A DNA stretch of 64,000 bases from Candidatus Neomarinimicrobiota bacterium (GTDB lineage Bacteria > Fidelibacterota > Marinisomatia > Marinisomatales > TCS55). A program made the translations under genes and the position numbers. The notes beneath the pieces are model-generated. The model had not been told where the DNA came from. It ran no database searches and worked only from the letters and a program-made list of their open reading frames with translations. Below are positions 1-64,000 of the stretch, piece by piece (within the stretch, counting starts at the first letter, position 1; every line of letters starts with the position of its first letter). The DNA is taken from the NCBI GenBank assembly GCA_018651745.1, contig JABIDL010000026.1, positions 31,243 through 95,242 on the forward strand, read 5' to 3'.

Positions 1-2177
1 TGCATTGATTCCAAAACGTCTCCTACCGAGACAGAATCGGATAACACAAAATTCAAATCTCGTTCACTCACAGGGTATGCGTTGATTTGTTTGAATTGTG
101 TTGTTACATCTAATGCGTCCACAATCTGTTGGAATTCAAATTCGAATCCATAAATACCTCGTTTACCAGATTTGATTTTTTGAATAAATGATGTATTTAC
201 AATTCCTATCGTGCCAATATCATTTCCCGAAAGACGAATCGTTTGCGCATTGGAAAAAATATCCGATTTGCAAGGAAGAAATGCCAAATCTTGAATTCCA
301 AACCGGGCTGCAATAGAAGTAATCACACCTTTGACAACAAATAAAGATGATTTTATTTGCGTTGAATGATGGATATCCTTATCAGTCCAATTTCCATGAA
401 TGACTCCAGCCATTTTTAGTTTTTCATGAATTCCTTTAAGCCCTTTTTTCTTTTGGACAAAAACATTTCCAATTTCATAGAGTCTTAAATCTTGTCTGCC
501 ATTTGCAATATTGAAATCAATTTTTTGTATCAATCCCGGGATTAAGGTTGTTCTTAAAAATGCCATTTTTTCACTCAATGGATTCTTCATGGCAACAGGT
601 GTTTCCGCATGAGCGGATGCAATGCGTTTTGACTCTAATGAATTTGAATAACAATGTCCAAATCCAAACCCGGCCATAAATTGAACTACATCCTCAATGG
701 ATGCTTCCGGATCGGGTTTGCGAGATGAATGCACACCCGAAAAATGAACGCTCGATGGAACATTATCATACCCGTAAATTCGGATGATTTCTTCAATTAA
801 ATCAATTTCACGTTCTAAATCGGGCCGATAAGTTGGTATGTTACAAGACCACGATGAGGCATTCTTTTTTACAATCATCCCCAGTCCTTTTAACGTGTTT
901 GAAACATGGGCATCAGAAATCTTTTGTCCTGAAATCAAATCAAGCTCTGATCTTCTAAGTGTTACTGATGTTTGTTTGAATTTTTTTGGGTACGCATCAA
1001 TATAGCCTTTAATTGGATTTCCTCCTGCAAAATCAATGAGCAATTGAACCACCCGGTTATATGCAGCTACGCATCCGTTAATATCAGCGCCTCTTTCAAA
1101 TCTGCGTGATGCTTCTGTTCTCAGTCCTAATGATTTTGCGCCTTTTCGAATTGTAATGGGATCAAAATAAGCACTTTCAATTAAAATAGAAGTTGTATCT
1201 TTTGTAACACCGGAATCTTCTCCACCCATAATTCCGGCGATTGCTAATGGATTTTTTCCATCGGTAATGAGACAATGGTCTGGGTTGAATGTATATTTTT
1301 CTCCGTCTAAACCAAGGATTGATTCACCCTTTTTTGCCTTGCGGACCTGAATTGCTTTCCCGGGAATTTTATCAAGATCAAACATATGTGTTGGATGACC
1401 GAATTCCAGTAAAACAAAATTAGATATATCTACCACATTGTTAATACTCCTCAAACCGGCGGCTTTTAGTTTTGTCACCATCCATTCCGGAGATGGCCCC
1501 ACCGTTATTTCATTTACAATTCCGGCGATATATCTTGGGCAACCAATTTTGTCATCAATCGTAACTGAAATATGATCCTTCGATGGACTAACTGCTTTAT
1601 GAACCGGTGATGTTGGAATTGTTAGTGTTCGACCGGTTTTTACCGCTAAATCTCGAGCTACTCCAATATGTGACAGCGCATCCGAACGATTTGGGGTCAA
1701 ATCCAAATCGATAGCACTGAATTCACTTTTGAGCCATTTAGAAATAGAAGTTCCGATTTTTAAATTGTCTGGTAATTCCATAATACCTTCATGCTCATCT
1801 GAAATCCCCAGCTCCCTTTCGGAACAAATCATGCCGGTACTTTCTATTCCGCGAATCGTTACTTTTTTCAATATAAACCCACCGGGAAGTGATGATCCAA
1901 CCGGCGCAAATGGAATGGAAAGGTTTTCACGAACATTCGGGGCACCACAAACAACTTCGACTGATTGCGAACCGTCAAAAACGGTCACCAAAGATAGTTT
2001 ATCTGCATTTGGGTGTTTTCGCACAGATGTTATTTTCCCGACAATCAATCCCTTAACTTCACTAAAATTAGATGAAATTTCCGCTTCTAACCCCAGCATT
2101 GTTAGCATTTCAGAAAGATCTTCAAGCGATTCATTTACTTTAACATAATCGCTTAGCCAGCTAGTTGAAATTCGCAT
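1..2177 (-). CDS. pheT: Phenylalanine--tRNA ligase beta subunit, 3'-truncated by window edge
   Basis: Large subunit of the alpha2-beta2 phenylalanyl-tRNA synthetase, which charges tRNA-Phe in the cytoplasm. About 725 codons are visible with no stop. The N-terminal EMAP/OB-like tRNA-binding domain shows the usual VGKITSVRKHPNADKLS stretch near residues 45-60. The last visible residues (YPVSERDLNFVL, then DSVSVGDVLESM) are the start of the C-terminal FDX-ACB anticodon-binding domain, so only some 70-80 residues should be missing. The ATG overlaps the pheS stop by one base in a TGATG, implying translational coupling and equal subunit supply. Identification is firm. Confidence 0.96.
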   Translation of the reverse strand, partial: MRISTSWLSDYVKVNESLEDLSEMLTMLGLEAEISSNFSEVKGLIVGKITSVRKHPNADKLSLVTVFDGSQSVEVVCGAPNVRENLSIPFAPVGSSLPGGFILKKVTIRGIESTGMICSERELGISDEHEGIMELPDNLKIGTSISKWLKSEFSAIDLDLTPNRSDALSHIGVARDLAVKTGRTLTIPTSPVHKAVSPSKDHISVTIDDKIGCPRYIAGIVNEITVGPSPEWMVTKLKAAGLRSINNVVDISNFVLLEFGHPTHMFDLDKIPGKAIQVRKAKKGESILGLDGEKYTFNPDHCLITDGKNPLAIAGIMGGEDSGVTKDTTSILIESAYFDPITIRKGAKSLGLRTEASRRFERGADINGCVAAYNRVVQLLIDFAGGNPIKGYIDAYPKKFKQTSVTLRRSELDLISGQKISDAHVSNTLKGLGMIVKKNASSWSCNIPTYRPDLEREIDLIEEIIRIYGYDNVPSSVHFSGVHSSRKPDPEASIEDVVQFMAGFGFGHCYSNSLESKRIASAHAETPVAMKNPLSEKMAFLRTTLIPGLIQKIDFNIANGRQDLRLYEIGNVFVQKKKGLKGIHEKLKMAGVIHGNWTDKDIHHSTQIKSSLFVVKGVITSIAARFGIQDLAFLPCKSDIFSNAQTIRLSGNDIGTIGIVNTSFIQKIKSGKRGIYGFEFEFQQIVDALDVTTQFKQINAYPVSERDLNFVLSDSVSVGDVLESM

Positions 2178-3169
2178 CAGAATTGCTCCAAAAAGCGTAA
2201 ATCACCTTGATAAAATAAACGAATGTCATCAATGCCATACTTCAACATAGCGATGCGTTCAATTCCCATTCCAAACGCATATCCATGCCAAATTTTAGGA
2301 TCGTATCCAACATTAGTAAATACCTCAGGATCCACCATTCCGCAACCCAATATTTCTAACCATTCACCTCTGGATTCGCTCCAAATATCCATTTCAGCAC
2401 TTGGTTCGGTAAAAGGAAAAAAACTTGGTCGGAATCTCATTTTCACATCATCCCCAAAACATCTTTTTACGAATAATTCCAATGTACCTTTCAAATCTGG
2501 AAAGGAAACATTTTTATCTACATACAATCCTTCAACCTGATGAAATAAGCAATAGCTCTTAAAGCTGATGGCCTCATTTCGGTACACTCTCCCAGGTACA
2601 ATATAACGAAGCGGTGGATTCTGATTTTCCATCAGATGGATTTGCACATTGGAAGTATGCGTTCTAAGGACTGTATTATCGTCAACGAAAAAAGTGTCCT
2701 GCATATCTCTCGCTGGATGATGCTTTGGAATATTTAGCGCCTGGAAATTATGATAATCATCATCAATTTCAGGACCGTATGCTACCGAAAACCCAATTGA
2801 AATAAAGATGTCTTTTATTTCTTTTAAGATTTGATGAAGCGGATGAATTGATCCTGTAGAAAAATTGAATCCTGGTAGTGAATAATCGATTCGCTGATCT
2901 TCATCCGCTTGGTCATCGATATCATCAGCGCCCGATATTTCCTTAAAGGCGTTCGATAGCTCGTCCCTCAATGAATTAAGCTGTTGACCAAATTTAGGTC
3001 GATCAGAAGGATCGGCATCCTTCAATTGCTGAAATAATGATGCAATTTCCCCTTTTCGCCCAAAATATCGGACACGCAACAATTCTTGTTCCTGAGGATC
3101 GGTCGGAAATTTCTCGACATCTGCCAAAAATGATTTCTTGACAGATTCAATGGACCGCTTAAGATCCAT
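2177..3169 (-). CDS. pheS: Phenylalanine--tRNA ligase alpha subunit
   Basis: Catalytic alpha subunit of phenylalanyl-tRNA synthetase, 330 residues, the usual size. An N-terminal coiled-coil region (about 1-90) precedes a class II synthetase core. Motif 2 is visible as LRTHTSNVQI followed by a VYRNEAISFKSYCLFHQVEG-type region, and the C-terminal motif 3 as GMGIERIAMLKYGIDDIR. The segment GEWLEILGCGMVDPEVF is the family signature of the phenylalanine site. The gene begins directly after the rplT stop and runs into pheT with a TGATG overlap, so it is part of the thrS-infC-rpmI-rplT-pheS-pheT translation operon. Confidence 0.97.
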   Translation of the reverse strand: MDLKRSIESVKKSFLADVEKFPTDPQEQELLRVRYFGRKGEIASLFQQLKDADPSDRPKFGQQLNSLRDELSNAFKEISGADDIDDQADEDQRIDYSLPGFNFSTGSIHPLHQILKEIKDIFISIGFSVAYGPEIDDDYHNFQALNIPKHHPARDMQDTFFVDDNTVLRTHTSNVQIHLMENQNPPLRYIVPGRVYRNEAISFKSYCLFHQVEGLYVDKNVSFPDLKGTLELFVKRCFGDDVKMRFRPSFFPFTEPSAEMDIWSESRGEWLEILGCGMVDPEVFTNVGYDPKIWHGYAFGMGIERIAMLKYGIDDIRLFYQGDLRFLEQF

Positions 3170-3517
3170 TTAACCCTGAACGGTTTTTACGAGCTCAGCA
3201 AAAGCATCAGGTTCTCTGACCGCTAAATCAGCCAGAACTTTTCTGTCCAGTTCGATTCCTTTATTTTTCAGACCGGCTATGAAAACGGAATATGAAATTC
3301 CATTCAATCGAGTCGCTGCATTTATTCTTGTAATCCACAGGCGTCGGAACTGGCGTTTTCTTTGGCGGCGGTCACGGTAGGCGTATGTACCTGCTCTAAC
3401 CACAGCATCTTTGGCCGCTTTATAGGTGCGGCTCCGGGCACCATAGTAGCCCTTGGCCTGCTTTACGATTTTTCTGTGCCGACGATGTCGTGGAACAGAT
3501 GAGTTTGCTCTTGGCAT
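3170..3517 (-). CDS. rplT: 50S ribosomal protein L20
   Basis: Ribosomal protein L20, 115 residues, binds 23S rRNA early in large-subunit assembly. The basic N-terminal helix region ([20 protein letters not shown]) and the following [14 protein letters not shown] and [19 protein letters not shown] segments are diagnostic. It follows rpmI by 14 bases and abuts pheS. In other bacteria L20 represses the infC-rpmI-rplT mRNA; no specific L20 operator structure could be confirmed here. Confidence 0.97.
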
Positions 3518-3531
3518 GATGTATCTCCTAT

Positions 3532-3726
3532 TTAACTTTCGATCATACGTTTAACTCGTTTTTCCGTTGATTTTGAAACAAGTCCTGTTTTTCGCATTTT
3601 TCGTTTCGCATCTTTAGAACGGCGAATTAGCATATGTCTATGGTTTGCTTTATTTCTCTTTAACTTCCCGGTGCCGGTTTTTCCAAACCGTTTTGTTGCA
3701 CCACTACGAGTTTTTTGTTTAGGCAT
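3532..3726 (-). CDS. rpmI: 50S ribosomal protein L35
   Basis: Ribosomal protein L35, 64 residues, highly basic. The start [14 protein letters not shown] and the central [18 protein letters not shown]-type stretch match the family. It sits 11 bases after infC and 14 bases before rplT, the conserved infC-rpmI-rplT order of bacteria. Confidence 0.96.
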
Positions 3727-3737
3727 TAGTTTCTCTC

Positions 3738-4250
3738 CTATTTTTGAGTCAGCACAACATTCATGCGCCGACCTTCTAAATCTGTCTGTTTTTCTATTTC
3801 CGAAATATCTTCTAGCATTTGAACTACACGTTCAAGAATGTCCATCCCAAGATCAACTCGAGATAATTCTCTTCCACGGAACATAATTGTGACCTTTAAT
3901 TTATTACCTTCCAGCAAAAATTTCCTTCCTTGATTTACTTTTGTCATCAAGTCATTTTCACTGATAGCAGGGCGGATTCTAATCTCTTTTATTTTTATGA
4001 TATGTTGCTTCTTTTTACTCTGGTGAGCCTTTTTCTTTTGCTCATATTTCAATTTCCCATAATTCAGAAGTTTACAGACAGGAGGGTTGGTATTTCCACC
4101 AACCTGGACCAAGTCAAGATTTACATCTTCTGCCTTTTCAATCGCTTCTTCAATGGAAACAACACCTAATTGTTCTCCGGTTTCACTTATCAGTCTAACC
4201 TCTTTTGACTGAATAGCCTCGTTTATTCGCAACTCTTTTTTCTTACTGAT
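3738..4250 (-). CDS. infC: Translation initiation factor IF-3 (probable AUC start)
   Basis: IF-3 controls start-codon fidelity on the 30S subunit. It shows the N-domain (SKKKELRINEAI, VRLISETGEQLGVVSIEEA), the linker NPPVCKLLNYGKLKYEQ and the C-domain (IKIKEIRIRPAIS, VTIMFRGREL). The frame has an ATG at 4268, but a strong ribosome-binding site (AAAGGAGACC) lies directly after it. Only an in-frame ATC (4250-4248), eight bases beyond GGAG, fits that site and gives the normal IF-3 N-terminus of about 170 residues. The start overlaps the thrS stop (ATCAGTAA). Rare AUU/AUC starts on infC underlie IF-3 autoregulation in enterobacteria; the same control is inferred here. Confidence 0.9.
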   Translation of the reverse strand: MSKKKELRINEAIQSKEVRLISETGEQLGVVSIEEAIEKAEDVNLDLVQVGGNTNPPVCKLLNYGKLKYEQKKKAHQSKKKQHIIKIKEIRIRPAISENDLMTKVNQGRKFLLEGNKLKVTIMFRGRELSRVDLGMDILERVVQMLEDISEIEKQTDLEGRRMNVVLTQK

Positions 4251-6189
4251 ACAATGGTCTCCTTTCATTGATTTCTTGTTTCAAATCTTTTATTAATGCA
4301 TTGAATTCGATTGATCCCTTATCCCCAATTAATCTTCTTCTAACAGAAACTGTCTCAGATTGGGATTCTTTTTCGCCAATTATTAGCATCACATTTATTT
4401 TTTGCAATTCGGCATGGCGAATTTTAGTTCCTATTTTATCCGGTCTTTTATCAAGGGTCACTCGAAATCCTTCAGATTTAAATGATTTCATTACTTTCTT
4501 GGCATATAAATCAGCTTTTTCTGACACGGTTAGAATAGTCACCTGTATTGGCGCAAGCCACAGTGGAAAGTCACCTTTATAATGTTCAATTAAAAAACCA
4601 ATGAACCGTTCGTGTGTGCTTAAAGGTGCCCGATGAATGCATAAAGGTGTTTGATCTTTACCGTCCGAATCGATATAGGTGAGACCAAATCGTTCGGGAA
4701 TTGCAAAATCTACCTGATTGGTTGCCAAGGTAAATTCTTTTCCAATTGCGCTCCAAACTTGGACATCTATTTTGGGACCATAAAAAGCTGATTCGCCTGG
4801 AACTTCTATAAAATTGATTTCACCGTCAGCCAATGCTTCTTTTACTAAATTTTCTGTTTTAACCCATAATGCCGGGTCATTGACATATTTTTTTCCTAAA
4901 CCTTCTTCGTTATGAAGACTTAATCTCATTTCATATTTTTCAATCCCAAAAATGTCAAAATATTTTAAATAAAGATTACACACGGCTAAAAACTCATCTT
5001 TAAATTGATTTTCGGTGCAATATATATGGGCATCATTCATTTGCATACTCCTAACGCGCATCAATCCAAATAATTGCCCGGATTTTTCATATCTGTAACA
5101 AGTTCCATATTCGGAAAACCGCACAGGCAAATCCTTATAACTACGCTGTTCAGATGCAAATACTTTATGATGATGTGGGCAATTCATCGGTTTAACATAA
5201 TAGTCGGTTCCGTCCACATTCATCGCAGGATACATATTTTCTTTATAATGTTCCAAATGACCGGATTTTTCGTACAAAGTTCCTTTGGTCAAATGTGGTG
5301 TTCTAATTCTATCATAACCCGCTACGGTTTCTACCTCTTTTGCAAGTTTTTCCAATTCGTCTATTATGGCAGTGCCATTTGGAAGCCAAAGTGGCAATCC
5401 CGGTCCAATTTCTTCATCAAATGTAAAAAGTTTTAATTCTTTTCCTATTTTTCGATGATCTCGTTTTTTCGCTTCCTCTAAAAAGGCTAAATATTCATTT
5501 AATTGTTTCTTTGTGCTGAAAGCGGTTCCGTAAATGCGCTGTAGCATTTTATTATTCTCATCACCTCGCCAATATGCGCCTGAAGTATCAAGTAATTTAA
5601 AATATTTTATCCTGCCGGTTGAAGGAGCATGCGGCCCACGACATAGGTCAAAAAATTCTCCCTGAGTGTATATAGAAACTTTTTCATCCTCAGGTAATTC
5701 GTCGAGGATTTCCACTTTATAAGGTTCATTCATTTCCGAAAATATCTTAATTGCTTCTGTACGACTGAGTTCTTTTCTTGTTATAGTTAAGTTCTTTTTA
5801 GAAATTTCGTGCATCTTGGCTTCAATTTTAGGAAGATCGCTTTCTGAAAAATCCTCCTCAAAATCAATGTCATAATAAAATCGGTTCTCTATGGTTGGAC
5901 CAATGGATAATTTCGCATTGGGATATAACTCCATGACAGCCTGTGCTAATAGATGCGCTGCACTATGAAGAAGTACTTCGTGTCCGGCCTCACTCTCGCC
6001 TTTGATCACTACAAAATCAACATCTTTGTCAATCGGGATGGATAAATCAATTAATGCACCATTTACTTCAGCTACAACAGCAGCTATTGCCAACCCCGGT
6101 CCTATGGATTCGCAGATTTGCATTCCCGTTGTCCCAGACGGGAAAGTTTTTGTGGTTTTATCGGGCAATGTTATGGTGATGTCACTCAT
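4243..6189 (-). CDS. thrS: Threonine--tRNA ligase
   Basis: Threonyl-tRNA synthetase, 648 residues, full length. N-terminal TGS domain (about 1-60, with TLPDKTTKTFPSGTTG), editing domain with the HSAAHLLAQAV zinc-type motif and the DLCRGPHAPSTG motif, then the class II catalytic core with the zinc-binding MNCPHHHKVF motif. Core motif 3 is APLSTHERFIGFLIEHYKG. The C-terminal anticodon-binding domain begins near LAPIQVTILTVSE. It is the first gene of the translation operon, downstream of tRNA-Val. Its last codons carry the infC ribosome-binding site. Confidence 0.97.
   Translation of the reverse strand: MSDITITLPDKTTKTFPSGTTGMQICESIGPGLAIAAVVAEVNGALIDLSIPIDKDVDFVVIKGESEAGHEVLLHSAAHLLAQAVMELYPNAKLSIGPTIENRFYYDIDFEEDFSESDLPKIEAKMHEISKKNLTITRKELSRTEAIKIFSEMNEPYKVEILDELPEDEKVSIYTQGEFFDLCRGPHAPSTGRIKYFKLLDTSGAYWRGDENNKMLQRIYGTAFSTKKQLNEYLAFLEEAKKRDHRKIGKELKLFTFDEEIGPGLPLWLPNGTAIIDELEKLAKEVETVAGYDRIRTPHLTKGTLYEKSGHLEHYKENMYPAMNVDGTDYYVKPMNCPHHHKVFASEQRSYKDLPVRFSEYGTCYRYEKSGQLFGLMRVRSMQMNDAHIYCTENQFKDEFLAVCNLYLKYFDIFGIEKYEMRLSLHNEEGLGKKYVNDPALWVKTENLVKEALADGEINFIEVPGESAFYGPKIDVQVWSAIGKEFTLATNQVDFAIPERFGLTYIDSDGKDQTPLCIHRAPLSTHERFIGFLIEHYKGDFPLWLAPIQVTILTVSEKADLYAKKVMKSFKSEGFRVTLDKRPDKIGTKIRHAELQKINVMLIIGEKESQSETVSVRRRLIGDKGSIEFNALIKDLKQEINERRPLYQ
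4251..4265 (-). promoter_or_regulatory. infC ribosome-binding site inside thrS
   Basis: On the minus strand AAAGGAGACC lies within the last codons of thrS (the E-R-R-P-L-Y-Q end) and is spaced eight bases from the in-frame ATC proposed as the infC start. It is too close to, and downstream of, the in-frame ATG at 4268 to serve that codon. It therefore decides the start assignment and implies coupling to thrS translation. Confidence 0.7.
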
Positions 6190-6492
6190 GGGTAAAAAAT
6201 TCGGATGAATAGTTACAAAATAATGTCAAAATAAATGAACGGACTTAGGTGCAAGTTCACTGAGAACAATAAATGTTGTGATATGTTGATAATATTACCA
6301 TCTTAAATTTCGTGTGGGCGATACTGGACTTGAACCAGTGACCTCTTGCATGTCAAGCAAGCACTCTAACCACCTGAGCTAATCGCCCTAATGAATTCGT
6401 TTCGATAACAATAGAATATGGTGTCGAAAAATTCGGTGGAATCTATAATAAATTTGAATTCTGCGTAATTGATTTTCAAAAGAAAATTAACA
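6190..6492. other. Intergenic region holding tRNA-Val and the thrS leader
   Basis: About 300 bases lie between the protease gene and thrS. The only gene seen is tRNA-Val(GAC). The 125 bases between it and thrS form the thrS leader, with a TTGACA-like hexamer on the minus strand near 6223-6228 but no well-spaced -10 that I would call. No T-box specifier/antiterminator structure was recognised. The 104 bases after the protease stop show no clear terminator. Confidence 0.5.
6315..6388 (-). tRNA. tRNA-Val(GAC)
   Basis: The minus strand folds as a complete cloverleaf: acceptor GGGCGAT/ATCGCCC with discriminator A, D-arm GCTC...GAGT, anticodon stem CTTGC/GCAAG around loop TTGACAT, and T-arm ACTGG-TTCAAGT-CCAGT. 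The anticodon GAC reads the valine codons GUC and GUU. The 3' CCA is not encoded, so a CCA-adding enzyme is required. It lies between a protease gene and thrS, in the same direction as both. Confidence 0.96.
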
Positions 6493-8136
6493 TTAATTTG
6501 GAATAGAAAACGTTCCGTTATATGCTACTTGATTAGATAAAATACTCATCGCTTTTTGTACAACAACATCATTTTTTAATGATTCTCGAATGCGAGATTC
6601 TGTCCCACCGAATAAACCCGCAAATTCTAGAAATAATCCTCTTTCCAATTCATTAAGTTCATTATTAAAAAGAGCATTTTCGGATTCAATTATTACTTCC
6701 TCCGCCTTGGTAAAAGCAAAATGCAATTTCGAATTACCTTCAGTATAATCTTCTAGTTTTTTCCACGCATCACGAAATTGATTTTCACCAGGCAATGCCA
6801 CATCTACCTCTTGTTCTTCAATAAAAGTATGAAATTTTATGAGCAAACTTTCATCATTTACAACTTGGTCAAATGATCTATAAAGATGTTTATGTTTTTG
6901 AGCATATGAAAAGAAAATGCCTTTGCGCAAACACTCTTGGGTAAGGGGTGGAAGTTCTTCAGAATCAACTTCGTGATCAGGATGAATTCCTCCTCCACCC
7001 TTAACTGCTCTTCCGCCTTTTGTAGAAAATATACTATCTTCCTCGGCGATTTGTATCACAATATCTTCATCCACATAATCCGATTTTTGTATCAGGCGAC
7101 CGCTTGGGATATAATATTTTGCGGTTGTTATTTTTAAAGATCTTGTCGGATCTAAGGAAAACACAGATTGCACCAATCCTTTTCCAAAAGATGATTGACC
7201 AATGATAATTCCCCGATCTAAATCTTGAAAAGCACCTGCTACAATTTCACTTGCGGATGCACTCCCTTCATTAATCAGAATAGCAATTTTTATATTTCTC
7301 GATACCGAAATCGGGCGACGAGCGTGATACGTTTTGTTTGATGCTTTCGTCCTTCCCCTTGTGGTAAGAAGCAATTCACCTTTTGGAATGAAAATATCCA
7401 TAATATCAATCGCAGCTGCGAGTAATCCTCCGGGGTTATCTCTAAGATCTAAAATAATTTCAGAAACATCTTCTTTTTCCAACGAACGCAAAGCTTGTTG
7501 AATTTCTGTCGGAGCATTTTTAGAAAAGCGTGTCAGTCTGATGTACCCAGTAGATTCATTTAACATCCCCGAATAGGAAACATTTTTTACATGAATATCT
7601 TCACGGGTTAAAGCAAATTCTAACGGATGATCAGATCCGTATCGCTCGATTGTTAGAACAACAACCGATCCTTTGATTCCACGAATTAATTTTGCCGCAT
7701 CGTCTAAGGAAAGTTCTATTGCAATGTTATCATCAATTTTGGTTATGATATCGCCGCTGATAATGCCGGATCTTTTTGCAGGAGAATCGTCAAATGGGGC
7801 AATAACTGTCAGTTGGTCACTGCGTCGACTCAGTTGAATTCCAACACCTCCATATTGGCCCTTAGACAACAATTCAATTCCATCTCTTTCATTTTCTTCT
7901 AAATAAACGGTATATGGGTCTAATTCTGATAGCAGATTTCGAAGAGTAGCGCTTGTATAAACATCGGTATCAAGTTGATCTACATAATTGGTTAAAAGGT
8001 ATTTATAGGCCTCATTAATCAACCTTTGGGATTTAGCAATTTTTCGATAGAGGTCTGAGCTGGTAAATGCAACGGAAATAATAGCAATAAACGCAATTCC
8101 ACCGGCAAGGATTTTAAATGACTTTTTGGATTTCAT
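6493..8136 (-). CDS. S41 family C-terminal processing peptidase (CtpA-like)
   Basis: Periplasmic serine protease of the Tsp/CtpA family, 547 residues, which trims or degrades exported proteins from their C-termini. A single N-terminal membrane anchor (about 9-27) is followed by a helical segment, a PDZ domain (about 90-165, with GVGIQLSRR and SGIISGDIITKIDD) and the S41 domain. The catalytic Ser/Lys pair is visible as GSASASE (nucleophile about Ser294) and SFGKG (about Lys319), with QD near 304-305. About 200 C-terminal residues follow the S41 core. It follows tmk by 8 bases in the same operon. Confidence 0.92.
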   Translation of the reverse strand: MKSKKSFKILAGGIAFIAIISVAFTSSDLYRKIAKSQRLINEAYKYLLTNYVDQLDTDVYTSATLRNLLSELDPYTVYLEENERDGIELLSKGQYGGVGIQLSRRSDQLTVIAPFDDSPAKRSGIISGDIITKIDDNIAIELSLDDAAKLIRGIKGSVVVLTIERYGSDHPLEFALTREDIHVKNVSYSGMLNESTGYIRLTRFSKNAPTEIQQALRSLEKEDVSEIILDLRDNPGGLLAAAIDIMDIFIPKGELLLTTRGRTKASNKTYHARRPISVSRNIKIAILINEGSASASEIVAGAFQDLDRGIIIGQSSFGKGLVQSVFSLDPTRSLKITTAKYYIPSGRLIQKSDYVDEDIVIQIAEEDSIFSTKGGRAVKGGGGIHPDHEVDSEELPPLTQECLRKGIFFSYAQKHKHLYRSFDQVVNDESLLIKFHTFIEEQEVDVALPGENQFRDAWKKLEDYTEGNSKLHFAFTKAEEVIIESENALFNNELNELERGLFLEFAGLFGGTESRIRESLKNDVVVQKAMSILSNQVAYNGTFSIPN

Positions 8137-8144
8137 AACGTCTT

Positions 8145-8777
8145 CTAACCTACAATATTTCTTCGGTTTATTTCCTCTATAATTTTTTGATGAATTTCTT
8201 CTACTGAATCATATCCATTCATCACAATAATTCTATTTGATTCCTTTTCAGCGAGAGACATATAGACTTCTCTCACTTTCGCCTGGAACTCAACCCCTCC
8301 CTCTTCAATTCTATCTGAATCAGTTTGTTTTCTCCTTGCGGCCTCTTCGGGTAAAATATCAACAAAAAAAGTGATATTGGGTACCAACCTTTCCGTTGCA
8401 AACTGATTTAATTTATGTAACCACGATATATCTATGCCCCTACCGCCTCCTTGATAAGCAACAGTTGAATCAATATAGCGATCCGCAATTACACATTTCC
8501 CTGATTCTAAATTTGGAACAATGGTCTCGTCTGTTAATTGTGCTCTGCTAGCCACCATAAGTAACACTTCAGTTCTATCCGTTAGTTCTCGGCGGTCTGT
8601 GCTAAGGAGCACTTGGCGAATTTCTTCAGAAATGGTTGTGCCACCGGGTTCACGGACCAGAATTGTGTTTTTGCCGCAACCATTCAAATATTCCAATAAT
8701 AGCTTCGCTTGGGTACTTTTGCCACATCCGTCAATACCCTCAAAGGTGATAAAAATCCCTTTAGACGAAATAGACAT
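8145..8777 (-). CDS. tmk: Thymidylate kinase
   Basis: Phosphorylates dTMP to dTDP for DNA synthesis, 210 residues. The P-loop FEGIDGCGKST, the DRx motif (IADRYIDSTVAYQG) and the LID region near RRKQTDSDR are all present. The frame extends upstream to a TTG and another ATG. The ATG at 8777 is preferred because AAGGA lies eight bases before it and the protein then begins MSISSKGIFITFEG. This start lies inside the last codons of rsmI, a 17-base overlap. Confidence 0.95.
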   Translation of the reverse strand: MSISSKGIFITFEGIDGCGKSTQAKLLLEYLNGCGKNTILVREPGGTTISEEIRQVLLSTDRRELTDRTEVLLMVASRAQLTDETIVPNLESGKCVIADRYIDSTVAYQGGGRGIDISWLHKLNQFATERLVPNITFFVDILPEEAARRKQTDSDRIEEGGVEFQAKVREVYMSLAEKESNRIIVMNGYDSVEEIHQKIIEEINRRNIVG

Positions 8778-9465
8778 TCTTATCATCCTTCCCAATCAAT
8801 AATGTAAACTCTCCCTTTGGCTTTTTCTGATTAAAATGAGATTTGAGTTCAGAAACGGTTCCTCGAATAATTTCTTCGTGCATTTTTGTCATTTCTCTCG
8901 CGGCTACAGCCGGTCTATTTCCAAGTATTTCTTCAATGTCGCCTAAGGTACGAAGCATTCGATGAGGACTTTCATAAAAAATTAATGTTCCTTGGTAATC
9001 TTTTACTTTTTTCAATCTTGCTTTCCGTCCCTTTTTTGAAGGCAAAAACCCCTCAAAAAGAAATCGATCAGTCGGCAGTCCGGAAACCACCAAACCGGCG
9101 ATTGCGGCTGAAGCGCCAGGAATAGTTTCAATCGTACAATGGTCATCAATCGCCGCCCGAATTAATTTATATGCGGGATCGCTGATACCAGGAGTGCCGG
9201 CATCGGTGACTAGAGCAATCGAATTTCCATCGTTCAGTGTATTCAATAATTTTGGAATTCGAGTAAATTTATTGTGTTCGTAATAACTTACAGTCGGCAC
9301 AGAAATAGAATAATGATTCAATAATTTTCGCGTATGCCTCGTATCTTCTGCAGCGACAAGCGATACAGATCCCAAAACTTCAACCGCGCGAAAAGAAATA
9401 TCTCCTAGATTTCCAATTGGTGTAGCAACGATGTATAAAATTCCCTTTGATCCTGTAGGGTTCAC
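8761..9465 (-). CDS. rsmI: 16S rRNA (cytidine(1402)-2'-O)-methyltransferase
   Basis: RsmI 2'-O-methylates C1402 in the decoding centre of 16S rRNA; 234 residues, slightly short of the usual 270-290. The N-terminus LYIVATPIGNLGDISFRA, the AEDTRHTRKLLNHY motif and the SAM-pocket segments VTDAGTPGISDPAY and IPGASAAIAGLVVSGL are diagnostic of the tetrapyrrole-methylase-like fold. The start is a GTG that overlaps the lat stop as GTGA. The C-terminus carries the tmk ribosome-binding site. Confidence 0.95.
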   Translation of the reverse strand: MNPTGSKGILYIVATPIGNLGDISFRAVEVLGSVSLVAAEDTRHTRKLLNHYSISVPTVSYYEHNKFTRIPKLLNTLNDGNSIALVTDAGTPGISDPAYKLIRAAIDDHCTIETIPGASAAIAGLVVSGLPTDRFLFEGFLPSKKGRKARLKKVKDYQGTLIFYESPHRMLRTLGDIEEILGNRPAVAAREMTKMHEEIIRGTVSELKSHFNQKKPKGEFTLLIGKDDKNVYFV

Positions 9466-10784
9466 AACTTTCCCAATGCTCGGGAAATCATGTCAATTCC
9501 CTGATCAATTTCTTCTGAAGAAATATTTAAATGCGGTCTAAATCGGATAGTTTTTTCCCCAGAACCAAGCACAATTGCTCCTTCTGTTTGGATTAATCCG
9601 GTAAGTTTATCTCTATCTTCAGATGAATTACAATCGAAAGCACGAAATAATCCAATCCCCCTTGACCCTGATATTTTATCGGTATGTGTATTTTCTAATA
9701 CTTCAAGTTTTGCCTGAAGAAAATTTCCCATTTCATGTGCATTTTGAACAAGATTTTCATTTTCAATAATATCAAGGTATAATTTGAAGCGCACCATATC
9801 TGTCAAGTTTCCTCCCCAAGTGGAATTAAGTCTACTGGATTCTTTAAAAACATGGTCATCAATTCGATCAAGCCTTTTTCCTGCAAAAATTCCGCAAACT
9901 TGCGTCTTTTTTCCAAAACTAATAATGTCGGGTTGAGCATCATCACCAAAATGTTGATGGCACCACATTTTCCCTGTAATTGCAATTCCGGTTTGTACTT
10001 CATCATAAATCAACAAAAAATCATTTTCATTAGCTAAAGTCTTGAGTGATTTAAAAAAATCCGGCCGATAATGGTTATCTCCTCCTTCACCCTGAATGGG
10101 TTCGATTATTAAACAGGCAACTTCATCCGCAGATTCTTTCAATACAGATTTGATTTCGTCCAATGCTTTGACTTCTTTTGCTTCAATGGTTGCATTTGAC
10201 TCATTAGAAAGTGGAAAATCGATATGGGGATTTGAAATTCTGGGCCAATCAAATTTGGGGAAATAATTTGTTTTTCTCTTATCATGAGAATCAGTGAGAC
10301 TAAGCGTATATCCCGATCTTCCATGAAAACATTGTTCAAAATGAATCACCTTTGATCCAAGTGTAGATTTTCCATTGATTCGATTTAGTTTTGATTTCCA
10401 ATCAAAAGCAGTTTTCAAAGCATTCTCCACCGCAAGTGCACCGCCTTCAATATAAAATGCATATGGTAGATATTCCGGCTGAGCAACGTGTGCCATGGTT
10501 GTAACAAAATCAGCCATTTGTGTGGAATAGATATCAGAATTGGTCGGTTTATTTAATGCAGCGGTTGCGAGGTATTCTTTATGATCCAGTACATACGGAT
10601 GATTGTAACCGACCGACATGGATGCAAACATTGAAAAAAGATCTAAATATTCTTTTCCGTCTCGTGCGTCAACCACCCAAGAACCATGGCTTTTTTCGAG
10701 ATCAACGATCGGGTCCATCCCGTCTGCAAGCATATGATTTCCAATTGCTTCGCGTACGTTTTGCGGTGCTGAAATTTTTGCCAT
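9462..10784 (-). CDS. lat: L-lysine 6-transaminase
   Basis: PLP-dependent class III aminotransferase of the lysine epsilon-aminotransferase family, 440 residues. It moves the 6-amino group of lysine to 2-oxoglutarate, giving 2-aminoadipate 6-semialdehyde (piperideine-6-carboxylate). The family stretch DLFSMFASMSVGYNHP, the PLP-ring segment GGALAVENALKTAFDWK, the acidic DEVQTGIAITGKMW and the Schiff-base lysine in ISFGKKTQVCGIFAG are visible. The gene lies 8 bases after an ALDH7-like dehydrogenase that can oxidise the product, and overlaps rsmI by 4 bases. Other class III aminotransferases are less likely given the LAT-type signatures. Confidence 0.88.
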   Translation of the reverse strand: MAKISAPQNVREAIGNHMLADGMDPIVDLEKSHGSWVVDARDGKEYLDLFSMFASMSVGYNHPYVLDHKEYLATAALNKPTNSDIYSTQMADFVTTMAHVAQPEYLPYAFYIEGGALAVENALKTAFDWKSKLNRINGKSTLGSKVIHFEQCFHGRSGYTLSLTDSHDKRKTNYFPKFDWPRISNPHIDFPLSNESNATIEAKEVKALDEIKSVLKESADEVACLIIEPIQGEGGDNHYRPDFFKSLKTLANENDFLLIYDEVQTGIAITGKMWCHQHFGDDAQPDIISFGKKTQVCGIFAGKRLDRIDDHVFKESSRLNSTWGGNLTDMVRFKLYLDIIENENLVQNAHEMGNFLQAKLEVLENTHTDKISGSRGIGLFRAFDCNSSEDRDKLTGLIQTEGAIVLGSGEKTIRFRPHLNISSEEIDQGIDMISRALGKL

Positions 10785-10792
10785 GTGGATTC

Positions 10793-12316
10793 CTATTCTT
10801 GTATATCGAATGTAATGCCTTGGGCCAGCGGTAAATCACTTCCCCAATTGATGGTATTCGTTTGCCGTCTCATATATTGTTTCCATGAATCCGATCCGGA
10901 TTCTCTGCCTCCGCCGGTTTCTTTTTCACCACCAAATGCTCCACCAATTTCAGCGCCGGAAGTTCCAATATTGATATTAGCAATGCCACAATCGCTTCCG
11001 ACCGATGATAGAAATTTTTCTGCATTTTGAATATTCATTGTAAACATGGATGAAGAAAGCCCCTGAGGAACATCGTTATGGATCTCAATCGCTTCGTCCA
11101 AAGTTTTATATTTGATGATATATAGAATAGGTGCGAATGTTTCTTCTTGAACAATATCCCAAGAATTTTCAGCTCTCACAATGGTAGGTTCAACGAAATA
11201 GCCATTCCCTTCAATGGTTTTACCACCATAAATAATTTCACCACCGGATTCCTGCACTTTTTCTAAGGCATGTGAAAAATCTGCGACGGCAGTCTCATTT
11301 ACCAAAGGACCCATAAGTGTTCCTTCTTTAATAGGATCGCCAATATTGACTTGCTTGTAAGCATTTACCAAACGATTAACCAATTCGTCATAACAAGATT
11401 CCTGAACGATAATGCGTCTTGTGCTCGTGCAGCGCTGACCAGCTGTTCCGACTGCGCCAAATGCAATGGCAGGAATCACCATGTTCATATCTGCTGTTTC
11501 ATCAATGATAATGGCGTTGTTTCCACCTAATTCAAGAATGGTATTCCCAAAACGTTTTGCCACGGATTCACTTACATGCCGTCCCATATTCGTTGAGCCA
11601 GTAAAGGAAACTAATGGTATTCGTGGATCGTGAAGCAATTTTTCGCCAACTATAGAACCTTTCCCGATAAGCAGATTAAAAATGCCTTTATATCCATTTT
11701 TATCAAGGACTTCATTGCAAATATGCTGAACAGCCACGGCGCATAGTGGTGTGGATGAGGATGGTTTCCAAATGACTGTGTCTCCCGCAATAGCTGCTAT
11801 GAAAGCATTCCAGGCCCAAACTGCAACCGGAAAATTAAATGCAGATATAACGGCTACGGGACCCATTGGCTGCCATTGTTCATACATTCTATGATCCAGG
11901 CGTTCAGAATGCATAGTTTTCCCGTACAGCATTCTAGACTGTCCGACGGCAAAATCGGCAATATCAATCATTTCCTGTACTTCCCCATCACCTTCTTGTT
12001 TGATTTTTCCCATCTCCATGGATACGAGCGTTCCAAGTGCATCTTTCTTTTCCCTTAATGCATCGCCCATTTCCCGAACCAATTGTCCTCGAATGGGAGC
12101 TGGAACGGTTCGCCATTGTTTAAATGCTGCAACTGAATCAGAAATAACCGTTTCAACTTCGGTTTCGTTTGCCTGAGAAACTGTCCCCAATACATCACTA
12201 TTCGCGGGATTAATTGAGGTTAAAATGTTATTCGGATCGGATTTAGACCACTTTCCATTTCCAAAGCAAGTTCCCGAGTTCAATTTTTCTATACCAAGTT
12301 CTTTTAAAATATCCAT
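10793..12316 (-). CDS. ALDH7-type 2-aminoadipate semialdehyde dehydrogenase
   Basis: Aldehyde dehydrogenase of the ALDH7/antiquitin group, 507 residues. It probably oxidises 2-aminoadipate 6-semialdehyde to 2-aminoadipate with NAD(P)+. The cofactor-binding stretch [14 protein letters not shown], the catalytic glutamate motif [12 protein letters not shown] and the catalytic cysteine in [12 protein letters not shown] are present. The substrate call rests on the subfamily signatures (VVSMEMGKI-like and [11 protein letters not shown]) together with the adjacent lysine 6-transaminase. It starts its own transcript after the ABC gene's 3' region, and the housekeeping genes rsmI, tmk and the S41 protease follow lat. 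Confidence 0.87.
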
Positions 12317-12420
12317 GATTTGTTTTAATAATTTATTATCTAAAAATGAGCGCTAAATCTAATCACATTATATGAAATAATGCACGTTGAAAGATCATCT
12401 AATTCCTCAAACAAAGCTGG

Positions 12421-13332
12421 TTACACAACCGGGCAAGCCCAAGCATGGGTATGATTGGTTTCGAATTCAGGGATAGTTTCAGAACATGAATCAATACCAA
12501 ACTTGCATCGAGGATGAAACCTGCATCCAGAAGGATAATCCTGCGGTGACGGAACCGTACCAGGAATCGATTCAAAATTCCCATCGGAAGTTTTATTTAA
12601 CAAAGAAACACTCATCAACGCCTGGGTGTAAGGATGTTTCGGATTTGAAAAAATATTTTCCACTCTTCCGGATTCAATGATTTTTGCGGCATACATGACT
12701 ATTATTTTATGTGCAAATTCCCTGAGTAATACCAAATCATGTGTAATGAATAAAATGGATAAGCTGGACGATTGATGTAATTCTCTTAAAAGATCTAAAA
12801 TCTGGGCTTGAATTGTGACATCTAAGGCAGTTGTGGGTTCGTCAGCAATCAGTAAATCTGGCTCTTGCGCTAATGCAATAGCTATCAGAACCCGTTGTTG
12901 CATTCCACCGGAAAATTCATGCGGATATTGATGGTATCGTTTTTCAGGGTTATCAATACCTACTTTTTCCAACAAAGCAATAACCTTGTCTTTTTTACTC
13001 CTACCCACTTCCTTACTTTTAATTCCTTCTAAAATTTGCTTCCCGATTTTCATTACCGGATTTAAACTTGTGAGAGGATCTTGAAAAATCATTGCTGTTC
13101 TGCGCGGAAGGATCGGTGCTTCAAAATTTATCAGCGCCTGTTTTGAGGATAATCCTGCCAAAGCAAGCGCAAGTTGGGATTTACCGCATCCTGATTCACC
13201 AACCAATCCAACGATTTCTCCCGGCCTAATATTAAAAGAAACCCGATCCACTACCGGAACCGGGTTTCCATCAATCTTATACTGAATCGTTATATTACTA
13301 ACATCTAAAAGATGATCATATGACATCTTCAT
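12421..13332 (-). CDS. Dpp/Opp-type ABC transporter ATP-binding protein (orphan)
   Basis: ATPase subunit of a peptide/nickel-type ABC importer, 303 residues. Walker A is GESGCGKSQLAL, the signature motif FSGGMQQR, Walker B LLIADEPTTALD, and the C-terminal oligopeptide-ATPase extension SGCRFHPRCKFGIDSC carries its cysteines. No permease (DppB/DppC) or substrate-binding protein is in the window, so it may act with subunits encoded elsewhere. Its ATG lies within the last codons of the preceding membrane protein (17-base overlap), so it is co-translated with the MutL-like cluster. Whether that link is functional is unknown. Confidence 0.9.
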   Translation of the reverse strand: MKMSYDHLLDVSNITIQYKIDGNPVPVVDRVSFNIRPGEIVGLVGESGCGKSQLALALAGLSSKQALINFEAPILPRRTAMIFQDPLTSLNPVMKIGKQILEGIKSKEVGRSKKDKVIALLEKVGIDNPEKRYHQYPHEFSGGMQQRVLIAIALAQEPDLLIADEPTTALDVTIQAQILDLLRELHQSSSLSILFITHDLVLLREFAHKIIVMYAAKIIESGRVENIFSNPKHPYTQALMSVSLLNKTSDGNFESIPGTVPSPQDYPSGCRFHPRCKFGIDSCSETIPEFETNHTHAWACPVV

Positions 13333-14158
13333 TCACTGGCGGTTTTCGATTCGAAAATGCATCGTACCCTAAAATAATTATCATGATTGCCAGTACCCAA
13401 AATGAAGCATTGAAATATTCCGCAGAGGAATATTTTATCAAATCTACAAATCTGCCGATAAGAAGCGAGATTCGCCCCATTACTGCAAACCCAAAAGATG
13501 CACCAAAACTAATCATAAGAAAATAAATACCCACTTTGGATGCTTTCCCCAATATTCCTTTATGTTCTTTTGAAAAATAAAAATAAAGAAGTCCCGTAAT
13601 GGTACCGACTAAAATCACAATACTGTTAAAGATTGATGGTGAGGTCAAACTGAAGAACGGCAAATTTGGGTCAGAAAAACTTGCTGCGGTTCCTTTGATT
13701 TGTCCAATCACATTCGAATTCAAATACCCATATGCACGCAAACCGGCAGCCATTCCAACTGTGTACGCGATACCCCACCTTGCGAACCAACTGATTTTGG
13801 GAATAAGGCTTAAGAGCATCATGATACCTAACGCAAATGGAACTAGATAGATTAAATGCATATCATGCCCTTTATCAATTCCGCCGGCAGGAAAAACTGA
13901 CGTGGAAATCCAACTCAATCCATTATAGAACTTGTACCATAATGATTCACCGCTGAATTCTTTTGTGGGCCATAGACGTCCAAATAAATTCGGTTGGATC
14001 TGTGTCCAAAAAAAGATGGCTGTCCAATAACCGGCCGAAATGCCAACAAATAAATGTTCAGCAATTTTATAAAAAGGATTATCCTTATATAAGTAGGAGA
14101 AGATTCCCAGTGTGAGGAAAACTGCAATCCATCCTCCAAATATGGCTGTGCTGCTCAT
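13316..14158 (-). CDS. Conserved polytopic membrane protein of the MutL-like cluster
   Basis: Unrecognised integral membrane protein of 280 residues with about seven hydrophobic segments, starting near residues 5-22 and ending near 250-267, and a short polar C-terminus. A loop around 65-100 (LWPTKEF to AGGIDKGHD) is the longest non-membrane part. No catalytic motif is evident. It lies 12 bases after the 281-residue gene and overlaps the Dpp-type ATPase. The tight packing with two other membrane proteins suggests a multi-subunit membrane complex; this is inference from position only. Confidence 0.75.
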   Translation of the reverse strand: MSSTAIFGGWIAVFLTLGIFSYLYKDNPFYKIAEHLFVGISAGYWTAIFFWTQIQPNLFGRLWPTKEFSGESLWYKFYNGLSWISTSVFPAGGIDKGHDMHLIYLVPFALGIMMLLSLIPKISWFARWGIAYTVGMAAGLRAYGYLNSNVIGQIKGTAASFSDPNLPFFSLTSPSIFNSIVILVGTITGLLYFYFSKEHKGILGKASKVGIYFLMISFGASFGFAVMGRISLLIGRFVDLIKYSSAEYFNASFWVLAIMIIILGYDAFSNRKPPVNEDVI

Positions 14159-14170
14159 AATTCTATCTCC

Positions 14171-15016
14171 TTAATATTTTCTAAAACGCTTACGCTCAAT
14201 GAAATAAGCTGCATTCCCTAAGATGATAAATAAAACAATAACAAGATGTGCAACTGATTGTGCGTCCATACCGCTTGTTGCGCTGCCCTTTTGCCCGATT
14301 AATGCTTCATATTCTGCGGCTCCGGGCATGCCTGCCAACACACCTTTCATTTGTCCTGCTTGCACATATGGCATTACCTCGTTCACTTGGATTGACGTAA
14401 CCCCGGAACTCATCGGAACACCGGTTGGATCTGCGGCATATTGAACCCACTCAATCGTTCCTGGATACCCAGCGGATGACGAAAACAAGAAAGCGAAATC
14501 TCTGAAGTTTGTAATCCCGTCCATTAAGGGAATTTCATCAATCTTGGTTTGATACACGTCCACCGTGTACAGTTTACGGATGTTGCTTACAATTCCTTTG
14601 ACAACCGCTTCGTTTCCCGGGCGAAATCCAAGAAAGACATAATCTACTCCATACACCTTGCCAAATTCTTCATCGGCCACTTGCTTAAGTGCATCTTGTG
14701 CCATGAACTGACCATCTGGCCAAAGACAGGTAACAAACACCTTATGACCATTCCTGAAGAAATGCCTCAGAATACTGATGGTCATTGGATGATTTTCCGG
14801 TTTGGTGCTGGGACTATATTCAACTGAAAGCAATACATTTGAATTTTCCGGTAATGCTTCAATTGCGTCGTACACTACTTGGGTGGTTTCTGTCGGTCTG
14901 ATTGGCATACCAATAGGATTTAGAATTGGAATTATCACAACGATGGCCAGAACTAGAAAAATCCAACGACGATCTACTTGCCCAAATTTTAAAATAAAAT
15001 TTTCAATTGTTCTCAT
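14171..15016 (-). CDS. Conserved membrane-anchored protein of the MutL-like cluster
   Basis: Unrecognised protein of 281 residues with an N-terminal membrane segment (about 18-36) and a C-terminal one (about 252-270) ending in a basic RKRFRKY tail. Between them lies a soluble alpha/beta domain of some 210 residues. It has alternating hydrophobic strands (NVLLSVEYSPSTKPE, KVFVTCLWPDGQF, VDYVFLGFRPG) and a glycine-rich region (AGQMKGVLAGMPGAAEYE), reminiscent of a Rossmann-like fold without a recognisable nucleotide motif. The gene begins 2 bases after the preceding membrane gene. Function unknown. Confidence 0.72.
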   Translation of the reverse strand: MRTIENFILKFGQVDRRWIFLVLAIVVIIPILNPIGMPIRPTETTQVVYDAIEALPENSNVLLSVEYSPSTKPENHPMTISILRHFFRNGHKVFVTCLWPDGQFMAQDALKQVADEEFGKVYGVDYVFLGFRPGNEAVVKGIVSNIRKLYTVDVYQTKIDEIPLMDGITNFRDFAFLFSSSAGYPGTIEWVQYAADPTGVPMSSGVTSIQVNEVMPYVQAGQMKGVLAGMPGAAEYEALIGQKGSATSGMDAQSVAHLVIVLFIILGNAAYFIERKRFRKY

Positions 15017-15018
15017 AT

Positions 15019-15843
15019 TTATTCTCCAATATAAGATTTTTCAATCCCGAGGATATAGCGGATTGAAGTGGCGAAAATTCCCAAGCCAATGCCGATCATG
15101 ATTGCGCGGGTACCGGCAACATTCGGATAATAATAAATCCATTCTTGAATGATTGGAAGATAGAAAATTCCCGGTTGATCCAAAGGCCATCCTGTCATTA
15201 TCCCGGCGACGGTTACTACTGCTAATCCGATTCCAACGACGCCAAACGTAATCATTTTATCTTTCTTCCAGGAATTCACACCTATACCCAATGCCAACAC
15301 GATAATATACATGATGAACCAAGAGGAAATGACACTGCCGATGGGAACGCGGCCGACCATGATAATGATTCCCGAAACCAGCAAAAGTGATGCTTCAAAA
15401 TTTCGAATGCGGAAAGCACGGTAAGAAGCAGACGCCACAAAAAATGCCAATAGAGAAAACATCGTTGCTGACAACGGCGTGAACATAAAATCAAACATCC
15501 ATTTGAATAATGTTCCTTCCGTGGTTACATGAGCGCCCCAAACTGCTACAGAATCATCTACACCTTTGATGAAAAATCCTGCTGTTATAGCAAACAAAAA
15601 ACCAAAAATAGCCACAACACTATACGGCCATCCTTTTTTCCTACGCGCTATTTTTTGCAGCTGCAGTTTAATAAGATTCATCGCGCCGAGGATAATGGCA
15701 AAACTCGCTAATATATCATACCATTGCGTTGCATCATCATTGACAAACGCCTCAATAGACGGTTCCTCTACAAACCATCCAAAAAGAGTTATCGCGCCAA
15801 CCAAGGCAACAATGAGAATAGGTATTTGTCTTTTCCAAATCAT
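15019..15843 (-). CDS. Conserved polytopic membrane protein of the MutL-like cluster
   Basis: Integral membrane protein of 274 residues with about seven hydrophobic stretches. The first (about 9-25) is followed by a short acidic outer or inner loop (EEPSIEAFVNDDATQWYD), and a basic segment KIARRKKGW follows the second. No conserved enzymatic motif is visible. It is 9 bases downstream of the DUF6754-like gene and 2 bases upstream of the 281-residue gene. I do not recognise the family beyond its place in this cluster. Confidence 0.72.
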   Translation of the reverse strand: MIWKRQIPILIVALVGAITLFGWFVEEPSIEAFVNDDATQWYDILASFAIILGAMNLIKLQLQKIARRKKGWPYSVVAIFGFLFAITAGFFIKGVDDSVAVWGAHVTTEGTLFKWMFDFMFTPLSATMFSLLAFFVASASYRAFRIRNFEASLLLVSGIIIMVGRVPIGSVISSWFIMYIIVLALGIGVNSWKKDKMITFGVVGIGLAVVTVAGIMTGWPLDQPGIFYLPIIQEWIYYYPNVAGTRAIMIGIGLGIFATSIRYILGIEKSYIGE

Positions 15844-15852
15844 GCCGTTCTC

Positions 15853-17232
15853 CTACTGAACTGTTAAAATAGATTGAATTGAAGGTAAAGATCTTTGTGA
15901 AGATCCCCATGATTCCATAAAATAATTTGAATCAACTATTGAACTCACAAAATTCTTTTCCGCCAGTGTATAGTAAACTCTCTCTTTTTTAAATCCAGTG
16001 AATCCAGAAGAAAGCAATGAATCCTGTTCAAATATTTCAAGTTCTTTCCATAATGACTTTCCATATTTAATTTTACTATTATGCCAAAAATCATCATCAT
16101 TATTTAATTCTGAATAATTATTAAGAGCGTAGTTTAGGTTTGTTTTTTTCTCTTTATAATCAAAACCAAGTTGTCTCCAATATTTATTTCCTGTTTCTAA
16201 CGCAAAATTGAGTTTTCGATTTATTCCGATATCAAAATATTCTAAATTTCCATACATAAGTAAAATACTTGAATCAGGAATATTTATTGTATTATTAGCC
16301 CATTGATACTTCATTAAATCACTTATTTTATTCCATTGTTTAACATTTAAAGTATCACTTTTTGAATTATTGTTAATTTTTAAATCCATCCATTCTTTTG
16401 AAGATGAAAGCTCAAATAGATTTCCGATAAATAAAATAAGCGATAAAATTGTTGTAGCAATAACACCAGCTTTCACCATGTCCTGCCCTCTCACACCGCC
16501 AATCAGTTCTGGCTTTTGCGAAAGGTATGCGCTGGCGGCAAAGAATTCTTCACCGATGAGGGTATAATCACATGCCGTAACAAAGAATGGAATCTGCGCT
16601 TGCGAAGCTGTTCCGGCAATTTGAATGGCACCGATTGAATTTCCTGTTTCCGCCAAGATTAAAGATTCCGCATAAAATTTTCCCATATACAAACAGGCAG
16701 CCGGTTTTTCACGAACCATAATTCCGTTAACGCCGGCCGCATAGGCAAATTGGTCATCTGTCAAATAATGCACCATATCTTCGTGAAACATGTCCGGACG
16801 GCCTTCCATCATATAAGATTCTCTACATGCTTCCCGTGCGGCTTTCATAACAATAGATCTTGACACTGGAACATTAAGAGAAGTTTCATATCGTGCAGTC
16901 ATTTTTGAAACATGACCTAAAACGATCACGCCTGCAACTGTTTCCACTTGATCCATATCCATAATTCCCGGTACAAATAAAACAGGCTTTCCCATTTCTG
17001 TAGATCTACCAACAGCTTCTTCAACTGCTTTCAATCCGGGAATGGGACGTAAATAAAATTCTTCTCCGCGTTCTGCCATGCGAATATTATAGAGTAATGT
17101 TGCTCCAATTACGACAATAGCAATAAACATTACAATTCTATTTGGATTGAAAAGCGGATGCCCCGCAGACCAATAGACTAGGAACGCAAAAGTCAACCCT
17201 CCGGTTATCATCCAAAATTGTTTATCCTTCAC
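15853..17232 (-). CDS. DUF6754-like membrane protein with an anomalous C-terminal extension
   Basis: 459 residues starting at a GTG that overlaps the end of the preceding gene. Two N-terminal membrane segments (about 8-24 and 33-49), a soluble domain (about 65-260, with PVLFVPGIMDMDQVETVAG and GRPDMFHEDMVHYLTDDQFA) and a third membrane segment (about 268-285) match what I recall of DUF6754 proteins found near MutL-type ATPases. Residues from about 290 to the end are different: rich in Asn, Lys, Tyr and Ser, encoded by visibly more AT-rich DNA (about 15.85-16.39 kb) and without membrane segments. That tail may be a fused or inserted module. The family name is from memory. Confidence 0.68.
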   Translation of the reverse strand: MKDKQFWMITGGLTFAFLVYWSAGHPLFNPNRIVMFIAIVVIGATLLYNIRMAERGEEFYLRPIPGLKAVEEAVGRSTEMGKPVLFVPGIMDMDQVETVAGVIVLGHVSKMTARYETSLNVPVSRSIVMKAAREACRESYMMEGRPDMFHEDMVHYLTDDQFAYAAGVNGIMVREKPAACLYMGKFYAESLILAETGNSIGAIQIAGTASQAQIPFFVTACDYTLIGEEFFAASAYLSQKPELIGGVRGQDMVKAGVIATTILSLILFIGNLFELSSSKEWMDLKINNNSKSDTLNVKQWNKISDLMKYQWANNTINIPDSSILLMYGNLEYFDIGINRKLNFALETGNKYWRQLGFDYKEKKTNLNYALNNYSELNNDDDFWHNSKIKYGKSLWKELEIFEQDSLLSSGFTGFKKERVYYTLAEKNFVSSIVDSNYFMESWGSSQRSLPSIQSILTVQ

Positions 17233-17560
17233 TCGCTTCTCCTTCCATTTCGGAATTTACTTTATCCAGACGTTCAATTTCTGATAAAAGAAATTCTACC
17301 GTATCCGGTTCTTCAAAAAGTTCTGCGGCTCGATAATAACCATCCGCTTTTATAAAAGAATTTACAATCGGGCCAAAAAATACCATAGCATGACTGCCAA
17401 GCAATGCTAATGGTTTTGTCATTTCCAGAAAAAAAATAGCCGGTGTTACAAATCCCGAACGCTGGATTCGTTTAGCCAATCTTGTGATGAATTCTTTATC
17501 GGGATTGGATAAAGATATTGGATTAGGAGTCAATGGATTGGGATTGGAAGTTTGGATCAT
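17222..17560 (-). CDS. Small conserved protein of the MutL-like cluster
   Basis: 112 residues. The conserved-looking core (about 28-95) contains RSGFVTPAIFFLEMTKP, GSHAMVFFGPIVNSF and an acidic amphipathic end, suggesting a peripheral membrane or membrane-inserting small protein. The first 20 or so residues (MIQTSNPNPLTPNPISL) are translated from the right end of the deleted IVS-like repeat element at 17521-17615 and are low-complexity. The native start was therefore probably replaced, and a start nearer the core (for example a TTG within RLAKR) cannot be excluded. Its stop overlaps the DUF6754-like start. Confidence 0.6.
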   Translation of the reverse strand: MIQTSNPNPLTPNPISLSNPDKEFITRLAKRIQRSGFVTPAIFFLEMTKPLALLGSHAMVFFGPIVNSFIKADGYYRAAELFEEPDTVEFLLSEIERLDKVNSEMEGEASEG

Positions 17561-17615
17561 TAAGGCTGCCTTTTAATAAAATTAATTTTCTTTTCCATCG
17601 TCTTTATCCTAATCC
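17521..17615 (-). pseudogene. Internal-deletion relic of the four-helix-bundle (IVS-like) element
   Basis: On the minus strand this 95-bp segment carries both ends of the intact element at 18769-19233 with the middle missing. The left end GGATTAGGATAAAGA is followed by an ATG and the first codons of the four-helix-bundle gene (ATGGAAAAGAAAAT). After about 20 bases the right end GATCCAAACTTCCAATCC appears, and the segment closes with ATTGACTCCTAATC. What remains is a 12-codon reading frame (MEKKINFIKRQP). The terminal arms still form a 9/10 inverted repeat (17606-17615 with 17535-17544). Confidence 0.75.
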
Positions 17616-17625
17616 ATTTTCCATT

Positions 17626-18753
17626 TTAGTCTGTTTCAACCATTTCCAAATTTGCCCGGGGAATTTCAACATTTTCTCCATCAATTTCAATGATAGCAAC
17701 CCGCACCATAGTTTCGGATTCCATTTTTCTCAAATCAGCAGGAAGGTCTATGACTTTTCCCATTCTTCCAAAATAAGGAGCGCGAATAACACGAACAAGG
17801 CTTCCGGCCTGGATTCCTTCGGACGCATTGGCATCTTTGTGATCACCCTTTAGTTGATCTTTTGTTAACGGAACAACAATTTCAGGGCGAATGACACCGG
17901 CACGAATTTGCGTTGCGCCATTAACAGAAGCAAATTTTCCGCGATGTTCCTTTAATAAATCAAATGTTTGCGAACCCATTCGGATTTTTCCATATCCTTC
18001 GGTTAGGATTAGCGATGTAACCAAATCTTCCGAACCCGTAATGGCAACACCGAGGGTATATCCTAAAATATCTTCTAAATCGAAATAATTAAATCCGCCG
18101 ACAACGACTCCTGCCACTTTCATTTGAATCGCTTTTTTGTACGCGTTTAAACTTATAAAAGAACCGCCAACAATAATTTTGCCTTCTAATTCTGATGTGA
18201 TCATTTCTTCAGTGATTTCATCTTCTCGAGTACCTGTTACTATTTCAAGATTTCCTCTGCTTTCCCCGCCGATTCCAAAAATTCCCTGAATAAATACACC
18301 TTCAGATTCAATGATAACGCCTTCTTCCGGAAGGACTTTTTTAATGGTTCCGCTCATGTATGCGTCAATTTCAACGGGAATGGGCGCTTCGCGAATCACG
18401 ACCTGTCCCGTGGTATCAGAAATCACTTCTATGGTCCCATCGACAGGAGCGATTACATTGGATTTGAATAAACCGAATATTCCTTTTGTTTCAGCAATCA
18501 TTTCATCTTTACTGACTGCCGTGCCTTCTTTTACAATCATTGCTTCTTTTACATCATCCGCATCAATATTTAATTGGTTAGCAACATTGACCATTTGGAC
18601 ATTTCCGGGTAAATCCGTTTTTGCTACAATATCATCGGGTGTAACATTTGAACCTTCTTTAACTGTTACCGTGCCTTTTAAAGGCAAACGTCTCTCTTTA
18701 TCGATCTTCGTTTCGTGTAAAACTTTGAGTCCGGGTGTGTATGCGTGGGCCAT
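17626..18753 (-). CDS. Conserved lipoyl-like / KOW-like protein of the MutL-like cluster
   Basis: 375 residues, predicted soluble. The N-terminal 180 residues are beta-rich with repeated short hairpins of lipoyl/hammerhead type (LPLKGTVTVKEGSNVTPDD, NVIAPVDGTIEVISDTTGQV, YMSGTIKKVLPEEGVIIES). No lipoylatable DKA-type lysine is clear, so this may be a carrier-like fold without the cofactor. A middle alpha/beta region (GKIIVGGSFISLNAYKKA, VAGVVVGGFNY) and a C-terminal KOW-like barrel (SLVRVIRAPYFGRMGKVID) follow. It lies between two copies of the IVS-like element and is co-directional with the MutL-like ATPase gene. No known function. Confidence 0.72.
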   Translation of the reverse strand: MAHAYTPGLKVLHETKIDKERRLPLKGTVTVKEGSNVTPDDIVAKTDLPGNVQMVNVANQLNIDADDVKEAMIVKEGTAVSKDEMIAETKGIFGLFKSNVIAPVDGTIEVISDTTGQVVIREAPIPVEIDAYMSGTIKKVLPEEGVIIESEGVFIQGIFGIGGESRGNLEIVTGTREDEITEEMITSELEGKIIVGGSFISLNAYKKAIQMKVAGVVVGGFNYFDLEDILGYTLGVAITGSEDLVTSLILTEGYGKIRMGSQTFDLLKEHRGKFASVNGATQIRAGVIRPEIVVPLTKDQLKGDHKDANASEGIQAGSLVRVIRAPYFGRMGKVIDLPADLRKMESETMVRVAIIEIDGENVEIPRANLEMVETD

Positions 18754-18788
18754 AAATTCAGTAGATTAGATTAGGAGTCAATAGATTC

Positions 18789-18798
18789 GGATTAGGAT
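18789..18798. repeat. Right arm of 10-bp inverted repeat flanking the four-helix-bundle gene
   Basis: GGATTAGGAT on the plus strand (ATCCTAATCC on the coding strand), the exact inverse of the left arm at 19224-19233. It lies 17 bases past the four-helix-bundle stop codon. Confidence 0.8.
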
Positions 18799-18814
18799 TG
18801 GGAGTCTGGATCAT

Positions 18815-19216
18815 TTAGGCGACTTCTCCATAATCTGATATTTCTTCACTTATTTGATTCATTGCCGATTGTGATAATTTTGTCAGCATTTTAACAATGG
18901 ATAATAATAATTCTTTACCATCAACAATTTCATTTTCATTTAATAAGTTTTTCACGACGATCACATCTAGGCAGGATGCACATTCCAAAGCAGATGCCCT
19001 TGCAATTTCAAAATAACGTTTTCTATCCTTTGGATAAGATTTACCATTTCCTTCCGCTATATTTAATGGCACAGAAATTGACGCTCTATCCAATTGATCT
19101 GCTACATTTTTGTTTTTCCTAATTGGTTTCCAAAATGAATTCAACCATTCAATAAACTGAAGTGAAAATTGATAAACCTCTAATTTCTCATGATTAAAAT
19201 ATATTTTCTTTTCCAT
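18815..19216 (-). CDS. Four-helix-bundle protein (23S rRNA intervening-sequence type)
   Basis: 133 residues of the S23/IVS four-helix-bundle family. The signatures EKLEVYQFSLQFIEWL, VADQLDRASISVPLNIAEGN and RKRYFEIARASALECASCLD are visible, and four helices fill the chain. Homologues lie in intervening sequences of 23S rRNA genes, and the diversity-generating-retroelement accessory protein Avd shares the fold; the molecular role of stand-alone copies is not settled. Here it sits inside a protein operon, between the MutL-like ATPase gene and the lipoyl/KOW gene, flanked by an inverted repeat. Its final codons and stop (GTCGCCTAA) adjoin the right end of the element. Confidence 0.9.
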   Translation of the reverse strand: MEKKIYFNHEKLEVYQFSLQFIEWLNSFWKPIRKNKNVADQLDRASISVPLNIAEGNGKSYPKDRKRYFEIARASALECASCLDVIVVKNLLNENEIVDGKELLLSIVKMLTKLSQSAMNQISEEISDYGEVA

Positions 19217-19223
19217 ATTCTTT

Positions 19224-19233
19224 ATCCTAATCC
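19224..19233. repeat. Left arm of 10-bp inverted repeat flanking the four-helix-bundle gene
   Basis: GGATTAGGAT on the minus strand, 7 bases before the four-helix-bundle ATG. The 12-mer GGATTAGGATAA that contains it is repeated in direct orientation 25 bases upstream at 19247-19258, where it encodes the end of the MutL-like protein. Confidence 0.8.
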
Positions 19234-19246
19234 TTATCCTATGCCC

Positions 19247-19258
19247 TTATCCTAATCC
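19247..19258 (-). repeat. Direct repeat GGATTAGGATAA forming the MutL-like gene end
   Basis: The 12-mer GGATTAGGATAA occurs here and at 19222-19233 on the minus strand. This copy supplies the last three codons (Gly-Leu-Gly) and the TAA stop of the MutL-like gene, so the element boundary and the gene end coincide. Confidence 0.7.
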
Positions 19259-21070
19259 TTCCAACGAAGGATACTCCTGCATAGCCGCTGACCACTTTGA
19301 TAAATCAGCAATGCGTTGCTGCGAATTATCGGAAATATTCATTGGACGCCCACGTCCATCTAAAATGATTCCAACCACGCCGCCATAAATAATGGTTTGG
19401 ATGGTTTCATTTTTTCCTGAACCGATATCCATACCTTTTCCCGGAGTCAGTTTAGCATTCACTTTTTCATACGGAACATCAATTCTGACAATATCGCCAA
19501 ATTTGATTTCATGAGTTTGAGTTTCGCCATTTAACAATGTTAATTCCGCATGTAAAACGGTTGTACCCGGTTTTGTGGTTCCAACAGGCGCGACGCACGT
19601 TCCAAGGTGAATTAAGCAATCTTTTTCAAAAACTTCGATGGCAGCAGCGCGAGCATCTTGCGCTAAATCTTCCTTTTCGATTTTTGCCATGACACCAAGC
19701 TGCGGCATCATAAAAATGGAATCCACGGCTAATTGTGTAATGCCTTCCGGCAGAAATGAATCAATCAACATTCGAGCAGATTGCTCTCGGCGAGGCGCAT
19801 GAGATAAAACGCCGCCGGATCCAACCAGTAAATCGAGTTCCATCATATCCACTAAAGATTCACCCGAATCTGTTTGCTCAAATGCGTCGGAGATGGTTCG
19901 TTCTTTTTGAACACCTTTTAAGTTGACCGCAAATGATTTATGCTGGATAAAAGAAAGGCGCAATGCTTCTCGGGCGATGGCTTGTTCAATCACCAATTCT
20001 TCCAAACTTTGGGGAACCGTCGTTGGGCGAATCATTTTATTTCCGATTCGATTTGTTAATTCTTTTTCATCAATGTTAAATGGAACCCAACGTAACACAT
20101 TTTTCAATCCCGATTCGGCTAATACATTACAAATGGAATAGCTCATTCCAAGATTTGCGCTTACAGTTCGATTAAATTGTTTTTGAAAGACGGAAAAAAT
20201 ATCTGTAGTAGCTCCCCCAATATCGACTCCGACAACGGAAATATTCTCTTTTTCTGCTACCATTTCAATGAGAGCACCCACAGCGCCTGGTGTTGGCATA
20301 ATCGGTGCGTCCGTCCATTCCATCAACTTCTTATATCCGGGCGCCTGCTGCATAACGTGTTCCATAAATAAATCATGAATCTTATCTCGTGATGGCTTCA
20401 GATTTTCCCGTTCCAAAACAGGACGGATATTCTCCGTTAAATCAAGATCGGTGATTTCACCGAGTGTTTCTTCGATTTTACCAGAAGCGTCTGTATTTCC
20501 GGCGTAAATAACCGGTAATTTATAGTTTGTACCTAAGCGTGGTTTTGGATTGGCAGCTGCGAGAATTTCAGCCAATTCGACTACGTGTTTAGTTGTACCT
20601 CCATCAATGCCACCCGAAAGTAAAATCATATCAGGGCGAAGCTGCCTAATTCTGGTTATTTTTTCGTGTGGTTTCCGGCCATCGTTTGACGCTAAAACAT
20701 CCATTACAATAGAGCCCGCACCTAATGCCGCACGTTCTGCAGATTCTCCGGTCATTCCTTTTACTACTCCGGCCACCATCATTTGTAAACCTCCACCTGC
20801 CGAACTTGTGGAAATATAAATATCTACACCTACATCCCCAGAACTCGGAGTGAGAATATGATCTCCATCTAATAATTTCCTACCGGCAAGCTCTTCGACT
20901 TCCATCACAGCGTTTAGTACTCCTTTGGTTACATCCTCAAAAGGTGCCTCCACTGTAGTCGGAGCTTCCCCACGCACGCTTAGCCGAAATTCTCCATCGA
21001 TTTTTTCGATTAGAATCGCTTTGGTTGTTGTACTCCCGCAATCCGTAGCTAATATACTTCTTAATTCCAT
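19247..21070 (-). CDS. MutL/GlmL-family ASKHA ATPase
   Basis: 607 residues from the ATG at 21070; a TTG six codons upstream lies inside cdsA and is less likely. ASKHA nucleotide-binding motifs are clear: phosphate-1 ATDCGSTTTKAIL at the start and phosphate-2 VVGVDIGGATTDIF in the middle, with GGGLQMMVAGVVKGMTGESA, ILLSGGIDGGTTKHV and the C-terminal DLLVGSGGVLSHAPRREQSA. These match the MutL family named for glutamate mutase accessory protein; it is unrelated to mismatch-repair MutL. No glutamate mutase (GlmS/GlmE) or other B12 mutase is nearby. Instead it heads an operon of membrane and beta-rich proteins, implying a different client. Confidence 0.9.
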   Translation of the reverse strand: MELRSILATDCGSTTTKAILIEKIDGEFRLSVRGEAPTTVEAPFEDVTKGVLNAVMEVEELAGRKLLDGDHILTPSSGDVGVDIYISTSSAGGGLQMMVAGVVKGMTGESAERAALGAGSIVMDVLASNDGRKPHEKITRIRQLRPDMILLSGGIDGGTTKHVVELAEILAAANPKPRLGTNYKLPVIYAGNTDASGKIEETLGEITDLDLTENIRPVLERENLKPSRDKIHDLFMEHVMQQAPGYKKLMEWTDAPIMPTPGAVGALIEMVAEKENISVVGVDIGGATTDIFSVFQKQFNRTVSANLGMSYSICNVLAESGLKNVLRWVPFNIDEKELTNRIGNKMIRPTTVPQSLEELVIEQAIAREALRLSFIQHKSFAVNLKGVQKERTISDAFEQTDSGESLVDMMELDLLVGSGGVLSHAPRREQSARMLIDSFLPEGITQLAVDSIFMMPQLGVMAKIEKEDLAQDARAAAIEVFEKDCLIHLGTCVAPVGTTKPGTTVLHAELTLLNGETQTHEIKFGDIVRIDVPYEKVNAKLTPGKGMDIGSGKNETIQTIIYGGVVGIILDGRGRPMNISDNSQQRIADLSKWSAAMQEYPSLEGLG

Positions 21071-21075
21071 CTCAA

Positions 21076-21891
21076 TTACCGCACCCAAAGATAAATATAA
21101 GATAAGGGTGCCGCAAAGATCATTGAATCAAATCTATCCAACACGCCTCCGTGCCCCCTTAAAAATGAACCGCTATCTTTTACGCCCGCTTGGCGCTTCA
21201 TCCAGGATTCCATAAAATCACCTATTTGCCCGATAAATCCTGCGATGAGAGAGAAAACCGCAACATCGGTCCATGAAAGTTGCAAACCGCCGATATTCGC
21301 CGTTTTAAAAATGATGTATACTGCAAAAGAAGTACCCAATCCGGCTATCGAACCCTGCACCGATTTTTTAGGACTTGCCCAGGGAATAATTTTTGTTTTC
21401 CCCCAAAGTATACCGGCCCCCATACAAGCGGAATCGCATAGCCATACGGCAAGAATAACTGCAGCGGTAAACATGGTTCCGTTTAAAGAATCTGCCTGCC
21501 GTAAAAGAATAAGAGTTCCGAGAGTAACGGAAATATACAAAATGCCAAATAGGGCTAAAGAAACATTTTCTAAAAAATAATCTCGCTTTCGAAATAATTC
21601 TGAAAACATAATCAAAAAAGTAAATGCTATCAATGATCCGATTAATTCAATAGATGAAATTTCAAGATTGAAATGATAAAAAATTAAAACAATAATCCCA
21701 CCACCAAGTCCTAACATTTTGGAAGGAGAATATCCTTTTTCGGCATAGAGATTGTAAAAATCAGTTAATGCGAGTAAAACCACAAGAGTGATAAATATTG
21801 AGAAATAGATTTCACCAACCCAAATCAAGGATATGATTGCAGGGATCCCGATGAAATTAATAAGTGTTCTTCCTTTGCCTTTTTTTGTCAT
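21076..21891 (-). CDS. cdsA: Phosphatidate cytidylyltransferase
   Basis: Makes CDP-diacylglycerol from phosphatidate and CTP in the membrane. 271 residues from ATG 21891; an upstream TTG extends the frame by 13 codons but is less plausible. About seven membrane segments, with the CDS signature complete near the C-terminus: KRQAGVKDSGSF followed by LRGHGGVLDRFDSM. The preceding cytosolic motif SPKKSVQG is also present. It is followed after 5 bases by the MutL-like ATPase gene and preceded by about 240 bases that separate it from the lipid kinase. Confidence 0.95.
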   Translation of the reverse strand: MTKKGKGRTLINFIGIPAIISLIWVGEIYFSIFITLVVLLALTDFYNLYAEKGYSPSKMLGLGGGIIVLIFYHFNLEISSIELIGSLIAFTFLIMFSELFRKRDYFLENVSLALFGILYISVTLGTLILLRQADSLNGTMFTAAVILAVWLCDSACMGAGILWGKTKIIPWASPKKSVQGSIAGLGTSFAVYIIFKTANIGGLQLSWTDVAVFSLIAGFIGQIGDFMESWMKRQAGVKDSGSFLRGHGGVLDRFDSMIFAAPLSYIYLWVR

Positions 21892-22129
21892 GTTTTTTGT
21901 AAAAATGAGACCGGAAGATACTTCAGTCAATTGCTGATAAACAACGGCGATTCTTACAAATATCAGATGAAAAATCTAGAATATGTTTCCGTTAAAATGA
22001 AAATTACTATTTAATAACAGACTTCAATTATTTTACTACATATTTATTTAGGCTTTCACTCTCAGACATCGCACCAACAGATAGTGCCTTATGGATACCA
22101 CTTCCGGTTCTTGATACGAATTTTTCAGC

Positions 22130-23014
22130 TTACACTAAAACTTCAATTTCACTTGGGAGGACTTCCACATGAATTGGGGTATTCCCAATAATTTCTCCGT
22201 CTATATTGAGCGTATGCGGTTCCTTCGGAATAATAGAAAATTCCTTCACTTGGTGATATTCCACGATCGGATCACCAATATGCCCGCCGGAAAACACTTT
22301 GGGAAACATTTTGAATAGTTTTAATCGGCTGGTTTTATGTGCGACAATTAGGTCAATAAATCCGTCGTTTAGCTGAGCGAGCGGCGCCATTTTCATCCCT
22401 TTTCCGGTGTGAATCGTGTTGCACCCCATAATAAAGCCGAAGTCGCCGACAGTCCTGTTCCCTTCTATAACCAAAGTCGCCAATCGTTGGCGGAATCGAA
22501 GAATTTCAATCAGCGATGCTACATTATAGCGCTGACCACCGAGCCACCTAAGTTTTTCAGCTATTTCGTTAATATCTGTTGGCATCCCCCATCCCACGAT
22601 ATTAAACGCGTACAATATTTCGCCATTTCCATCCACCTTCATGATATCGATCGGGCGGTTACGATTGGTTAGTATCCGCTGTACCGCCTGTTTCGGATCA
22701 AGACAATCTACATCATGCATAAAAGAATTTCCTGTTCCACCGGTGATGAGACCGATGGGAATTTTTCTTCCGTCTTCTCGATTCATCAATCCATTAATGA
22801 TTTCGTGCATAGTGCCATCACCACCCACAGCACACAGACCATCATACCCAGCAAAATTAAGCGTTGTAGCGAGTTCTCTTCCATGGCCTGCATACTCTGT
22901 TTCTATTACGTTTAATTCTGCATTTGCTGCATTAAATATGGGACGGACATCCTGCAAAATTCCGGGGCCTTTTTTAACACCGCCTTTTGGATTAACTAAA
23001 ACGAAAAATTTCAT
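22130..23014 (-). CDS. Diacylglycerol/sphingosine kinase-family lipid kinase
   Basis: 294 residues of the DAGK catalytic family. The N-terminal FFVLVNPKGGVKKG nucleotide-binding loop, the signature GGDGTMHEIINGL and the GGTGNSF motif are all visible, followed by the beta-rich C-terminal domain with GFIDLIVAHKTSRL and NIDGEI. It probably phosphorylates diacylglycerol or a related lipid; substrate cannot be told from sequence. It lies 4 bases after rlpA and upstream of cdsA, consistent with recycling lipid precursors. The 240 bases after its stop hold no recognisable gene or terminator. Confidence 0.9.
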   Translation of the reverse strand: MKFFVLVNPKGGVKKGPGILQDVRPIFNAANAELNVIETEYAGHGRELATTLNFAGYDGLCAVGGDGTMHEIINGLMNREDGRKIPIGLITGGTGNSFMHDVDCLDPKQAVQRILTNRNRPIDIMKVDGNGEILYAFNIVGWGMPTDINEIAEKLRWLGGQRYNVASLIEILRFRQRLATLVIEGNRTVGDFGFIMGCNTIHTGKGMKMAPLAQLNDGFIDLIVAHKTSRLKLFKMFPKVFSGGHIGDPIVEYHQVKEFSIIPKEPHTLNIDGEIIGNTPIHVEVLPSEIEVLV

Positions 23015-23018
23015 CTTT

Positions 23019-23480
23019 CTAACTTTTCTTATGTTTCATGTATTTATTGTCTCCGAATTCGATTACCTCAATTTTGACTTTGGTCGTTCCCTTCCCTACA
23101 AATCCAAGTTTAAGGGCTGCGCCGTACGAACAATCCAGAATCCGTCCTTTTACATAAGGACCTCGGTCATTAATCCTTAAAATCAGCGATTTATTATTAT
23201 CGACATTTGTAACTCGTACGATGGTGTTAAGGGGTAAAGTTTTATGTGCAGCCGTTAATCCATACATATCGTACACTTCACCATTTGCCGTTAATTTTCC
23301 GTGAAAATCTTCAGCATAAAAAGAGCTAACGCCCGTCATTGTTTTCCGATGTTTTATCGGTTTTGTTTTCGATGATTTAGCTTTTGGACGTGGTCCCGAT
23401 CCACGATAGCGCGGATTATTGGTACACGATACAAACAGGAACATGACGATTAGAAAAATACTGGGAACGTTTTTATTCAT
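23019..23480 (-). CDS. rlpA: RlpA-like septal ring lipoprotein
   Basis: 153 residues. A lipoprotein signal ends at FLFVSC (cysteine about 19), then a Lys/Ser/Pro-rich linker, then the double-psi beta-barrel domain. The domain shows GVSSFYAEDFHGKLTANGE, TAAHKTLPLNTIVRVTN, the catalytic-type LRINDRGPYVKGRILD and the leucine-rich end. RlpA proteins cut naked glycan strands at the division septum. The SPOR domain seen in some homologues is absent. The ATG overlaps the pyrD stop by 8 bases. Confidence 0.92.
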   Translation of the reverse strand: MNKNVPSIFLIVMFLFVSCTNNPRYRGSGPRPKAKSSKTKPIKHRKTMTGVSSFYAEDFHGKLTANGEVYDMYGLTAAHKTLPLNTIVRVTNVDNNKSLILRINDRGPYVKGRILDCSYGAALKLGFVGKGTTKVKIEVIEFGDNKYMKHKKS

Positions 23481-24393
23481 TTATTGCAACTTTTCCAATA
23501 AGATCGGATATGTGTGAAATATTAGCTTTATGGCAATACGATTCTATAGCTTTAATGATAGATATTCCTGCAGCAGGATTTCGAAAATTTGCAGTTCCTA
23601 TTTGTACCGAACTGGCACCGGCAAGCATATATTCAATTGCATCTTCTGCATTCGTAATACCGCCAATTCCAATTATCGGAATTTTGACCGCTGTAGAAAT
23701 TTTATGGACGCACGCAAGTCCAATCGGTTTAATTGCGGGGCCGGAAAGACCGCCGTATATCGTATGGATGTTTGTTTTCCGCGACTGCGCATTAATACTC
23801 ATTCCATACACCGTATTGATGGCAGATACAGCATCCGCCCCTCCATTTTCGGCTGCCCGAGCGATCTGTCGAATATCTGTTACATTTGGGCTGAGTTTCA
23901 TAATGAGCAATTTTTCAGTCCGATTCCTTAACGCAGATGTCAACGTTTCAGTCACACCAGGATCCACGCCAAATTCAATTCCTCCGACTTTTACATTAGG
24001 ACATGAAATGTTTATTTCATATCCAACAATATTTGAAGATATAGTTTCCATCATTTCCAATATTTCACAATATTCCTCTTCCGATGAACCGGCGATATTC
24101 ATGATGATTGGCACCCCGATTCCTTCGTATTTCGGAATCATTTCTTCGATATATTGTTCAACGCCTATATTGGCGAGCCCTATGGAATTGATCATTCCCG
24201 AAGGCGTTTCTACAATGCGAGGTGGAGGATTTCCTTCTCTCGGATGGCGCGTGATAGATTTGGTAATAATTGCACCCAATTTAGAAACATCTACAAGATC
24301 ATTATTTTCTAATCCATAGCCAAATGTTCCCGACGCGACGAAGATAGGATTTTGGAATGTTTCTTTACCGATGGTTGTCGTTAAATCAGGCAA
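23473..24393 (-). CDS. pyrD: Dihydroorotate dehydrogenase, NAD-dependent catalytic subunit (class 1B)
   Basis: Flavin enzyme of de novo pyrimidine synthesis, converting dihydroorotate to orotate. The FMN barrel shows FVASGTFGYG, the catalytic cysteine loop NISCPNVKVGG, KLSPNVTDIRQIARAAENGG, GGLSGPAIKP and GIGGITNAEDAIEYM. Class 1B is indicated by the active-site cysteine and the adjacent PyrK. An ATG at 24426 lies deep inside pyrK; a TTG at 24393, preceded by GAGG and overlapping the pyrK stop (TTGCCTGA), gives the normal N-terminus PDLTTTIGKETFQNPIF and is preferred. Confidence 0.93.
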   Translation of the reverse strand: MPDLTTTIGKETFQNPIFVASGTFGYGLENNDLVDVSKLGAIITKSITRHPREGNPPPRIVETPSGMINSIGLANIGVEQYIEEMIPKYEGIGVPIIMNIAGSSEEEYCEILEMMETISSNIVGYEINISCPNVKVGGIEFGVDPGVTETLTSALRNRTEKLLIMKLSPNVTDIRQIARAAENGGADAVSAINTVYGMSINAQSRKTNIHTIYGGLSGPAIKPIGLACVHKISTAVKIPIIGIGGITNAEDAIEYMLAGASSVQIGTANFRNPAAGISIIKAIESYCHKANISHISDLIGKVAINE

Positions 24394-25183
24394 AATGCAC
24401 CTCAGACGCTTTATAAACAGGACCATCTATGCACACGAGGGAAAATTGTTCATGGTAGCTAGGTTTATTTCCATTTTTACTTGATTTTTCAATGACACAA
24501 CCCTGACATAATCCCAACCCGCAAGCCATGTAGCTTTCTACAGAAAATTCTGCAGATATTCCGGCAGAATAAGAAAAGGATTTAAGTGCCTTTAGCATCG
24601 GTTCAGGACCACAAGCAAATAACTTCGCATTGGATCTTTTTGAAGCGAGCAGCTCTAAAACCGGAATAACGGTTCCCTTCTCTCCGATACTTCCATCATC
24701 TGTTGTCAAATAAATTCCCTTATCATGGTCAGATTCTATGAAATGTTCTGAGGCGGTTTTTGCACCGAGAATTACCGTCGTCTCAATATTTTTTTCGTTA
24801 CATGCATTTTTTAAATTCAACATCGGAGCCAAACCTACACCGCCCCCGATCAGGATAGGATGATTATTTAAATTATCCCAACCGGAAAAAGTATTCCCCA
24901 ATGGCCCTAAAAGATTGATAGAATCACCTTTTGTCTTTTTCGTAAGGCTTAGCGTAACGTCGCCAAAAATTTTGTATATAATCGATAGATGACTGCCATT
25001 TACAGCGGCAATGCTCATTGGACGCCGAAGCGGGTGTTCCCAGCTATCATCGGTAAGTAAACTGATAAATTGTCCGGGGCCGGTATATTCAGCGCAAATA
25101 TGTGGCGCTTCTACTTCCAACTGCCACACGCCTGAAGCAATCTCCGCATTATTTACAATGGAAGCGTCTTCAATCACGTTCAT
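24386..25183 (-). CDS. pyrK: Dihydroorotate dehydrogenase electron-transfer subunit
   Basis: PyrK passes electrons from PyrD to NAD+. 265 residues with an N-terminal FAD-binding barrel (HPLRRPMSIAAVNG), a central NAD-binding domain (PILIGGGVGLAPMLNL, KLFACGPEPMLKAL) and a C-terminal 2Fe-2S cluster loop CGLGLCQGC with a fourth cysteine near SLVCIDGP. It overlaps pyrD by 8 bases and begins inside the last codons of the TPR lipoprotein gene. Confidence 0.94.
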   Translation of the reverse strand: MNVIEDASIVNNAEIASGVWQLEVEAPHICAEYTGPGQFISLLTDDSWEHPLRRPMSIAAVNGSHLSIIYKIFGDVTLSLTKKTKGDSINLLGPLGNTFSGWDNLNNHPILIGGGVGLAPMLNLKNACNEKNIETTVILGAKTASEHFIESDHDKGIYLTTDDGSIGEKGTVIPVLELLASKRSNAKLFACGPEPMLKALKSFSYSAGISAEFSVESYMACGLGLCQGCVIEKSSKNGNKPSYHEQFSLVCIDGPVYKASEVHFA

Positions 25184-26915
25184 CTGTCGCCACTGTATCC
25201 TGTTTCATGCTTTCCACTAATTGCGTTATCATTTGCAAACGCACTTTCGCATTATTATAAGAATCGCTTGTTGGAAAATGATTTCCCATCCATTGATAAT
25301 ATTTAATCGCACTGTCAGGTTCCACAAGAGAAACATCGTAATAATGAGCTAGCGAATAGGCTGCTTTGAGCCCAACTTCTGTGGTTGAATCCGACTGAAT
25401 TATTTCTCGATAGGTATTCATGGCCTCAGAAACATTGGATCTCATGAATGATTCTGCTTTGAGCAATTGAGTGTGGTTCGGGTCAACTTCCTGATTTAAT
25501 CCATACATTGTACGAATGCCTGTGGCAAATTCGCTCTTGGGATAATCTGATAAAATTTTCTCTTTTATGGGATCAGCATGGGCATCATTCTCCGATTCTT
25601 TTAAAAGATAAACCAACGTGAACATCGCTTTTGGCGTCCATTCAGATTTTTCCAGCGAATCTACAATTTCATAAAAATATTGAAGAGCAGAATCGGGTTG
25701 TCCAAAATGGAACGCCCATAATTCTCCCAAATTGTAAAGCGCCGGCGCATAATTGGGGTCAGCAAATGGATCTTTTTGAGTTATTTCCAATGAATCCGCC
25801 ACGGAGGTGTCTGATGTAGTTTGGACTTCAAAAATAGACGCTATCGCTGACAAGGACGCTTGATAGGACTTGATTTCCTTCCCACGCATTTGGGCGCTGT
25901 TTTTAAAGACAGATTTCCCAGATTCTTTTGGTACTTGATTATAGGATTTAAGTGCATCTTCAAAATTAAAATCTGTAAAAAGAGAAATCTCTGCCAGATT
26001 AAAGTATGCTTCTGCGGATATTTCAGTGCGAGCATAATCTGCTGCGACACCATTCAATCGTGATACCGCGCTTTCTAATTTCCCAATAGCGATATCCAGT
26101 TTAGCGAGCTCTAACTCAAGTTCTCCCCAAATCCCATTAAATGATTCAGTAGCGAGCAATTTCTTTATAAGATCAGATACTTCATTCCATCTCTCCTGCG
26201 ATCTATATATTTTAACCAAATTTAGATTTGCTTCTTCAATCCGATTTTTAGTCAGGGAATATTTGATTACTTTTTTGTTTGCCTTAATGGCCAATTCATA
26301 ATTTTTTGCTAAGGTTGCAATATCTGCAATTCGAAAATATATTTCAGCACGGTCATTTGGATTTTTTGTCAGTTCAGCGCCTGAAATCAGATATTCCATT
26401 GCCTTTTTATTTTCATTTATTTCGAGCTGAATATCTGCTAGCGAAAAATATATTTGTGCATTTATTGCATCATCATTCGTCTTACCCAATTGCTCACTCA
26501 GTTCATTGATTGCCGGCTGGATTTTTCCTTTTTTCCATTTACACAAGCTCAACCAATAATCTGCCTCTGCTTTTTCTTCCGGATATTCGTCTTTTATTTG
26601 GAAAAATAACTGCTGAGCTCGATTGTATTCTCTGATGTGGAACCGACTCTTTGCCATTAAAATAATTGCCGGTTTCCGAAATCTTGATTCTGGATAGTTT
26701 TCAATAACCAGCATTGACTTTTTAATTGCATTCATATAAGCTTCTGTCCCGTTTGATGGAAGCGATTGCCCAAATTTTTCTAAACGAATTTTTTCGGCAG
26801 CTTTATAATACTGCTTTGCATTGTAAAATGTGTTGAAATAAGCACATCCGGATACAATCAACACGAAGCACATAAGTGCGATGGGTTGCTGGAATGAGAT
26901 TTTGAAACCATTCAT
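25170..26915 (-). CDS. TPR-repeat lipoprotein
   Basis: 581 residues. A lipoprotein signal ends at LIVSGCAYF (cysteine about 24), followed by NTFYNAKQYYKAAEKIR and a solenoid of tetratricopeptide-like helical repeats through the rest of the chain, e.g. NDRAEIYFRIADIATLAKNY and AEADYWLSLCKWKKGKIQ. This layout resembles periplasmic TPR scaffolds of cell-envelope machinery (BamD-like or YbgF-like) in FCB bacteria. No specific partner can be named. It is divergent from the PEGA protein gene with 85 bases between them. Confidence 0.8.
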   Translation of the reverse strand: MNGFKISFQQPIALMCFVLIVSGCAYFNTFYNAKQYYKAAEKIRLEKFGQSLPSNGTEAYMNAIKKSMLVIENYPESRFRKPAIILMAKSRFHIREYNRAQQLFFQIKDEYPEEKAEADYWLSLCKWKKGKIQPAINELSEQLGKTNDDAINAQIYFSLADIQLEINENKKAMEYLISGAELTKNPNDRAEIYFRIADIATLAKNYELAIKANKKVIKYSLTKNRIEEANLNLVKIYRSQERWNEVSDLIKKLLATESFNGIWGELELELAKLDIAIGKLESAVSRLNGVAADYARTEISAEAYFNLAEISLFTDFNFEDALKSYNQVPKESGKSVFKNSAQMRGKEIKSYQASLSAIASIFEVQTTSDTSVADSLEITQKDPFADPNYAPALYNLGELWAFHFGQPDSALQYFYEIVDSLEKSEWTPKAMFTLVYLLKESENDAHADPIKEKILSDYPKSEFATGIRTMYGLNQEVDPNHTQLLKAESFMRSNVSEAMNTYREIIQSDSTTEVGLKAAYSLAHYYDVSLVEPDSAIKYYQWMGNHFPTSDSYNNAKVRLQMITQLVESMKQDTVATDERD

Positions 26916-27000
26916 CGGGTCTAAAATTCTGATTTTCTGACGGAAATTCCAATCAATTAACTCATTGAATACGGTAGGCAGAGACTAGTATTTTCTGCTC

Positions 27001-27456
27001 ATGTTATTATTGATTTCGTTCATGATGTCTATGTCGTCGGATTCCCTCGTGGAAACCCGGGCAGAATCAACTGAGGCACATCAAATAGTTGAGGCTTCGA
27101 TATCGCATATGGGTTACATTTCCGTAAAATCGGACACGCTCGGAACGCCGATATTTATTGATGGTGTTTTTATCGGAAATACACCGGTTAATCACCCCAT
27201 TCCGGTTTCCACCGGTATGCATGAAGTCAGTTTAATTCCATCACATAAATTGGACAATTTTGTTAAAAACAGATTACATGATTCCATTAAAAAAATAGCT
27301 GTAACTGAAGGCGACACCTTAACGGTAATGTTGTATTTTGATTATCAGGCAACGCGCATTCAAGCTATTCGAAAAGAACAAAAATTCACCGGATATGCGG
27401 GATATACACTTTTGGGTATTGTGGCTTATCTTTTGTGGATTTCTGCCGGTGGATAA
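27001..27456 (+). CDS. PEGA-domain protein with C-terminal membrane segment
   Basis: 151 residues, one of the few plus-strand genes. A hydrophobic signal-like start (LLLISFMMSMSS) is followed by a PEGA beta-domain near 35-80 (GYISVKSDTLGTPIFIDGVF, IGNTPVNHPIPVSTGMHEVSL) and a C-terminal membrane helix (about 133-149). PEGA domains occur in surface and cell-wall-associated proteins; function here is unknown. It starts divergently from the TPR lipoprotein. Confidence 0.75.
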   Translation: MLLLISFMMSMSSDSLVETRAESTEAHQIVEASISHMGYISVKSDTLGTPIFIDGVFIGNTPVNHPIPVSTGMHEVSLIPSHKLDNFVKNRLHDSIKKIAVTEGDTLTVMLYFDYQATRIQAIRKEQKFTGYAGYTLLGIVAYLLWISAGG

Positions 27457-27506
27457 TCTAAAACTAGCGCTTGTTTTCTACGCTAATTTGATGTGTAAAT
27501 TCCATC

Positions 27507-27701
27507 ATGGATGATATAAGACTTTTTGAGGAACCATTGAAATTCAAGCCGGATTATGTTTGGCCCAAGGAAGGTGCTGAACGCAATTGCCCCAAATGCG
27601 AAACGGCAATGCAGATGAATGAAAATCGACCGGATTACTATGGTAAACCTTGGTGGTGTCCGGCGTGCCAGTGGCAGTATTCTGAAGAAGATTTTTCTTA
27701 A
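27507..27701 (+). CDS. Small zinc-ribbon protein
   Basis: 64 residues with two paired-cysteine motifs, CPKC (about 28-31) and CPAC (about 51-54), that would form one four-cysteine zinc ribbon. A short acidic tail follows. No family-specific function is recognised. Its TAA stop overlaps the stop of the convergent DUF1232-type gene within the palindrome TTAA (27698-27701). Confidence 0.75.
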   Translation: MDDIRLFEEPLKFKPDYVWPKEGAERNCPKCETAMQMNENRPDYYGKPWWCPACQWQYSEEDFS

Positions 27702-28087
27702 ACTACGAAATATTCCGGATGAGTCTTGATTATTTCATCCACAATCCAACGAACCACAACGGCATCATCCAGTAATCCAATTTCTGGAATGGAATCTGGA
27801 ATTTCATCTTCTTCTTCTAAAAAATATGTTAGTGAAAAAGCAATTTTTCTTACAAGCTCTTCTGAAATGTTGTCGGTGAAGTTTTCTAGGACAAAAATGA
27901 GTTTAGACACATCCCGAATTAATTCGCCTTCAATGGTATTAATATCCGATCGTTTGAGAAGTCCTTCAAATTTTTCAGGAAGCTGTTTGATCAGATGTGG
28001 GACAATCGTTAAATCGATTTTATCGATCTTCGAAAGGTATTTTGCCTTGTCCTCATCCGTTAAGTGGAAGTTTGAAGTTTGATTCAT
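27698..28087 (-). CDS. YkvA-like DUF1232 protein
   Basis: 129 residues. The C-terminal half has the DUF1232 signature DEIPDSIPEIGLLDDAVVV, typically found in small membrane-associated proteins of unknown function. The hydrophobic segment preceding it is weak, so this copy may be peripheral. The N-terminal part is charged and helical. It is divergent from bolA-like with only 35 bases between starts, and convergent with the zinc-ribbon gene. Confidence 0.8.
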   Translation of the reverse strand: MNQTSNFHLTDEDKAKYLSKIDKIDLTIVPHLIKQLPEKFEGLLKRSDINTIEGELIRDVSKLIFVLENFTDNISEELVRKIAFSLTYFLEEEDEIPDSIPEIGLLDDAVVVRWIVDEIIKTHPEYFVV

Positions 28088-28122
28088 ATAGACCTAATTT
28101 ACCTTAAATCGGAACCAAAACA

Positions 28123-28401
28123 ATGACACTTGAAGCACACGTAAAAGAAAATTTAGAATCGTCGATGACGCTGAATCATTTTGCATATCAAGATGATACT
28201 GCAGGGCACGAGCACCATCCCGGCCGAGACGGCGGTGCCCACGTAACAGCCATGATTGTTTCTCCAAATTTTGAAGGATTGCAACTACTAAAACGCCATC
28301 AAATGGTGTACGCTGCTCTTGGAAACCTGATGCAGAATGAGATTCATGCTTTCAGCATGAAAACTTTTACGCCTGACGAATGGGCTAACCAAAAACCTTA
28401 A
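28123..28401 (+). CDS. BolA family protein
   Basis: 92 residues. BolA proteins partner monothiol glutaredoxins in iron-sulfur trafficking. The class II KH-like fold is indicated by GGAHVTAMIVSPNFEGLQ, LLKRHQMVYAALGNLM and EIHAFSMKTFTPDEW, with the conserved histidine in KRHQ. A His-rich insertion (AGHEHHPGRDGG) precedes the second strand and may extend the metal-binding loop. It is followed 10 bases later by a TerB-like gene. Confidence 0.87.
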   Translation: MTLEAHVKENLESSMTLNHFAYQDDTAGHEHHPGRDGGAHVTAMIVSPNFEGLQLLKRHQMVYAALGNLMQNEIHAFSMKTFTPDEWANQKP

Positions 28402-28411
28402 AGGAATTGCT

Positions 28412-28828
28412 ATGACACCAAATGATCTACCTCAATCACTTGACATTATGACTCCGCTTGAACTTGTTACCCACCTTATTACCTGCTTAAAATTGGCAGA
28501 TGGCAGGATGGATTATGAAGAACGTGAAGCCTGGGCGAACGCCCTAAGCGATCTTTTTCCTGAGCATGATCCGGAGCGTGCAGTTTCCATCCTGCAATCG
28601 GCATCGCAAAAGATTCTTGAAATGAATTCCATGGAAAGAACACATTACGCTTCTACAATCTGCGAAGCGCTCAAATCGCATTATTCAGAGGAAGAATTGG
28701 AATTCACTATTTATCCCAGACTTGAGTCCATCGCAGATGCAGATGGAATGGTTTTGTCATCTGAAACAGATTTATTAAATGTAATAAAGTCATCTTTTGG
28801 AATATCGGATGACAATCTTGACGAGTAA
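28412..28828 (+). CDS. TerB-like helical protein
   Basis: 138 residues, all-helical. The motif LKLADGRMDYEEREAWANAL near the N-terminus and the second acidic motif IADADGMVLSSETDLLNVI near the C-terminus match the metal-binding helices of the TerB/DjlA N-terminal superfamily. Such domains are often associated with stress or membrane processes; a specific role here is not indicated. Same strand as the BolA gene, with 10 bases between them. Confidence 0.75.
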   Translation: MTPNDLPQSLDIMTPLELVTHLITCLKLADGRMDYEEREAWANALSDLFPEHDPERAVSILQSASQKILEMNSMERTHYASTICEALKSHYSEEELEFTIYPRLESIADADGMVLSSETDLLNVIKSSFGISDDNLDE

Positions 28829-28869
28829 AAAGTTCAGGAATTAATTCAATTTAGTCAAAGTAACTACCA

Positions 28870-28882
28870 TACCATTTTGGTA
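28870..28882. terminator. Possible weak hairpin between convergent genes
   Basis: TACCA-TTT-TGGTA is a perfect 5-bp inverted repeat in the gap between the TerB-like gene (+) and the Mth938-like gene (-). It is short and has no long T-run, so termination activity is uncertain. Confidence 0.3.
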
Positions 28883-28887
28883 CGCAA

Positions 28888-29238
28888 TTAACATGTAATA
28901 TGAAGTACCGCATTGGTATTCGAAGGGGCTGTTTCTAAATAGTCACAAGCGTCAGTTGTCAGCATAATTTGAAGCGTAACACCTTTGTCTAAAGCTAAAT
29001 TTTTGAATTCTTCTGTAACCGAGAGACGCCCATGATACCCCGTTCCAATTACTAATTCATTACAATCCCAAGGGATATTTTCTTCCGAACTGAGTGGCGT
29101 ATGTCCGTAGGTACTTTTAAGATGACGACTTTTTTCTTTTGACCGCGGTTTAATTTTCATTTTATTAAGAACGACATCACAGTCGTAAGGCACATTATCT
29201 ATTTTTATATGGCCGAAGTCGGTGTAATCGAATTTCAA
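28888..29238 (-). CDS. Mth938-domain (DUF498/NDUFAF3-like) protein
   Basis: 116 residues. The single-domain fold is suggested by FGHIKIDNVPYDCDVVL near the start and the core ELVIGTGYHGRLSVTEEF, followed by VTLQIMLTTDACDYLE. The eukaryotic relatives NDUFAF3 and AAMDC are assembly or unknown-function proteins; bacterial members have no assigned role. It lies between the paraoxonase-like gene and a convergent TerB-like gene. Confidence 0.8.
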   Translation of the reverse strand: MKFDYTDFGHIKIDNVPYDCDVVLNKMKIKPRSKEKSRHLKSTYGHTPLSSEENIPWDCNELVIGTGYHGRLSVTEEFKNLALDKGVTLQIMLTTDACDYLETAPSNTNAVLHITC

Positions 29239-29271
29239 AAATTATCCTCGTTTTGTAAATGAAAGATATAT

Positions 29272-30324
29272 TTAATTAGGCAAAAACTTACAGTGCAAAA
29301 AATGATCTTCAAACACGGAGCCGATTAATAATGTGTTCCCATAAGTAGCAGCAACGCTGGATCCAGATAATTTGTTGCCTAAATCTAGAAAAATTTCCTC
29401 AATTTGAAAATGATCACTCGCTGGTTGCGTGACTCGAAATACCTGAGATGGCGATAATGCAATTGCATTCTTTGCGTGGCGGGTAAACGCAAGCATTTTC
29501 GGATGCGATCCAATCCACACATTCCCTTCTGCATCGAGCTCAATATTATCTACACCGGAATTAAAGTCAATCGCATGGGAAAACGTGAGTGTATTGGTAC
29601 TCAAATTTCGGTTATATAGAGACATCTTTTTACCAACTGTTTCTGCCACGAAAAGAGTTTTTCCATCCTGACTTATATTTATTCCATTGGCATACCCCAA
29701 TTCTGAAGCCGCAACTGTAAATTTTTCTCCGTCAAAAAATAACATGTTGGAACGAGCAAGCTGTAAGTATTCTTCAATCGTCCTCCCTAATTCAGACGTA
29801 TTTCCGTGATCATTGGTGACATAAAATTGATTAGTGTTAACCAGAACTAAATCGTTTGGGCTAATCATAATCGGATCCGATAGAGATTGTCGATGAATCA
29901 GGAGGCCATCAACCAAATCAAATAGTTCAATCAAATCAGCCTCTTTTGTATGATTGACCACGCCTACGGTGACCAATCCATTTTCAGATTCGTACACTGA
30001 TATTCCGTGAGGATTAAAATCGAATTTCAAATGCGCAGTAAGAGAAAATAAGCGAGGGTTTTCCTGTCGTAAATCGTACCCAAATATTGCACCTTGTTCC
30101 GGTGTTCCTGCAAGAGTTTTACGACGATCATCTGAAGAAATGAGCGCAATCCCGTTCGAAAGAATCGTGATATCTTCTGCACCAATGGCTCCAGAAATCG
30201 GTTCAATGTTTCCATCGAAATGCGGTTCAATCGTTTTGAATTCCCCTGCATCTATCAATGTTTTGATAATCAAAATTGTTACGACAAGAATAAACCAGAT
30301 TAAAATGCGGTATAATTTCTTCAT
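29272..30324 (-). CDS. Membrane-anchored SMP-30/paraoxonase-like beta-propeller protein
   Basis: 350 residues with one N-terminal membrane anchor (about 6-23). A six-bladed propeller with paraoxonase/arylesterase-like motifs follows: GAEDITILSNGIALISSDDR, LVLVNTNQFYVTNDHG, ELGYANGINISQDGKTLFVA and GVDNIELDAEGNVWIGSH. The Asn/Asp residues in those motifs are where calcium ligands lie in the family, so lactonase or arylesterase activity is plausible. Substrate unknown. A short gap separates it from the release-factor-like gene upstream. Confidence 0.8.
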   Translation of the reverse strand: MKKLYRILIWFILVVTILIIKTLIDAGEFKTIEPHFDGNIEPISGAIGAEDITILSNGIALISSDDRRKTLAGTPEQGAIFGYDLRQENPRLFSLTAHLKFDFNPHGISVYESENGLVTVGVVNHTKEADLIELFDLVDGLLIHRQSLSDPIMISPNDLVLVNTNQFYVTNDHGNTSELGRTIEEYLQLARSNMLFFDGEKFTVAASELGYANGINISQDGKTLFVAETVGKKMSLYNRNLSTNTLTFSHAIDFNSGVDNIELDAEGNVWIGSHPKMLAFTRHAKNAIALSPSQVFRVTQPASDHFQIEEIFLDLGNKLSGSSVAATYGNTLLIGSVFEDHFLHCKFLPN

Positions 30325-30413
30325 GATATTTACGCTTCCAAAAATTATGGAAGAAAAATGAAATTGTTTTTACAGTTCCCTTCATTCTTTCTCAAACACA
30401 GGATAGCATTCAC

Positions 30414-30764
30414 CTACCTATCATCTTGATCTGGATTTTTACGTAATGCCTTCTTTGCTGATTGTTTTTTTTTGGTTTGAATTCGTTTTTCTTTGGAAGC
30501 CTTTGTTGCGCGAGTTGGAACCCGTTTCTTTGGTTTCTGATTCAATTTAATCAATTTTTCCCGCAATCTTTTTAAAGCAATTTCTTTATTCCGGTGTTGA
30601 CTCCTCCCATCCTGACATGTAACCACAATTCCCGACGGAATATGCGTCAAGCGAACTGCACTTTCAGTTTTATTTACATGTTGGCCGCCCTTCCCGCTGG
30701 ACCTATAAGTATCCACCCGGCATTCTTTTAAAAGGTCTTGATTCGTTTGCGGGATTTTTTTCAT
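30414..30764 (-). CDS. Release-factor-like ribosome rescue protein (ArfB-type)
   Basis: 116 residues. It contains the peptidyl-tRNA hydrolysis motif [18 protein letters not shown] but lacks the codon-recognition domain of RF1/RF2, and ends in a long Lys/Arg-rich tail ([20 protein letters not shown]), the arrangement of ArfB/YaeJ, whose tail enters the empty mRNA channel of stalled ribosomes. The ATG at 30764 overlaps the AlkB-type gene stop as ATGA. A longer frame to 30851 lies inside the AlkB gene and is not needed. An RF-H-type assignment is the alternative. Confidence 0.82.
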
Positions 30765-31867
30765 AATAATGATTGAGCATTTCCGTACTTTCGATCCCAT
30801 TCTACCAAGCGTGGGTTCATGATGCGGTACCACACAGGCGGCACGAGGCACAATACCAGAGTTGTTAAATATCCGTACGGCATTTGCGGTGCGTCGTTAT
30901 AAGGATCCAATTTCCAAAATTTAACCATCGGTTTTTCGTGATGCGCAGAATGGCGAGTAAGTGAAAACAATACAATACTGCTGATTCGCTTATTCGTATT
31001 CCACGAATGTTCCGGACCAACGCGGCTTTCTGGTGAGCGGTAAAGTCCGTAATGTTCCATATAATTCACAATTTCGAGCACAAATTTTGCAAAGGCAGCT
31101 TGACCTAGAAAAAGTATCAAACCGAATAGACCGCCTGCTATATAAAAAACTGCACACCACACTGCGGACATGACATATCCTGTAATCATTCTATTCTGAA
31201 ATGAAAAGATACGAATTGATTTTGTACGAAGTCTTTTGAGTTCGAGATGCCATGCACTGAGATGCCCCATGAATGTTGAACGGACGGCAAACGCGTACAC
31301 ATTTTCGCCTCGCTTCGCAGTAGCAGGATCTGCTTCGGTGCCCACCGTTACATGGTGGCCATATACATGTTCAATTGCAAAATCCGAATTGCAGCTGGCT
31401 GCCAAAAGCCATCGACCCTCAAACATTGCCAGGCGGTCTTTAATACGATGGGTGAGTTCATGCGCCACATTGGTTCCATATCCTGCCACTAAAAAACCAA
31501 CCCCCAACAATGCGCCGATATAATCTGACCCAATATTTCCATTTCGCGCTGAAAGCAGATCGTAGTTCGTCACGCCGCCTAACCACAGTCCCAAACTCAA
31601 AAAGTCATCCAAACCTTTTCCGGTTGACCAAGCAAATCCCAACAAGAGAATAACTATTACCGGCAATGCTAAATGCAAAGGTATTTCTAAAAGCATTGGA
31701 TAGTGAAAATCGGGCTGATTGATATCATCGCCCAGGAAGGTGTCTCCTAAAATCATGACAAAAAATAATACAACAAAACCCAACCACATCCAGTGACCAC
31801 CCAGAAAAATTCCCCACAAAACAAATCCTGTAAGAATGGGCGTAAGATAGTATTTCAGGTATTTCAT
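30761..31867 (-). CDS. alkB: AlkB-type integral-membrane di-iron alkane/fatty-acid hydroxylase
   Basis: 368 residues from ATG 31867; a further upstream ATG lies just past the csp terminator and gives an unlikely polar N-terminus. Six or so membrane segments and all histidine boxes of the AlkB/XylM group are present: AHELTHR, EHVYGHH, the [10 protein letters not shown] box, and HSAHHEKP. The enzyme inserts oxygen into a terminal C-H bond using a di-iron centre and electrons from rubredoxin; neither rubredoxin nor its reductase is in the window. The exact substrate is not clear from sequence. It is coupled to the release-factor-like gene by ATGA. Confidence 0.88.
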
Positions 31868-31962
31868 TTGATGCGTTTGTACTGTGGTTAAAATTATAAC
31901 CAATCTATGAATTAATACCAGTGATTGGGATAAACACTTAAATACAATTTTTGTCTCCAATA

Positions 31963-31995
31963 AACAAAACGGCCCCCTGAAAATCAGGGAGCCGT
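31963..31995 (-). terminator. Rho-independent terminator after the cold-shock gene
   Basis: On the minus strand ACGGCTCCCTGA pairs with TCAGGGGGCCGT (12 bp, one G-T) around a TTT loop and is followed by TTTGTTT. It lies about 60 bases past the cold-shock stop and upstream of the AlkB gene, which therefore needs its own promoter. Confidence 0.9.
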
Positions 31996-32019
31996 AAAGG
32001 ACACTATTTCAAATGCCAA

Positions 32020-32038
32020 AGAAGGGATTATCCCTTCT
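32020..32038 (-). repeat. Perfect 8-bp hairpin between csp stop and terminator
   Basis: AGAAGGGA and TCCCTTCT form a perfect inverted repeat around a 3-base loop, 16 bases after the cold-shock stop. It precedes the stronger terminator and may protect the mRNA 3' end or act as a first terminator. Confidence 0.55.
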
Positions 32039-32053
32039 CTAGGTTTGACTAGA

Positions 32054-32266
32054 CTATTGAGGTGTTACATTTTCTGCTAAAGGACCTTTTTCGCCCTCAC
32101 CTTCGGTATAGTCAACAGCTTGTCCGTCAGAAAGGGTTTTAAACCCCTCCATCACGATATTGCTCATATGAACAAATAAATCTTTACCACCGTCAGATGG
32201 GGTGATAAAGCCAAAGCCTTTTTTGTCATTGAACCATTTTACGGTTCCTTGTTTTACATCACTCAT
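32054..32266 (-). CDS. Cold-shock domain protein (CspA family)
   Basis: 70 residues, the standard single-domain size. The RNA-binding motifs RNP1 (KGFGFI) and RNP2 (DLFVHMSNI) are intact, as is the start [15 protein letters not shown]. The frame stays open for 50 further codons upstream, but the ATG at 32266 has AAAGGT before it and gives the canonical N-terminus. The remaining upstream stretch is the untranslated leader typical of csp genes. Two hairpins follow the stop. Confidence 0.95.
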
Positions 32267-32583
32267 GTTGTACCTTTTTGTTTCTTGTTGTTTGTTTAAT
32301 TCTTCTACCTGAAAAAATGAGTTCCTCAAAGAGAAGCTCGAATATGATGGTACTTCTAAATTACCTAACGTATTCCTACTAGTTCCTTCCTGTAAAAGCG
32401 GCTGAATGTAGACCAATTTTCATAAATAACACCATATTAATTATTTTTCGTTATGTTTGGGATTTTTCTTAGCAATCTAGGATTTATTATAAATAATAGG
32501 TGTAAGGAGTTCCGAGCTACCTTCCGCTATAATGAAAGCGAAAGGCGCGCGGAGTAAATTGATAATTAAGGTGTAGTTAAAAG
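32267..32583. other. Cold-shock leader and intergenic region
   Basis: About 317 bases without a credible gene. The part nearest csp is the probable long 5' leader, with frequent A-runs on the coding strand and no confident promoter. Near 32520-32545 CCTTTCGCT and AGCGGAAGG (minus strand) pair over nine positions with one G-T around an eight-base loop, without a T-run. This could end the upstream gene's transcript, but weakly. Confidence 0.4.
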
Positions 32584-33432
32584 TTAATTTTTTCGAAGAT
32601 CAACCCAATTGTTGTGCAAACCCAAATCTTCATGCTTGCCATTTGACCAGTATGCCCGAAACTTTTTACGAAAAGCTTTACGTTCTTCTTCATTGGGCCA
32701 AGCAGTTTCTACCAGATCGCTAACGTCTTCATCTAGCGCATCTTCCATGGTTGCATATTCATTAACCATAATTACAGGCCACCCATCTGGGCCACCGGCA
32801 GATCCAGACCAATAATGTCCTAACTCCATATGGCTGAGCACTTTTTCATTTTTTTTGATCACATTATCAAACCATGTTTGGAGAATTTCTTTTCGTTCTT
32901 CCGCCGATCCTTCTTCTACATTAGACAGCGGAGCCAAATAGTATTTTGTCATACTTACAAATGTATCATCCTTGTACTGGCGAGACGGGCGCTTAAGCTT
33001 TTTCATATCGAGTTCATAAATGCCGACATCGGTATGTTTACCAACCCAATATTTACCGAACTTTTCAACGTGTTTTTTCCTGTCTTCTTCTTTTCGCCAA
33101 GCCTTATCCCTCAAGTCGGAATTAGACAATATCGTTGCATCTGCATCATCCAAGGATGCCCATTCGTTTACAACAAGAACCTCACCAGTTTTTCCTGTCC
33201 AGAAATGACCTAAAACCGTCGAGCTCACCAACTTAGTTTTTAATGCATTCATCTTTTTAGCATTTTCTTCCAAAACTTCTTTACGTTCCTCTGCTGAACC
33301 ACCTTCTACCTCACTAAGTGGTTTTAGGTGGTACTTAGAAAGGGTGACTACATGGTTTTCAGAGTTATACTGAGCCTGAACAATTCCGGTAAGGGAAATA
33401 CCCGTCAGGACTAATAGGGTTTTGAATTGCAT
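32584..33432 (-). CDS. Exported protein with tandem-duplicated alpha-beta domain
   Basis: 282 residues from ATG 33432; an upstream TTG is less likely. A signal peptide (MQFKTLLVLTGISL to VQA) precedes two homologous halves. Each half begins with a TLSKYHLKPLSEVEGGSAEE- or SMTKYYLAPLSNVEEGSAEE-type stretch and contains LGHFWTG or LGHYWSG. Each then has VVNEWAS or MVNEYAT and a charged EEERKAFRKKF-type helix. This pattern resembles dimeric alpha/beta-barrel domains fused in one chain. The function is not recognised. Confidence 0.75.
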   Translation of the reverse strand: MQFKTLLVLTGISLTGIVQAQYNSENHVVTLSKYHLKPLSEVEGGSAEERKEVLEENAKKMNALKTKLVSSTVLGHFWTGKTGEVLVVNEWASLDDADATILSNSDLRDKAWRKEEDRKKHVEKFGKYWVGKHTDVGIYELDMKKLKRPSRQYKDDTFVSMTKYYLAPLSNVEEGSAEERKEILQTWFDNVIKKNEKVLSHMELGHYWSGSAGGPDGWPVIMVNEYATMEDALDEDVSDLVETAWPNEEERKAFRKKFRAYWSNGKHEDLGLHNNWVDLRKN

Positions 33433-33580
33433 CTTTTTGCCTTTCTTTTTAAGGGTATTCAAACCCGTTATGAATAACTTTTGTTAATTCTAATTTAATC
33501 GGAATTACTAAAAAAAACCAATATAATCAAACTTCCTGGTTTTATCAGGATTATGAAAGTTTTTAAAATGATATTTAGAA

Positions 33581-34042
33581 TCATTTATTTCCCTCTCTTT
33601 TTTTCATTTTTTCATTGATCATTTTCACTTTTTTATTTCCCTCGTACCATAGTGGCAGTTCATCAAATAATGGAATTCCATCATCAAAAACAGCTCGGGA
33701 ATTCTCTTTTCGCGGAAATTCTGTAGTCGGTATTCCACCCACGCAAATTCCAACAATATCTTCCGTATCTGATGCACTCAAGGCGCGCTTGCCTTCCGGC
33801 GGGATTTTAATCATATCACCGGCACTCACTTCAATCTGCTCATCGTTTATCTGCATGACACCCGAACCTTTCAGAAAAATATACACTTCATCCTGCGTCT
33901 CATGCTTGTGCATGAAAGTGTATCCGCGCCCGGCGGGAAAATTGAACACGCCGATGCCGACACCTTTCAGATTCAGATCTTTCCGCAGTAGAGTCAGCCA
34001 CTGTGGCGGATTCTCAAAATCAAGATGGTATTTTGAATACAT
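33581..34042 (-). CDS. Cupin-domain protein
   Basis: 153 residues with a single cupin barrel. The metal-binding motif 1 is visible as HKHETQDEVYIFLKGSG and motif 2 as SAGDMIKIPPEGKRAL, in which the usual second-motif histidine appears absent. Such proteins are dioxygenases, isomerases or sugar-binding; none can be chosen here. It lies 2 bases after the VOC gene and is the last gene of the DHH-dioxygenase-VOC-cupin run. Confidence 0.82.
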   Translation of the reverse strand: MYSKYHLDFENPPQWLTLLRKDLNLKGVGIGVFNFPAGRGYTFMHKHETQDEVYIFLKGSGVMQINDEQIEVSAGDMIKIPPEGKRALSASDTEDIVGICVGGIPTTEFPRKENSRAVFDDGIPLFDELPLWYEGNKKVKMINEKMKKREGNK

Positions 34043-34044
34043 TG

Positions 34045-34467
34045 TTACTTTTGAAAAATATAATTATCATTTGCGAAGGATTTGAATTCGAGTGCATTTC
34101 CGCTCGGATCCATCAGAAACATCGTTCTCTGTTCGCCGGGTTTTCCATCAAATCGTATTCGCGGTTCGATCAAAAACTGAATGCCGGATTTTCGAATGCG
34201 GTCTTTAAGCTCTTCCCACTCGGATGATTCGAGTATAACCCCAAAGTGACGAACCGGCACCGCGTTACCATCCACAGGGTTTTTTTGTACTTCTTTTGTT
34301 TCTTCCAGGGAAAGGTGTGCCACTATTTGGTGGCCGAATAAATTGAAGTCAATCCAAAGATTAGATTCACGCCCAGTTGAGCACCCAAGTGTTTGGGCAT
34401 AAAAAGTCCGAGCTTCTTCGAGATCACGAACCGGGAAGGCAACATGAAATGGTCTAATAGACCTCAT
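34045..34467 (-). CDS. VOC/glyoxalase-family protein
   Basis: 140 residues with two beta-alpha-beta-beta-beta modules. The start HVAFPVRDLEEARTFYAQTL and the end TMFLMDPSGNALEFKSF are typical of glyoxalase/dioxygenase VOC enzymes, with a metal-ligand histidine at the start and a glutamate at the end. Its ATG overlaps the stop of the intradiol-dioxygenase-like gene (ATGA), which suggests joint expression with a ring-cleavage-type protein. Specific reaction unknown. Confidence 0.83.
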   Translation of the reverse strand: MRSIRPFHVAFPVRDLEEARTFYAQTLGCSTGRESNLWIDFNLFGHQIVAHLSLEETKEVQKNPVDGNAVPVRHFGVILESSEWEELKDRIRKSGIQFLIEPRIRFDGKPGEQRTMFLMDPSGNALEFKSFANDNYIFQK

Positions 34468-35411
34468 TTAATCAAAACGACTTTTTGAAAATCAGAAAAG
34501 TGCGCCGTATCAAATCGAATCACATACATTCCGGATGGAACCGAGTTTCCAGCATTATCCTTTCCATTCCAAACGACCTGATGATCACCAGAGTTCAAAA
34601 ATCCTTCCGAAAGTGATTGGATTGGTTTTCCGCTAAGATCAAACACTTCTACAGACGCATGGGTTTCCGTGCCCATGTCAAATCGAATTTCGGTGTAAGT
34701 ATTAAAAGGATTTGGAAACGCAGAATAAAGGGTAAATCGTTCAGGAATAGGTTCCCAGGGCGAATCAGTATTTAGGATAGGCTGCGCATCAAGTACAATA
34801 TCAAAATTTCCGGAAAAGCCATTAGAATCTTCGCTCAGCGGAATTATCCTATTCACAGCATCCGGATCAGACGCCCAATTGTCGCTGGCAATATTCGGAT
34901 CGCCTTCAAAATATACTTGTGTCACTAGTTCTGACCCATCTTCAGCAATCATACGCAGGTGAAAATGCTGTGGACGGTTCCCGTAAAATCCGGGCCGTAT
35001 AGTTTCAAATGCATAATTGCCATCAGAATCAGTATTCACCCGTCCGCGAAGGTTGTAATCATCGTTGTTTGGGTTCCCTGAGGTACAGGTTTCAAAAATA
35101 CTGTAGCAACCGTTGTTACTGGCGTGCCAAATATCCACAGTAGTATTTTCCAGTGGAGTGACGCAGTCATCTGAAAACACCTTGCCGCCAAAGAAAAATC
35201 TGTCACCGGGCTCATCCGCTGAAGCGATTACACTTCGAAACGGTGCATCTTCGGCAAAAAACGGACCCAGAATATCATCCGTCGTGAATTCACATTCTTT
35301 GGCAAAAGCTGTATAAGGGAACAGCATTCCTCCCGCGGTTGCGGTGATACTGTTTTTAATGAAACGTCTGCGGGAAATTTTGAGAGCAGACTTATCTGAT
35401 TTGTGATCCAG
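34464..35411 (-). CDS. Tat-exported intradiol-dioxygenase-like protein with a type IX C-terminal tail
   Basis: Starting from the only ATG (35327) the protein is 287 residues and lacks a full signal. Upstream in frame lies a clear Tat motif (KISRRRFIKNSITATA) with no stop back to a CTG at 35411 and an ATA at 35417 that overlaps the DHH stop, so a non-AUG start or a base error is likely. The intradiol domain has DIWHASNNGCYS, YNLRGRVNTDSDGNYAF and GFYGNRPQHFH, with Tyr and two His ligands for ferric iron in place. The last 85 residues (AFPNPFNTYTEIRF, VFDLSGKPI, NSVPSGMYVI) are a Por/type IX secretion tail. Start confidence is low, domain calls are good. Confidence 0.8.
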   Translation of the reverse strand: MDHKSDKSALKISRRRFIKNSITATAGGMLFPYTAFAKECEFTTDDILGPFFAEDAPFRSVIASADEPGDRFFFGGKVFSDDCVTPLENTTVDIWHASNNGCYSIFETCTSGNPNNDDYNLRGRVNTDSDGNYAFETIRPGFYGNRPQHFHLRMIAEDGSELVTQVYFEGDPNIASDNWASDPDAVNRIIPLSEDSNGFSGNFDIVLDAQPILNTDSPWEPIPERFTLYSAFPNPFNTYTEIRFDMGTETHASVEVFDLSGKPIQSLSEGFLNSGDHQVVWNGKDNAGNSVPSGMYVIRFDTAHFSDFQKVVLIK

Positions 35412-35413
35412 AA

Positions 35414-36328
35414 CTATTCTCTGCAGGCAGCAATAATTTTCTGGAACACTTCGTCACTTTGATCTAAAGAAGATTGACATGTCGCAACAGCTTTATGACC
35501 TCCACCGCCATACAGTCCGCACAGCGACCCGCAATCGACATTTGATGTTTTATTGAATATCGAATAGCCGACTGAAATCACATCAAATTCGCCTTGTTTT
35601 CCGTCAGAAATTCTTACTGAAATGTTTCCATCTGAAAGTCCATCCAAGGTGTACACCAGAAATCGGTTTGCCACAGGGATGTCTTTTCCGCGGACATCGG
35701 AAACAATCACATTTCCATCCAAGTGAGAATTTTCGGTAAAAAATGTCGCAGCTTTTTCCTGCATTGCATGATATCTGTCTGCCCTTTGCTTGGAATCAGG
35801 CATTTCCAAAACCTCATCAACTGAATGTTTCGTCAACAACCCGGCGAGCGATGAAACCCACTGATAATTACTGACAGCCATGTCTCTTTGAAACCCCATA
35901 CTTGTTCTCGGATCGGTTAAAAAACCCAACAAAAATGCCCCTTGTGGATTCTTAACTTGCTCTAAAGTCAAATTCGCACTGTCAATCAAATCAGTGTCAT
36001 GCACCAATTGTTCGTATTTGCTAAGCTCAGGATGATCCGGAAGAAAATACTTGTACACTAAGCCGGCGGCGCTTGGAGCAACTTCAACTAATCCGGTAAA
36101 ATCTTCCGGCATGGATGCAGAATCAATGACGGATGAATGGTGGTCAAACCACATCCCGCATTTCGAATGATACGGCAGGTTGCAAATAATGTCACCATCT
36201 TGCACATCTACCTTACCGTCCTGCATATCCTTTGGATGCGCCTGAACGAGTTCATCACAAAGTCCAATATCTTTTAAAATAGTAGCACAAACGATACCAT
36301 CTAAATCTCCTCGGTAAATTACTCTCAT
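35414..36328 (-). CDS. DHH-family phosphoesterase
   Basis: 304 residues from ATG 36328, preceded by AAGGAG; a GTG one codon earlier is also in frame. The DHH motif set is visible: RGDLDGIVCA, the DHH in MWFDHHSSVIDS and an aspartate motif VHDTDLIDSAN. A C-terminal DHHA1 domain has CGSLCGLYGGGGHKAVATC. Members cleave short oligonucleotides, cyclic dinucleotides or polyphosphate with Mn2+; substrate cannot be assigned here. Its stop is overlapped by the possible start of the downstream Tat protein. Confidence 0.88.
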   Translation of the reverse strand: MRVIYRGDLDGIVCATILKDIGLCDELVQAHPKDMQDGKVDVQDGDIICNLPYHSKCGMWFDHHSSVIDSASMPEDFTGLVEVAPSAAGLVYKYFLPDHPELSKYEQLVHDTDLIDSANLTLEQVKNPQGAFLLGFLTDPRTSMGFQRDMAVSNYQWVSSLAGLLTKHSVDEVLEMPDSKQRADRYHAMQEKAATFFTENSHLDGNVIVSDVRGKDIPVANRFLVYTLDGLSDGNISVRISDGKQGEFDVISVGYSIFNKTSNVDCGSLCGLYGGGGHKAVATCQSSLDQSDEVFQKIIAACRE

Positions 36329-36364
36329 CACTTTCTCCTTTTATTTTGGTCGATTCATCAATTT

Positions 36365-36399
36365 AACAAAATTTGCTGATGTATCAACGTAGCAAAATC
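36365..36399 (-). terminator. Possible terminator overlapping the choice-of-anchor gene stop
   Basis: On the minus strand TTTGC and GCAAA pair, with an inner TGAT/ATCA pair and a bulge, followed by TTTTGTT. The stem spans the stop codon of the secreted-protein gene. The bulge makes it imperfect, so the call is tentative. Confidence 0.4.
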
Positions 36400-39014
36400 A
36401 TTTTTCGGGATTTGCTGTAAATGGGTGTTTTAATTCGATAAAAATAGACACCTGTACTTACCGGAAATCCATTCTCATCTTCTCCATTCCAATAAACCAA
36501 ATGCCGTCCAGAATTCCTTTCACCATTTACAAGCTTTTGAACCATTCTTCCATACAAATCATAAATGGTAATTTGCACAGTGGATTGCGTCGGCAATATG
36601 TATTCAAAAACAGTGGAAGGATTAAATGGATTTGGATAATTTTGTTCCAAACTGACCCCATTTGGGATGGTTATTTCGACATCTGTAGATACATTCGCCG
36701 ATGGAGCGTATGCAACAATAAGCAATCCTTCTTCAATACTGGTTACTGGAATATTGCGACTCGCAAAAAATGGATAGTTGGACCAAGTTCCAGAAAACTT
36801 TGCTTCATCATCGCCCGGATAAGTATCGAGGAAACCCATTTGCCACGGATTCAAAATATCGGAAATATTTAACATTCTAATTCCGCTGGTGTAGTTGCTT
36901 TGGTACACCGTATCTCCTAAAACATAATTGTTATGATCAATAGATGTACTTGGTGAATAATAATTGGTTGCAACCACAGGATTTTCAAGATCTTGCAAAT
37001 CCCAAATAATGGTCCGGGTGTGTGCCGTATTGCCATAATACTCATCCAACTCATCGTTCTGAATAAAGTAACGATGATCTTCTGTGAGCCAACCTTGGTG
37101 TGTATAAAATGAATTGTAATTCCCTACGCCAATAGGAGTTACATTATTTTTGTTATTCACATTGACAATGCTGAGCACTTCTTCATTACATCCAATACAA
37201 ATTTCTTCACCGACATGTTCACTATCAGGTCCAATATAGGTAACACATTGCACATCATGCGTATATCCATCATGAAGCTCACCATCAACATAATTTTGAT
37301 CTGCATAACAATCCACAAATTGCGGATTAGTTGGATCTTGGATATTTACAATTAAATATCCTGGACATTGCTGATTTGCGCCTACCACATAGGCATACCC
37401 AGTTGCTTCATGTATGAAAATATTGTGAGCACTGCCCCATGTAGATAAGTGCGCTGTTTCTGTAAATGTTTCAGGAATGTTCGTTACATTTCTGAGCTCG
37501 GTCAAGTCAAATACCTGAAGTCCATGATTCCCAGCATTATCCGCTACAATAAAAGCATGATCTTGATACACCTTAATATCACGCCAAATGCTTGAAACAG
37601 TGTGGGTTGGAAGTTTTCCGGTGTACACCGGATTTACAGGATCCGTTATATCAACAAATGAAGTTCCATCGCTCAATCCGACAAGTGCCCATTCTTTTTC
37701 TGTTACAGGATCTGTCCAACCCCAGATGTCATTCGTTTCTGTACCCACTCCACCGCCGATATCAGATGGAATTAAATACGAAAGTAAGTTTACATTTTCG
37801 CACGGAAACGGTCCGGCGCGACCATCCATACATTCTTGCTCTTCCCCCGTGATAGACCCCACTCTGCTTTCTGCAGAAAGTTTTTGGGTTTGTGACCATG
37901 ATGATCCACTTTCATCGAAAACATAGGCTGATTCGTCATAATAAGCACCTACAAGGCATCGAGATCCGTCCAATGCTACTTTTCTTCCGAATCTATGAGA
38001 ACCTTCTGTGTCGTTTCCAGAAATAGAAGCGGATTGTGACCAATTTCCTCCGGAACGTGTTTCAAGGTAAACAGAAGTCCCATTATATTTACCAATCAAC
38101 GCTTTGTCACCATCCATAACGATAGACACACCAAAAAATTCGCTTTGTTCTTGGTCACTTGCTGAAATAATGTCGGTTTCAGTGGCACCTGAATCATCAT
38201 AACTGAATGATACTACGCGTCCTCTGCCTCCATTTGCCGTTACCATACCAACTAAAGCGTATCCGTTTTCTAACGCAACATCGTACCCAAAGCGTCCCGA
38301 TCCTGTTGATGGATTCAGTTCTGTAATTTCACTCCATGATCCGGAACTGCTTTTTTTGAATAGGAATGCAGATTCACCATAATTTGTGCCAATTAAAACA
38401 TAATCCCCGTAAGCTGAAACTGATTTTCCGAACTCATCAGATGCTGAGACAGTGCTCCCATCCAAGGTTGCCATTTCTGTCCATAGTCCTGAATACCCAG
38501 ACTTTTCATACACATATGCTCGCCCCTCGCGTGCAACCGCTCTTCTAGCGGTAACCACGGCGTAGGTTTCCGTGAGAGCAATTCTATAGCCAAAATCGGA
38601 TCCGGACTGTCCACTGATGATGATTTTCTGGAATTCAGACCATAAACCTGTTGCAGGATCTCTTTCAAAAACATGCACCGCTTCTGCATTTCCATATTTT
38701 CCAACCATTAGCGTATTGCCGGATAAAGCAATAGATTTTCCAAATCCATCTCCTGCTATCGCATCCGACGCTAAAAGTAAAGTATCCATTTCCCAAACAT
38801 TGGTAATCGGATTAAGATTGTACACGTATACTCCGCCAGGAACAATTCCGCCATTGGTTTCACCCACCGCGATGGTTGAACCATCCATATCCAGCGCAGA
38901 AGAAAACCCTTGTCCGAGTACGTTATGCCAGCGTCCCTTTGGGTCTTCTGGATGAGACCATGCCAAGGATGTTATTAAAATAATCGAAATTAATGGTGTG
39001 AATTTCAAGGCCAT
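36384..39014 (-). CDS. Secreted choice-of-anchor-B protein with N-terminal FG-GAP propeller and type IX tail
   Basis: 876 residues from ATG 39014; the frame continues upstream only as a shadow of tRNA-Ser. Signal peptide FTPLISIILITSLAWS. Residues about 25-370 are repeated FG-GAP/integrin-like blades (FGKSIALSGNTLMVGKYG, FGYDVALENGYALVGM, FGRKVALDGSRCLVGAYY). Residues about 380-770 are the choice-of-anchor-B region with SDIGGGVGTETNDIWGWTD, VGLSDGTSFVDITDPVNPVY and TYGNTAHTRTIIWDLQDL-like stretches. The C-terminus (NYPNPFNPSTVFEYILP, IYDLYGRMV, GVYFYRIKT) is a Por-type sorting domain. It is probably displayed on the cell surface by type IX secretion. Confidence 0.88.
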   Translation of the reverse strand: MALKFTPLISIILITSLAWSHPEDPKGRWHNVLGQGFSSALDMDGSTIAVGETNGGIVPGGVYVYNLNPITNVWEMDTLLLASDAIAGDGFGKSIALSGNTLMVGKYGNAEAVHVFERDPATGLWSEFQKIIISGQSGSDFGYRIALTETYAVVTARRAVAREGRAYVYEKSGYSGLWTEMATLDGSTVSASDEFGKSVSAYGDYVLIGTNYGESAFLFKKSSSGSWSEITELNPSTGSGRFGYDVALENGYALVGMVTANGGRGRVVSFSYDDSGATETDIISASDQEQSEFFGVSIVMDGDKALIGKYNGTSVYLETRSGGNWSQSASISGNDTEGSHRFGRKVALDGSRCLVGAYYDESAYVFDESGSSWSQTQKLSAESRVGSITGEEQECMDGRAGPFPCENVNLLSYLIPSDIGGGVGTETNDIWGWTDPVTEKEWALVGLSDGTSFVDITDPVNPVYTGKLPTHTVSSIWRDIKVYQDHAFIVADNAGNHGLQVFDLTELRNVTNIPETFTETAHLSTWGSAHNIFIHEATGYAYVVGANQQCPGYLIVNIQDPTNPQFVDCYADQNYVDGELHDGYTHDVQCVTYIGPDSEHVGEEICIGCNEEVLSIVNVNNKNNVTPIGVGNYNSFYTHQGWLTEDHRYFIQNDELDEYYGNTAHTRTIIWDLQDLENPVVATNYYSPSTSIDHNNYVLGDTVYQSNYTSGIRMLNISDILNPWQMGFLDTYPGDDEAKFSGTWSNYPFFASRNIPVTSIEEGLLIVAYAPSANVSTDVEITIPNGVSLEQNYPNPFNPSTVFEYILPTQSTVQITIYDLYGRMVQKLVNGERNSGRHLVYWNGEDENGFPVSTGVYFYRIKTPIYSKSRKMILLR

Positions 39015-39076
39015 ATTGTTGGAATTTATTCCTTCCTGAATTCTAAATGTATGATGTAAATCACTATTTTGGAAAA

Positions 39077-39165
<89 letters not shown>

Positions 39166-39208
39166 ATTCCCAATTGTCTTAAATAAACGGCAGAAATTAC
39201 CTTCCATC

Positions 39209-41273
<2,065 letters not shown>

Positions 41274-41342
41274 TTAATCTGGTGTAGAACCAAGATAAAG
41301 AACGGTAAATCCGATCCCTTTTATTGGTTTCAGTATTAGTTA

Positions 41343-42584
41343 TTATAAATTTTCAATAATGGTATCGGCAAATTCAGATGTAGAAAGTTTGGTTGCGCCT
41401 TCCATTTGTCGTTCCAAATCATAGGTTACTTTCTTTTGCTGAATTGTTCTACTGATGGATTCTGTAATTAAAACCCCTGCTTCCGGCCATCCCATATAAT
41501 CCAGCATCATGACACCCGAAAGGATCACAGAACTTGGATTCACTTTATTTTGGTCAGTGTATTTTGGTGCAGTACCATGAGTTGCTTCGAACAATGCAAT
41601 ATGGTCTGACATATTTCCGCCCGGTGCCATGCCAAGCCCTCCCACTTGAGCAGCGCAAGCATCGGATAAATAATCACCATTCAAATTTGATGTTGTGATG
41701 ATATCATATTCTTCGGGTCGTAATAATACCTGTTGAAACATCGCATCTGCAATCCGGTCTTTGATGAGTAGTTTATCTCCAACTTTACCATCAAATTCCT
41801 CCCATAATTTCTCTTCTGTAATGGTTTTATCTGAGAATTCATCATGTATTAGCTCATATCCCCAATCCCTAAATGCTCCTTCCGTAAATTTCATAATGTT
41901 TCCTTTATGAACAAGCGTAACGTTTTTCTTTCCTTGGCTCAATGCATATTCTATAGATTTTCTAACCAATCTTTTAGTGCCAAAAGGACTAATGGGCTTG
42001 ATTCCAATACCGGAATGTTCGCGAATATTTTTATCATATTTTTCCCGCATTAGTTCAATGATACTGTTCGCAATTTCGGAATCACTTTCCCATTCAATCC
42101 CTGCATATACATCTTCTGTATTCTCTCGAAAAATAACAACGTCTAATTTTTCCGGTTTGGATACAGGACTTGGGACACCTTTAAAATGTTTTACCGGGCG
42201 AACGCATGCATACAGATCAAGGATTTGTCTTAAAGAAACATTTAAACTTCGTATCCCTCCGCCAATAGGTGTGGTTAATGGACCTTTGATTGCAACGATA
42301 TATTCTTCTATTATTTTTGGTGTTTCGTCCGGCAACCATTCACCAATCGTTTGGTGAGATTTTTCTCCGGCATAAATCTCCATCCAATGAATTTGTTTTT
42401 GTCCAGCAAATGCTTTTGCTACAGCTGCATCGAACACTCGAACAGAAGCTCTCCATATGTCACCGCCAATCCCGTCACCCTCTATAAATGGAATGATTGG
42501 ATTATCAGGAACTTTTATTTTATTGTTTTCGATAGTGATTTTTGCCCCATTTTCAGGTATGATGTGTAATGTTTCGTTTGTCAC
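41343..42584 (-). CDS. icd: Isocitrate dehydrogenase (NADP type)
   Basis: 413 residues, the size of E. coli-type Icd. It decarboxylates isocitrate to 2-oxoglutarate in the citric acid cycle. Substrate motifs are [20 protein letters not shown] and the phosphoserine-loop arginines, [18 protein letters not shown], and the metal-binding [20 protein letters not shown]-like region. The cofactor region [20 protein letters not shown] carries the NADP-type residues. The start codon is GTG, 2 bases after the FmdB-type gene stop. Confidence 0.94.
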
Positions 42585-42586
42585 GG

Positions 42587-42859
42587 TTATTTCGTCCCTT
42601 CACTGTTAGTTGGTTTTGAATCTTTTTTCACTTTTGTTGATTTCTCTTTTGATGTTTGTGTTTTATTTGATTTCTCTTTTTTTACATAATCGGTGAGATA
42701 GTATCCTGATCCTTTAAAAATTAAACCGGTTCCACCGCTAATAAGGCGCCGAACTTTTTCCCCGCACAGTGGACAAATTTTTACTGGCTCATCTGACATC
42801 GATTGAAAAATTTCAAATACATGTTCGCAAGAAGTACATTGATAATCGTATGTTGGCAT
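42587..42859 (-). CDS. FmdB-type zinc-ribbon protein
   Basis: 90 residues. The N-terminal putative regulatory-protein ribbon is [19 protein letters not shown], then [17 protein letters not shown] and the [11 protein letters not shown] ending, followed by a Lys/Thr/Ser-rich tail. This is the FmdB/CxxC-SSSS family, whose role is unsettled. It sits between coaD and icd with gaps of 13 and 2 bases. Confidence 0.9.
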
Positions 42860-42872
42860 AATTGGAAAACTA

Positions 42873-43355
42873 TTACAGTTTAAATTTTACTTTTAAGCAA
42901 TCAAGAACGCAATCAGGTACATAAGTTGTTATATCGCCGCCTAATTTAGCGACCTCTTTCACAACAGTGGAATTCAAATGAATGTATTGCTCGGCCGGCA
43001 TCATTAGGATCGTAGAAATTTCCGGATTTAAATGGCAATTCATCATCGCCATTTGAAATTCAAATTCAAAATCACTCACGTGTCGCAATCCTCGGATTAA
43101 AGCCACCGCATTGGTTTCTCTAGCGAAATCTGCTACAAGTTTATCGGTCATGCACGCTCGAACGTTGCCCAAATCTTTTGTGGAAAATTCGATCATCTCG
43201 ATCCGTTCTTCTACTGTAAATAAAGGTGATTTATCAGAATTAACCGCGACAGAAAAAATGAGCTCATCAAACAGACGAGACGCTCGCGTTGCGATGTCAA
43301 TATGTCCATTATGGATTGGATCAAATGTACCCGGATAAATGATTAATTTATTCAT
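42873..43355 (-). CDS. coaD: Phosphopantetheine adenylyltransferase
   Basis: 160 residues. Fourth step of coenzyme A synthesis: ATP plus 4'-phosphopantetheine to dephospho-CoA. The nucleotidyltransferase motif IYPGTFDPIHNGHIDI and the ALIRGLRHVSDFEFEFQMA motif are present, with STVVKEVAKLGGD at the end. It overlaps rsmD by 8 bases. Confidence 0.96.
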   Translation of the reverse strand: MNKLIIYPGTFDPIHNGHIDIATRASRLFDELIFSVAVNSDKSPLFTVEERIEMIEFSTKDLGNVRACMTDKLVADFARETNAVALIRGLRHVSDFEFEFQMAMMNCHLNPEISTILMMPAEQYIHLNSTVVKEVAKLGGDITTYVPDCVLDCLKVKFKL

Positions 43356-43854
43356 TGGTGAAAAAGGTGATTCGTGTGTCTCCGTATTTTTTAATTTTAA
43401 TTCCGTTCAAAACTGCATCATGTTTTGAAGATTCCACCACTAATCTACCGCCATAATTCAATTTTTTCAAACATAGCTCCACCAATAATTGAAGATCATA
43501 TTTCCCATAAGGTGGATCGGCCAAAATCAAATCATAATGGGGACAGTTTGTCAGAAATTTGAGTACATCAGACCGTTTGATTGTACATTTCAGACCGATA
43601 TTTTTAGCATTCAGTAGAAGTAGTTTATTTGCAGAAGCATTGTCTTCAACAAAAGTAAGAGCCCTCCCTCCTCTGCTCATCGCTTCAAATCCTAACATAC
43701 CTGATCCTGAAAATAAATCCAGGATAGTTAAATTTTCCAGTGGCCCAAGAATATCAAACAGACTTTTCCGCACTCTTGCTGCTGTTGGTCTATAAGTAGA
43801 TTTTGATTCTGTGCGGATAAATATCCCTTTGTATTGTCCCGAAAGAATTTTCAA
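43348..43854 (-). CDS. rsmD: 16S rRNA (guanine(966)-N2)-methyltransferase
   Basis: 168 residues. Methylates G966 of 16S rRNA. Motif I is DLFSGSGMLGFEAMSRGG and motif IV LILADPPYGKYDL, with the start RPTAARVRKSLFDIL typical of RsmD. The start codon is TTG, overlapping the TGA of the upstream membrane protein (TTTTGA), so the frame is coupled to it. Confidence 0.93.
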   Translation of the reverse strand: MKILSGQYKGIFIRTESKSTYRPTAARVRKSLFDILGPLENLTILDLFSGSGMLGFEAMSRGGRALTFVEDNASANKLLLLNAKNIGLKCTIKRSDVLKFLTNCPHYDLILADPPYGKYDLQLLVELCLKKLNYGGRLVVESSKHDAVLNGIKIKKYGDTRITFFTNE

Positions 43855-45005
43855 AATCCGGAATCATTTACACCAGAGACTTTTTCGAACACCCTTATCT
43901 GGAATTTATTATTATCCATTTCCTTAATAATAATACTAAACACATACATCGCAATAAATATCAGAGTTATGAAGATAGAAAGCAATAATTGTCTAAAACG
44001 TTCTCGACCAGCAGAATCAGGTTTTTTGAGTGCTTTCTTTTTTTTCTTTACTTTCGGTGCCTTGCTTTGTTCAATAGGATCCCGTTCAAGAAGATCCGAG
44101 GTTTCCTGAATTCCGGTATTTAGAAAAAAATTATGATGGTGCATTTCAATATCAATCGACATCATCCCAAAAATAATAGATTGATCTAATAAACTCAAAT
44201 CCTGCAATGTATCAGCATTTTCAATGGACATATTTTTAAATGGATTTGAACGAATCACGCGAAGAGAATTTATCGTTTCTCTTTTGGATTTCGTTAATCT
44301 ATCGGGGAAAAATACAGCAGGTTTTTTCTTGAGCTTAGGATAATTAATCCCAAGGGAAGATTCAAGTAATGCAACATTCCCTTTTGCATATGATAAATTA
44401 AGATTACCTTTTCTGGAAATCAGTTTTCCCATAGCCGGACCTGAATGGGAAGAATGAAATACATCAAATCCGCGGGTTCGATTAAAAAGTACGGGCAAAT
44501 CATTCCGTTCTGGGTGCGCCAACATGATAACGGATTCTGCGCCCATCCATACCGGTATTGCTGCAAGTGATTTTAAGGTTAAACTAACAGAATTAATCAA
44601 AGCTGAATCACAGTGAATGGTGTGCAGTACAGGTTTGTCTTTTTGATATACTCTTGAAAAAGATAACATTGCTTCACTCCGCGGACCCCATTGGATCTCA
44701 TTTTTCCATTGTGAATAATCCCAGGCATCCGCAAGTGATAAAGCTTCATCTACCTCGGTAATATCCTGCTTCACAAAGGTATTCCGCACTGAAACTGCAA
44801 CTTTATTATCTTCAAAGGAGATAGTTTCTTGAAGATTTGATAAAACTCGAATCAAAATTTGAGATAAATCTTCCTCTTCTCCAAAATACGGCAATAAAGG
44901 ATAAGCTAAATTTTCTTTAAAGAAAGATGTAATAACATATTTTCCATTCTTATTGGAGCAATGAGCGCCCGTTACGTGGGATTTAGAAAGGAGTAAATAT
45001 ATCAA
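43851..45005 (-). CDS. Hypothetical protein with one C-terminal membrane segment (GspL/PilM-like layout)
   Basis: 384 residues from a TTG. A long cytoplasmic domain (about 1-330) with several alternating beta strands and helices is followed by a basic stretch (APKVKKKKKALKKP), one membrane helix (about 335-357) and a short outer tail. This arrangement is like the GspL/PilM part of type II secretion and pilus machines, and the two preceding genes encode a pilin-like protein and ComEA. No ATPase motif is firm, so the family assignment is inference. Confidence 0.6.
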   Translation of the reverse strand: MIYLLLSKSHVTGAHCSNKNGKYVITSFFKENLAYPLLPYFGEEEDLSQILIRVLSNLQETISFEDNKVAVSVRNTFVKQDITEVDEALSLADAWDYSQWKNEIQWGPRSEAMLSFSRVYQKDKPVLHTIHCDSALINSVSLTLKSLAAIPVWMGAESVIMLAHPERNDLPVLFNRTRGFDVFHSSHSGPAMGKLISRKGNLNLSYAKGNVALLESSLGINYPKLKKKPAVFFPDRLTKSKRETINSLRVIRSNPFKNMSIENADTLQDLSLLDQSIIFGMMSIDIEMHHHNFFLNTGIQETSDLLERDPIEQSKAPKVKKKKKALKKPDSAGRERFRQLLLSIFITLIFIAMYVFSIIIKEMDNNKFQIRVFEKVSGVNDSGF

Positions 45006-45017
45006 AACCGACCGGGA

Positions 45018-45761
45018 TTAATCCCAGCTGGGAATGCCATCATCAATATATCCATGATTATAAGCTTTAAAGGAAAATAATAAATATCTCCCCTCAGAAT
45101 ATATCTTGTTGATTGGGCTACTAATACGTAATGAATTATCCTCTATGCGAATTGTATAAGGTTTTTCAATAACTGGGCAGAAAAACAGCGAAGTATCCGG
45201 CATATACGAATCATAATAATTTACCATTTCCACGTGTTCGACCGGTGTCTCTTTAACAATGCTGATAAAATTGGGGTTGGATTCCATAAGAGAAAGTTCG
45301 TTTTTCCTGACAAAAATTGTATCATTACGAGAAATATCTTCAGAAAACATAATAAGGGTAACGGTTGTATCAACCACAGTATCCCGCCTGCTCTTTAAGA
45401 AACCAAATGTAGTGTCAAACTCCATTGCAAATTCCACCGGGATATTCACATTCACTTCATTCCCATCTAGAAATATAATTTGATTTTCCAAAAAGGTCGT
45501 ATCTGCGGTTAACGAATCTCTGGTCGCATTAACTACGGTCAACGCCCACAAGGGGTCTTCAGTAAAATCTTCTGTCAGAATGTGATAAAAGGATTCCACA
45601 TCATAAACATTTTGCATTCTGTAACGGCTTTCTTTTGCATAAAATTCTTCCTCATCCCAAATTGCTCTTGGAACATAAATGACTATAATGAGGAAAATAA
45701 ATAACAATACAATTGCCAGTTCTAAAAGATCAGATATTAATAATTGTTTGGTAATTTTCAT
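45018..45761 (-). CDS. Hypothetical protein with pilin-like N-terminal helix
   Basis: 247 residues. The N-terminus has SDLLELAIVLLFIFLIIVIY then VP: counting Ser as 1, a Glu falls at position 5 and a Pro at 22, the spacing of type IV pilins and pseudopilins. The residue before Ser is Ile rather than the Gly needed by prepilin peptidase. The rest is an extracytoplasmic, Asp/Thr-rich domain. It overlaps comEA (ATGA) and is followed 12 bases later by the GspL-like gene. Confidence 0.6.
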   Translation of the reverse strand: MKITKQLLISDLLELAIVLLFIFLIIVIYVPRAIWDEEEFYAKESRYRMQNVYDVESFYHILTEDFTEDPLWALTVVNATRDSLTADTTFLENQIIFLDGNEVNVNIPVEFAMEFDTTFGFLKSRRDTVVDTTVTLIMFSEDISRNDTIFVRKNELSLMESNPNFISIVKETPVEHVEMVNYYDSYMPDTSLFFCPVIEKPYTIRIEDNSLRISSPINKIYSEGRYLLFSFKAYNHGYIDDGIPSWD

Positions 45762-46177
45762 TCTATCTCCACAAAAGCCCGAATTTTATCCAAAGTTTTA
45801 GAGCCAATCCCTTTTACTTTTGATAAATCATCTATGATTTTAAAAGATCCATAATCATCCCGATATCGTATGATGCGTTCTGCAGTAACGGGGCCGATTT
45901 TTGGCAACTTCATCAATTCAGACTTCCCTGCCGAATTGATATTTACAGATAGTTGAGTATTCCCTGCAACCGGTTTCATTTGAGTATTTGAAGATTCTGA
46001 TGCTGCGACATAACCTTGTTTTGAAGCTACTTTAAATTCTTCCAATTCAACAATCAACTCTTGAGAAATTGTTTCTTCATTGTAATCTCGAAAAGAACTG
46101 ACGGCTAAACCAATTACAAATAATCCCAATAAGAATTGAATAACACTTTTTTCTTGATCAGTAAAAATGGTATTCAT
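45758..46177 (-). CDS. ComEA-like helix-hairpin-helix protein
   Basis: 139 residues. One N-terminal membrane helix (about 11-28), a linker, and a DNA-binding double helix-hairpin-helix domain: SVNINSAGKSELMKLPKIGP, TAERIIRYRDDYGSF and DDLSKVKGIGSKTLDKIRAF. ComEA captures double-stranded DNA during transformation. The ATG shares one base with the dnaJ stop (TAATG). Confidence 0.88.
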   Translation of the reverse strand: MNTIFTDQEKSVIQFLLGLFVIGLAVSSFRDYNEETISQELIVELEEFKVASKQGYVAASESSNTQMKPVAGNTQLSVNINSAGKSELMKLPKIGPVTAERIIRYRDDYGSFKIIDDLSKVKGIGSKTLDKIRAFVEIE

Positions 46178-47295
46178 TATTTGACTTTCCTAAAAGTTGG
46201 ATTTGTTTGACCGTTTAATTTATCCAATTCCTCAAATATAGATTTCTGTGATTTATTAATTGAAATTGGTGTATCAATCTGAATGCGCACCAATTGGTTC
46301 CCTCTGCGAGGTCCATGGACCGCCGGAAAACCCTTACCTTTCATCCGTAAAGCTTGTCCAGATTGGATTCCAGCCGGAATTTTCAAATTTGCCTCACCTT
46401 CAATGGTTGGTACTTTCATAGTCATGCCAAGTGCAGCCTGCGAAAACGATAAATGCGCTTCCAACAAAACGTCCTCACCATCTCGAACCAAATAAGGATC
46501 TTCATCTTCTTCAAAATAAAGAATAAGATCTCCCGGATGAATTCCTTGGCCACCCTTATTACCTTCTCCGGACAAAGTCATATAATTCCCAGATGCAACC
46601 CCTGGTGGAACTTTTATTTTAATATCGACTGCTTTTTTTCCAACAGCCTCGCCACGACAAGAATTACAGGGATGCTCTATCATTTGTCCGGTTCCTCGGC
46701 AAACTGGACATTCCCGTACTACGACTGATTGCCCAAACAAGGATTGAGTTGCCTGTCGAACTTGTCCTGCACCACCACATTGCCTACAAGACGATGGACC
46801 GGTTCCAACTTTTGAACCAGAACCAGAGCATGTTTCACAAGGTTCTTTACGTTTAAGTTTGATTGTTTTTTCAACACCATTTAATATCTCAAGAAAATCA
46901 AGGGTAATAGTTGCACGTAAATCCGAAGCTTTTCTCATTCGCCTAGATTGCGAACGACCACCGCCAAAAATACTTTCGAATGGATTAAAATCTCCAAAAA
47001 TATCTCCGAATTGGCTAAAGATATCATCCATAGACATGTGAGTCCCTGAAAAACCTCTGCCTTGCGCACCGCCCATCCCAACGCCGGCATGCCCAAATTG
47101 GTCGTATTGGGATCGTTTTTGAGGATCACTTAAAATTGCATAAGCTTCAGCTGCTTCTTTAAAATTCTTTTCCGCTTCCTTATCATCAGGATTTTTATCC
47201 GGGTGAAATTTCATAGCAATTTTTCGGTAGGCTTTTTTAATTTCAGTCGCAGAGGCAGATTTGCTCACCCCAATAATGTCATACAGATCTTTCAT
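46177..47295 (-). CDS. dnaJ: Chaperone protein DnaJ
   Basis: 372 residues, full-length type I Hsp40. J domain with HPDKNPDDKEAEK (HPD motif near 33-35), a Gly/Phe-rich linker (GGAQGRGFSGTHMSMD), and four zinc-finger repeats: CETCSGSGSK, CRQCGGAGQV, CPVCRGTGQM and CNSCRGEAVG. The C-terminal substrate-binding domain is complete. The start overlaps grpE by 4 bases (ATGA). Confidence 0.96.
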   Translation of the reverse strand: MKDLYDIIGVSKSASATEIKKAYRKIAMKFHPDKNPDDKEAEKNFKEAAEAYAILSDPQKRSQYDQFGHAGVGMGGAQGRGFSGTHMSMDDIFSQFGDIFGDFNPFESIFGGGRSQSRRMRKASDLRATITLDFLEILNGVEKTIKLKRKEPCETCSGSGSKVGTGPSSCRQCGGAGQVRQATQSLFGQSVVVRECPVCRGTGQMIEHPCNSCRGEAVGKKAVDIKIKVPPGVASGNYMTLSGEGNKGGQGIHPGDLILYFEEDEDPYLVRDGEDVLLEAHLSFSQAALGMTMKVPTIEGEANLKIPAGIQSGQALRMKGKGFPAVHGPRRGNQLVRIQIDTPISINKSQKSIFEELDKLNGQTNPTFRKVK

Positions 47296-47834
47296 TCTAC
47301 CTTATTTACAATAACTTTAGCATGACGTAAAATTTTATCTTTGTAGCGATAGCCCTTTTCAAAGACTTCAAGAATTTCATTTTCTTTTTTACCTTTTTCA
47401 TTACGGACCAACATTGCTTCATGTAGCTCTAAATCCAATGTTTCACCAGGTTCCGTAAACGATTGTACATCTAACGCTTCAAATCTTTTATGGATCTTTT
47501 TCATAATCATGTCAATTCCTTCACGAATTGTGTCGGATGATCCATTAGAATCGCTATCAATTGCATCCTGCATGCGTTCTAAATCATCCATCACAGAAAT
47601 AAATTCCGTTATCACATTAGAACCTTCATAGATCAGTAATTGGCCCAATTCCCGATCTTTTCGCTTTCGGTAATTATCAAATTCTGCTTTTAATCTTAGG
47701 TGCTTATCTTCCATTCCGGCCATTTGTGTAGTCAACTCTAGAATTAAATCATCACTTTGGATTTTAGCTGGTTTTTTTTGTTTTTTATCCTTTGATTTTT
47801 TGGACTTATGAATTGATGGTTTTTTAACAGACAT
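47292..47834 (-). CDS. grpE: Nucleotide exchange factor GrpE
   Basis: 180 residues from ATG 47834; an upstream TTG gives six more codons. Lys-rich N-terminus (VKKPSIHKSKKSKDKKQKK), coiled coil with ELTTQMAGMEDKHLRLKAEF and RKRKDRELGQL, and the C-terminal LHEAMLVRNEKGKKE with a final VIVNKVE. Releases ADP from DnaK. The ATG overlaps the hrcA stop by 11 bases. dnaK itself is not in the window. Confidence 0.94.
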   Translation of the reverse strand: MSVKKPSIHKSKKSKDKKQKKPAKIQSDDLILELTTQMAGMEDKHLRLKAEFDNYRKRKDRELGQLLIYEGSNVITEFISVMDDLERMQDAIDSDSNGSSDTIREGIDMIMKKIHKRFEALDVQSFTEPGETLDLELHEAMLVRNEKGKKENEILEVFEKGYRYKDKILRHAKVIVNKVE

Positions 47835-48852
47835 TTTGGATTCCGGATGCAAATTGATTAAGGATTTCTTTTAATTCTGAATACCGCATACGCTTTGGGC
47901 CAAGGATTGCCAATCTTCCGCTGAGGTGGTTTCCATTAAATGGAGTGGAAATCAGAGAACAATTTTTCAATCGTTCATTTTCATTTTCGCCGCCAATAAT
48001 AGCTTTCCACTCTTCCATATCCATAAGATTAATATCATTTGCTAAAGAATCCGACTCCAATGCCGGGAGAATTTCTTGTAACAATTGGGCATCTTGAAAT
48101 TCGGGCTGATGCAATAATTCACTGTAGGAGGATGTGAAGACAACAGCATCATTCTGAGTTGCAAATACGCTGGTGGATTTATCCAGTAAAATTTGAATAA
48201 TTTCATGATCAAAAACATCTGAATCTCTTAGCCGAGATTTTATACTATCAACAATGGTTTTAAGATTTAACCCAACCAATCGATTTCGGAGAGCTTCGTT
48301 CACGTAATTGAGATCACGATCTCCGATATCCACTTTCAGGTTTAATACGATGGATCGTACAAGACCAGTTTTCATTGCAAGCACAACCATGACTCGGTCA
48401 GACCCAATTTGTACAAGTTCAATATCTGATAATGTACTTTTTTCATATCCCTTTAAAACAACAACGCCAAATAACTTGCTAATTTTAGCAAGCATGACAG
48501 CCGTTCCACGCATTAATTCTTCCATATTAGTTGCAATGGTTTCAACGTCGCGAATAAATTCGTTTTTTCCTAAAGATGTGTGAGGATGTGGTTCCATTAA
48601 ATCATCAACATACAAACGGTATCCCAAATCTGTAGGAATTCTTCCAGCGGATACATATGGGTGCGTAAGAAAACCTTTTTCTTCAAGAGAAGATAAGGTT
48701 GATCTAATCGTGGCCGAGCTAAAACTATAATGATGTTGTTCTTTAAGAAACGACGATCCAATTGGCGAATTAGATCGGATAAAATCCTCAATAGTTGCTT
48801 TTAGAATTACATCTTCCCTATCGAGTAAAATGTCTGTTTTATGATCTATCAT
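47824..48852 (-). CDS. hrcA: Heat-inducible transcription repressor HrcA
   Basis: 342 residues. Winged-helix N-terminus (IEDFIRSNSPIGSSFLKEQH, SSATIRSTLSSLEEKGFLTH, SAGRIPTDLGYRLYVDDLM) and a GAF-like effector domain with VVVLKGYEKSTLSDIELVQI. It represses chaperone genes through CIRCE operators. No TTAGCACTC/GAGTGCTAA pair is visible in the 57 bases upstream; a short inverted repeat at 48865-48879 is there instead. The gene is downstream of ftsX and overlaps grpE. Confidence 0.94.
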   Translation of the reverse strand: MIDHKTDILLDREDVILKATIEDFIRSNSPIGSSFLKEQHHYSFSSATIRSTLSSLEEKGFLTHPYVSAGRIPTDLGYRLYVDDLMEPHPHTSLGKNEFIRDVETIATNMEELMRGTAVMLAKISKLFGVVVLKGYEKSTLSDIELVQIGSDRVMVVLAMKTGLVRSIVLNLKVDIGDRDLNYVNEALRNRLVGLNLKTIVDSIKSRLRDSDVFDHEIIQILLDKSTSVFATQNDAVVFTSSYSELLHQPEFQDAQLLQEILPALESDSLANDINLMDMEEWKAIIGGENENERLKNCSLISTPFNGNHLSGRLAILGPKRMRYSELKEILNQFASGIQNVC

Positions 48853-48864
48853 ATCTTGGGAAAT

Positions 48865-48879
48865 TAGACCGATGGTCTA
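48865..48879. promoter_or_regulatory. Inverted repeat upstream of hrcA
   Basis: TAGACC-GAT-GGTCTA is a perfect 6-bp inverted repeat 13-27 bases upstream of the hrcA ATG. Its position suits an operator over the translation start region. It does not match CIRCE, so the link to HrcA is speculative. Confidence 0.4.
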
Positions 48880-48909
48880 TCTTGGAGCAAGCTGGAAATC
48901 GGACGAAAA

Positions 48910-49779
48910 CTACTTTAAAAACCGGGCGATAGCTCGCTGGCTACCAATAAGGCTGATAAATATTCCGATTCCGCTTAACGACAACGCAATAACTATACCA
49001 TTCAATTCAAAAGAAATACCGTACATAACGCTCAAATTCGCATTCACAAACATCACTGAAACCATCAGTGTTATTATCGCCAATACTGCTCCAATCAATC
49101 CGTGTAACATAGCTTCTACCAAAAAAGGGACCTGAATAAATAAGGATGTTGCGCCAATGAGTTCAAGTGCACGGATCAATTCTTTTTTTGAATAAATGGT
49201 GAGCCGAATAGTATTTGAAATGATGATTATAGAAATGATTAGTACGATTCCGGACAAATAGGTTATCGCTTTCAGAAATTTCTGATAATAACTTTCAATT
49301 CGCTTTATTAATCGTCCCTGATAATGGACATCGCTGACGCCTTTGATAGATTTTATTCTCTGAATAATGGGATCAACAGTTAATAATCGATTTTTTTGTT
49401 TAACAACATTCACAACACAGCTTGCCGGGAAAGGATTGTAGCCTAGCAATTCCATCACATCTTCTTCAAACTGCGATTTAAAAATTGTCATTGCATCTTC
49501 TTTTGTTATTAACGTTGTTGATCGAACGCCGGGAATTGTCCTAATATTTTTTACAATATTTTCTGCTTCACCATTTGTGAGGGTTTCGTTAAAAAATACT
49601 TCAATTTTATATTTTCCTCGAAAATAATTAATAAGTTTATCAGTATTGTCGTTCATTACAAGCAATATACCAATCAACAAAAGAGTGAAAAAAACAGAAA
49701 ATACGGCACCTAAAGCCGTAAGTTTATGTCTCCATAAATTCCGAGAACCTTCTATCAATAAGAAAAGCATTTGATCCAT
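48910..49779 (-). CDS. ftsX: Cell-division ABC transporter permease FtsX
   Basis: 289 residues with four membrane segments (about 25-43, 170-190, 220-245, 260-280) and a large extracytoplasmic loop with IRTIPGVRSTTLITKEDAM and LGYNPFPASCVVNV. FtsX couples ATP use by FtsE to activation of septal peptidoglycan hydrolases. The ATG overlaps the ftsE stop (TGATG). Confidence 0.93.
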   Translation of the reverse strand: MDQMLFLLIEGSRNLWRHKLTALGAVFSVFFTLLLIGILLVMNDNTDKLINYFRGKYKIEVFFNETLTNGEAENIVKNIRTIPGVRSTTLITKEDAMTIFKSQFEEDVMELLGYNPFPASCVVNVVKQKNRLLTVDPIIQRIKSIKGVSDVHYQGRLIKRIESYYQKFLKAITYLSGIVLIISIIIISNTIRLTIYSKKELIRALELIGATSLFIQVPFLVEAMLHGLIGAVLAIITLMVSVMFVNANLSVMYGISFELNGIVIALSLSGIGIFISLIGSQRAIARFLK

Positions 49780-50432
49780 CAGTTTCTCCTAAGTTCTCCA
49801 TCCTGCATTTCTATGATTCGATGCCCACGCCCTTTGATAAGACCATAATTATGAGATGCCATCAGCACAGAAGTTCCTTCATTGTTGATTTCTTCTAACA
49901 ATTTCACAAGTTCATAAGCAACAACGGGATCTACGTTACCAGTTGGTTCGTCTGCCAAAATTAATTCAGGTTCTTTTACCATGGCTCGTGCAATACTGGC
50001 CCTTTGCTGCTCTCCGCCAGACAATTCGTGAGGAAAATGTTTTTCTCGACCGGCTAATCCAACATCATCTAGGGATTCCATCACGCGATCATAAATATCC
50101 GCCTTGTCATCGCCAATGACGTGAAGTGCTAAGGCGATATTGTCAAATAAATTTCTGTCATCAAGCAATTGATAATCCTGGAAAACCATTCCAATCCTCC
50201 TGCGGAAATACGGAATTTTGCTCTTTTTAATTTTTTGGGATTTATGTCCTAATACTTCTATCTGACCCGAATCCGGTATAAGGTCCATATAAATCATGCG
50301 AAGTAAGGTAGTTTTTCCTGAACCGGTTGGTCCGATGAGGAATGCGAATTCTCCCTCGTCCAAATTAAAATTGATATTGGAAAGCTCAAATCCCCTATCA
50401 AATGAGAAAGATATATTTTTTAACCGAATCAT
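49779..50432 (-). CDS. ftsE: Cell-division ABC transporter ATPase FtsE
   Basis: 217 residues. Walker A GPTGSGKTTLLRMIY, Q-loop MVFQDYQLLDDRN, signature LSGGEQQRASIARAM, Walker B LILADEPTGNVDP, H-loop ASHNYGL. The segment FELSNINFNLDEGEFAFLIG is typical of FtsE. It is coupled to ftsX by TGATG and lies 54 bases after the antiporter gene. Confidence 0.95.
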   Translation of the reverse strand: MIRLKNISFSFDRGFELSNINFNLDEGEFAFLIGPTGSGKTTLLRMIYMDLIPDSGQIEVLGHKSQKIKKSKIPYFRRRIGMVFQDYQLLDDRNLFDNIALALHVIGDDKADIYDRVMESLDDVGLAGREKHFPHELSGGEQQRASIARAMVKEPELILADEPTGNVDPVVAYELVKLLEEINNEGTSVLMASHNYGLIKGRGHRIIEMQDGELRRN

Positions 50433-50458
50433 AGTAGTAAATCTAATCCTTGAAGATG

Positions 50459-50473
50459 GGGATTCACAATCCC
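50459..50473. repeat. Inverted repeat upstream of ftsE
   Basis: GGGATT-CAC-AATCCC (plus strand) is a perfect 6-bp inverted repeat 27-41 bases before the ftsE start. No T-run follows, so an operator or a processing hairpin is as likely as termination. Confidence 0.35.
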
Positions 50474-50486
50474 GGTCTTTGGTACA

Positions 50487-51425
50487 CTAAAACAGAAAAT
50501 AAATGAATCCGACATATCCAGACAGTAACAAAAAAGAATTAAATTTTGATATAGGCTGAGAAATAATTCCAAGAGGAATGAGAACCAAACCAAATGCAAC
50601 CATGATCGGTATTTCAAAAGAAAGAATACTGGTTGAAGAAGTTAATGGCTTTATGATCGCCGATATTCCAATTACGGACAAGATATTGAATAAGTTCGAT
50701 CCTACTATATTCCCGATGGATATTGCATGTTCTTTCTTTAAAGCTGCCACGATTGATGTAGCCAACTCCGGCAGCGATGTTCCGAGAGCAACAATGCTCA
50801 TACCAATCGCAACTTCTGAAATACCGATTGCATGGGCTAGCGTTACAGCAGAATCCACAAACACTTTTGCGCCTATCGATAAAACAGCCATGCCGATAAA
50901 AAGCGTCACAAATGATTTCAGGACAGCATCAAGTTTATCTTGATCTACTTCCGATACAATAGGATGCGGACTTTTAATATTAAGCCAAATATATCCAACG
51001 AGTCCTGAAAATAATATGGCACCTTCAATGCGAGTAATTGTCCCATCCCATATGAATCCAATAAAAAGGGCGCACGATGCTAAATATATCAAAATATCCC
51101 GTTTAATTGTAATATAACGGTACGATATTGGAAATATCAACGCCACAACCCCCAACACAAGTCCAACGTTTGCCACATTTGAGCCAACAACATTTCCGAT
51201 TGCAATTGATGGGGAATCTTTCAATGCAGCCAATACGCTTACGATTAATTCCGGTAAAGATGTTCCAAATGCAACAATAGTTAAACCAATCGCCAATCTC
51301 GAAATTCCCATTTTATGGGCTAAATTGCTTCCACCGCGTACAATCCAGTCTGCGCCATAATAAAGGCAAACTGCACCTAATATTAACCCAAAAATTGATA
51401 TCGCGTTTCCGGAAATTATATCCAT
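50487..51425 (-). CDS. Ca2+/cation antiporter family protein (YrbG-like)
   Basis: 312 residues, about ten membrane segments in two homologous halves. Each half carries an alpha repeat: FGTSLPELIVSVLAALKDS with GNVVGSNVANVGLVLGVV, and LGTSLPELATSIVAALKKE with GNIVGSNLFNILSVIGIS. These match the CaCA superfamily K+-independent Na+/Ca2+ exchangers. The ATG shares a base with the nadD stop (TAATG). Confidence 0.92.
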   Translation of the reverse strand: MDIISGNAISIFGLILGAVCLYYGADWIVRGGSNLAHKMGISRLAIGLTIVAFGTSLPELIVSVLAALKDSPSIAIGNVVGSNVANVGLVLGVVALIFPISYRYITIKRDILIYLASCALFIGFIWDGTITRIEGAILFSGLVGYIWLNIKSPHPIVSEVDQDKLDAVLKSFVTLFIGMAVLSIGAKVFVDSAVTLAHAIGISEVAIGMSIVALGTSLPELATSIVAALKKEHAISIGNIVGSNLFNILSVIGISAIIKPLTSSTSILSFEIPIMVAFGLVLIPLGIISQPISKFNSFLLLSGYVGFIYFLF

Positions 51426-52009
51426 TAGAGATACAAGTTTTTCTCATTAATGTATTCCCAAACAGGCTGAGTAACCATATAGCGGATGGTTTTATTGGTT
51501 TGCCATCGTTCACGAATTGTGGTTGCTGAAATTTCGATTCTAGGAAGATTTGCAAATTGAATTTTACTTAGAATCCACGACGGAATATCACTTGGACGAA
51601 AGCCGGGACGAACTGCTACAATTACTTGACATTCTTTTAAAATATTTTCTGGTTCTCTCCAAGTATGGAATGATTTAAGTGAATCGCTGCCCAATAGAAA
51701 AAATAACTCATCCGATGCAGCACCATTCTCATTTTTCAGATGTTTAATTGTATCAATCGAATAGGACATTCCGCCGCGTTTGACTTCTATATCAGATATT
51801 TCGAACTGTGGATTATTTTGAATCGCCAATTTCAGCATATTTACGCGATGATCAATAGCAGTAATCTTATTCGTATCTTTGTGAGGAGGATTGAGAGCTG
51901 GAATAAATAATAGTTTATCAAAATTTTCAGATTCAAAAATAGTTTGCGCTACGAGCAAATGCCCTATATGCGGAGGATCAAATGTTCCACCGAATAAACA
52001 AATTTTCAT
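51425..52009 (-). CDS. nadD: Nicotinate-nucleotide adenylyltransferase
   Basis: 194 residues. NadD adenylates nicotinate mononucleotide in NAD synthesis. The nucleotidyltransferase motif FGGTFDPPHIGHLLVAQ, the ALNPPHKDTNKIT loop and the C-terminal SATTIRERWQ motif (for ISSTxIR) are present. It overlaps bamD by 4 bases (ATGA). Confidence 0.94.
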   Translation of the reverse strand: MKICLFGGTFDPPHIGHLLVAQTIFESENFDKLLFIPALNPPHKDTNKITAIDHRVNMLKLAIQNNPQFEISDIEVKRGGMSYSIDTIKHLKNENGAASDELFFLLGSDSLKSFHTWREPENILKECQVIVAVRPGFRPSDIPSWILSKIQFANLPRIEISATTIRERWQTNKTIRYMVTQPVWEYINEKNLYL

Positions 52010-52779
52010 CTACTTTTTTCCTCATTTGCAGGATCTGTTTTCTCAATCAATCCTAATGCTTCCTCACTTAATTCCAACGTTTGAAGCATTATTTCCACTT
52101 TAGAGAAATAATCGGAAGCCTTTTTATATTCTTTTCCGAGTGAATGACATTTAATAATTCCTACATGGGCAAGACCGATATATTCTGTTTCAAAATACTT
52201 TTCTACAATTTCTTCAAACGAATAAATTGCAGACGAAAACTCATCAAGTTTGATGTAAAGAACACCCGTTTCATAGAGTTTTTTTGCTAATTTATTTCTC
52301 AATGTTTGGATGAGTGATGTAGCTTCTTCTTTATGTTTCGTTGCCGGAAAATCATCTAAAAATTCTTGTAATTTGTCCAATGCTTTATCAGTATAGGTTT
52401 GATCCTTGTAATAGGGTAGAGATTCTTGAACGTAAGATTCGCAAATGCGATATCGCGATTTTTGCATGAACGGTGTAAAAGGCATTTTCCTTATGAGCTG
52501 ATCATAATCTGCGATTGCTTGAACATATTCCTCATTTAAAAAGTAAGATTCCGCCAGATAAAACTGCGCATCATCCCCTAATTCAGTATGGGACCCGCTT
52601 ATGACAACATACGTGAATTCTTCCTGAGCACGAAGATATCTTTCTTTTCCGAGATAATACATCCCTTTGTCAAAACGCGTTTTGACCTCTTCTTCGAGTT
52701 TGATTTTACCCTTTCCCGCGCTGCAAGCATTCACGAGCATAGCCAGAGTCGTAAGGATGATAATTATAAATTTATTCAT
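52006..52779 (-). CDS. bamD: BamD-like outer-membrane assembly lipoprotein
   Basis: 257 residues. A lipoprotein signal ends at LVNACSAG (cysteine about 19). Five TPR-like repeats follow, with KERYLRAQEEFTYVVISG, DDAQFYLAESYFLNEEYV and DYDQLIRKMPFTPFMQKSRY typical of BamD/YfiO. BamD holds the beta-barrel assembly machine together at the inner leaflet of the outer membrane. No bamA is in the window. Confidence 0.9.
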   Translation of the reverse strand: MNKFIIIILTTLAMLVNACSAGKGKIKLEEEVKTRFDKGMYYLGKERYLRAQEEFTYVVISGSHTELGDDAQFYLAESYFLNEEYVQAIADYDQLIRKMPFTPFMQKSRYRICESYVQESLPYYKDQTYTDKALDKLQEFLDDFPATKHKEEATSLIQTLRNKLAKKLYETGVLYIKLDEFSSAIYSFEEIVEKYFETEYIGLAHVGIIKCHSLGKEYKKASDYFSKVEIMLQTLELSEEALGLIEKTDPANEEKSR

Positions 52780-52831
52780 AGCGTTATAGTTATTTATACT
52801 TTCAGTTACGTGATTTATTCAATGTGTTAAT

Positions 52832-53716
52832 TTACCACTTAAAGGATACATAAATTCCACCAATTCCTGCAGGCGATTTTCGATTGTACAACAAACCGAT
52901 ATCTGATTGAATTTCATCATTATCCGATTCCTCTTTTTTCCCGGCTGAACTAGACCACACAGCTTCTAATCCACTAATAACATGGTTGAACATCAAAGCG
53001 CTTATTGCATATTTTGAGTAATCAAGAAGTGTGTTGCTATCAAACCGGAGATCTCTGTAATAGTTTTTCTTTGGCGTGAGCTTGATGTATTCCGTGCTAT
53101 CGCCCACACTTTTTGCTTCTTCAAACCAAATTTGATTCCCATCTTCGTCATAGCAATCATCCCACCCACCGACAAATTGATCGTATTTCCCGATATTTTC
53201 ATAAAAGTTTCGATCACGAATATATTGAATGTCTGATCCATAAAGTCCCCATAAAGAATCTAAAAATGCTGATGAAAAATATCCATCATCTGTTTTTAGA
53301 GTAATTTTATGTGTACCGGCAAACATGGTTGAATAGGTATCGGGAAAAATAAGTCTCGTATTTGTGTACCAATCTGATAAAGTCCAATTCTCGTCAGCGT
53401 AGGCTTCATATTCAAGCCTGATATCTTCCGCCCGGGATTTCCAATTCCACCACATCGCTATTCCTGTAACTTCTACCCCGGCAAAGAGAGCTGATTTCCA
53501 CCACGGTGATTTATTATACACTTGCCCTGCGCCCGGAAGAATCAACGAATAAAGCATTGGTCTGGCTGGATAATGAATCGGTTGAATGGATGTATTTTCT
53601 TTTTCTTCTACAATTTCGACAGAATCAGGATTCAAACGATAACTGTAATTATCAAAATATAACCCTTCCGGTTGACAGAGAGAAACAAAGAGAAAAATAG
53701 ACATAATGTATTTCAT
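52832..53716 (-). CDS. DUF5683-like membrane protein
   Basis: 294 residues from ATG 53716, one base after the preceding stop; a longer frame lies inside that gene. A signal-like segment (KYIMSIFLFVSLCQPEG) is followed by PARPMLYSLILPGAGQVYNK, SPWWKSALFAGVEVTGIAMW and a second hydrophobic stretch near YAISALMFNHVISGLEAVW. The P-x-L-P-G-A-G-Q-x-Y-N motif is the DUF5683 hallmark as I recall it. Function unknown; cell envelope by context. Confidence 0.78.
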   Translation of the reverse strand: MKYIMSIFLFVSLCQPEGLYFDNYSYRLNPDSVEIVEEKENTSIQPIHYPARPMLYSLILPGAGQVYNKSPWWKSALFAGVEVTGIAMWWNWKSRAEDIRLEYEAYADENWTLSDWYTNTRLIFPDTYSTMFAGTHKITLKTDDGYFSSAFLDSLWGLYGSDIQYIRDRNFYENIGKYDQFVGGWDDCYDEDGNQIWFEEAKSVGDSTEYIKLTPKKNYYRDLRFDSNTLLDYSKYAISALMFNHVISGLEAVWSSSAGKKEESDNDEIQSDIGLLYNRKSPAGIGGIYVSFKW

Positions 53717-53717
53717 A

Positions 53718-56678
53718 TTAGAATCCGAATAAGAGGGTGAAATAAAATCTGTTTTGTTTTCCGTACGTAACATTGGTTCCGCGCCCAGTCCATTCGAACT
53801 CATTTAGTCCGCGGTGAATTTCAAGGGCAATTGCAGTAGGAAAATTATAATAGGAATACCCATTAATCCGCCACTGAATTCCAACTGAATTTTTTAGCGA
53901 AAAATCTGATAATGAAGTCGTCCACGCATCGCCGGTTTGAAATACGAAACCAACCACACTGTTCTGAATAATTGCTGGTCCCAATACCCAGTGCTTCTCT
54001 TTAAAGATGGGAATTCTAAGTATCAGATCGCCTGTTAACAGTCTGTTTCCTTCGATGCTGTAAAACGGATATCCTTTAATTCCAGGTAGGCCGCCACCAA
54101 AATAATTAAAAAATGAATCTGCTTTTGTGTTGGACATCCACCCTGCCATACCTCCAAACGAAAGAGTCCATCTGTCCGTAAATGGAATTGCCGCATGCAT
54201 CGAAAAATCTGCCGAAACGCGATGTGTGGAATTATCAGCGAATTCTTCTAATAAAGTACCGGAATTAGATAAATTTAATCCGTCAATAAAATCGTTTTTA
54301 TCATAGTCGTATCGGATGTTGAATGTAAATCCTCCAGATGGATTAATATTCTTATCCACACGATTGGGAACTGTGCTGATATTTCCTTTTGCAAATCCGG
54401 ATACACCGCGGAAATAATCGTAAGCCACACCTGCTTCCAAATGTTCCAAATCTAACGAACGTTTTACAAATGCACGGTATTGCTGCCACGTCATTCCCAC
54501 TTCCAGGGATGCGACGCCCTTAATCGGCATTCTCGCGCCCCAATTGAATTGTAGCAGGCGAAACCTTAAATTATCGTCCACATCCCTTACATCGTCCAAT
54601 TTGCCTCGTTCAAACCGATTACGCGTGATATAGAATGTTTCAAAATACAACGTCGGATAAAACCGCTTGAATTCAAAAAGAAAAAACATATCTGCATCGC
54701 CATCAGGATTTAATGACCCTGCGCCAAACAATGATAATCTTTCAAGCACCTCAGAGGAATAAAAATAAAATCCCGGTTTGATAGAGTTGTAATCCATCGT
54801 TAGCCTCGGAAGGATAAACATGGGTGGAAACTGATCTTCATACTCTTTTCCCGGCTCAGAAAGTTGTGTTGTCATCGGTTCCGACAAAGATGCATTCCTC
54901 CTGAAATACCCGGCACTATATCCAACATGATTATCCGGAATAATGCTCATGGAGTCCATAAACGCAATCGTGTATTTTCCGTTTTTATAAAGTGAATAAA
55001 GAACCTGACCATTCTCGTTGACAGAAGGCATAAATGCGCCTCCGGTCACATTGGTAATAAATCCATTTTCACCGGAAGATTCATCAAAGCTATAGAGATT
55101 AAAAATCCCCGATCGGTCATCCGAGTATATGAATTGGTTTTCAGGTCCGACCGTTCCGTTGCGTTCATCCCACGCATCGTTTTGCAGAAGCGTTCCAAGA
55201 GCTGTGTCGGCAAGAGATAAAAACCGGATATTCCTGAAATGATTTTGTGTTTCGTCAAAAATGAGCCGATGCTTTACATTATCATACTGCAGACCGGATA
55301 AAATCCTGTGATCAGAAAATTGAGTCACATCGTAAATCGTATTCAATGCAAGGTCTAAAATCTGAATATTTTGATTCCCTCCCTTGGTAGAAAGAAATGC
55401 GACTGCATTATCGCGCGGAATAAAAGCAAGCGCATAAGCTCGACTGTCTTTTGTTAATCGTTCTTCCTTTTCTTCGAGAAAACCGTACATCCAAATATCA
55501 AAATATTTAGAACCGGTTTTATTCGGGAATTTCGATTTTTTGGCATAATAAAGAACCGTGCCGTCCTCGTTCCACGATGGCGCGGATATTACGGCCTCCG
55601 CGATTAGCTCGGAATCTTTCATATCCATGGAATACACATATAAATCTGTTTGACTGAAATAATCCTTTTTCTGATTGCTGAGGTATGCGAAAGAAGATCC
55701 GTCCGGCGACCAAATCGGCCACAGATTTGCAGTTCCGTCTGACACCAATATCTCGCCTTCTTTTTCAGTTTGGATTATGGATTCGGTCAGTAAATCATAA
55801 CGCTTCTCCAGCGTATTCCTGAAATTGGCATAAACTGTTTTTCCATTAGTTCCGGTTGCTTTTGTTAGGGCGCTTTCAATGGAAAATTCGAAAGGCAAAG
55901 AAAGTGCGGTCATTATTTCTTTCAGCGTATTATCACCGTATTTCACTGAAATATATTGGCAGAAAGCGAATCCGGCGTTGTACACACTTTCATTCCCAAT
56001 GCCGCGCTTCCCGAAGGTATTCATTTCCGTTAGCGAAAGCATTTTTCCGTGTAGCACTCGATCGCGCAAAATCATATCGCGGTGGGTGTCCCAATTATCC
56101 CAATCGGCGCCTTTGTACATCACTTGTGCCGAGCCTTCCGCAAGCCACGGCGGGACTGCAGTTCCCGGAATTGGATAACTGACAATAGTATTCGGATAGC
56201 CGTACAGCACATCTTCTCTCTTTTCATCTTCATAGCCAAGCCATTGAAGATACGCACCGGGATATCGAGTGCCGGCTTTCATCGCTTTTTGCAGGGAAAT
56301 AATGTGGACAAATTCATGCGTAATAACATTCTGAATCCATCGGTGGCTTCCGCGCAATTCAAAATCTAGCGGCGACGTCCAGATTAAAATTTTGTTATCA
56401 AAATAATATGCGGCCCCGTTGGATATATCATCCGTATCCGTAAAAATGATATGCGTTTTTTCTTTGGGCTCGTGCTCGTACATCTTTGTTACTGCTGGAT
56501 AAATTTCTTCAGCGGCAAATGCGCCCTCCCGGGCAATCGGCTCTGTTTCATCATAATAATGAATTTTGAAATGTTCCGTCTCAAACGTCCGCCAATCTAA
56601 TTCAGGATGGTTGTAATGAACCGTTTGTCCATGGACAAATCCAAACGTGAAACAAATGAGCGAAAGGCGATTTAACAT
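53718..56678 (-). CDS. Outer-membrane protein: HExxH peptidase-like domain, TolB-like propeller, beta barrel
   Basis: 986 residues with a signal peptide (MLNRLSLICFTFGFVHGQ). Residues about 20-290 form a peptidase-MA-like gluzincin domain: HEFVH at 121-125 and WLAEG with a candidate third ligand Glu near 181. Residues about 310-620 carry WD40/TolB-like blades (ANLWPIWSPDGSSFAYLSNQ, ISAPSWNEDGTVLYYAKKS). The last 350 residues are BamA/surface-antigen-like barrel strands ending in an aromatic (FYFTLLFGF). It may expose a protease at the surface. It follows the M6-like gene by 11 bases. Confidence 0.87.
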   Translation of the reverse strand: MLNRLSLICFTFGFVHGQTVHYNHPELDWRTFETEHFKIHYYDETEPIAREGAFAAEEIYPAVTKMYEHEPKEKTHIIFTDTDDISNGAAYYFDNKILIWTSPLDFELRGSHRWIQNVITHEFVHIISLQKAMKAGTRYPGAYLQWLGYEDEKREDVLYGYPNTIVSYPIPGTAVPPWLAEGSAQVMYKGADWDNWDTHRDMILRDRVLHGKMLSLTEMNTFGKRGIGNESVYNAGFAFCQYISVKYGDNTLKEIMTALSLPFEFSIESALTKATGTNGKTVYANFRNTLEKRYDLLTESIIQTEKEGEILVSDGTANLWPIWSPDGSSFAYLSNQKKDYFSQTDLYVYSMDMKDSELIAEAVISAPSWNEDGTVLYYAKKSKFPNKTGSKYFDIWMYGFLEEKEERLTKDSRAYALAFIPRDNAVAFLSTKGGNQNIQILDLALNTIYDVTQFSDHRILSGLQYDNVKHRLIFDETQNHFRNIRFLSLADTALGTLLQNDAWDERNGTVGPENQFIYSDDRSGIFNLYSFDESSGENGFITNVTGGAFMPSVNENGQVLYSLYKNGKYTIAFMDSMSIIPDNHVGYSAGYFRRNASLSEPMTTQLSEPGKEYEDQFPPMFILPRLTMDYNSIKPGFYFYSSEVLERLSLFGAGSLNPDGDADMFFLFEFKRFYPTLYFETFYITRNRFERGKLDDVRDVDDNLRFRLLQFNWGARMPIKGVASLEVGMTWQQYRAFVKRSLDLEHLEAGVAYDYFRGVSGFAKGNISTVPNRVDKNINPSGGFTFNIRYDYDKNDFIDGLNLSNSGTLLEEFADNSTHRVSADFSMHAAIPFTDRWTLSFGGMAGWMSNTKADSFFNYFGGGLPGIKGYPFYSIEGNRLLTGDLILRIPIFKEKHWVLGPAIIQNSVVGFVFQTGDAWTTSLSDFSLKNSVGIQWRINGYSYYNFPTAIALEIHRGLNEFEWTGRGTNVTYGKQNRFYFTLLFGF

Positions 56679-56689
56679 TGGGTATAGGA

Positions 56690-59446
56690 TTATTTGATAA
56701 TTCCGATTTTAATGATTTTTTCCTCGGATTGGCTTCCCTTGCTCGCCGTCACCCTCGCAAAATACACTCCGGCTTCCTGATTGGAAACATCCCAGCTGTA
56801 TTCGTTTGGTAATCCTTCCTGTACATAATCGAAATCCACTTTTTTGACAAAATATCCGCCAAGATCGTAAATGTTAATTTCAACTGCATTTGCCGATTCC
56901 ACCTGGACGCGGATGGTTGCCGTATTTCCCTCCACTGGATTTGGGTAAACATACGTTTTAGATTTGTCTATCAGCACCGATTCATCAGGAGTTGTGACCG
57001 GAACCGAGCTAACTAAAGTTCGTGAATTCCCAAAATCGTGATGCGTGGACGTCCATTCATTCCCGTAATTCTCGGAAACAGCATCGAAAATCCAAATGGC
57101 GGATTCGGTAACAATTGCATTTTGTCCGCCATATTCACCCAAGCAAATGAGGCTTCCGTAATCAGTCAGTCTATACTCCAAATTTCCTTTCCAATTGTAA
57201 ATCAGAATTTCGCCTAATGCGTTTTGAAGAACAATTTCAGGATGATCATCTCCGAATAAATCTTTTACGAGAGGTGTTTGAGCTTCGATGGAATCAATTT
57301 GAACAGGAAAGCCAGCTATTGAGACCATTCCATCGCTTTGAGTATTTACAAAAAAATAAAAAACATCTGAATAAAAGTAAAAATGCGATCCAGAGAGGAA
57401 ACCAAGTGTGTCCACAGTAAGAACATCCGCGTTTCCATCTAGATCAATATCTACTAGTGACAGATTTATGCCGTTCAATGTATAGGTCAATTCAGTGGAT
57501 TCGGTATTAAATGCTAATGTTTTAAAAGTGTCAGCTTTTGTACTCTCCGTAAAACGGATTGAATACCAATTCGGATTATCAACGAACAACACCTCATCAT
57601 CCGAAAATGACGTATCAGATAAAAAATCAAATGTTGAATCGGAAGCATTCCACGAAAATAATGAAATCACCGTAGAATTATTTCTGAGTTCATTAATAAC
57701 CACATCATCCGAACCGGTGGAATTGGTATCCACCGAAAAATCATACACGATTCCGGTTGGGTGGTAAAAAGTAGAACGATTGGTTAAGCTTCCGACCCAA
57801 ATGCTATCCGTACCGCCGACCAGTTCCATAGCACCGTCGCCGTCAAAATCGTGTATCAATCCGATATGAAGTGACGTATCTGGATAACCGGACGCCAAAA
57901 GAGCATTTGACACGGTAAATGTCATGGTATCTCCGGGCGCACTGATATCGCCAATCCTGATATACGAAGAGGAACCAGTATTTGACCTTGAATCGGGAAA
58001 TGTCAAAGGGCCCAATTCCGGGGACATTCCCTCGTAATTGGGATTTGCGCGTTCATATTCAAGATTTCCCTTATACCACATATCGCCAAAATATCCGGCG
58101 CTCGGATCGGTAAAGAGAAATATGGACGGATATCCAATATCCTGCGCACCGTCCGCTTCTTCCAGATCTACGCCAAAAAGAGTTCTGTCTGCGTTAATGG
58201 TATAATCGGATAATCCGTTTTGAAGGACCGTTTCATCAATATGCCAAATCAAAAGCCCGGAACCGGGCAAGCCAATATCATAATCCGGAATTGAAACAAT
58301 AACCCCATTGGAATCTGTTGTCGCGCCAATAGAATCAGCCACCAATTGAACATAGGCAGGATATGAATCATTTTCGAGAAATTCTGCATATCTAACAGAG
58401 TCAATACTCACGAAATCTCGAAACCAGTTGGTTCTGTTTTCAATGAGAAAATATTCGGTTGGATTGATGTTAATTTTTACGACATTGTTTTCTGCTCGAG
58501 AAGGAAGTGAAACGCTTTCTCCCGGAATAACTGTCACCGGTTCTTCCCATTCTAAAAAATACCTTGTCCATGCATTCGGTGGTGCAGGAATTATACCCCG
58601 CCCATTATTAGAACCTTGATCCATAAGTCCAAAAATGCCAATGCCACTCACACCATTTTTCGTATCCCACAGTGGAGGAAGTCCTGTAGCAAATCCGATC
58701 ATCAGAGCAAATGTACCCGTTAATCCATATTGGTATTCACATGGATTCGAAGAACCATAAAACATGGATTCTGCAATGTCATAATGCAGATGATTTTGTG
58801 TTTCAGGTAAAATAATGCCATGCCATATGGTATGCTCATTGATATTGATATTGTGCCCGATATAAGAAGCAATCATATCGTTATCAACATACGTTGAAGG
58901 AATATCTTCTGGAGTGGGATCTAAAAAAGGAAGAGAAAAATCCTGACCGATTCCAGCATGGAATACAACGATCAAATCAAAAGCAGAAAAGTTAATAGAA
59001 TCAATTTCATAGGCCTTTTGTACGGCATCATTAAACAAATACGTAATGCGTTCTTCTTGAATGTCGTCACGACCGTAAGGATTGTAATAATCCATTGTGT
59101 TTCCTACTTCGTACGAACCGATTATAGAGGAAGGGAAAACAGCTGATGAATCTAAATCTATTCCAAAAGAACCGTAGGAAACATTAGAAAAATAGGAATC
59201 TACAGCTGTCAATTGTGACCAAAAATAATCTTTATCATGTGGTGGCGGATCAATTGGATAATCGTCACACTTCGCATATTCAGAGACAGAAAGAAAGCTT
59301 CCGTCTCCTGTGGTCGAGGACTTGTTATCATTTTGAAATGAAACTCTAATCGCGCAAATTTTCAAATCACCTTTTGAAGCACCTAAAGGGAAAGGTAAAG
59401 AAAAATTCATGCAGACTAATAGTAGTCCGCGAAATACTTGGCTCAT
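56690..59446 (-). CDS. M6-peptidase-like secreted protein with a degenerate active site and type IX tail
   Basis: 918 residues with a signal peptide. The M6 (immune inhibitor A) peptidase fold is recognisable from YFSNVSYGSFGIDLDS and the stretch ATGLPPLWDTKNGVSGIGIF. Where active enzymes have HEFGH before GLPDLYD this protein has LMIGF (about 248-252), so both zinc histidines and the catalytic glutamate are missing. A later region (LLIWHIDETVLQNGLSDYTI) and FG-GAP-like calcium repeats (DFDGDGAMELVGG, DIDLDGNADVLTV) follow. The end (VYPNPVEGNTATIRV, IYDLGGYFV, AGVYFARVTA) is a Por secretion tail. It lies between porV and the HExxH protein. Confidence 0.85.
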   Translation of the reverse strand: MSQVFRGLLLVCMNFSLPFPLGASKGDLKICAIRVSFQNDNKSSTTGDGSFLSVSEYAKCDDYPIDPPPHDKDYFWSQLTAVDSYFSNVSYGSFGIDLDSSAVFPSSIIGSYEVGNTMDYYNPYGRDDIQEERITYLFNDAVQKAYEIDSINFSAFDLIVVFHAGIGQDFSLPFLDPTPEDIPSTYVDNDMIASYIGHNININEHTIWHGIILPETQNHLHYDIAESMFYGSSNPCEYQYGLTGTFALMIGFATGLPPLWDTKNGVSGIGIFGLMDQGSNNGRGIIPAPPNAWTRYFLEWEEPVTVIPGESVSLPSRAENNVVKININPTEYFLIENRTNWFRDFVSIDSVRYAEFLENDSYPAYVQLVADSIGATTDSNGVIVSIPDYDIGLPGSGLLIWHIDETVLQNGLSDYTINADRTLFGVDLEEADGAQDIGYPSIFLFTDPSAGYFGDMWYKGNLEYERANPNYEGMSPELGPLTFPDSRSNTGSSSYIRIGDISAPGDTMTFTVSNALLASGYPDTSLHIGLIHDFDGDGAMELVGGTDSIWVGSLTNRSTFYHPTGIVYDFSVDTNSTGSDDVVINELRNNSTVISLFSWNASDSTFDFLSDTSFSDDEVLFVDNPNWYSIRFTESTKADTFKTLAFNTESTELTYTLNGINLSLVDIDLDGNADVLTVDTLGFLSGSHFYFYSDVFYFFVNTQSDGMVSIAGFPVQIDSIEAQTPLVKDLFGDDHPEIVLQNALGEILIYNWKGNLEYRLTDYGSLICLGEYGGQNAIVTESAIWIFDAVSENYGNEWTSTHHDFGNSRTLVSSVPVTTPDESVLIDKSKTYVYPNPVEGNTATIRVQVESANAVEINIYDLGGYFVKKVDFDYVQEGLPNEYSWDVSNQEAGVYFARVTASKGSQSEEKIIKIGIIK

Positions 59447-59473
59447 CTAGATCGTCCCGGAAATTCGAAACGA

Positions 59474-60832
59474 TTAAAAAAGCATATTCAGAGAAAACCG
59501 CATCGTATTCGTCAGAGGATGACCCGGTTCACCTGAAGTATATCCAAAATCAAAACCGTATCCCCCAAAACGCAGTCCAACACCAAATGTCGGATTATCG
59601 ATTTTACCGGTTTTGTCGTAATAATATCCAGCTCGTAACGCAAAATATGTGGAATACCAATATTCAACTCCAACGTTATGGACTAGTTTATCTAATTCAT
59701 TAGAAATAGTTCTGTCGTCTCCCGATCCAACTTCTTTTTGACCCCATTCGTTGTAAATCCCCCAATCGGCATCACCATATTTTGCACCGGATTCAGTCGA
59801 ATTAATCATTTCATCTTTATCAGGAATTCCATTGCCATCATCTAAGCTTTCATCCCAAGAATACCCTCCGATTTTTCTATCAGGTTCTTCCCCGGAAATT
59901 GCTCGGTCCATGTCGCCACCAAGCAACCAATCATCCACCCAAGAGGTAAACAGCGCAAGATAAATCGGATCGGTATGGGCAATTTCAATTTTCCCATCTG
60001 AACTGTAATCGCCTGAGAGACTTACGTGCCCATCTTCATCAAAACCGCCAATCGCACCGTCACCGTTCCAATCCATGTCAGGATAAGAGGCAACAAGCAT
60101 TTTATCGACATCATACACAATATTAAGGTTATTATGTTGGGATTGGATTAATGCATAGTTAAAGCCAATTGTCAAATTAGTTGGTTGAGGATCAGCTTGA
60201 TCTGGATCGATAAATGATATTTTCGGACCGATATTTGACAAGTTTAACCCGATGTCTAATCTTGGCGTCAAAAATTCCTTTTTCATATATCCAATATCAA
60301 AGCCAAAATCCATCGAAGTCCCTTTCCCTTTTTCACTTCCGGTGCCCATTTCAACAAGATGTTGATAAGATACTTTTGCATTGAGTCCTAGTGAAGAAGT
60401 TCTAGATAAAAGTGCACTATACGACACAGCTCCCGCGACCATATATGATGTAAATTTTCCCTGATACTGTGCATATTCATCCATTCGAATCTGTTCTCCA
60501 AGACTCAAGTAGATAATGTGCCCACCAAGTGTCCCCAAATTGGGAAAAGATTTTCGATAAGCAAGAAATTCATAATATAAATCATCAGCAAGATTTCGAA
60601 GCCAATTTACATGCATGAGCGCAAGTTCAGATCCTTCTAAAAATGCTAAACCTGCAGGGTTCCAATAGCTTGCATATGCATCATTCGCCACAGCAACCTG
60701 CGCCTCTCCCATTCCACCTGCGCGGGCTCCTGGAGAAATAAGTAGAAAGATGGCTCCAGCTTCACTTGCGAATAAAGTTGAGCTGGAAAACATAATGAAC
60801 GCAAAACAGATATGTGCCAAACGGCTTTTCAT
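59474..60832 (-). CDS. PorV/PorQ-family outer-membrane protein
   Basis: 452 residues with a signal peptide ending near LFASEAGA. The PorV signature SPGARAGGMGEAQVAVANDA followed by YASYWNPAG is at residues 33-61, then a FadL-like barrel. PorV shuttles type IX cargo to the attachment complex. Two acidic inserts are unusual: about 252-285 with DWNGDGAIGGFDEDGHV-type calcium loops, and about 305-380. The last strand ends in Phe. The adjacent M6-like gene encodes a type IX-tailed cargo. Confidence 0.88.
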   Translation of the reverse strand: MKSRLAHICFAFIMFSSSTLFASEAGAIFLLISPGARAGGMGEAQVAVANDAYASYWNPAGLAFLEGSELALMHVNWLRNLADDLYYEFLAYRKSFPNLGTLGGHIIYLSLGEQIRMDEYAQYQGKFTSYMVAGAVSYSALLSRTSSLGLNAKVSYQHLVEMGTGSEKGKGTSMDFGFDIGYMKKEFLTPRLDIGLNLSNIGPKISFIDPDQADPQPTNLTIGFNYALIQSQHNNLNIVYDVDKMLVASYPDMDWNGDGAIGGFDEDGHVSLSGDYSSDGKIEIAHTDPIYLALFTSWVDDWLLGGDMDRAISGEEPDRKIGGYSWDESLDDGNGIPDKDEMINSTESGAKYGDADWGIYNEWGQKEVGSGDDRTISNELDKLVHNVGVEYWYSTYFALRAGYYYDKTGKIDNPTFGVGLRFGGYGFDFGYTSGEPGHPLTNTMRFSLNMLF

Positions 60833-60851
60833 AGTATTTTCCTATGTTTAA

Positions 60852-60865
60852 GAGGGTTTCCCCTC
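60852..60865 (-). other. GNRA-type hairpin before the porV-like gene
   Basis: On the minus strand GAGGG-GAAA-CCCTC forms a perfect 5-bp stem with a GAAA tetraloop, 20-33 bases before the PorV-like ATG. It could be a weak end of the TRAP transcript or a leader structure; no T-run follows. Confidence 0.4.
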
Positions 60866-61005
60866 AGGTTTATTATTTATGACTTAATCTGTTAGCGTTA
60901 TTGAATAGAAAGTCCTTTAAAGACGGGCGAATCTATTGCCCTGTTTATTGTCAATCAAGTAATGAATATATTAGCAATTGGTTCCCAATTTTCCTGTGAA
61001 GTACA

Positions 61006-62823
61006 TCACTTTAGTAAACCAAGAGTCAAAAACGGAATATATGTGATTGCAAGTACTGCCAGTAAACGTATCAGGAAAAAAGGCAATGTCGCCTTGTAAA
61101 CGGTTGGCATATCCTCTCCAAATCTATACGCCGATAAAAAGAGATTCATTCCGACGGGAGGCGTCAAAAACCCTAATTCCATATTAGCTATAAAAATAAT
61201 TGCTAAATGAACAGGATGAATGCCAAAATGAGCGCCGATTTGTGAAATAAGTGGAACGATAACTATGATGGCTGAAAAAATATCCATCATGCAACCCACA
61301 CCGAGAAGCACAATATTCAACATAAGCAAAAACACATACTTAGATTGAATGCTCGCTTCAACCCAGTGAAGCAGTTGTGTTGGAATCTCTGCATCTACAA
61401 AATAACTGGTTAGGCCCATCGCAACACCAAGAATAATAAGAACGCCACCAATTAATATAGCGCAATCAATGACGATTTTTGGAAGATCATTGATTTTCAG
61501 ATCTTTATAAACAAACACCTCAATAAAAAATATATAAACAACCGTTAGAGAGGCCGTTTCTACCAATGTTGTAAAACCACCGAACACTCCAGCCAAAATA
61601 ATAACAGGAATAATAATTTCCCATTTGGTCTCCCATAAAACTTTCAGAATTTCTAAAATGTTCAGTTTGTCATATTCTTTTTTCTTTCGCCTCCCCTGCC
61701 AAACAGCAAAACCGGCAACCATCAAAACCAAAACCGTTCCCGGTACCAATCCACCAATGAAAATATCTTTTACAGATACGTTGGCTGTTACTCCGTAAAT
61801 AATAGCCGGCAAACTAGGAGGAAACAAAAGACCGAGTGAACCGGCAACGGTAATTAGTCCAAGAGAAAATGACCTAGAATATCCTTCTCCCAACATTAAC
61901 GGGTACAAAATGCCTCCCAATGCTAAAATGGTAACACCGGAACCACCAGTTAATGCAGTAAAAAATCCGCATAAAATAACAATTACAACGGGAGTTCCCC
62001 CCGGAATCCATCCGAACAAAACACGAAACAATTTGACCATTCGTTTTGATGCTCCGCTCTCTGCTAAAATATATCCGGCAAGCGTGAATAATGGAATGGT
62101 TGCAAGTGTTGGAGATACTACAATTCTATAAGCCTCTGTTGGGATTGCGGAGGCCGGAATATATTCCTTCCAGAAAAATAAAATGGCAATACCGCCCAAT
62201 CCCACAAATATCGGAGCGCCGTAAATGAGAGAAATCAGTAAAATTGCAGAACCTAACCAAGCAATCCATGACACATCTTGAAACGTGTCGGTTAAAGCAA
62301 TCATAGAAAAGATAACCATAACCAATGCCATTGAAGCTCGAAGTAAACGATCATTCGAACTACTGAAATAAATTTGAAGCGCAATTAAACTAAATCCGAT
62401 TGGCATAACTAATTGTGCAACCCATCGGGATATATTGGGAGCAATATCCATTGGATATTGATATTCAATGCGTAATAATTGCCAACTCCCCCACGCGAGA
62501 GTTACCACCACAAGTAAAGAAATATTTTTTGCTACCCACCTTCCAAAATGGAATGCCTCGTCTGGGACAAATAGCGGATGCGTTGTTAATGCGAGAAGTT
62601 TATTCTGCCTCGCTGCTAGTACAGCTCCGATAAATCCTATCCAAAGTGTAAGATGTTGAACGATTACAGCAGATGCGGGAACGCCCGGTCGGCCGAATAA
62701 TCGAGTGATTGTTTCAAATGCAGGAAGAAAGACCATTACAGTAAATACTACCAAAGCAAGAGTGTCTTCACCCCATTTGAGCCTATCTACGAATCTATCT
62801 TTTTCTTTAATCTCAGCCATCAT
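61006..62823 (-). CDS. TRAP transporter fused permease (DctQM)
   Basis: 605 residues: an N-terminal small-subunit (DctQ-like) part of about 180 residues is fused to the large DctM permease. DctM motifs include GIAILFFWKE, FTALTGGSGVTILALGGILY, PSLPAIIYGVTANVSVKDIF and FIANMELGFLTPPVGMNLFL. TRAP transporters take up carboxylates or similar acids with a Na+ gradient. It is preceded by its DctP gene. The substrate is not predictable from the permease. Confidence 0.93.
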   Translation of the reverse strand: MMAEIKEKDRFVDRLKWGEDTLALVVFTVMVFLPAFETITRLFGRPGVPASAVIVQHLTLWIGFIGAVLAARQNKLLALTTHPLFVPDEAFHFGRWVAKNISLLVVVTLAWGSWQLLRIEYQYPMDIAPNISRWVAQLVMPIGFSLIALQIYFSSSNDRLLRASMALVMVIFSMIALTDTFQDVSWIAWLGSAILLISLIYGAPIFVGLGGIAILFFWKEYIPASAIPTEAYRIVVSPTLATIPLFTLAGYILAESGASKRMVKLFRVLFGWIPGGTPVVIVILCGFFTALTGGSGVTILALGGILYPLMLGEGYSRSFSLGLITVAGSLGLLFPPSLPAIIYGVTANVSVKDIFIGGLVPGTVLVLMVAGFAVWQGRRKKKEYDKLNILEILKVLWETKWEIIIPVIILAGVFGGFTTLVETASLTVVYIFFIEVFVYKDLKINDLPKIVIDCAILIGGVLIILGVAMGLTSYFVDAEIPTQLLHWVEASIQSKYVFLLMLNIVLLGVGCMMDIFSAIIVIVPLISQIGAHFGIHPVHLAIIFIANMELGFLTPPVGMNLFLSAYRFGEDMPTVYKATLPFFLIRLLAVLAITYIPFLTLGLLK

Positions 62824-62857
62824 TATATTTTACATTGTGATACAATTACAGAATGCG

Positions 62858-63853
62858 TCAAGGATTCGATTCTAATTCGTCTTTAAATTCCATTACTCTA
62901 TCGAATATATTTTCTTCTACAACCTGACCGCGAATCAAAGGGTACATAGACTCTACCAATGTTTTCCACTCTTCATATTCATTTTTTGTTGGCGTGGTAA
63001 CTGTTAACCCATATTCCTTCATAACATTAATCGCGCTATCTGATTCTAATCGGTTTTTTTTCTGAAATTCAGTGGAAATCTTGTTTGAAATTTCCTGCAT
63101 TTTAATCTGATGTTCAGGATCAATTTTATTCCATGTTCTAATATCCAGTACTACTGCCGCGGAAAGCGTACCCCATTTCATATCAAGCATATACTTTGTG
63201 ATACCAAAACTTTGTTGTGATAAAACATACATCGGGTTAAAGGCCATTGCATCGATCATACCAGTCTGAAGACCAGAAAGCATGTCTGTCATAGCCAGCG
63301 GTACAACTTTAAATCCAGATTTTTCCCACAATGCCGCAGTACGGTAATCTCCCGCCCAACTAAAAATAGTTTGTTTGCGGAGGTCATCCGGTGTGTGAAT
63401 TGAATCAGAGGAAAACCAATACACCCAACCCACATCAACCATCATGAGAACTTTAAAACCATTTTTCTCTGAATCTTTGATCAAGTCGCTTCCAAGTTTT
63501 TCATACAGCAAATCCAAATCCGAAAAATTTTGATATAGCATGGGAACAAAAAAGACAGAATATTGAGGATTTATTTCTGTTAATCCTTCTGAGGTGATTG
63601 CTGCACCTTGAATTTGACCGATCCGCATTTTCCGTATCATATCTCTTTCGTCCCCAACAACACCACCGGGATAAACTCTGAGATTTACTTGCCCAAGTGT
63701 TGCCTCTTTCCATTCTTGACCCATTTTCATCAACAAGCCATGCCATTCGGTGCCCTCCGGCGCAAGGGTTGCCATTTTGATTTTTGTTTTTTTTGCCGGC
63801 GATATGGAAATTGAAATCGCTAATGCAATTATGAAACATAAAAGTCTCTTCAT
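62858..63853 (-). CDS. TRAP transporter substrate-binding protein (DctP)
   Basis: 331 residues from ATG 63853; an ATG five codons upstream is also in frame. Signal peptide MKRLLCFIIALAISISIS. DctP family features are KMATLAPEGTEWH near the start, VYPGGVVGDERDMIRKMRIG, SSDSIHTPDDLRKQTI and the arginine-containing ligand segments. It delivers a small organic acid to the fused permease. Start of the TRAP operon; divergent from the partial reading frame at the window end. Confidence 0.93.
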   Translation of the reverse strand: MKRLLCFIIALAISISISPAKKTKIKMATLAPEGTEWHGLLMKMGQEWKEATLGQVNLRVYPGGVVGDERDMIRKMRIGQIQGAAITSEGLTEINPQYSVFFVPMLYQNFSDLDLLYEKLGSDLIKDSEKNGFKVLMMVDVGWVYWFSSDSIHTPDDLRKQTIFSWAGDYRTAALWEKSGFKVVPLAMTDMLSGLQTGMIDAMAFNPMYVLSQQSFGITKYMLDMKWGTLSAAVVLDIRTWNKIDPEHQIKMQEISNKISTEFQKKNRLESDSAINVMKEYGLTVTTPTKNEYEEWKTLVESMYPLIRGQVVEENIFDRVMEFKDELESNP

Positions 63854-63924
63854 ATTAATAAGGGTCATGACTAGTTTAGCGGGTTATTTCGAAAGTTTTC
63901 GAGTAATATTTGGTAGATATTTTC

Positions 63925-64000
63925 ATGCCTAAAATTGAACCTAAACTCACTTTCTTTCAAATGGAAATAGAACGAAATTTTATGAATACCGCGATGCTTA
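63925..64000 (+). CDS. Possible start of a plus-strand gene, cut by the window edge
   Basis: An ATG at 63925 opens a frame MPKIEPKLTFFQMEIERNF that stays open to the last base (25 codons). It is divergent from the TRAP operon with about 70 bases between starts. No family is recognised from so short a piece; the downstream sequence would decide it. Confidence 0.35.
   Translation, partial: MPKIEPKLTFFQMEIERNFMNTAML

Follow-up and report, generated by a model that had tools for sequence, protein, structure and literature searches.

The 23S rRNA intervening sequences (IVSs) of Coxiella and other bacteria carry genes of a single protein family between terminal inverted repeats (a 28-bp stem in Coxiella), are excised by RNase III, and have been called selfish and suspected of being mobile (PMC4990558). 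The window analyzed here, a 64,000-nucleotide stretch of a Candidatus Neomarinimicrobiota bacterium (contig JABIDL010000026.1 of assembly GCA_018651745.1; genome G000 below), raises the question of whether a gene of this family can also travel outside of rRNA. A preliminary description, made from the sequence alone, had noted what looked like two copies of one IVS-like element, one intact and one deleted, in adjacent gaps of one operon, and had proposed a mobile form that enters protein operons without a transposase of its own. Are these two segments really copies of one element, does that element move, and what does it consist of?

Two segments of one operon on the window's minus strand, 465 bp (18769-19233) and 95 bp (17521-17615) long, have both ends in common. 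The left end reads GGATTAGGATAAAGA, then ATGGAAAAGAAAAT (at 19216 and 17598), and the right end runs from ATGATCCA(A/G)ACT(C/T)CCAATCC up to TTGACTCCTAATC (at 18781 and 17533), with a repeat finder pairing the two copies as direct repeats over 48 nt (83%), 58 nt (74%) and 29 nt (90%). Used as a query against the genome, the 465-bp segment recovered both halves of the 95-bp copy at E=7e-8, and the resemblance is therefore not a matter of chance. The longer copy holds, as had been claimed, a full four-helix-bundle gene of 133 aa (18815..19216, minus strand), which matches PF05635 (E=4.7e-21, 75.4 bits vs a cut-off of 33.8, residues 10-112) and TIGR02436 (E=1.1e-19, 70.7 bits vs a cut-off of 24), and which is surrounded by a perfect 10-bp inverted repeat, GGATTAGGAT / ATCCTAATCC. 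This repeat is a portion of a longer imperfect inverted pair with 27-nt arms, 74% complementary and 401 nt apart. The shorter copy (about 17520..17615, minus strand) retains both ends, i.e. the left word, the ATGGAAAAGAAAAT start and the right arm, and only 12 codons between them, a remnant frame (MEKKINFIKRQP, 17563..17598, minus strand) whose stop overlaps the start of the next gene (TAATG).

The window ends are GGATTAGG-type inverted arrays around the intact gene. The left arm (GGATTAGGATAAGGGCATAGGATAAGGATTAGGATAAAG, 19220..19258, minus strand) overlaps the last codons of the upstream gene, and the right arm (CTCCCAATCCTAATCCGAATCTATTGACTCCTAATCTAATC, 18764..18805, minus strand), recognized by repeat search and in the predicted RNA fold, is an inverted copy of the left words. 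Where the preliminary description saw the same fixed ends twice, the sharing of ends stood, but the ends themselves proved to be degenerate, locus-specific word arrays that match each other; likewise the left GGATTAGGATAA at 19258 doubles as the last codons of the upstream gene (Leu-Gly-stop). The predicted RNA fold of the window element closes the left arm on the right arm, with a total fold that is not unusually stable (z=-0.83); the words here are nearer 6 nt, and the right arm has no significant periodicity. Elsewhere in this genome, the search with the 465-bp segment returned no further strong copy of these ends, and the expectation of additional copies was borne out in relatives instead. 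A weak left-type end at C19:35936 (E=0.04) corresponds to GGATTAGGATTAAGGTTAGGAATATGGAAA between two genes (L008, G000:C19:35936-35966) and looks like a solo left end of the same family. Only one further PF05635 gene is present in the genome, at C27:69926 (L002, G000:C27:69926-70204), with different flanks and a frame broken after 88 codons; its flanks are mirror-image words too (GTGAATAGTGAACAG on the left, CAGTTCACCGCTCACAG on the right, with inverted GTGAACAG-type words on either side), and it adjoins a gene resembling a NusG-type transcription antiterminator. Rfam gave no match on three loci, and phage records gave none.

The operon, read on the minus strand, comprises a MutL/GlmL-like gene (PF13941, 19247..21088), a middle gene of 375 aa with no family above its cut-off (17626..18753), a gene of 112 aa (17222..17560) and a DUF6754 gene (15853..17232). 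The gap between the GlmL-like gene and the 375-aa gene (gap 1) holds the intact copy, and the next gap of the same operon (gap 2) holds an older, deleted copy of a mobile four-helix-bundle cassette. Both copies appear to have altered the ends of neighboring operon genes, with the last residues of the upstream protein (EGLG-stop) coming from the left arm of the intact copy, and the N-terminus of the 112-aa protein (MIQTSNPNPLTPNPIS) being encoded in the right arm of the relic. The middle gene was detected in 16 of 40 genomes of the window's family, and the two gaps vary among relatives. In gap 1, G000, G012 and G034 have a full copy and G013 has one with an internal deletion, and no four-helix-bundle gene lies there in G001, G002, G003-G008, G035, G036, G038 and G039. 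In genomes with a filled gap 1, it is mostly the left arm that encodes the end of the upstream protein; at clean empty sites the upstream gene ends in ..LKV-stop or ..IKV-stop, and word-like sequence at the end of this gene in G001 and G038 may represent scars. In gap 2, the 95-bp relic of G000 has a diverged counterpart in G001, G013 has a copy without its N-terminus, and G012 has the left array alone; in other genomes the gap is empty or filled by another repeat. After occupation of gap 2, the following protein takes its N-terminus from the right arm (MIQTSNPNPLTPNP in G000 vs METAVKTNIPQSL in G002). An unrelated repeat with CCACGAATGACACGAA lies in gap 2 of G034 and G039 (L068, L066), as well as near the C27 gene (L002), and may belong to another short repeat family entering these gaps.

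Between G000 and G034, the synonymous distance (dS) was 0.68 for the four-helix-bundle gene, 2.17 and 2.06 for the two large neighbors, and 0.76 for the 112-aa gene. As the value is low relative to the large neighbors and similar to that of the 112-aa gene, transfer at the window locus can be called likely but falls short of proof, and the similar distance of the 112-aa gene weakens synonymous distance alone as proof of horizontal transfer here. The gap-2 copy of G013 is nearest to the gap-1 copy of G034 (pS 0.30 vs 0.63-0.69 for two host genes), a difference that is significant against both host genes (p=5e-5 and 2e-6) and not significant against the 112-aa gene; this closeness points to movement between gaps and genera. 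Values of dN/dS were 0.14-0.18 for the intact window gene vs the G012 and G034 copies, and 0.14-0.22 among full copies of the window's subfamily, which shows, as judged from substitution patterns, that the protein is under purifying selection in this subfamily.

The observation in the window is confirmed, and it generalizes strongly. PF05635 genes occur in 123 of the 245 genomes of the window's phylum, with up to 27 copies in one of them. The 120-nt left flanks of 170 distinct genes from many phyla (from the window's family and phylum, and from GTDB species that were scanned) were each aligned with the right flank in inverted orientation, and 513 ORFs from these loci served as controls. The median score was 34, vs 18 in control ORFs (p=3e-51), 18 for mismatched left/right pairs (p=2e-61) and 17 in direct orientation (p=5e-23), and 122 of the 170 genes exceeded the control 95th percentile, with 28% not above it. 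Tandem periodicity was detected in 265 of 432 flanks of a 216-gene set vs 105 of 899 distant control flanks, and the array period is 7 nt in most cases and frequently 8 or 14. With 10% C and 28% G, left arms are poor in C; they are ~37 nt long, and the distance from the arms to the gene is ~23 nt on the start side and ~10 nt on the stop side. The words differ from locus to locus, e.g. GGATTAGG in the window, TTAATTG at guaA-glmS, GAAATTGG in G221, and GGGAGTA or TCAGGAG in Nostoc plasmids. Arrays, mostly with a 7-nt period, also flank ~12% of the distant control genes, and these are possibly solo arms of lost cassettes.

Terminal inverted repeats are present in the sequence and, in the predicted fold, form a stem around the reading frame, and predicted RNA pairing across the 216 genes was stronger for own arms than for mismatched arms (-35 vs -23 kcal/mol, p=1e-34). 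Where proteins in shared gaps are 30-70% identical, an arm matches its own partner better than a crossed one (p=6e-6 and 3e-9); since same-gap pairs mix orthologues with independent insertions, what these comparisons show is locus-specific matching rather than proof of compensation. Both neighbors are co-directional with the four-helix-bundle gene in 177 of 216 cases, vs 62 of 106 controls (p=1e-5). Some gaps have been entered repeatedly, among them guaA-glmS, where the cassette is present, absent or deleted among relatives, and those before purB and sufC (names read from sequence), of which the latter has different subfamilies with different words in two genomes.

Movement itself is seen most directly in the conjugative plasmids of filamentous cyanobacteria. 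There, the gap between two genes adjoining trbI/virB10 is empty and 13 nt long in Aulosira and Tolypothrix, and holds a cassette in Trichormus and Scytonema, with the 1.4 kb upstream of the site being 98% identical between Trichormus and Aulosira. A second plasmid operon has two neighboring gaps, of which one or the other holds a cassette in some Nostoc plasmids and neither does in others, an arrangement that seems much like that of the window. Three more plasmid sites have empty relatives at 85-92% identity, so that the empty and filled plasmid sites span 85-98% identity overall. Within Nostoc sp. C052, a site is filled on plasmid D and empty on plasmids A and B. The junctions vary, with duplications of ~3-5 bp (TAAT at site 1, ATG at site 2B, and up to 5 bp at site 2A, where it is ambiguous with the array), removal of ~8-15 bp of target at sites 3, 4 and 5, and, in one lineage (G214/G221), an outer inverted repeat with an 8-bp duplication. 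As the junctions differ between sites, no single insertion mechanism is shown. At site 4, the upstream gene obtains a new stop codon from the left arm. Elsewhere, the plasmid cassette family includes a 170-bp internally deleted copy and solo ends, decay products like those of the window; decayed or internally deleted cassettes of this family were observed in plasmids of Nostoc sp. C052 (L344, L356), with a TACTCATTACTCAT array beside the decayed cassette of L356.

For gene pairs at different sites, the fraction sharing a word is 67% when the proteins are >=80% identical, 44% at 70-80%, 20% at 60-70% and 4% at 40-50%, with a background of 5%; word sharing thus rises with protein identity, and the word therefore travels with the gene. 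Cassette copies recognizable at the DNA level occupy many sites in G221, G214 and G220, and presence is sporadic among close relatives. The cassette is gained and lost whole at exact sites, occupies many sites with a word of its own, and decays either through internal deletion or down to solo arms. The 83-bp direct repeat that encloses the L284 copy was considered as a target duplication, but a second C-terminal gene fragment downstream makes a tandem duplication the better reading. At L204 and L202 (G192, G193), the cassette has on both sides the same 42 bp from the 3' end of the upstream gene, a possible duplication at insertion at one locus.

Our preferred reading, to which we assign a probability of about three in four, is that the element is a compact, non-autonomous mobile cassette, consisting of an S23/IVP gene between inverted short-word arrays, and inserted in operon gaps, mostly in operon sense. 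Most of what the preliminary description proposed is carried over into this reading: the unit contains no transposase or reverse transcriptase, and no other gene lies between the arms, mobility is evident from exact empty and filled sites in plasmids up to 98% identical, and same-ended copies at different sites recur along with internal deletions like that of the 95-bp copy. The empty sites that it proposed to look for were found at the two window gaps as well as in plasmids, and the outcome it had named as speaking against it, i.e. no further copies in relatives, did not occur.

Several other explanations deserve consideration. An origin of the 95-bp segment by chance or recombination, with arms that are mere simple-sequence noise, is hardly credible, being refuted by comparison with relatives. 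The window arms by themselves match only moderately (score 28 vs a control 95th percentile of 26, equaled by 1.7% of mismatched pairs), but the genome search retrieved both halves of the segment, its relic is common to G001, other relic types are found in G013 and G012, and the mirrored-flank signal across the 170 genes is strong. It is improbable, although less so, that these are old, vertically inherited operon genes with regulatory stems that were repeatedly lost and have had no recent mobility. The same gaps are filled in several genera (guaA-glmS, before purB, the GlmL gap), purifying selection would fit, and for the window locus alone an ancient insertion with repeated loss would agree with the similar synonymous distance of the 112-aa neighbor; set against this are the scar-free empty sites in nearly identical plasmids, the same word accompanying similar proteins at different sites, and the different subfamilies and words in the one gap before sufC.

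Movement in trans by a transposase or a reverse transcriptase is a more serious contender, in two forms that we regard as equally unlikely. One is passive transport by ordinary transposons, with gene and arms in miniature elements moved by a DDE transposase in trans. One outer frame, GTAACCGTTCACGGA..TCCGTGAACGGTTAC, surrounds units with different words in G214, G221 and G220; 8-bp duplications (GAAATAAC, TTAAAATC) accompany it at two sites, and it also exists gene-free. Its GTAA ends and 8-bp duplications resemble those of the IS66 family, and the units in these three genomes seem to ride on an IS66-like miniature element. This frame was seen neither at the window copies nor at the plasmid sites, where junctions are variable and often involve small target deletions, and the arms are present with or without it; a fixed terminal inverted repeat with a fixed-length target duplication, as in a DNA transposon or MITE, was found only in the outer frame of G214 and G221. 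Miniature elements framed by GTAACCGTTCACGGA..TCCGTGAACGGTTAC were observed at L330, L332, L334 and L327 (G214, G221), of which L330 carries no four-helix-bundle gene. The outer palindrome AACCGTGAACGGTTAC has 11 matches in three genomes, nearly all inside such elements (none was seen at L333), which rules it out as a general genomic repeat. The other form is a retroelement moved in trans by a reverse transcriptase, like the Avd relatives of diversity-generating retroelements. The resemblance of PF05635 to Avd (PMC10053308) and the small, variable junction duplications or deletions would fit retro-insertion, yet RVT_1 was found in only 34 of 245 genomes of the phylum, was not detected in G000 at E 1e-8, and is not listed for many-copy carriers such as G012, G042 and G109. 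A retro-mechanism is therefore not generally required, and a general reverse transcriptase in trans as a requirement was rejected, with most carrier genomes lacking RVT_1.

Among known systems, the 23S rRNA IVSs of Coxiella, Leptospira, Salmonella and others (PMC4990558) share with the cassette the S23/IVP frame, an inverted-repeat stem (here a predicted one), sporadic occurrence and the lack of a transposase. They differ in location and in their ends, the cassettes residing in protein-operon gaps (the window copies lie among protein genes of one operon, not inside an rRNA gene) and in plasmids, with arms that are locus-specific and mostly 7-nt word arrays. Insertions in rRNA genes of CPR bacteria also carry 23S_rRNA_IVP, the domain-known frames in them being mostly homing endonucleases, and thus place the same protein family in an insertion, differing by their rRNA location (PMC11270868). 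PF05635 and Avd have related four-helix-bundle folds (PMC10053308), and the solved PF05635-family relatives 2RLD and 2GSC, found by sequence, are listed with five chains each; the retroelements themselves differ in requiring a reverse transcriptase, whose domain (RVT_1) was not detected in the window's genome. MITEs and IS66-like miniatures are likewise small and non-autonomous with inverted ends, and one cassette lineage lies in such an outer frame, whereas the window and plasmid cassettes are without fixed terminal repeats or fixed duplications. Unlike REPIN/RAYT systems, the cassette arms are word arrays and not REP palindromes. Heptanucleotide words in both stem arms are also known from the P6b region of the Nostoc trnL intron, where they have been replaced several times independently and are of unknown origin, in that case within a group I intron and without a four-helix-bundle gene (PMC4476775). 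The intergenic TAACTGA heptamers of Beggiatoaceae, tandem 7-nt words in gaps with a patchy distribution across phyla, differ in being almost all direct, of one word and with no linked gene family described (PMC4679880). Among open PubMed Central papers, we found no published account of array-framed four-helix-bundle cassettes in protein operons. We regard the cassette as a relative of the intervening sequences of 23S rRNA that has moved into protein operons.

How such a unit might persist and spread can be sketched as follows. In the operon mRNA the arms would pair into a stem with the gene in its loop, an arrangement shared with the intervening sequences of 23S rRNA, and RNase III probably cuts the paired arms, which would make the insertion tolerable. 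A pentameric, Avd-like protein might act on its own RNA or DNA, promoting copying or insertion with host enzymes, and the words could grow and change through slippage, with hairpin copying or selection keeping the arms matched. A bolder version, which we find tempting and nevertheless doubtful, would make the cassette a mobile element of a new class. Its spread would be driven by the small, pentameric protein, binding nucleic acid, with neither a transposase nor a recombinase nor a reverse transcriptase in the element; the word arrays would be remade on site and not preserved as fixed ends, and the 23S rRNA IVSs would be a special case.

PF05635 genes are common, yet they are annotated merely as four helix bundle proteins. 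A cassette with mirrored word arrays explains this large, scattered gene family, and connects the intervening sequences of rRNA with insertions in protein operons. Whether rRNA IVSs are mobile, a question asked for decades, becomes directly testable, with exact empty and filled plasmid sites in culturable cyanobacteria. In the window operon as well as at plasmid sites, the cassettes appear to alter the ends of neighboring operon proteins, and a gene until now known mainly as a passenger of rRNA genes travels between bacterial operons as a cassette.
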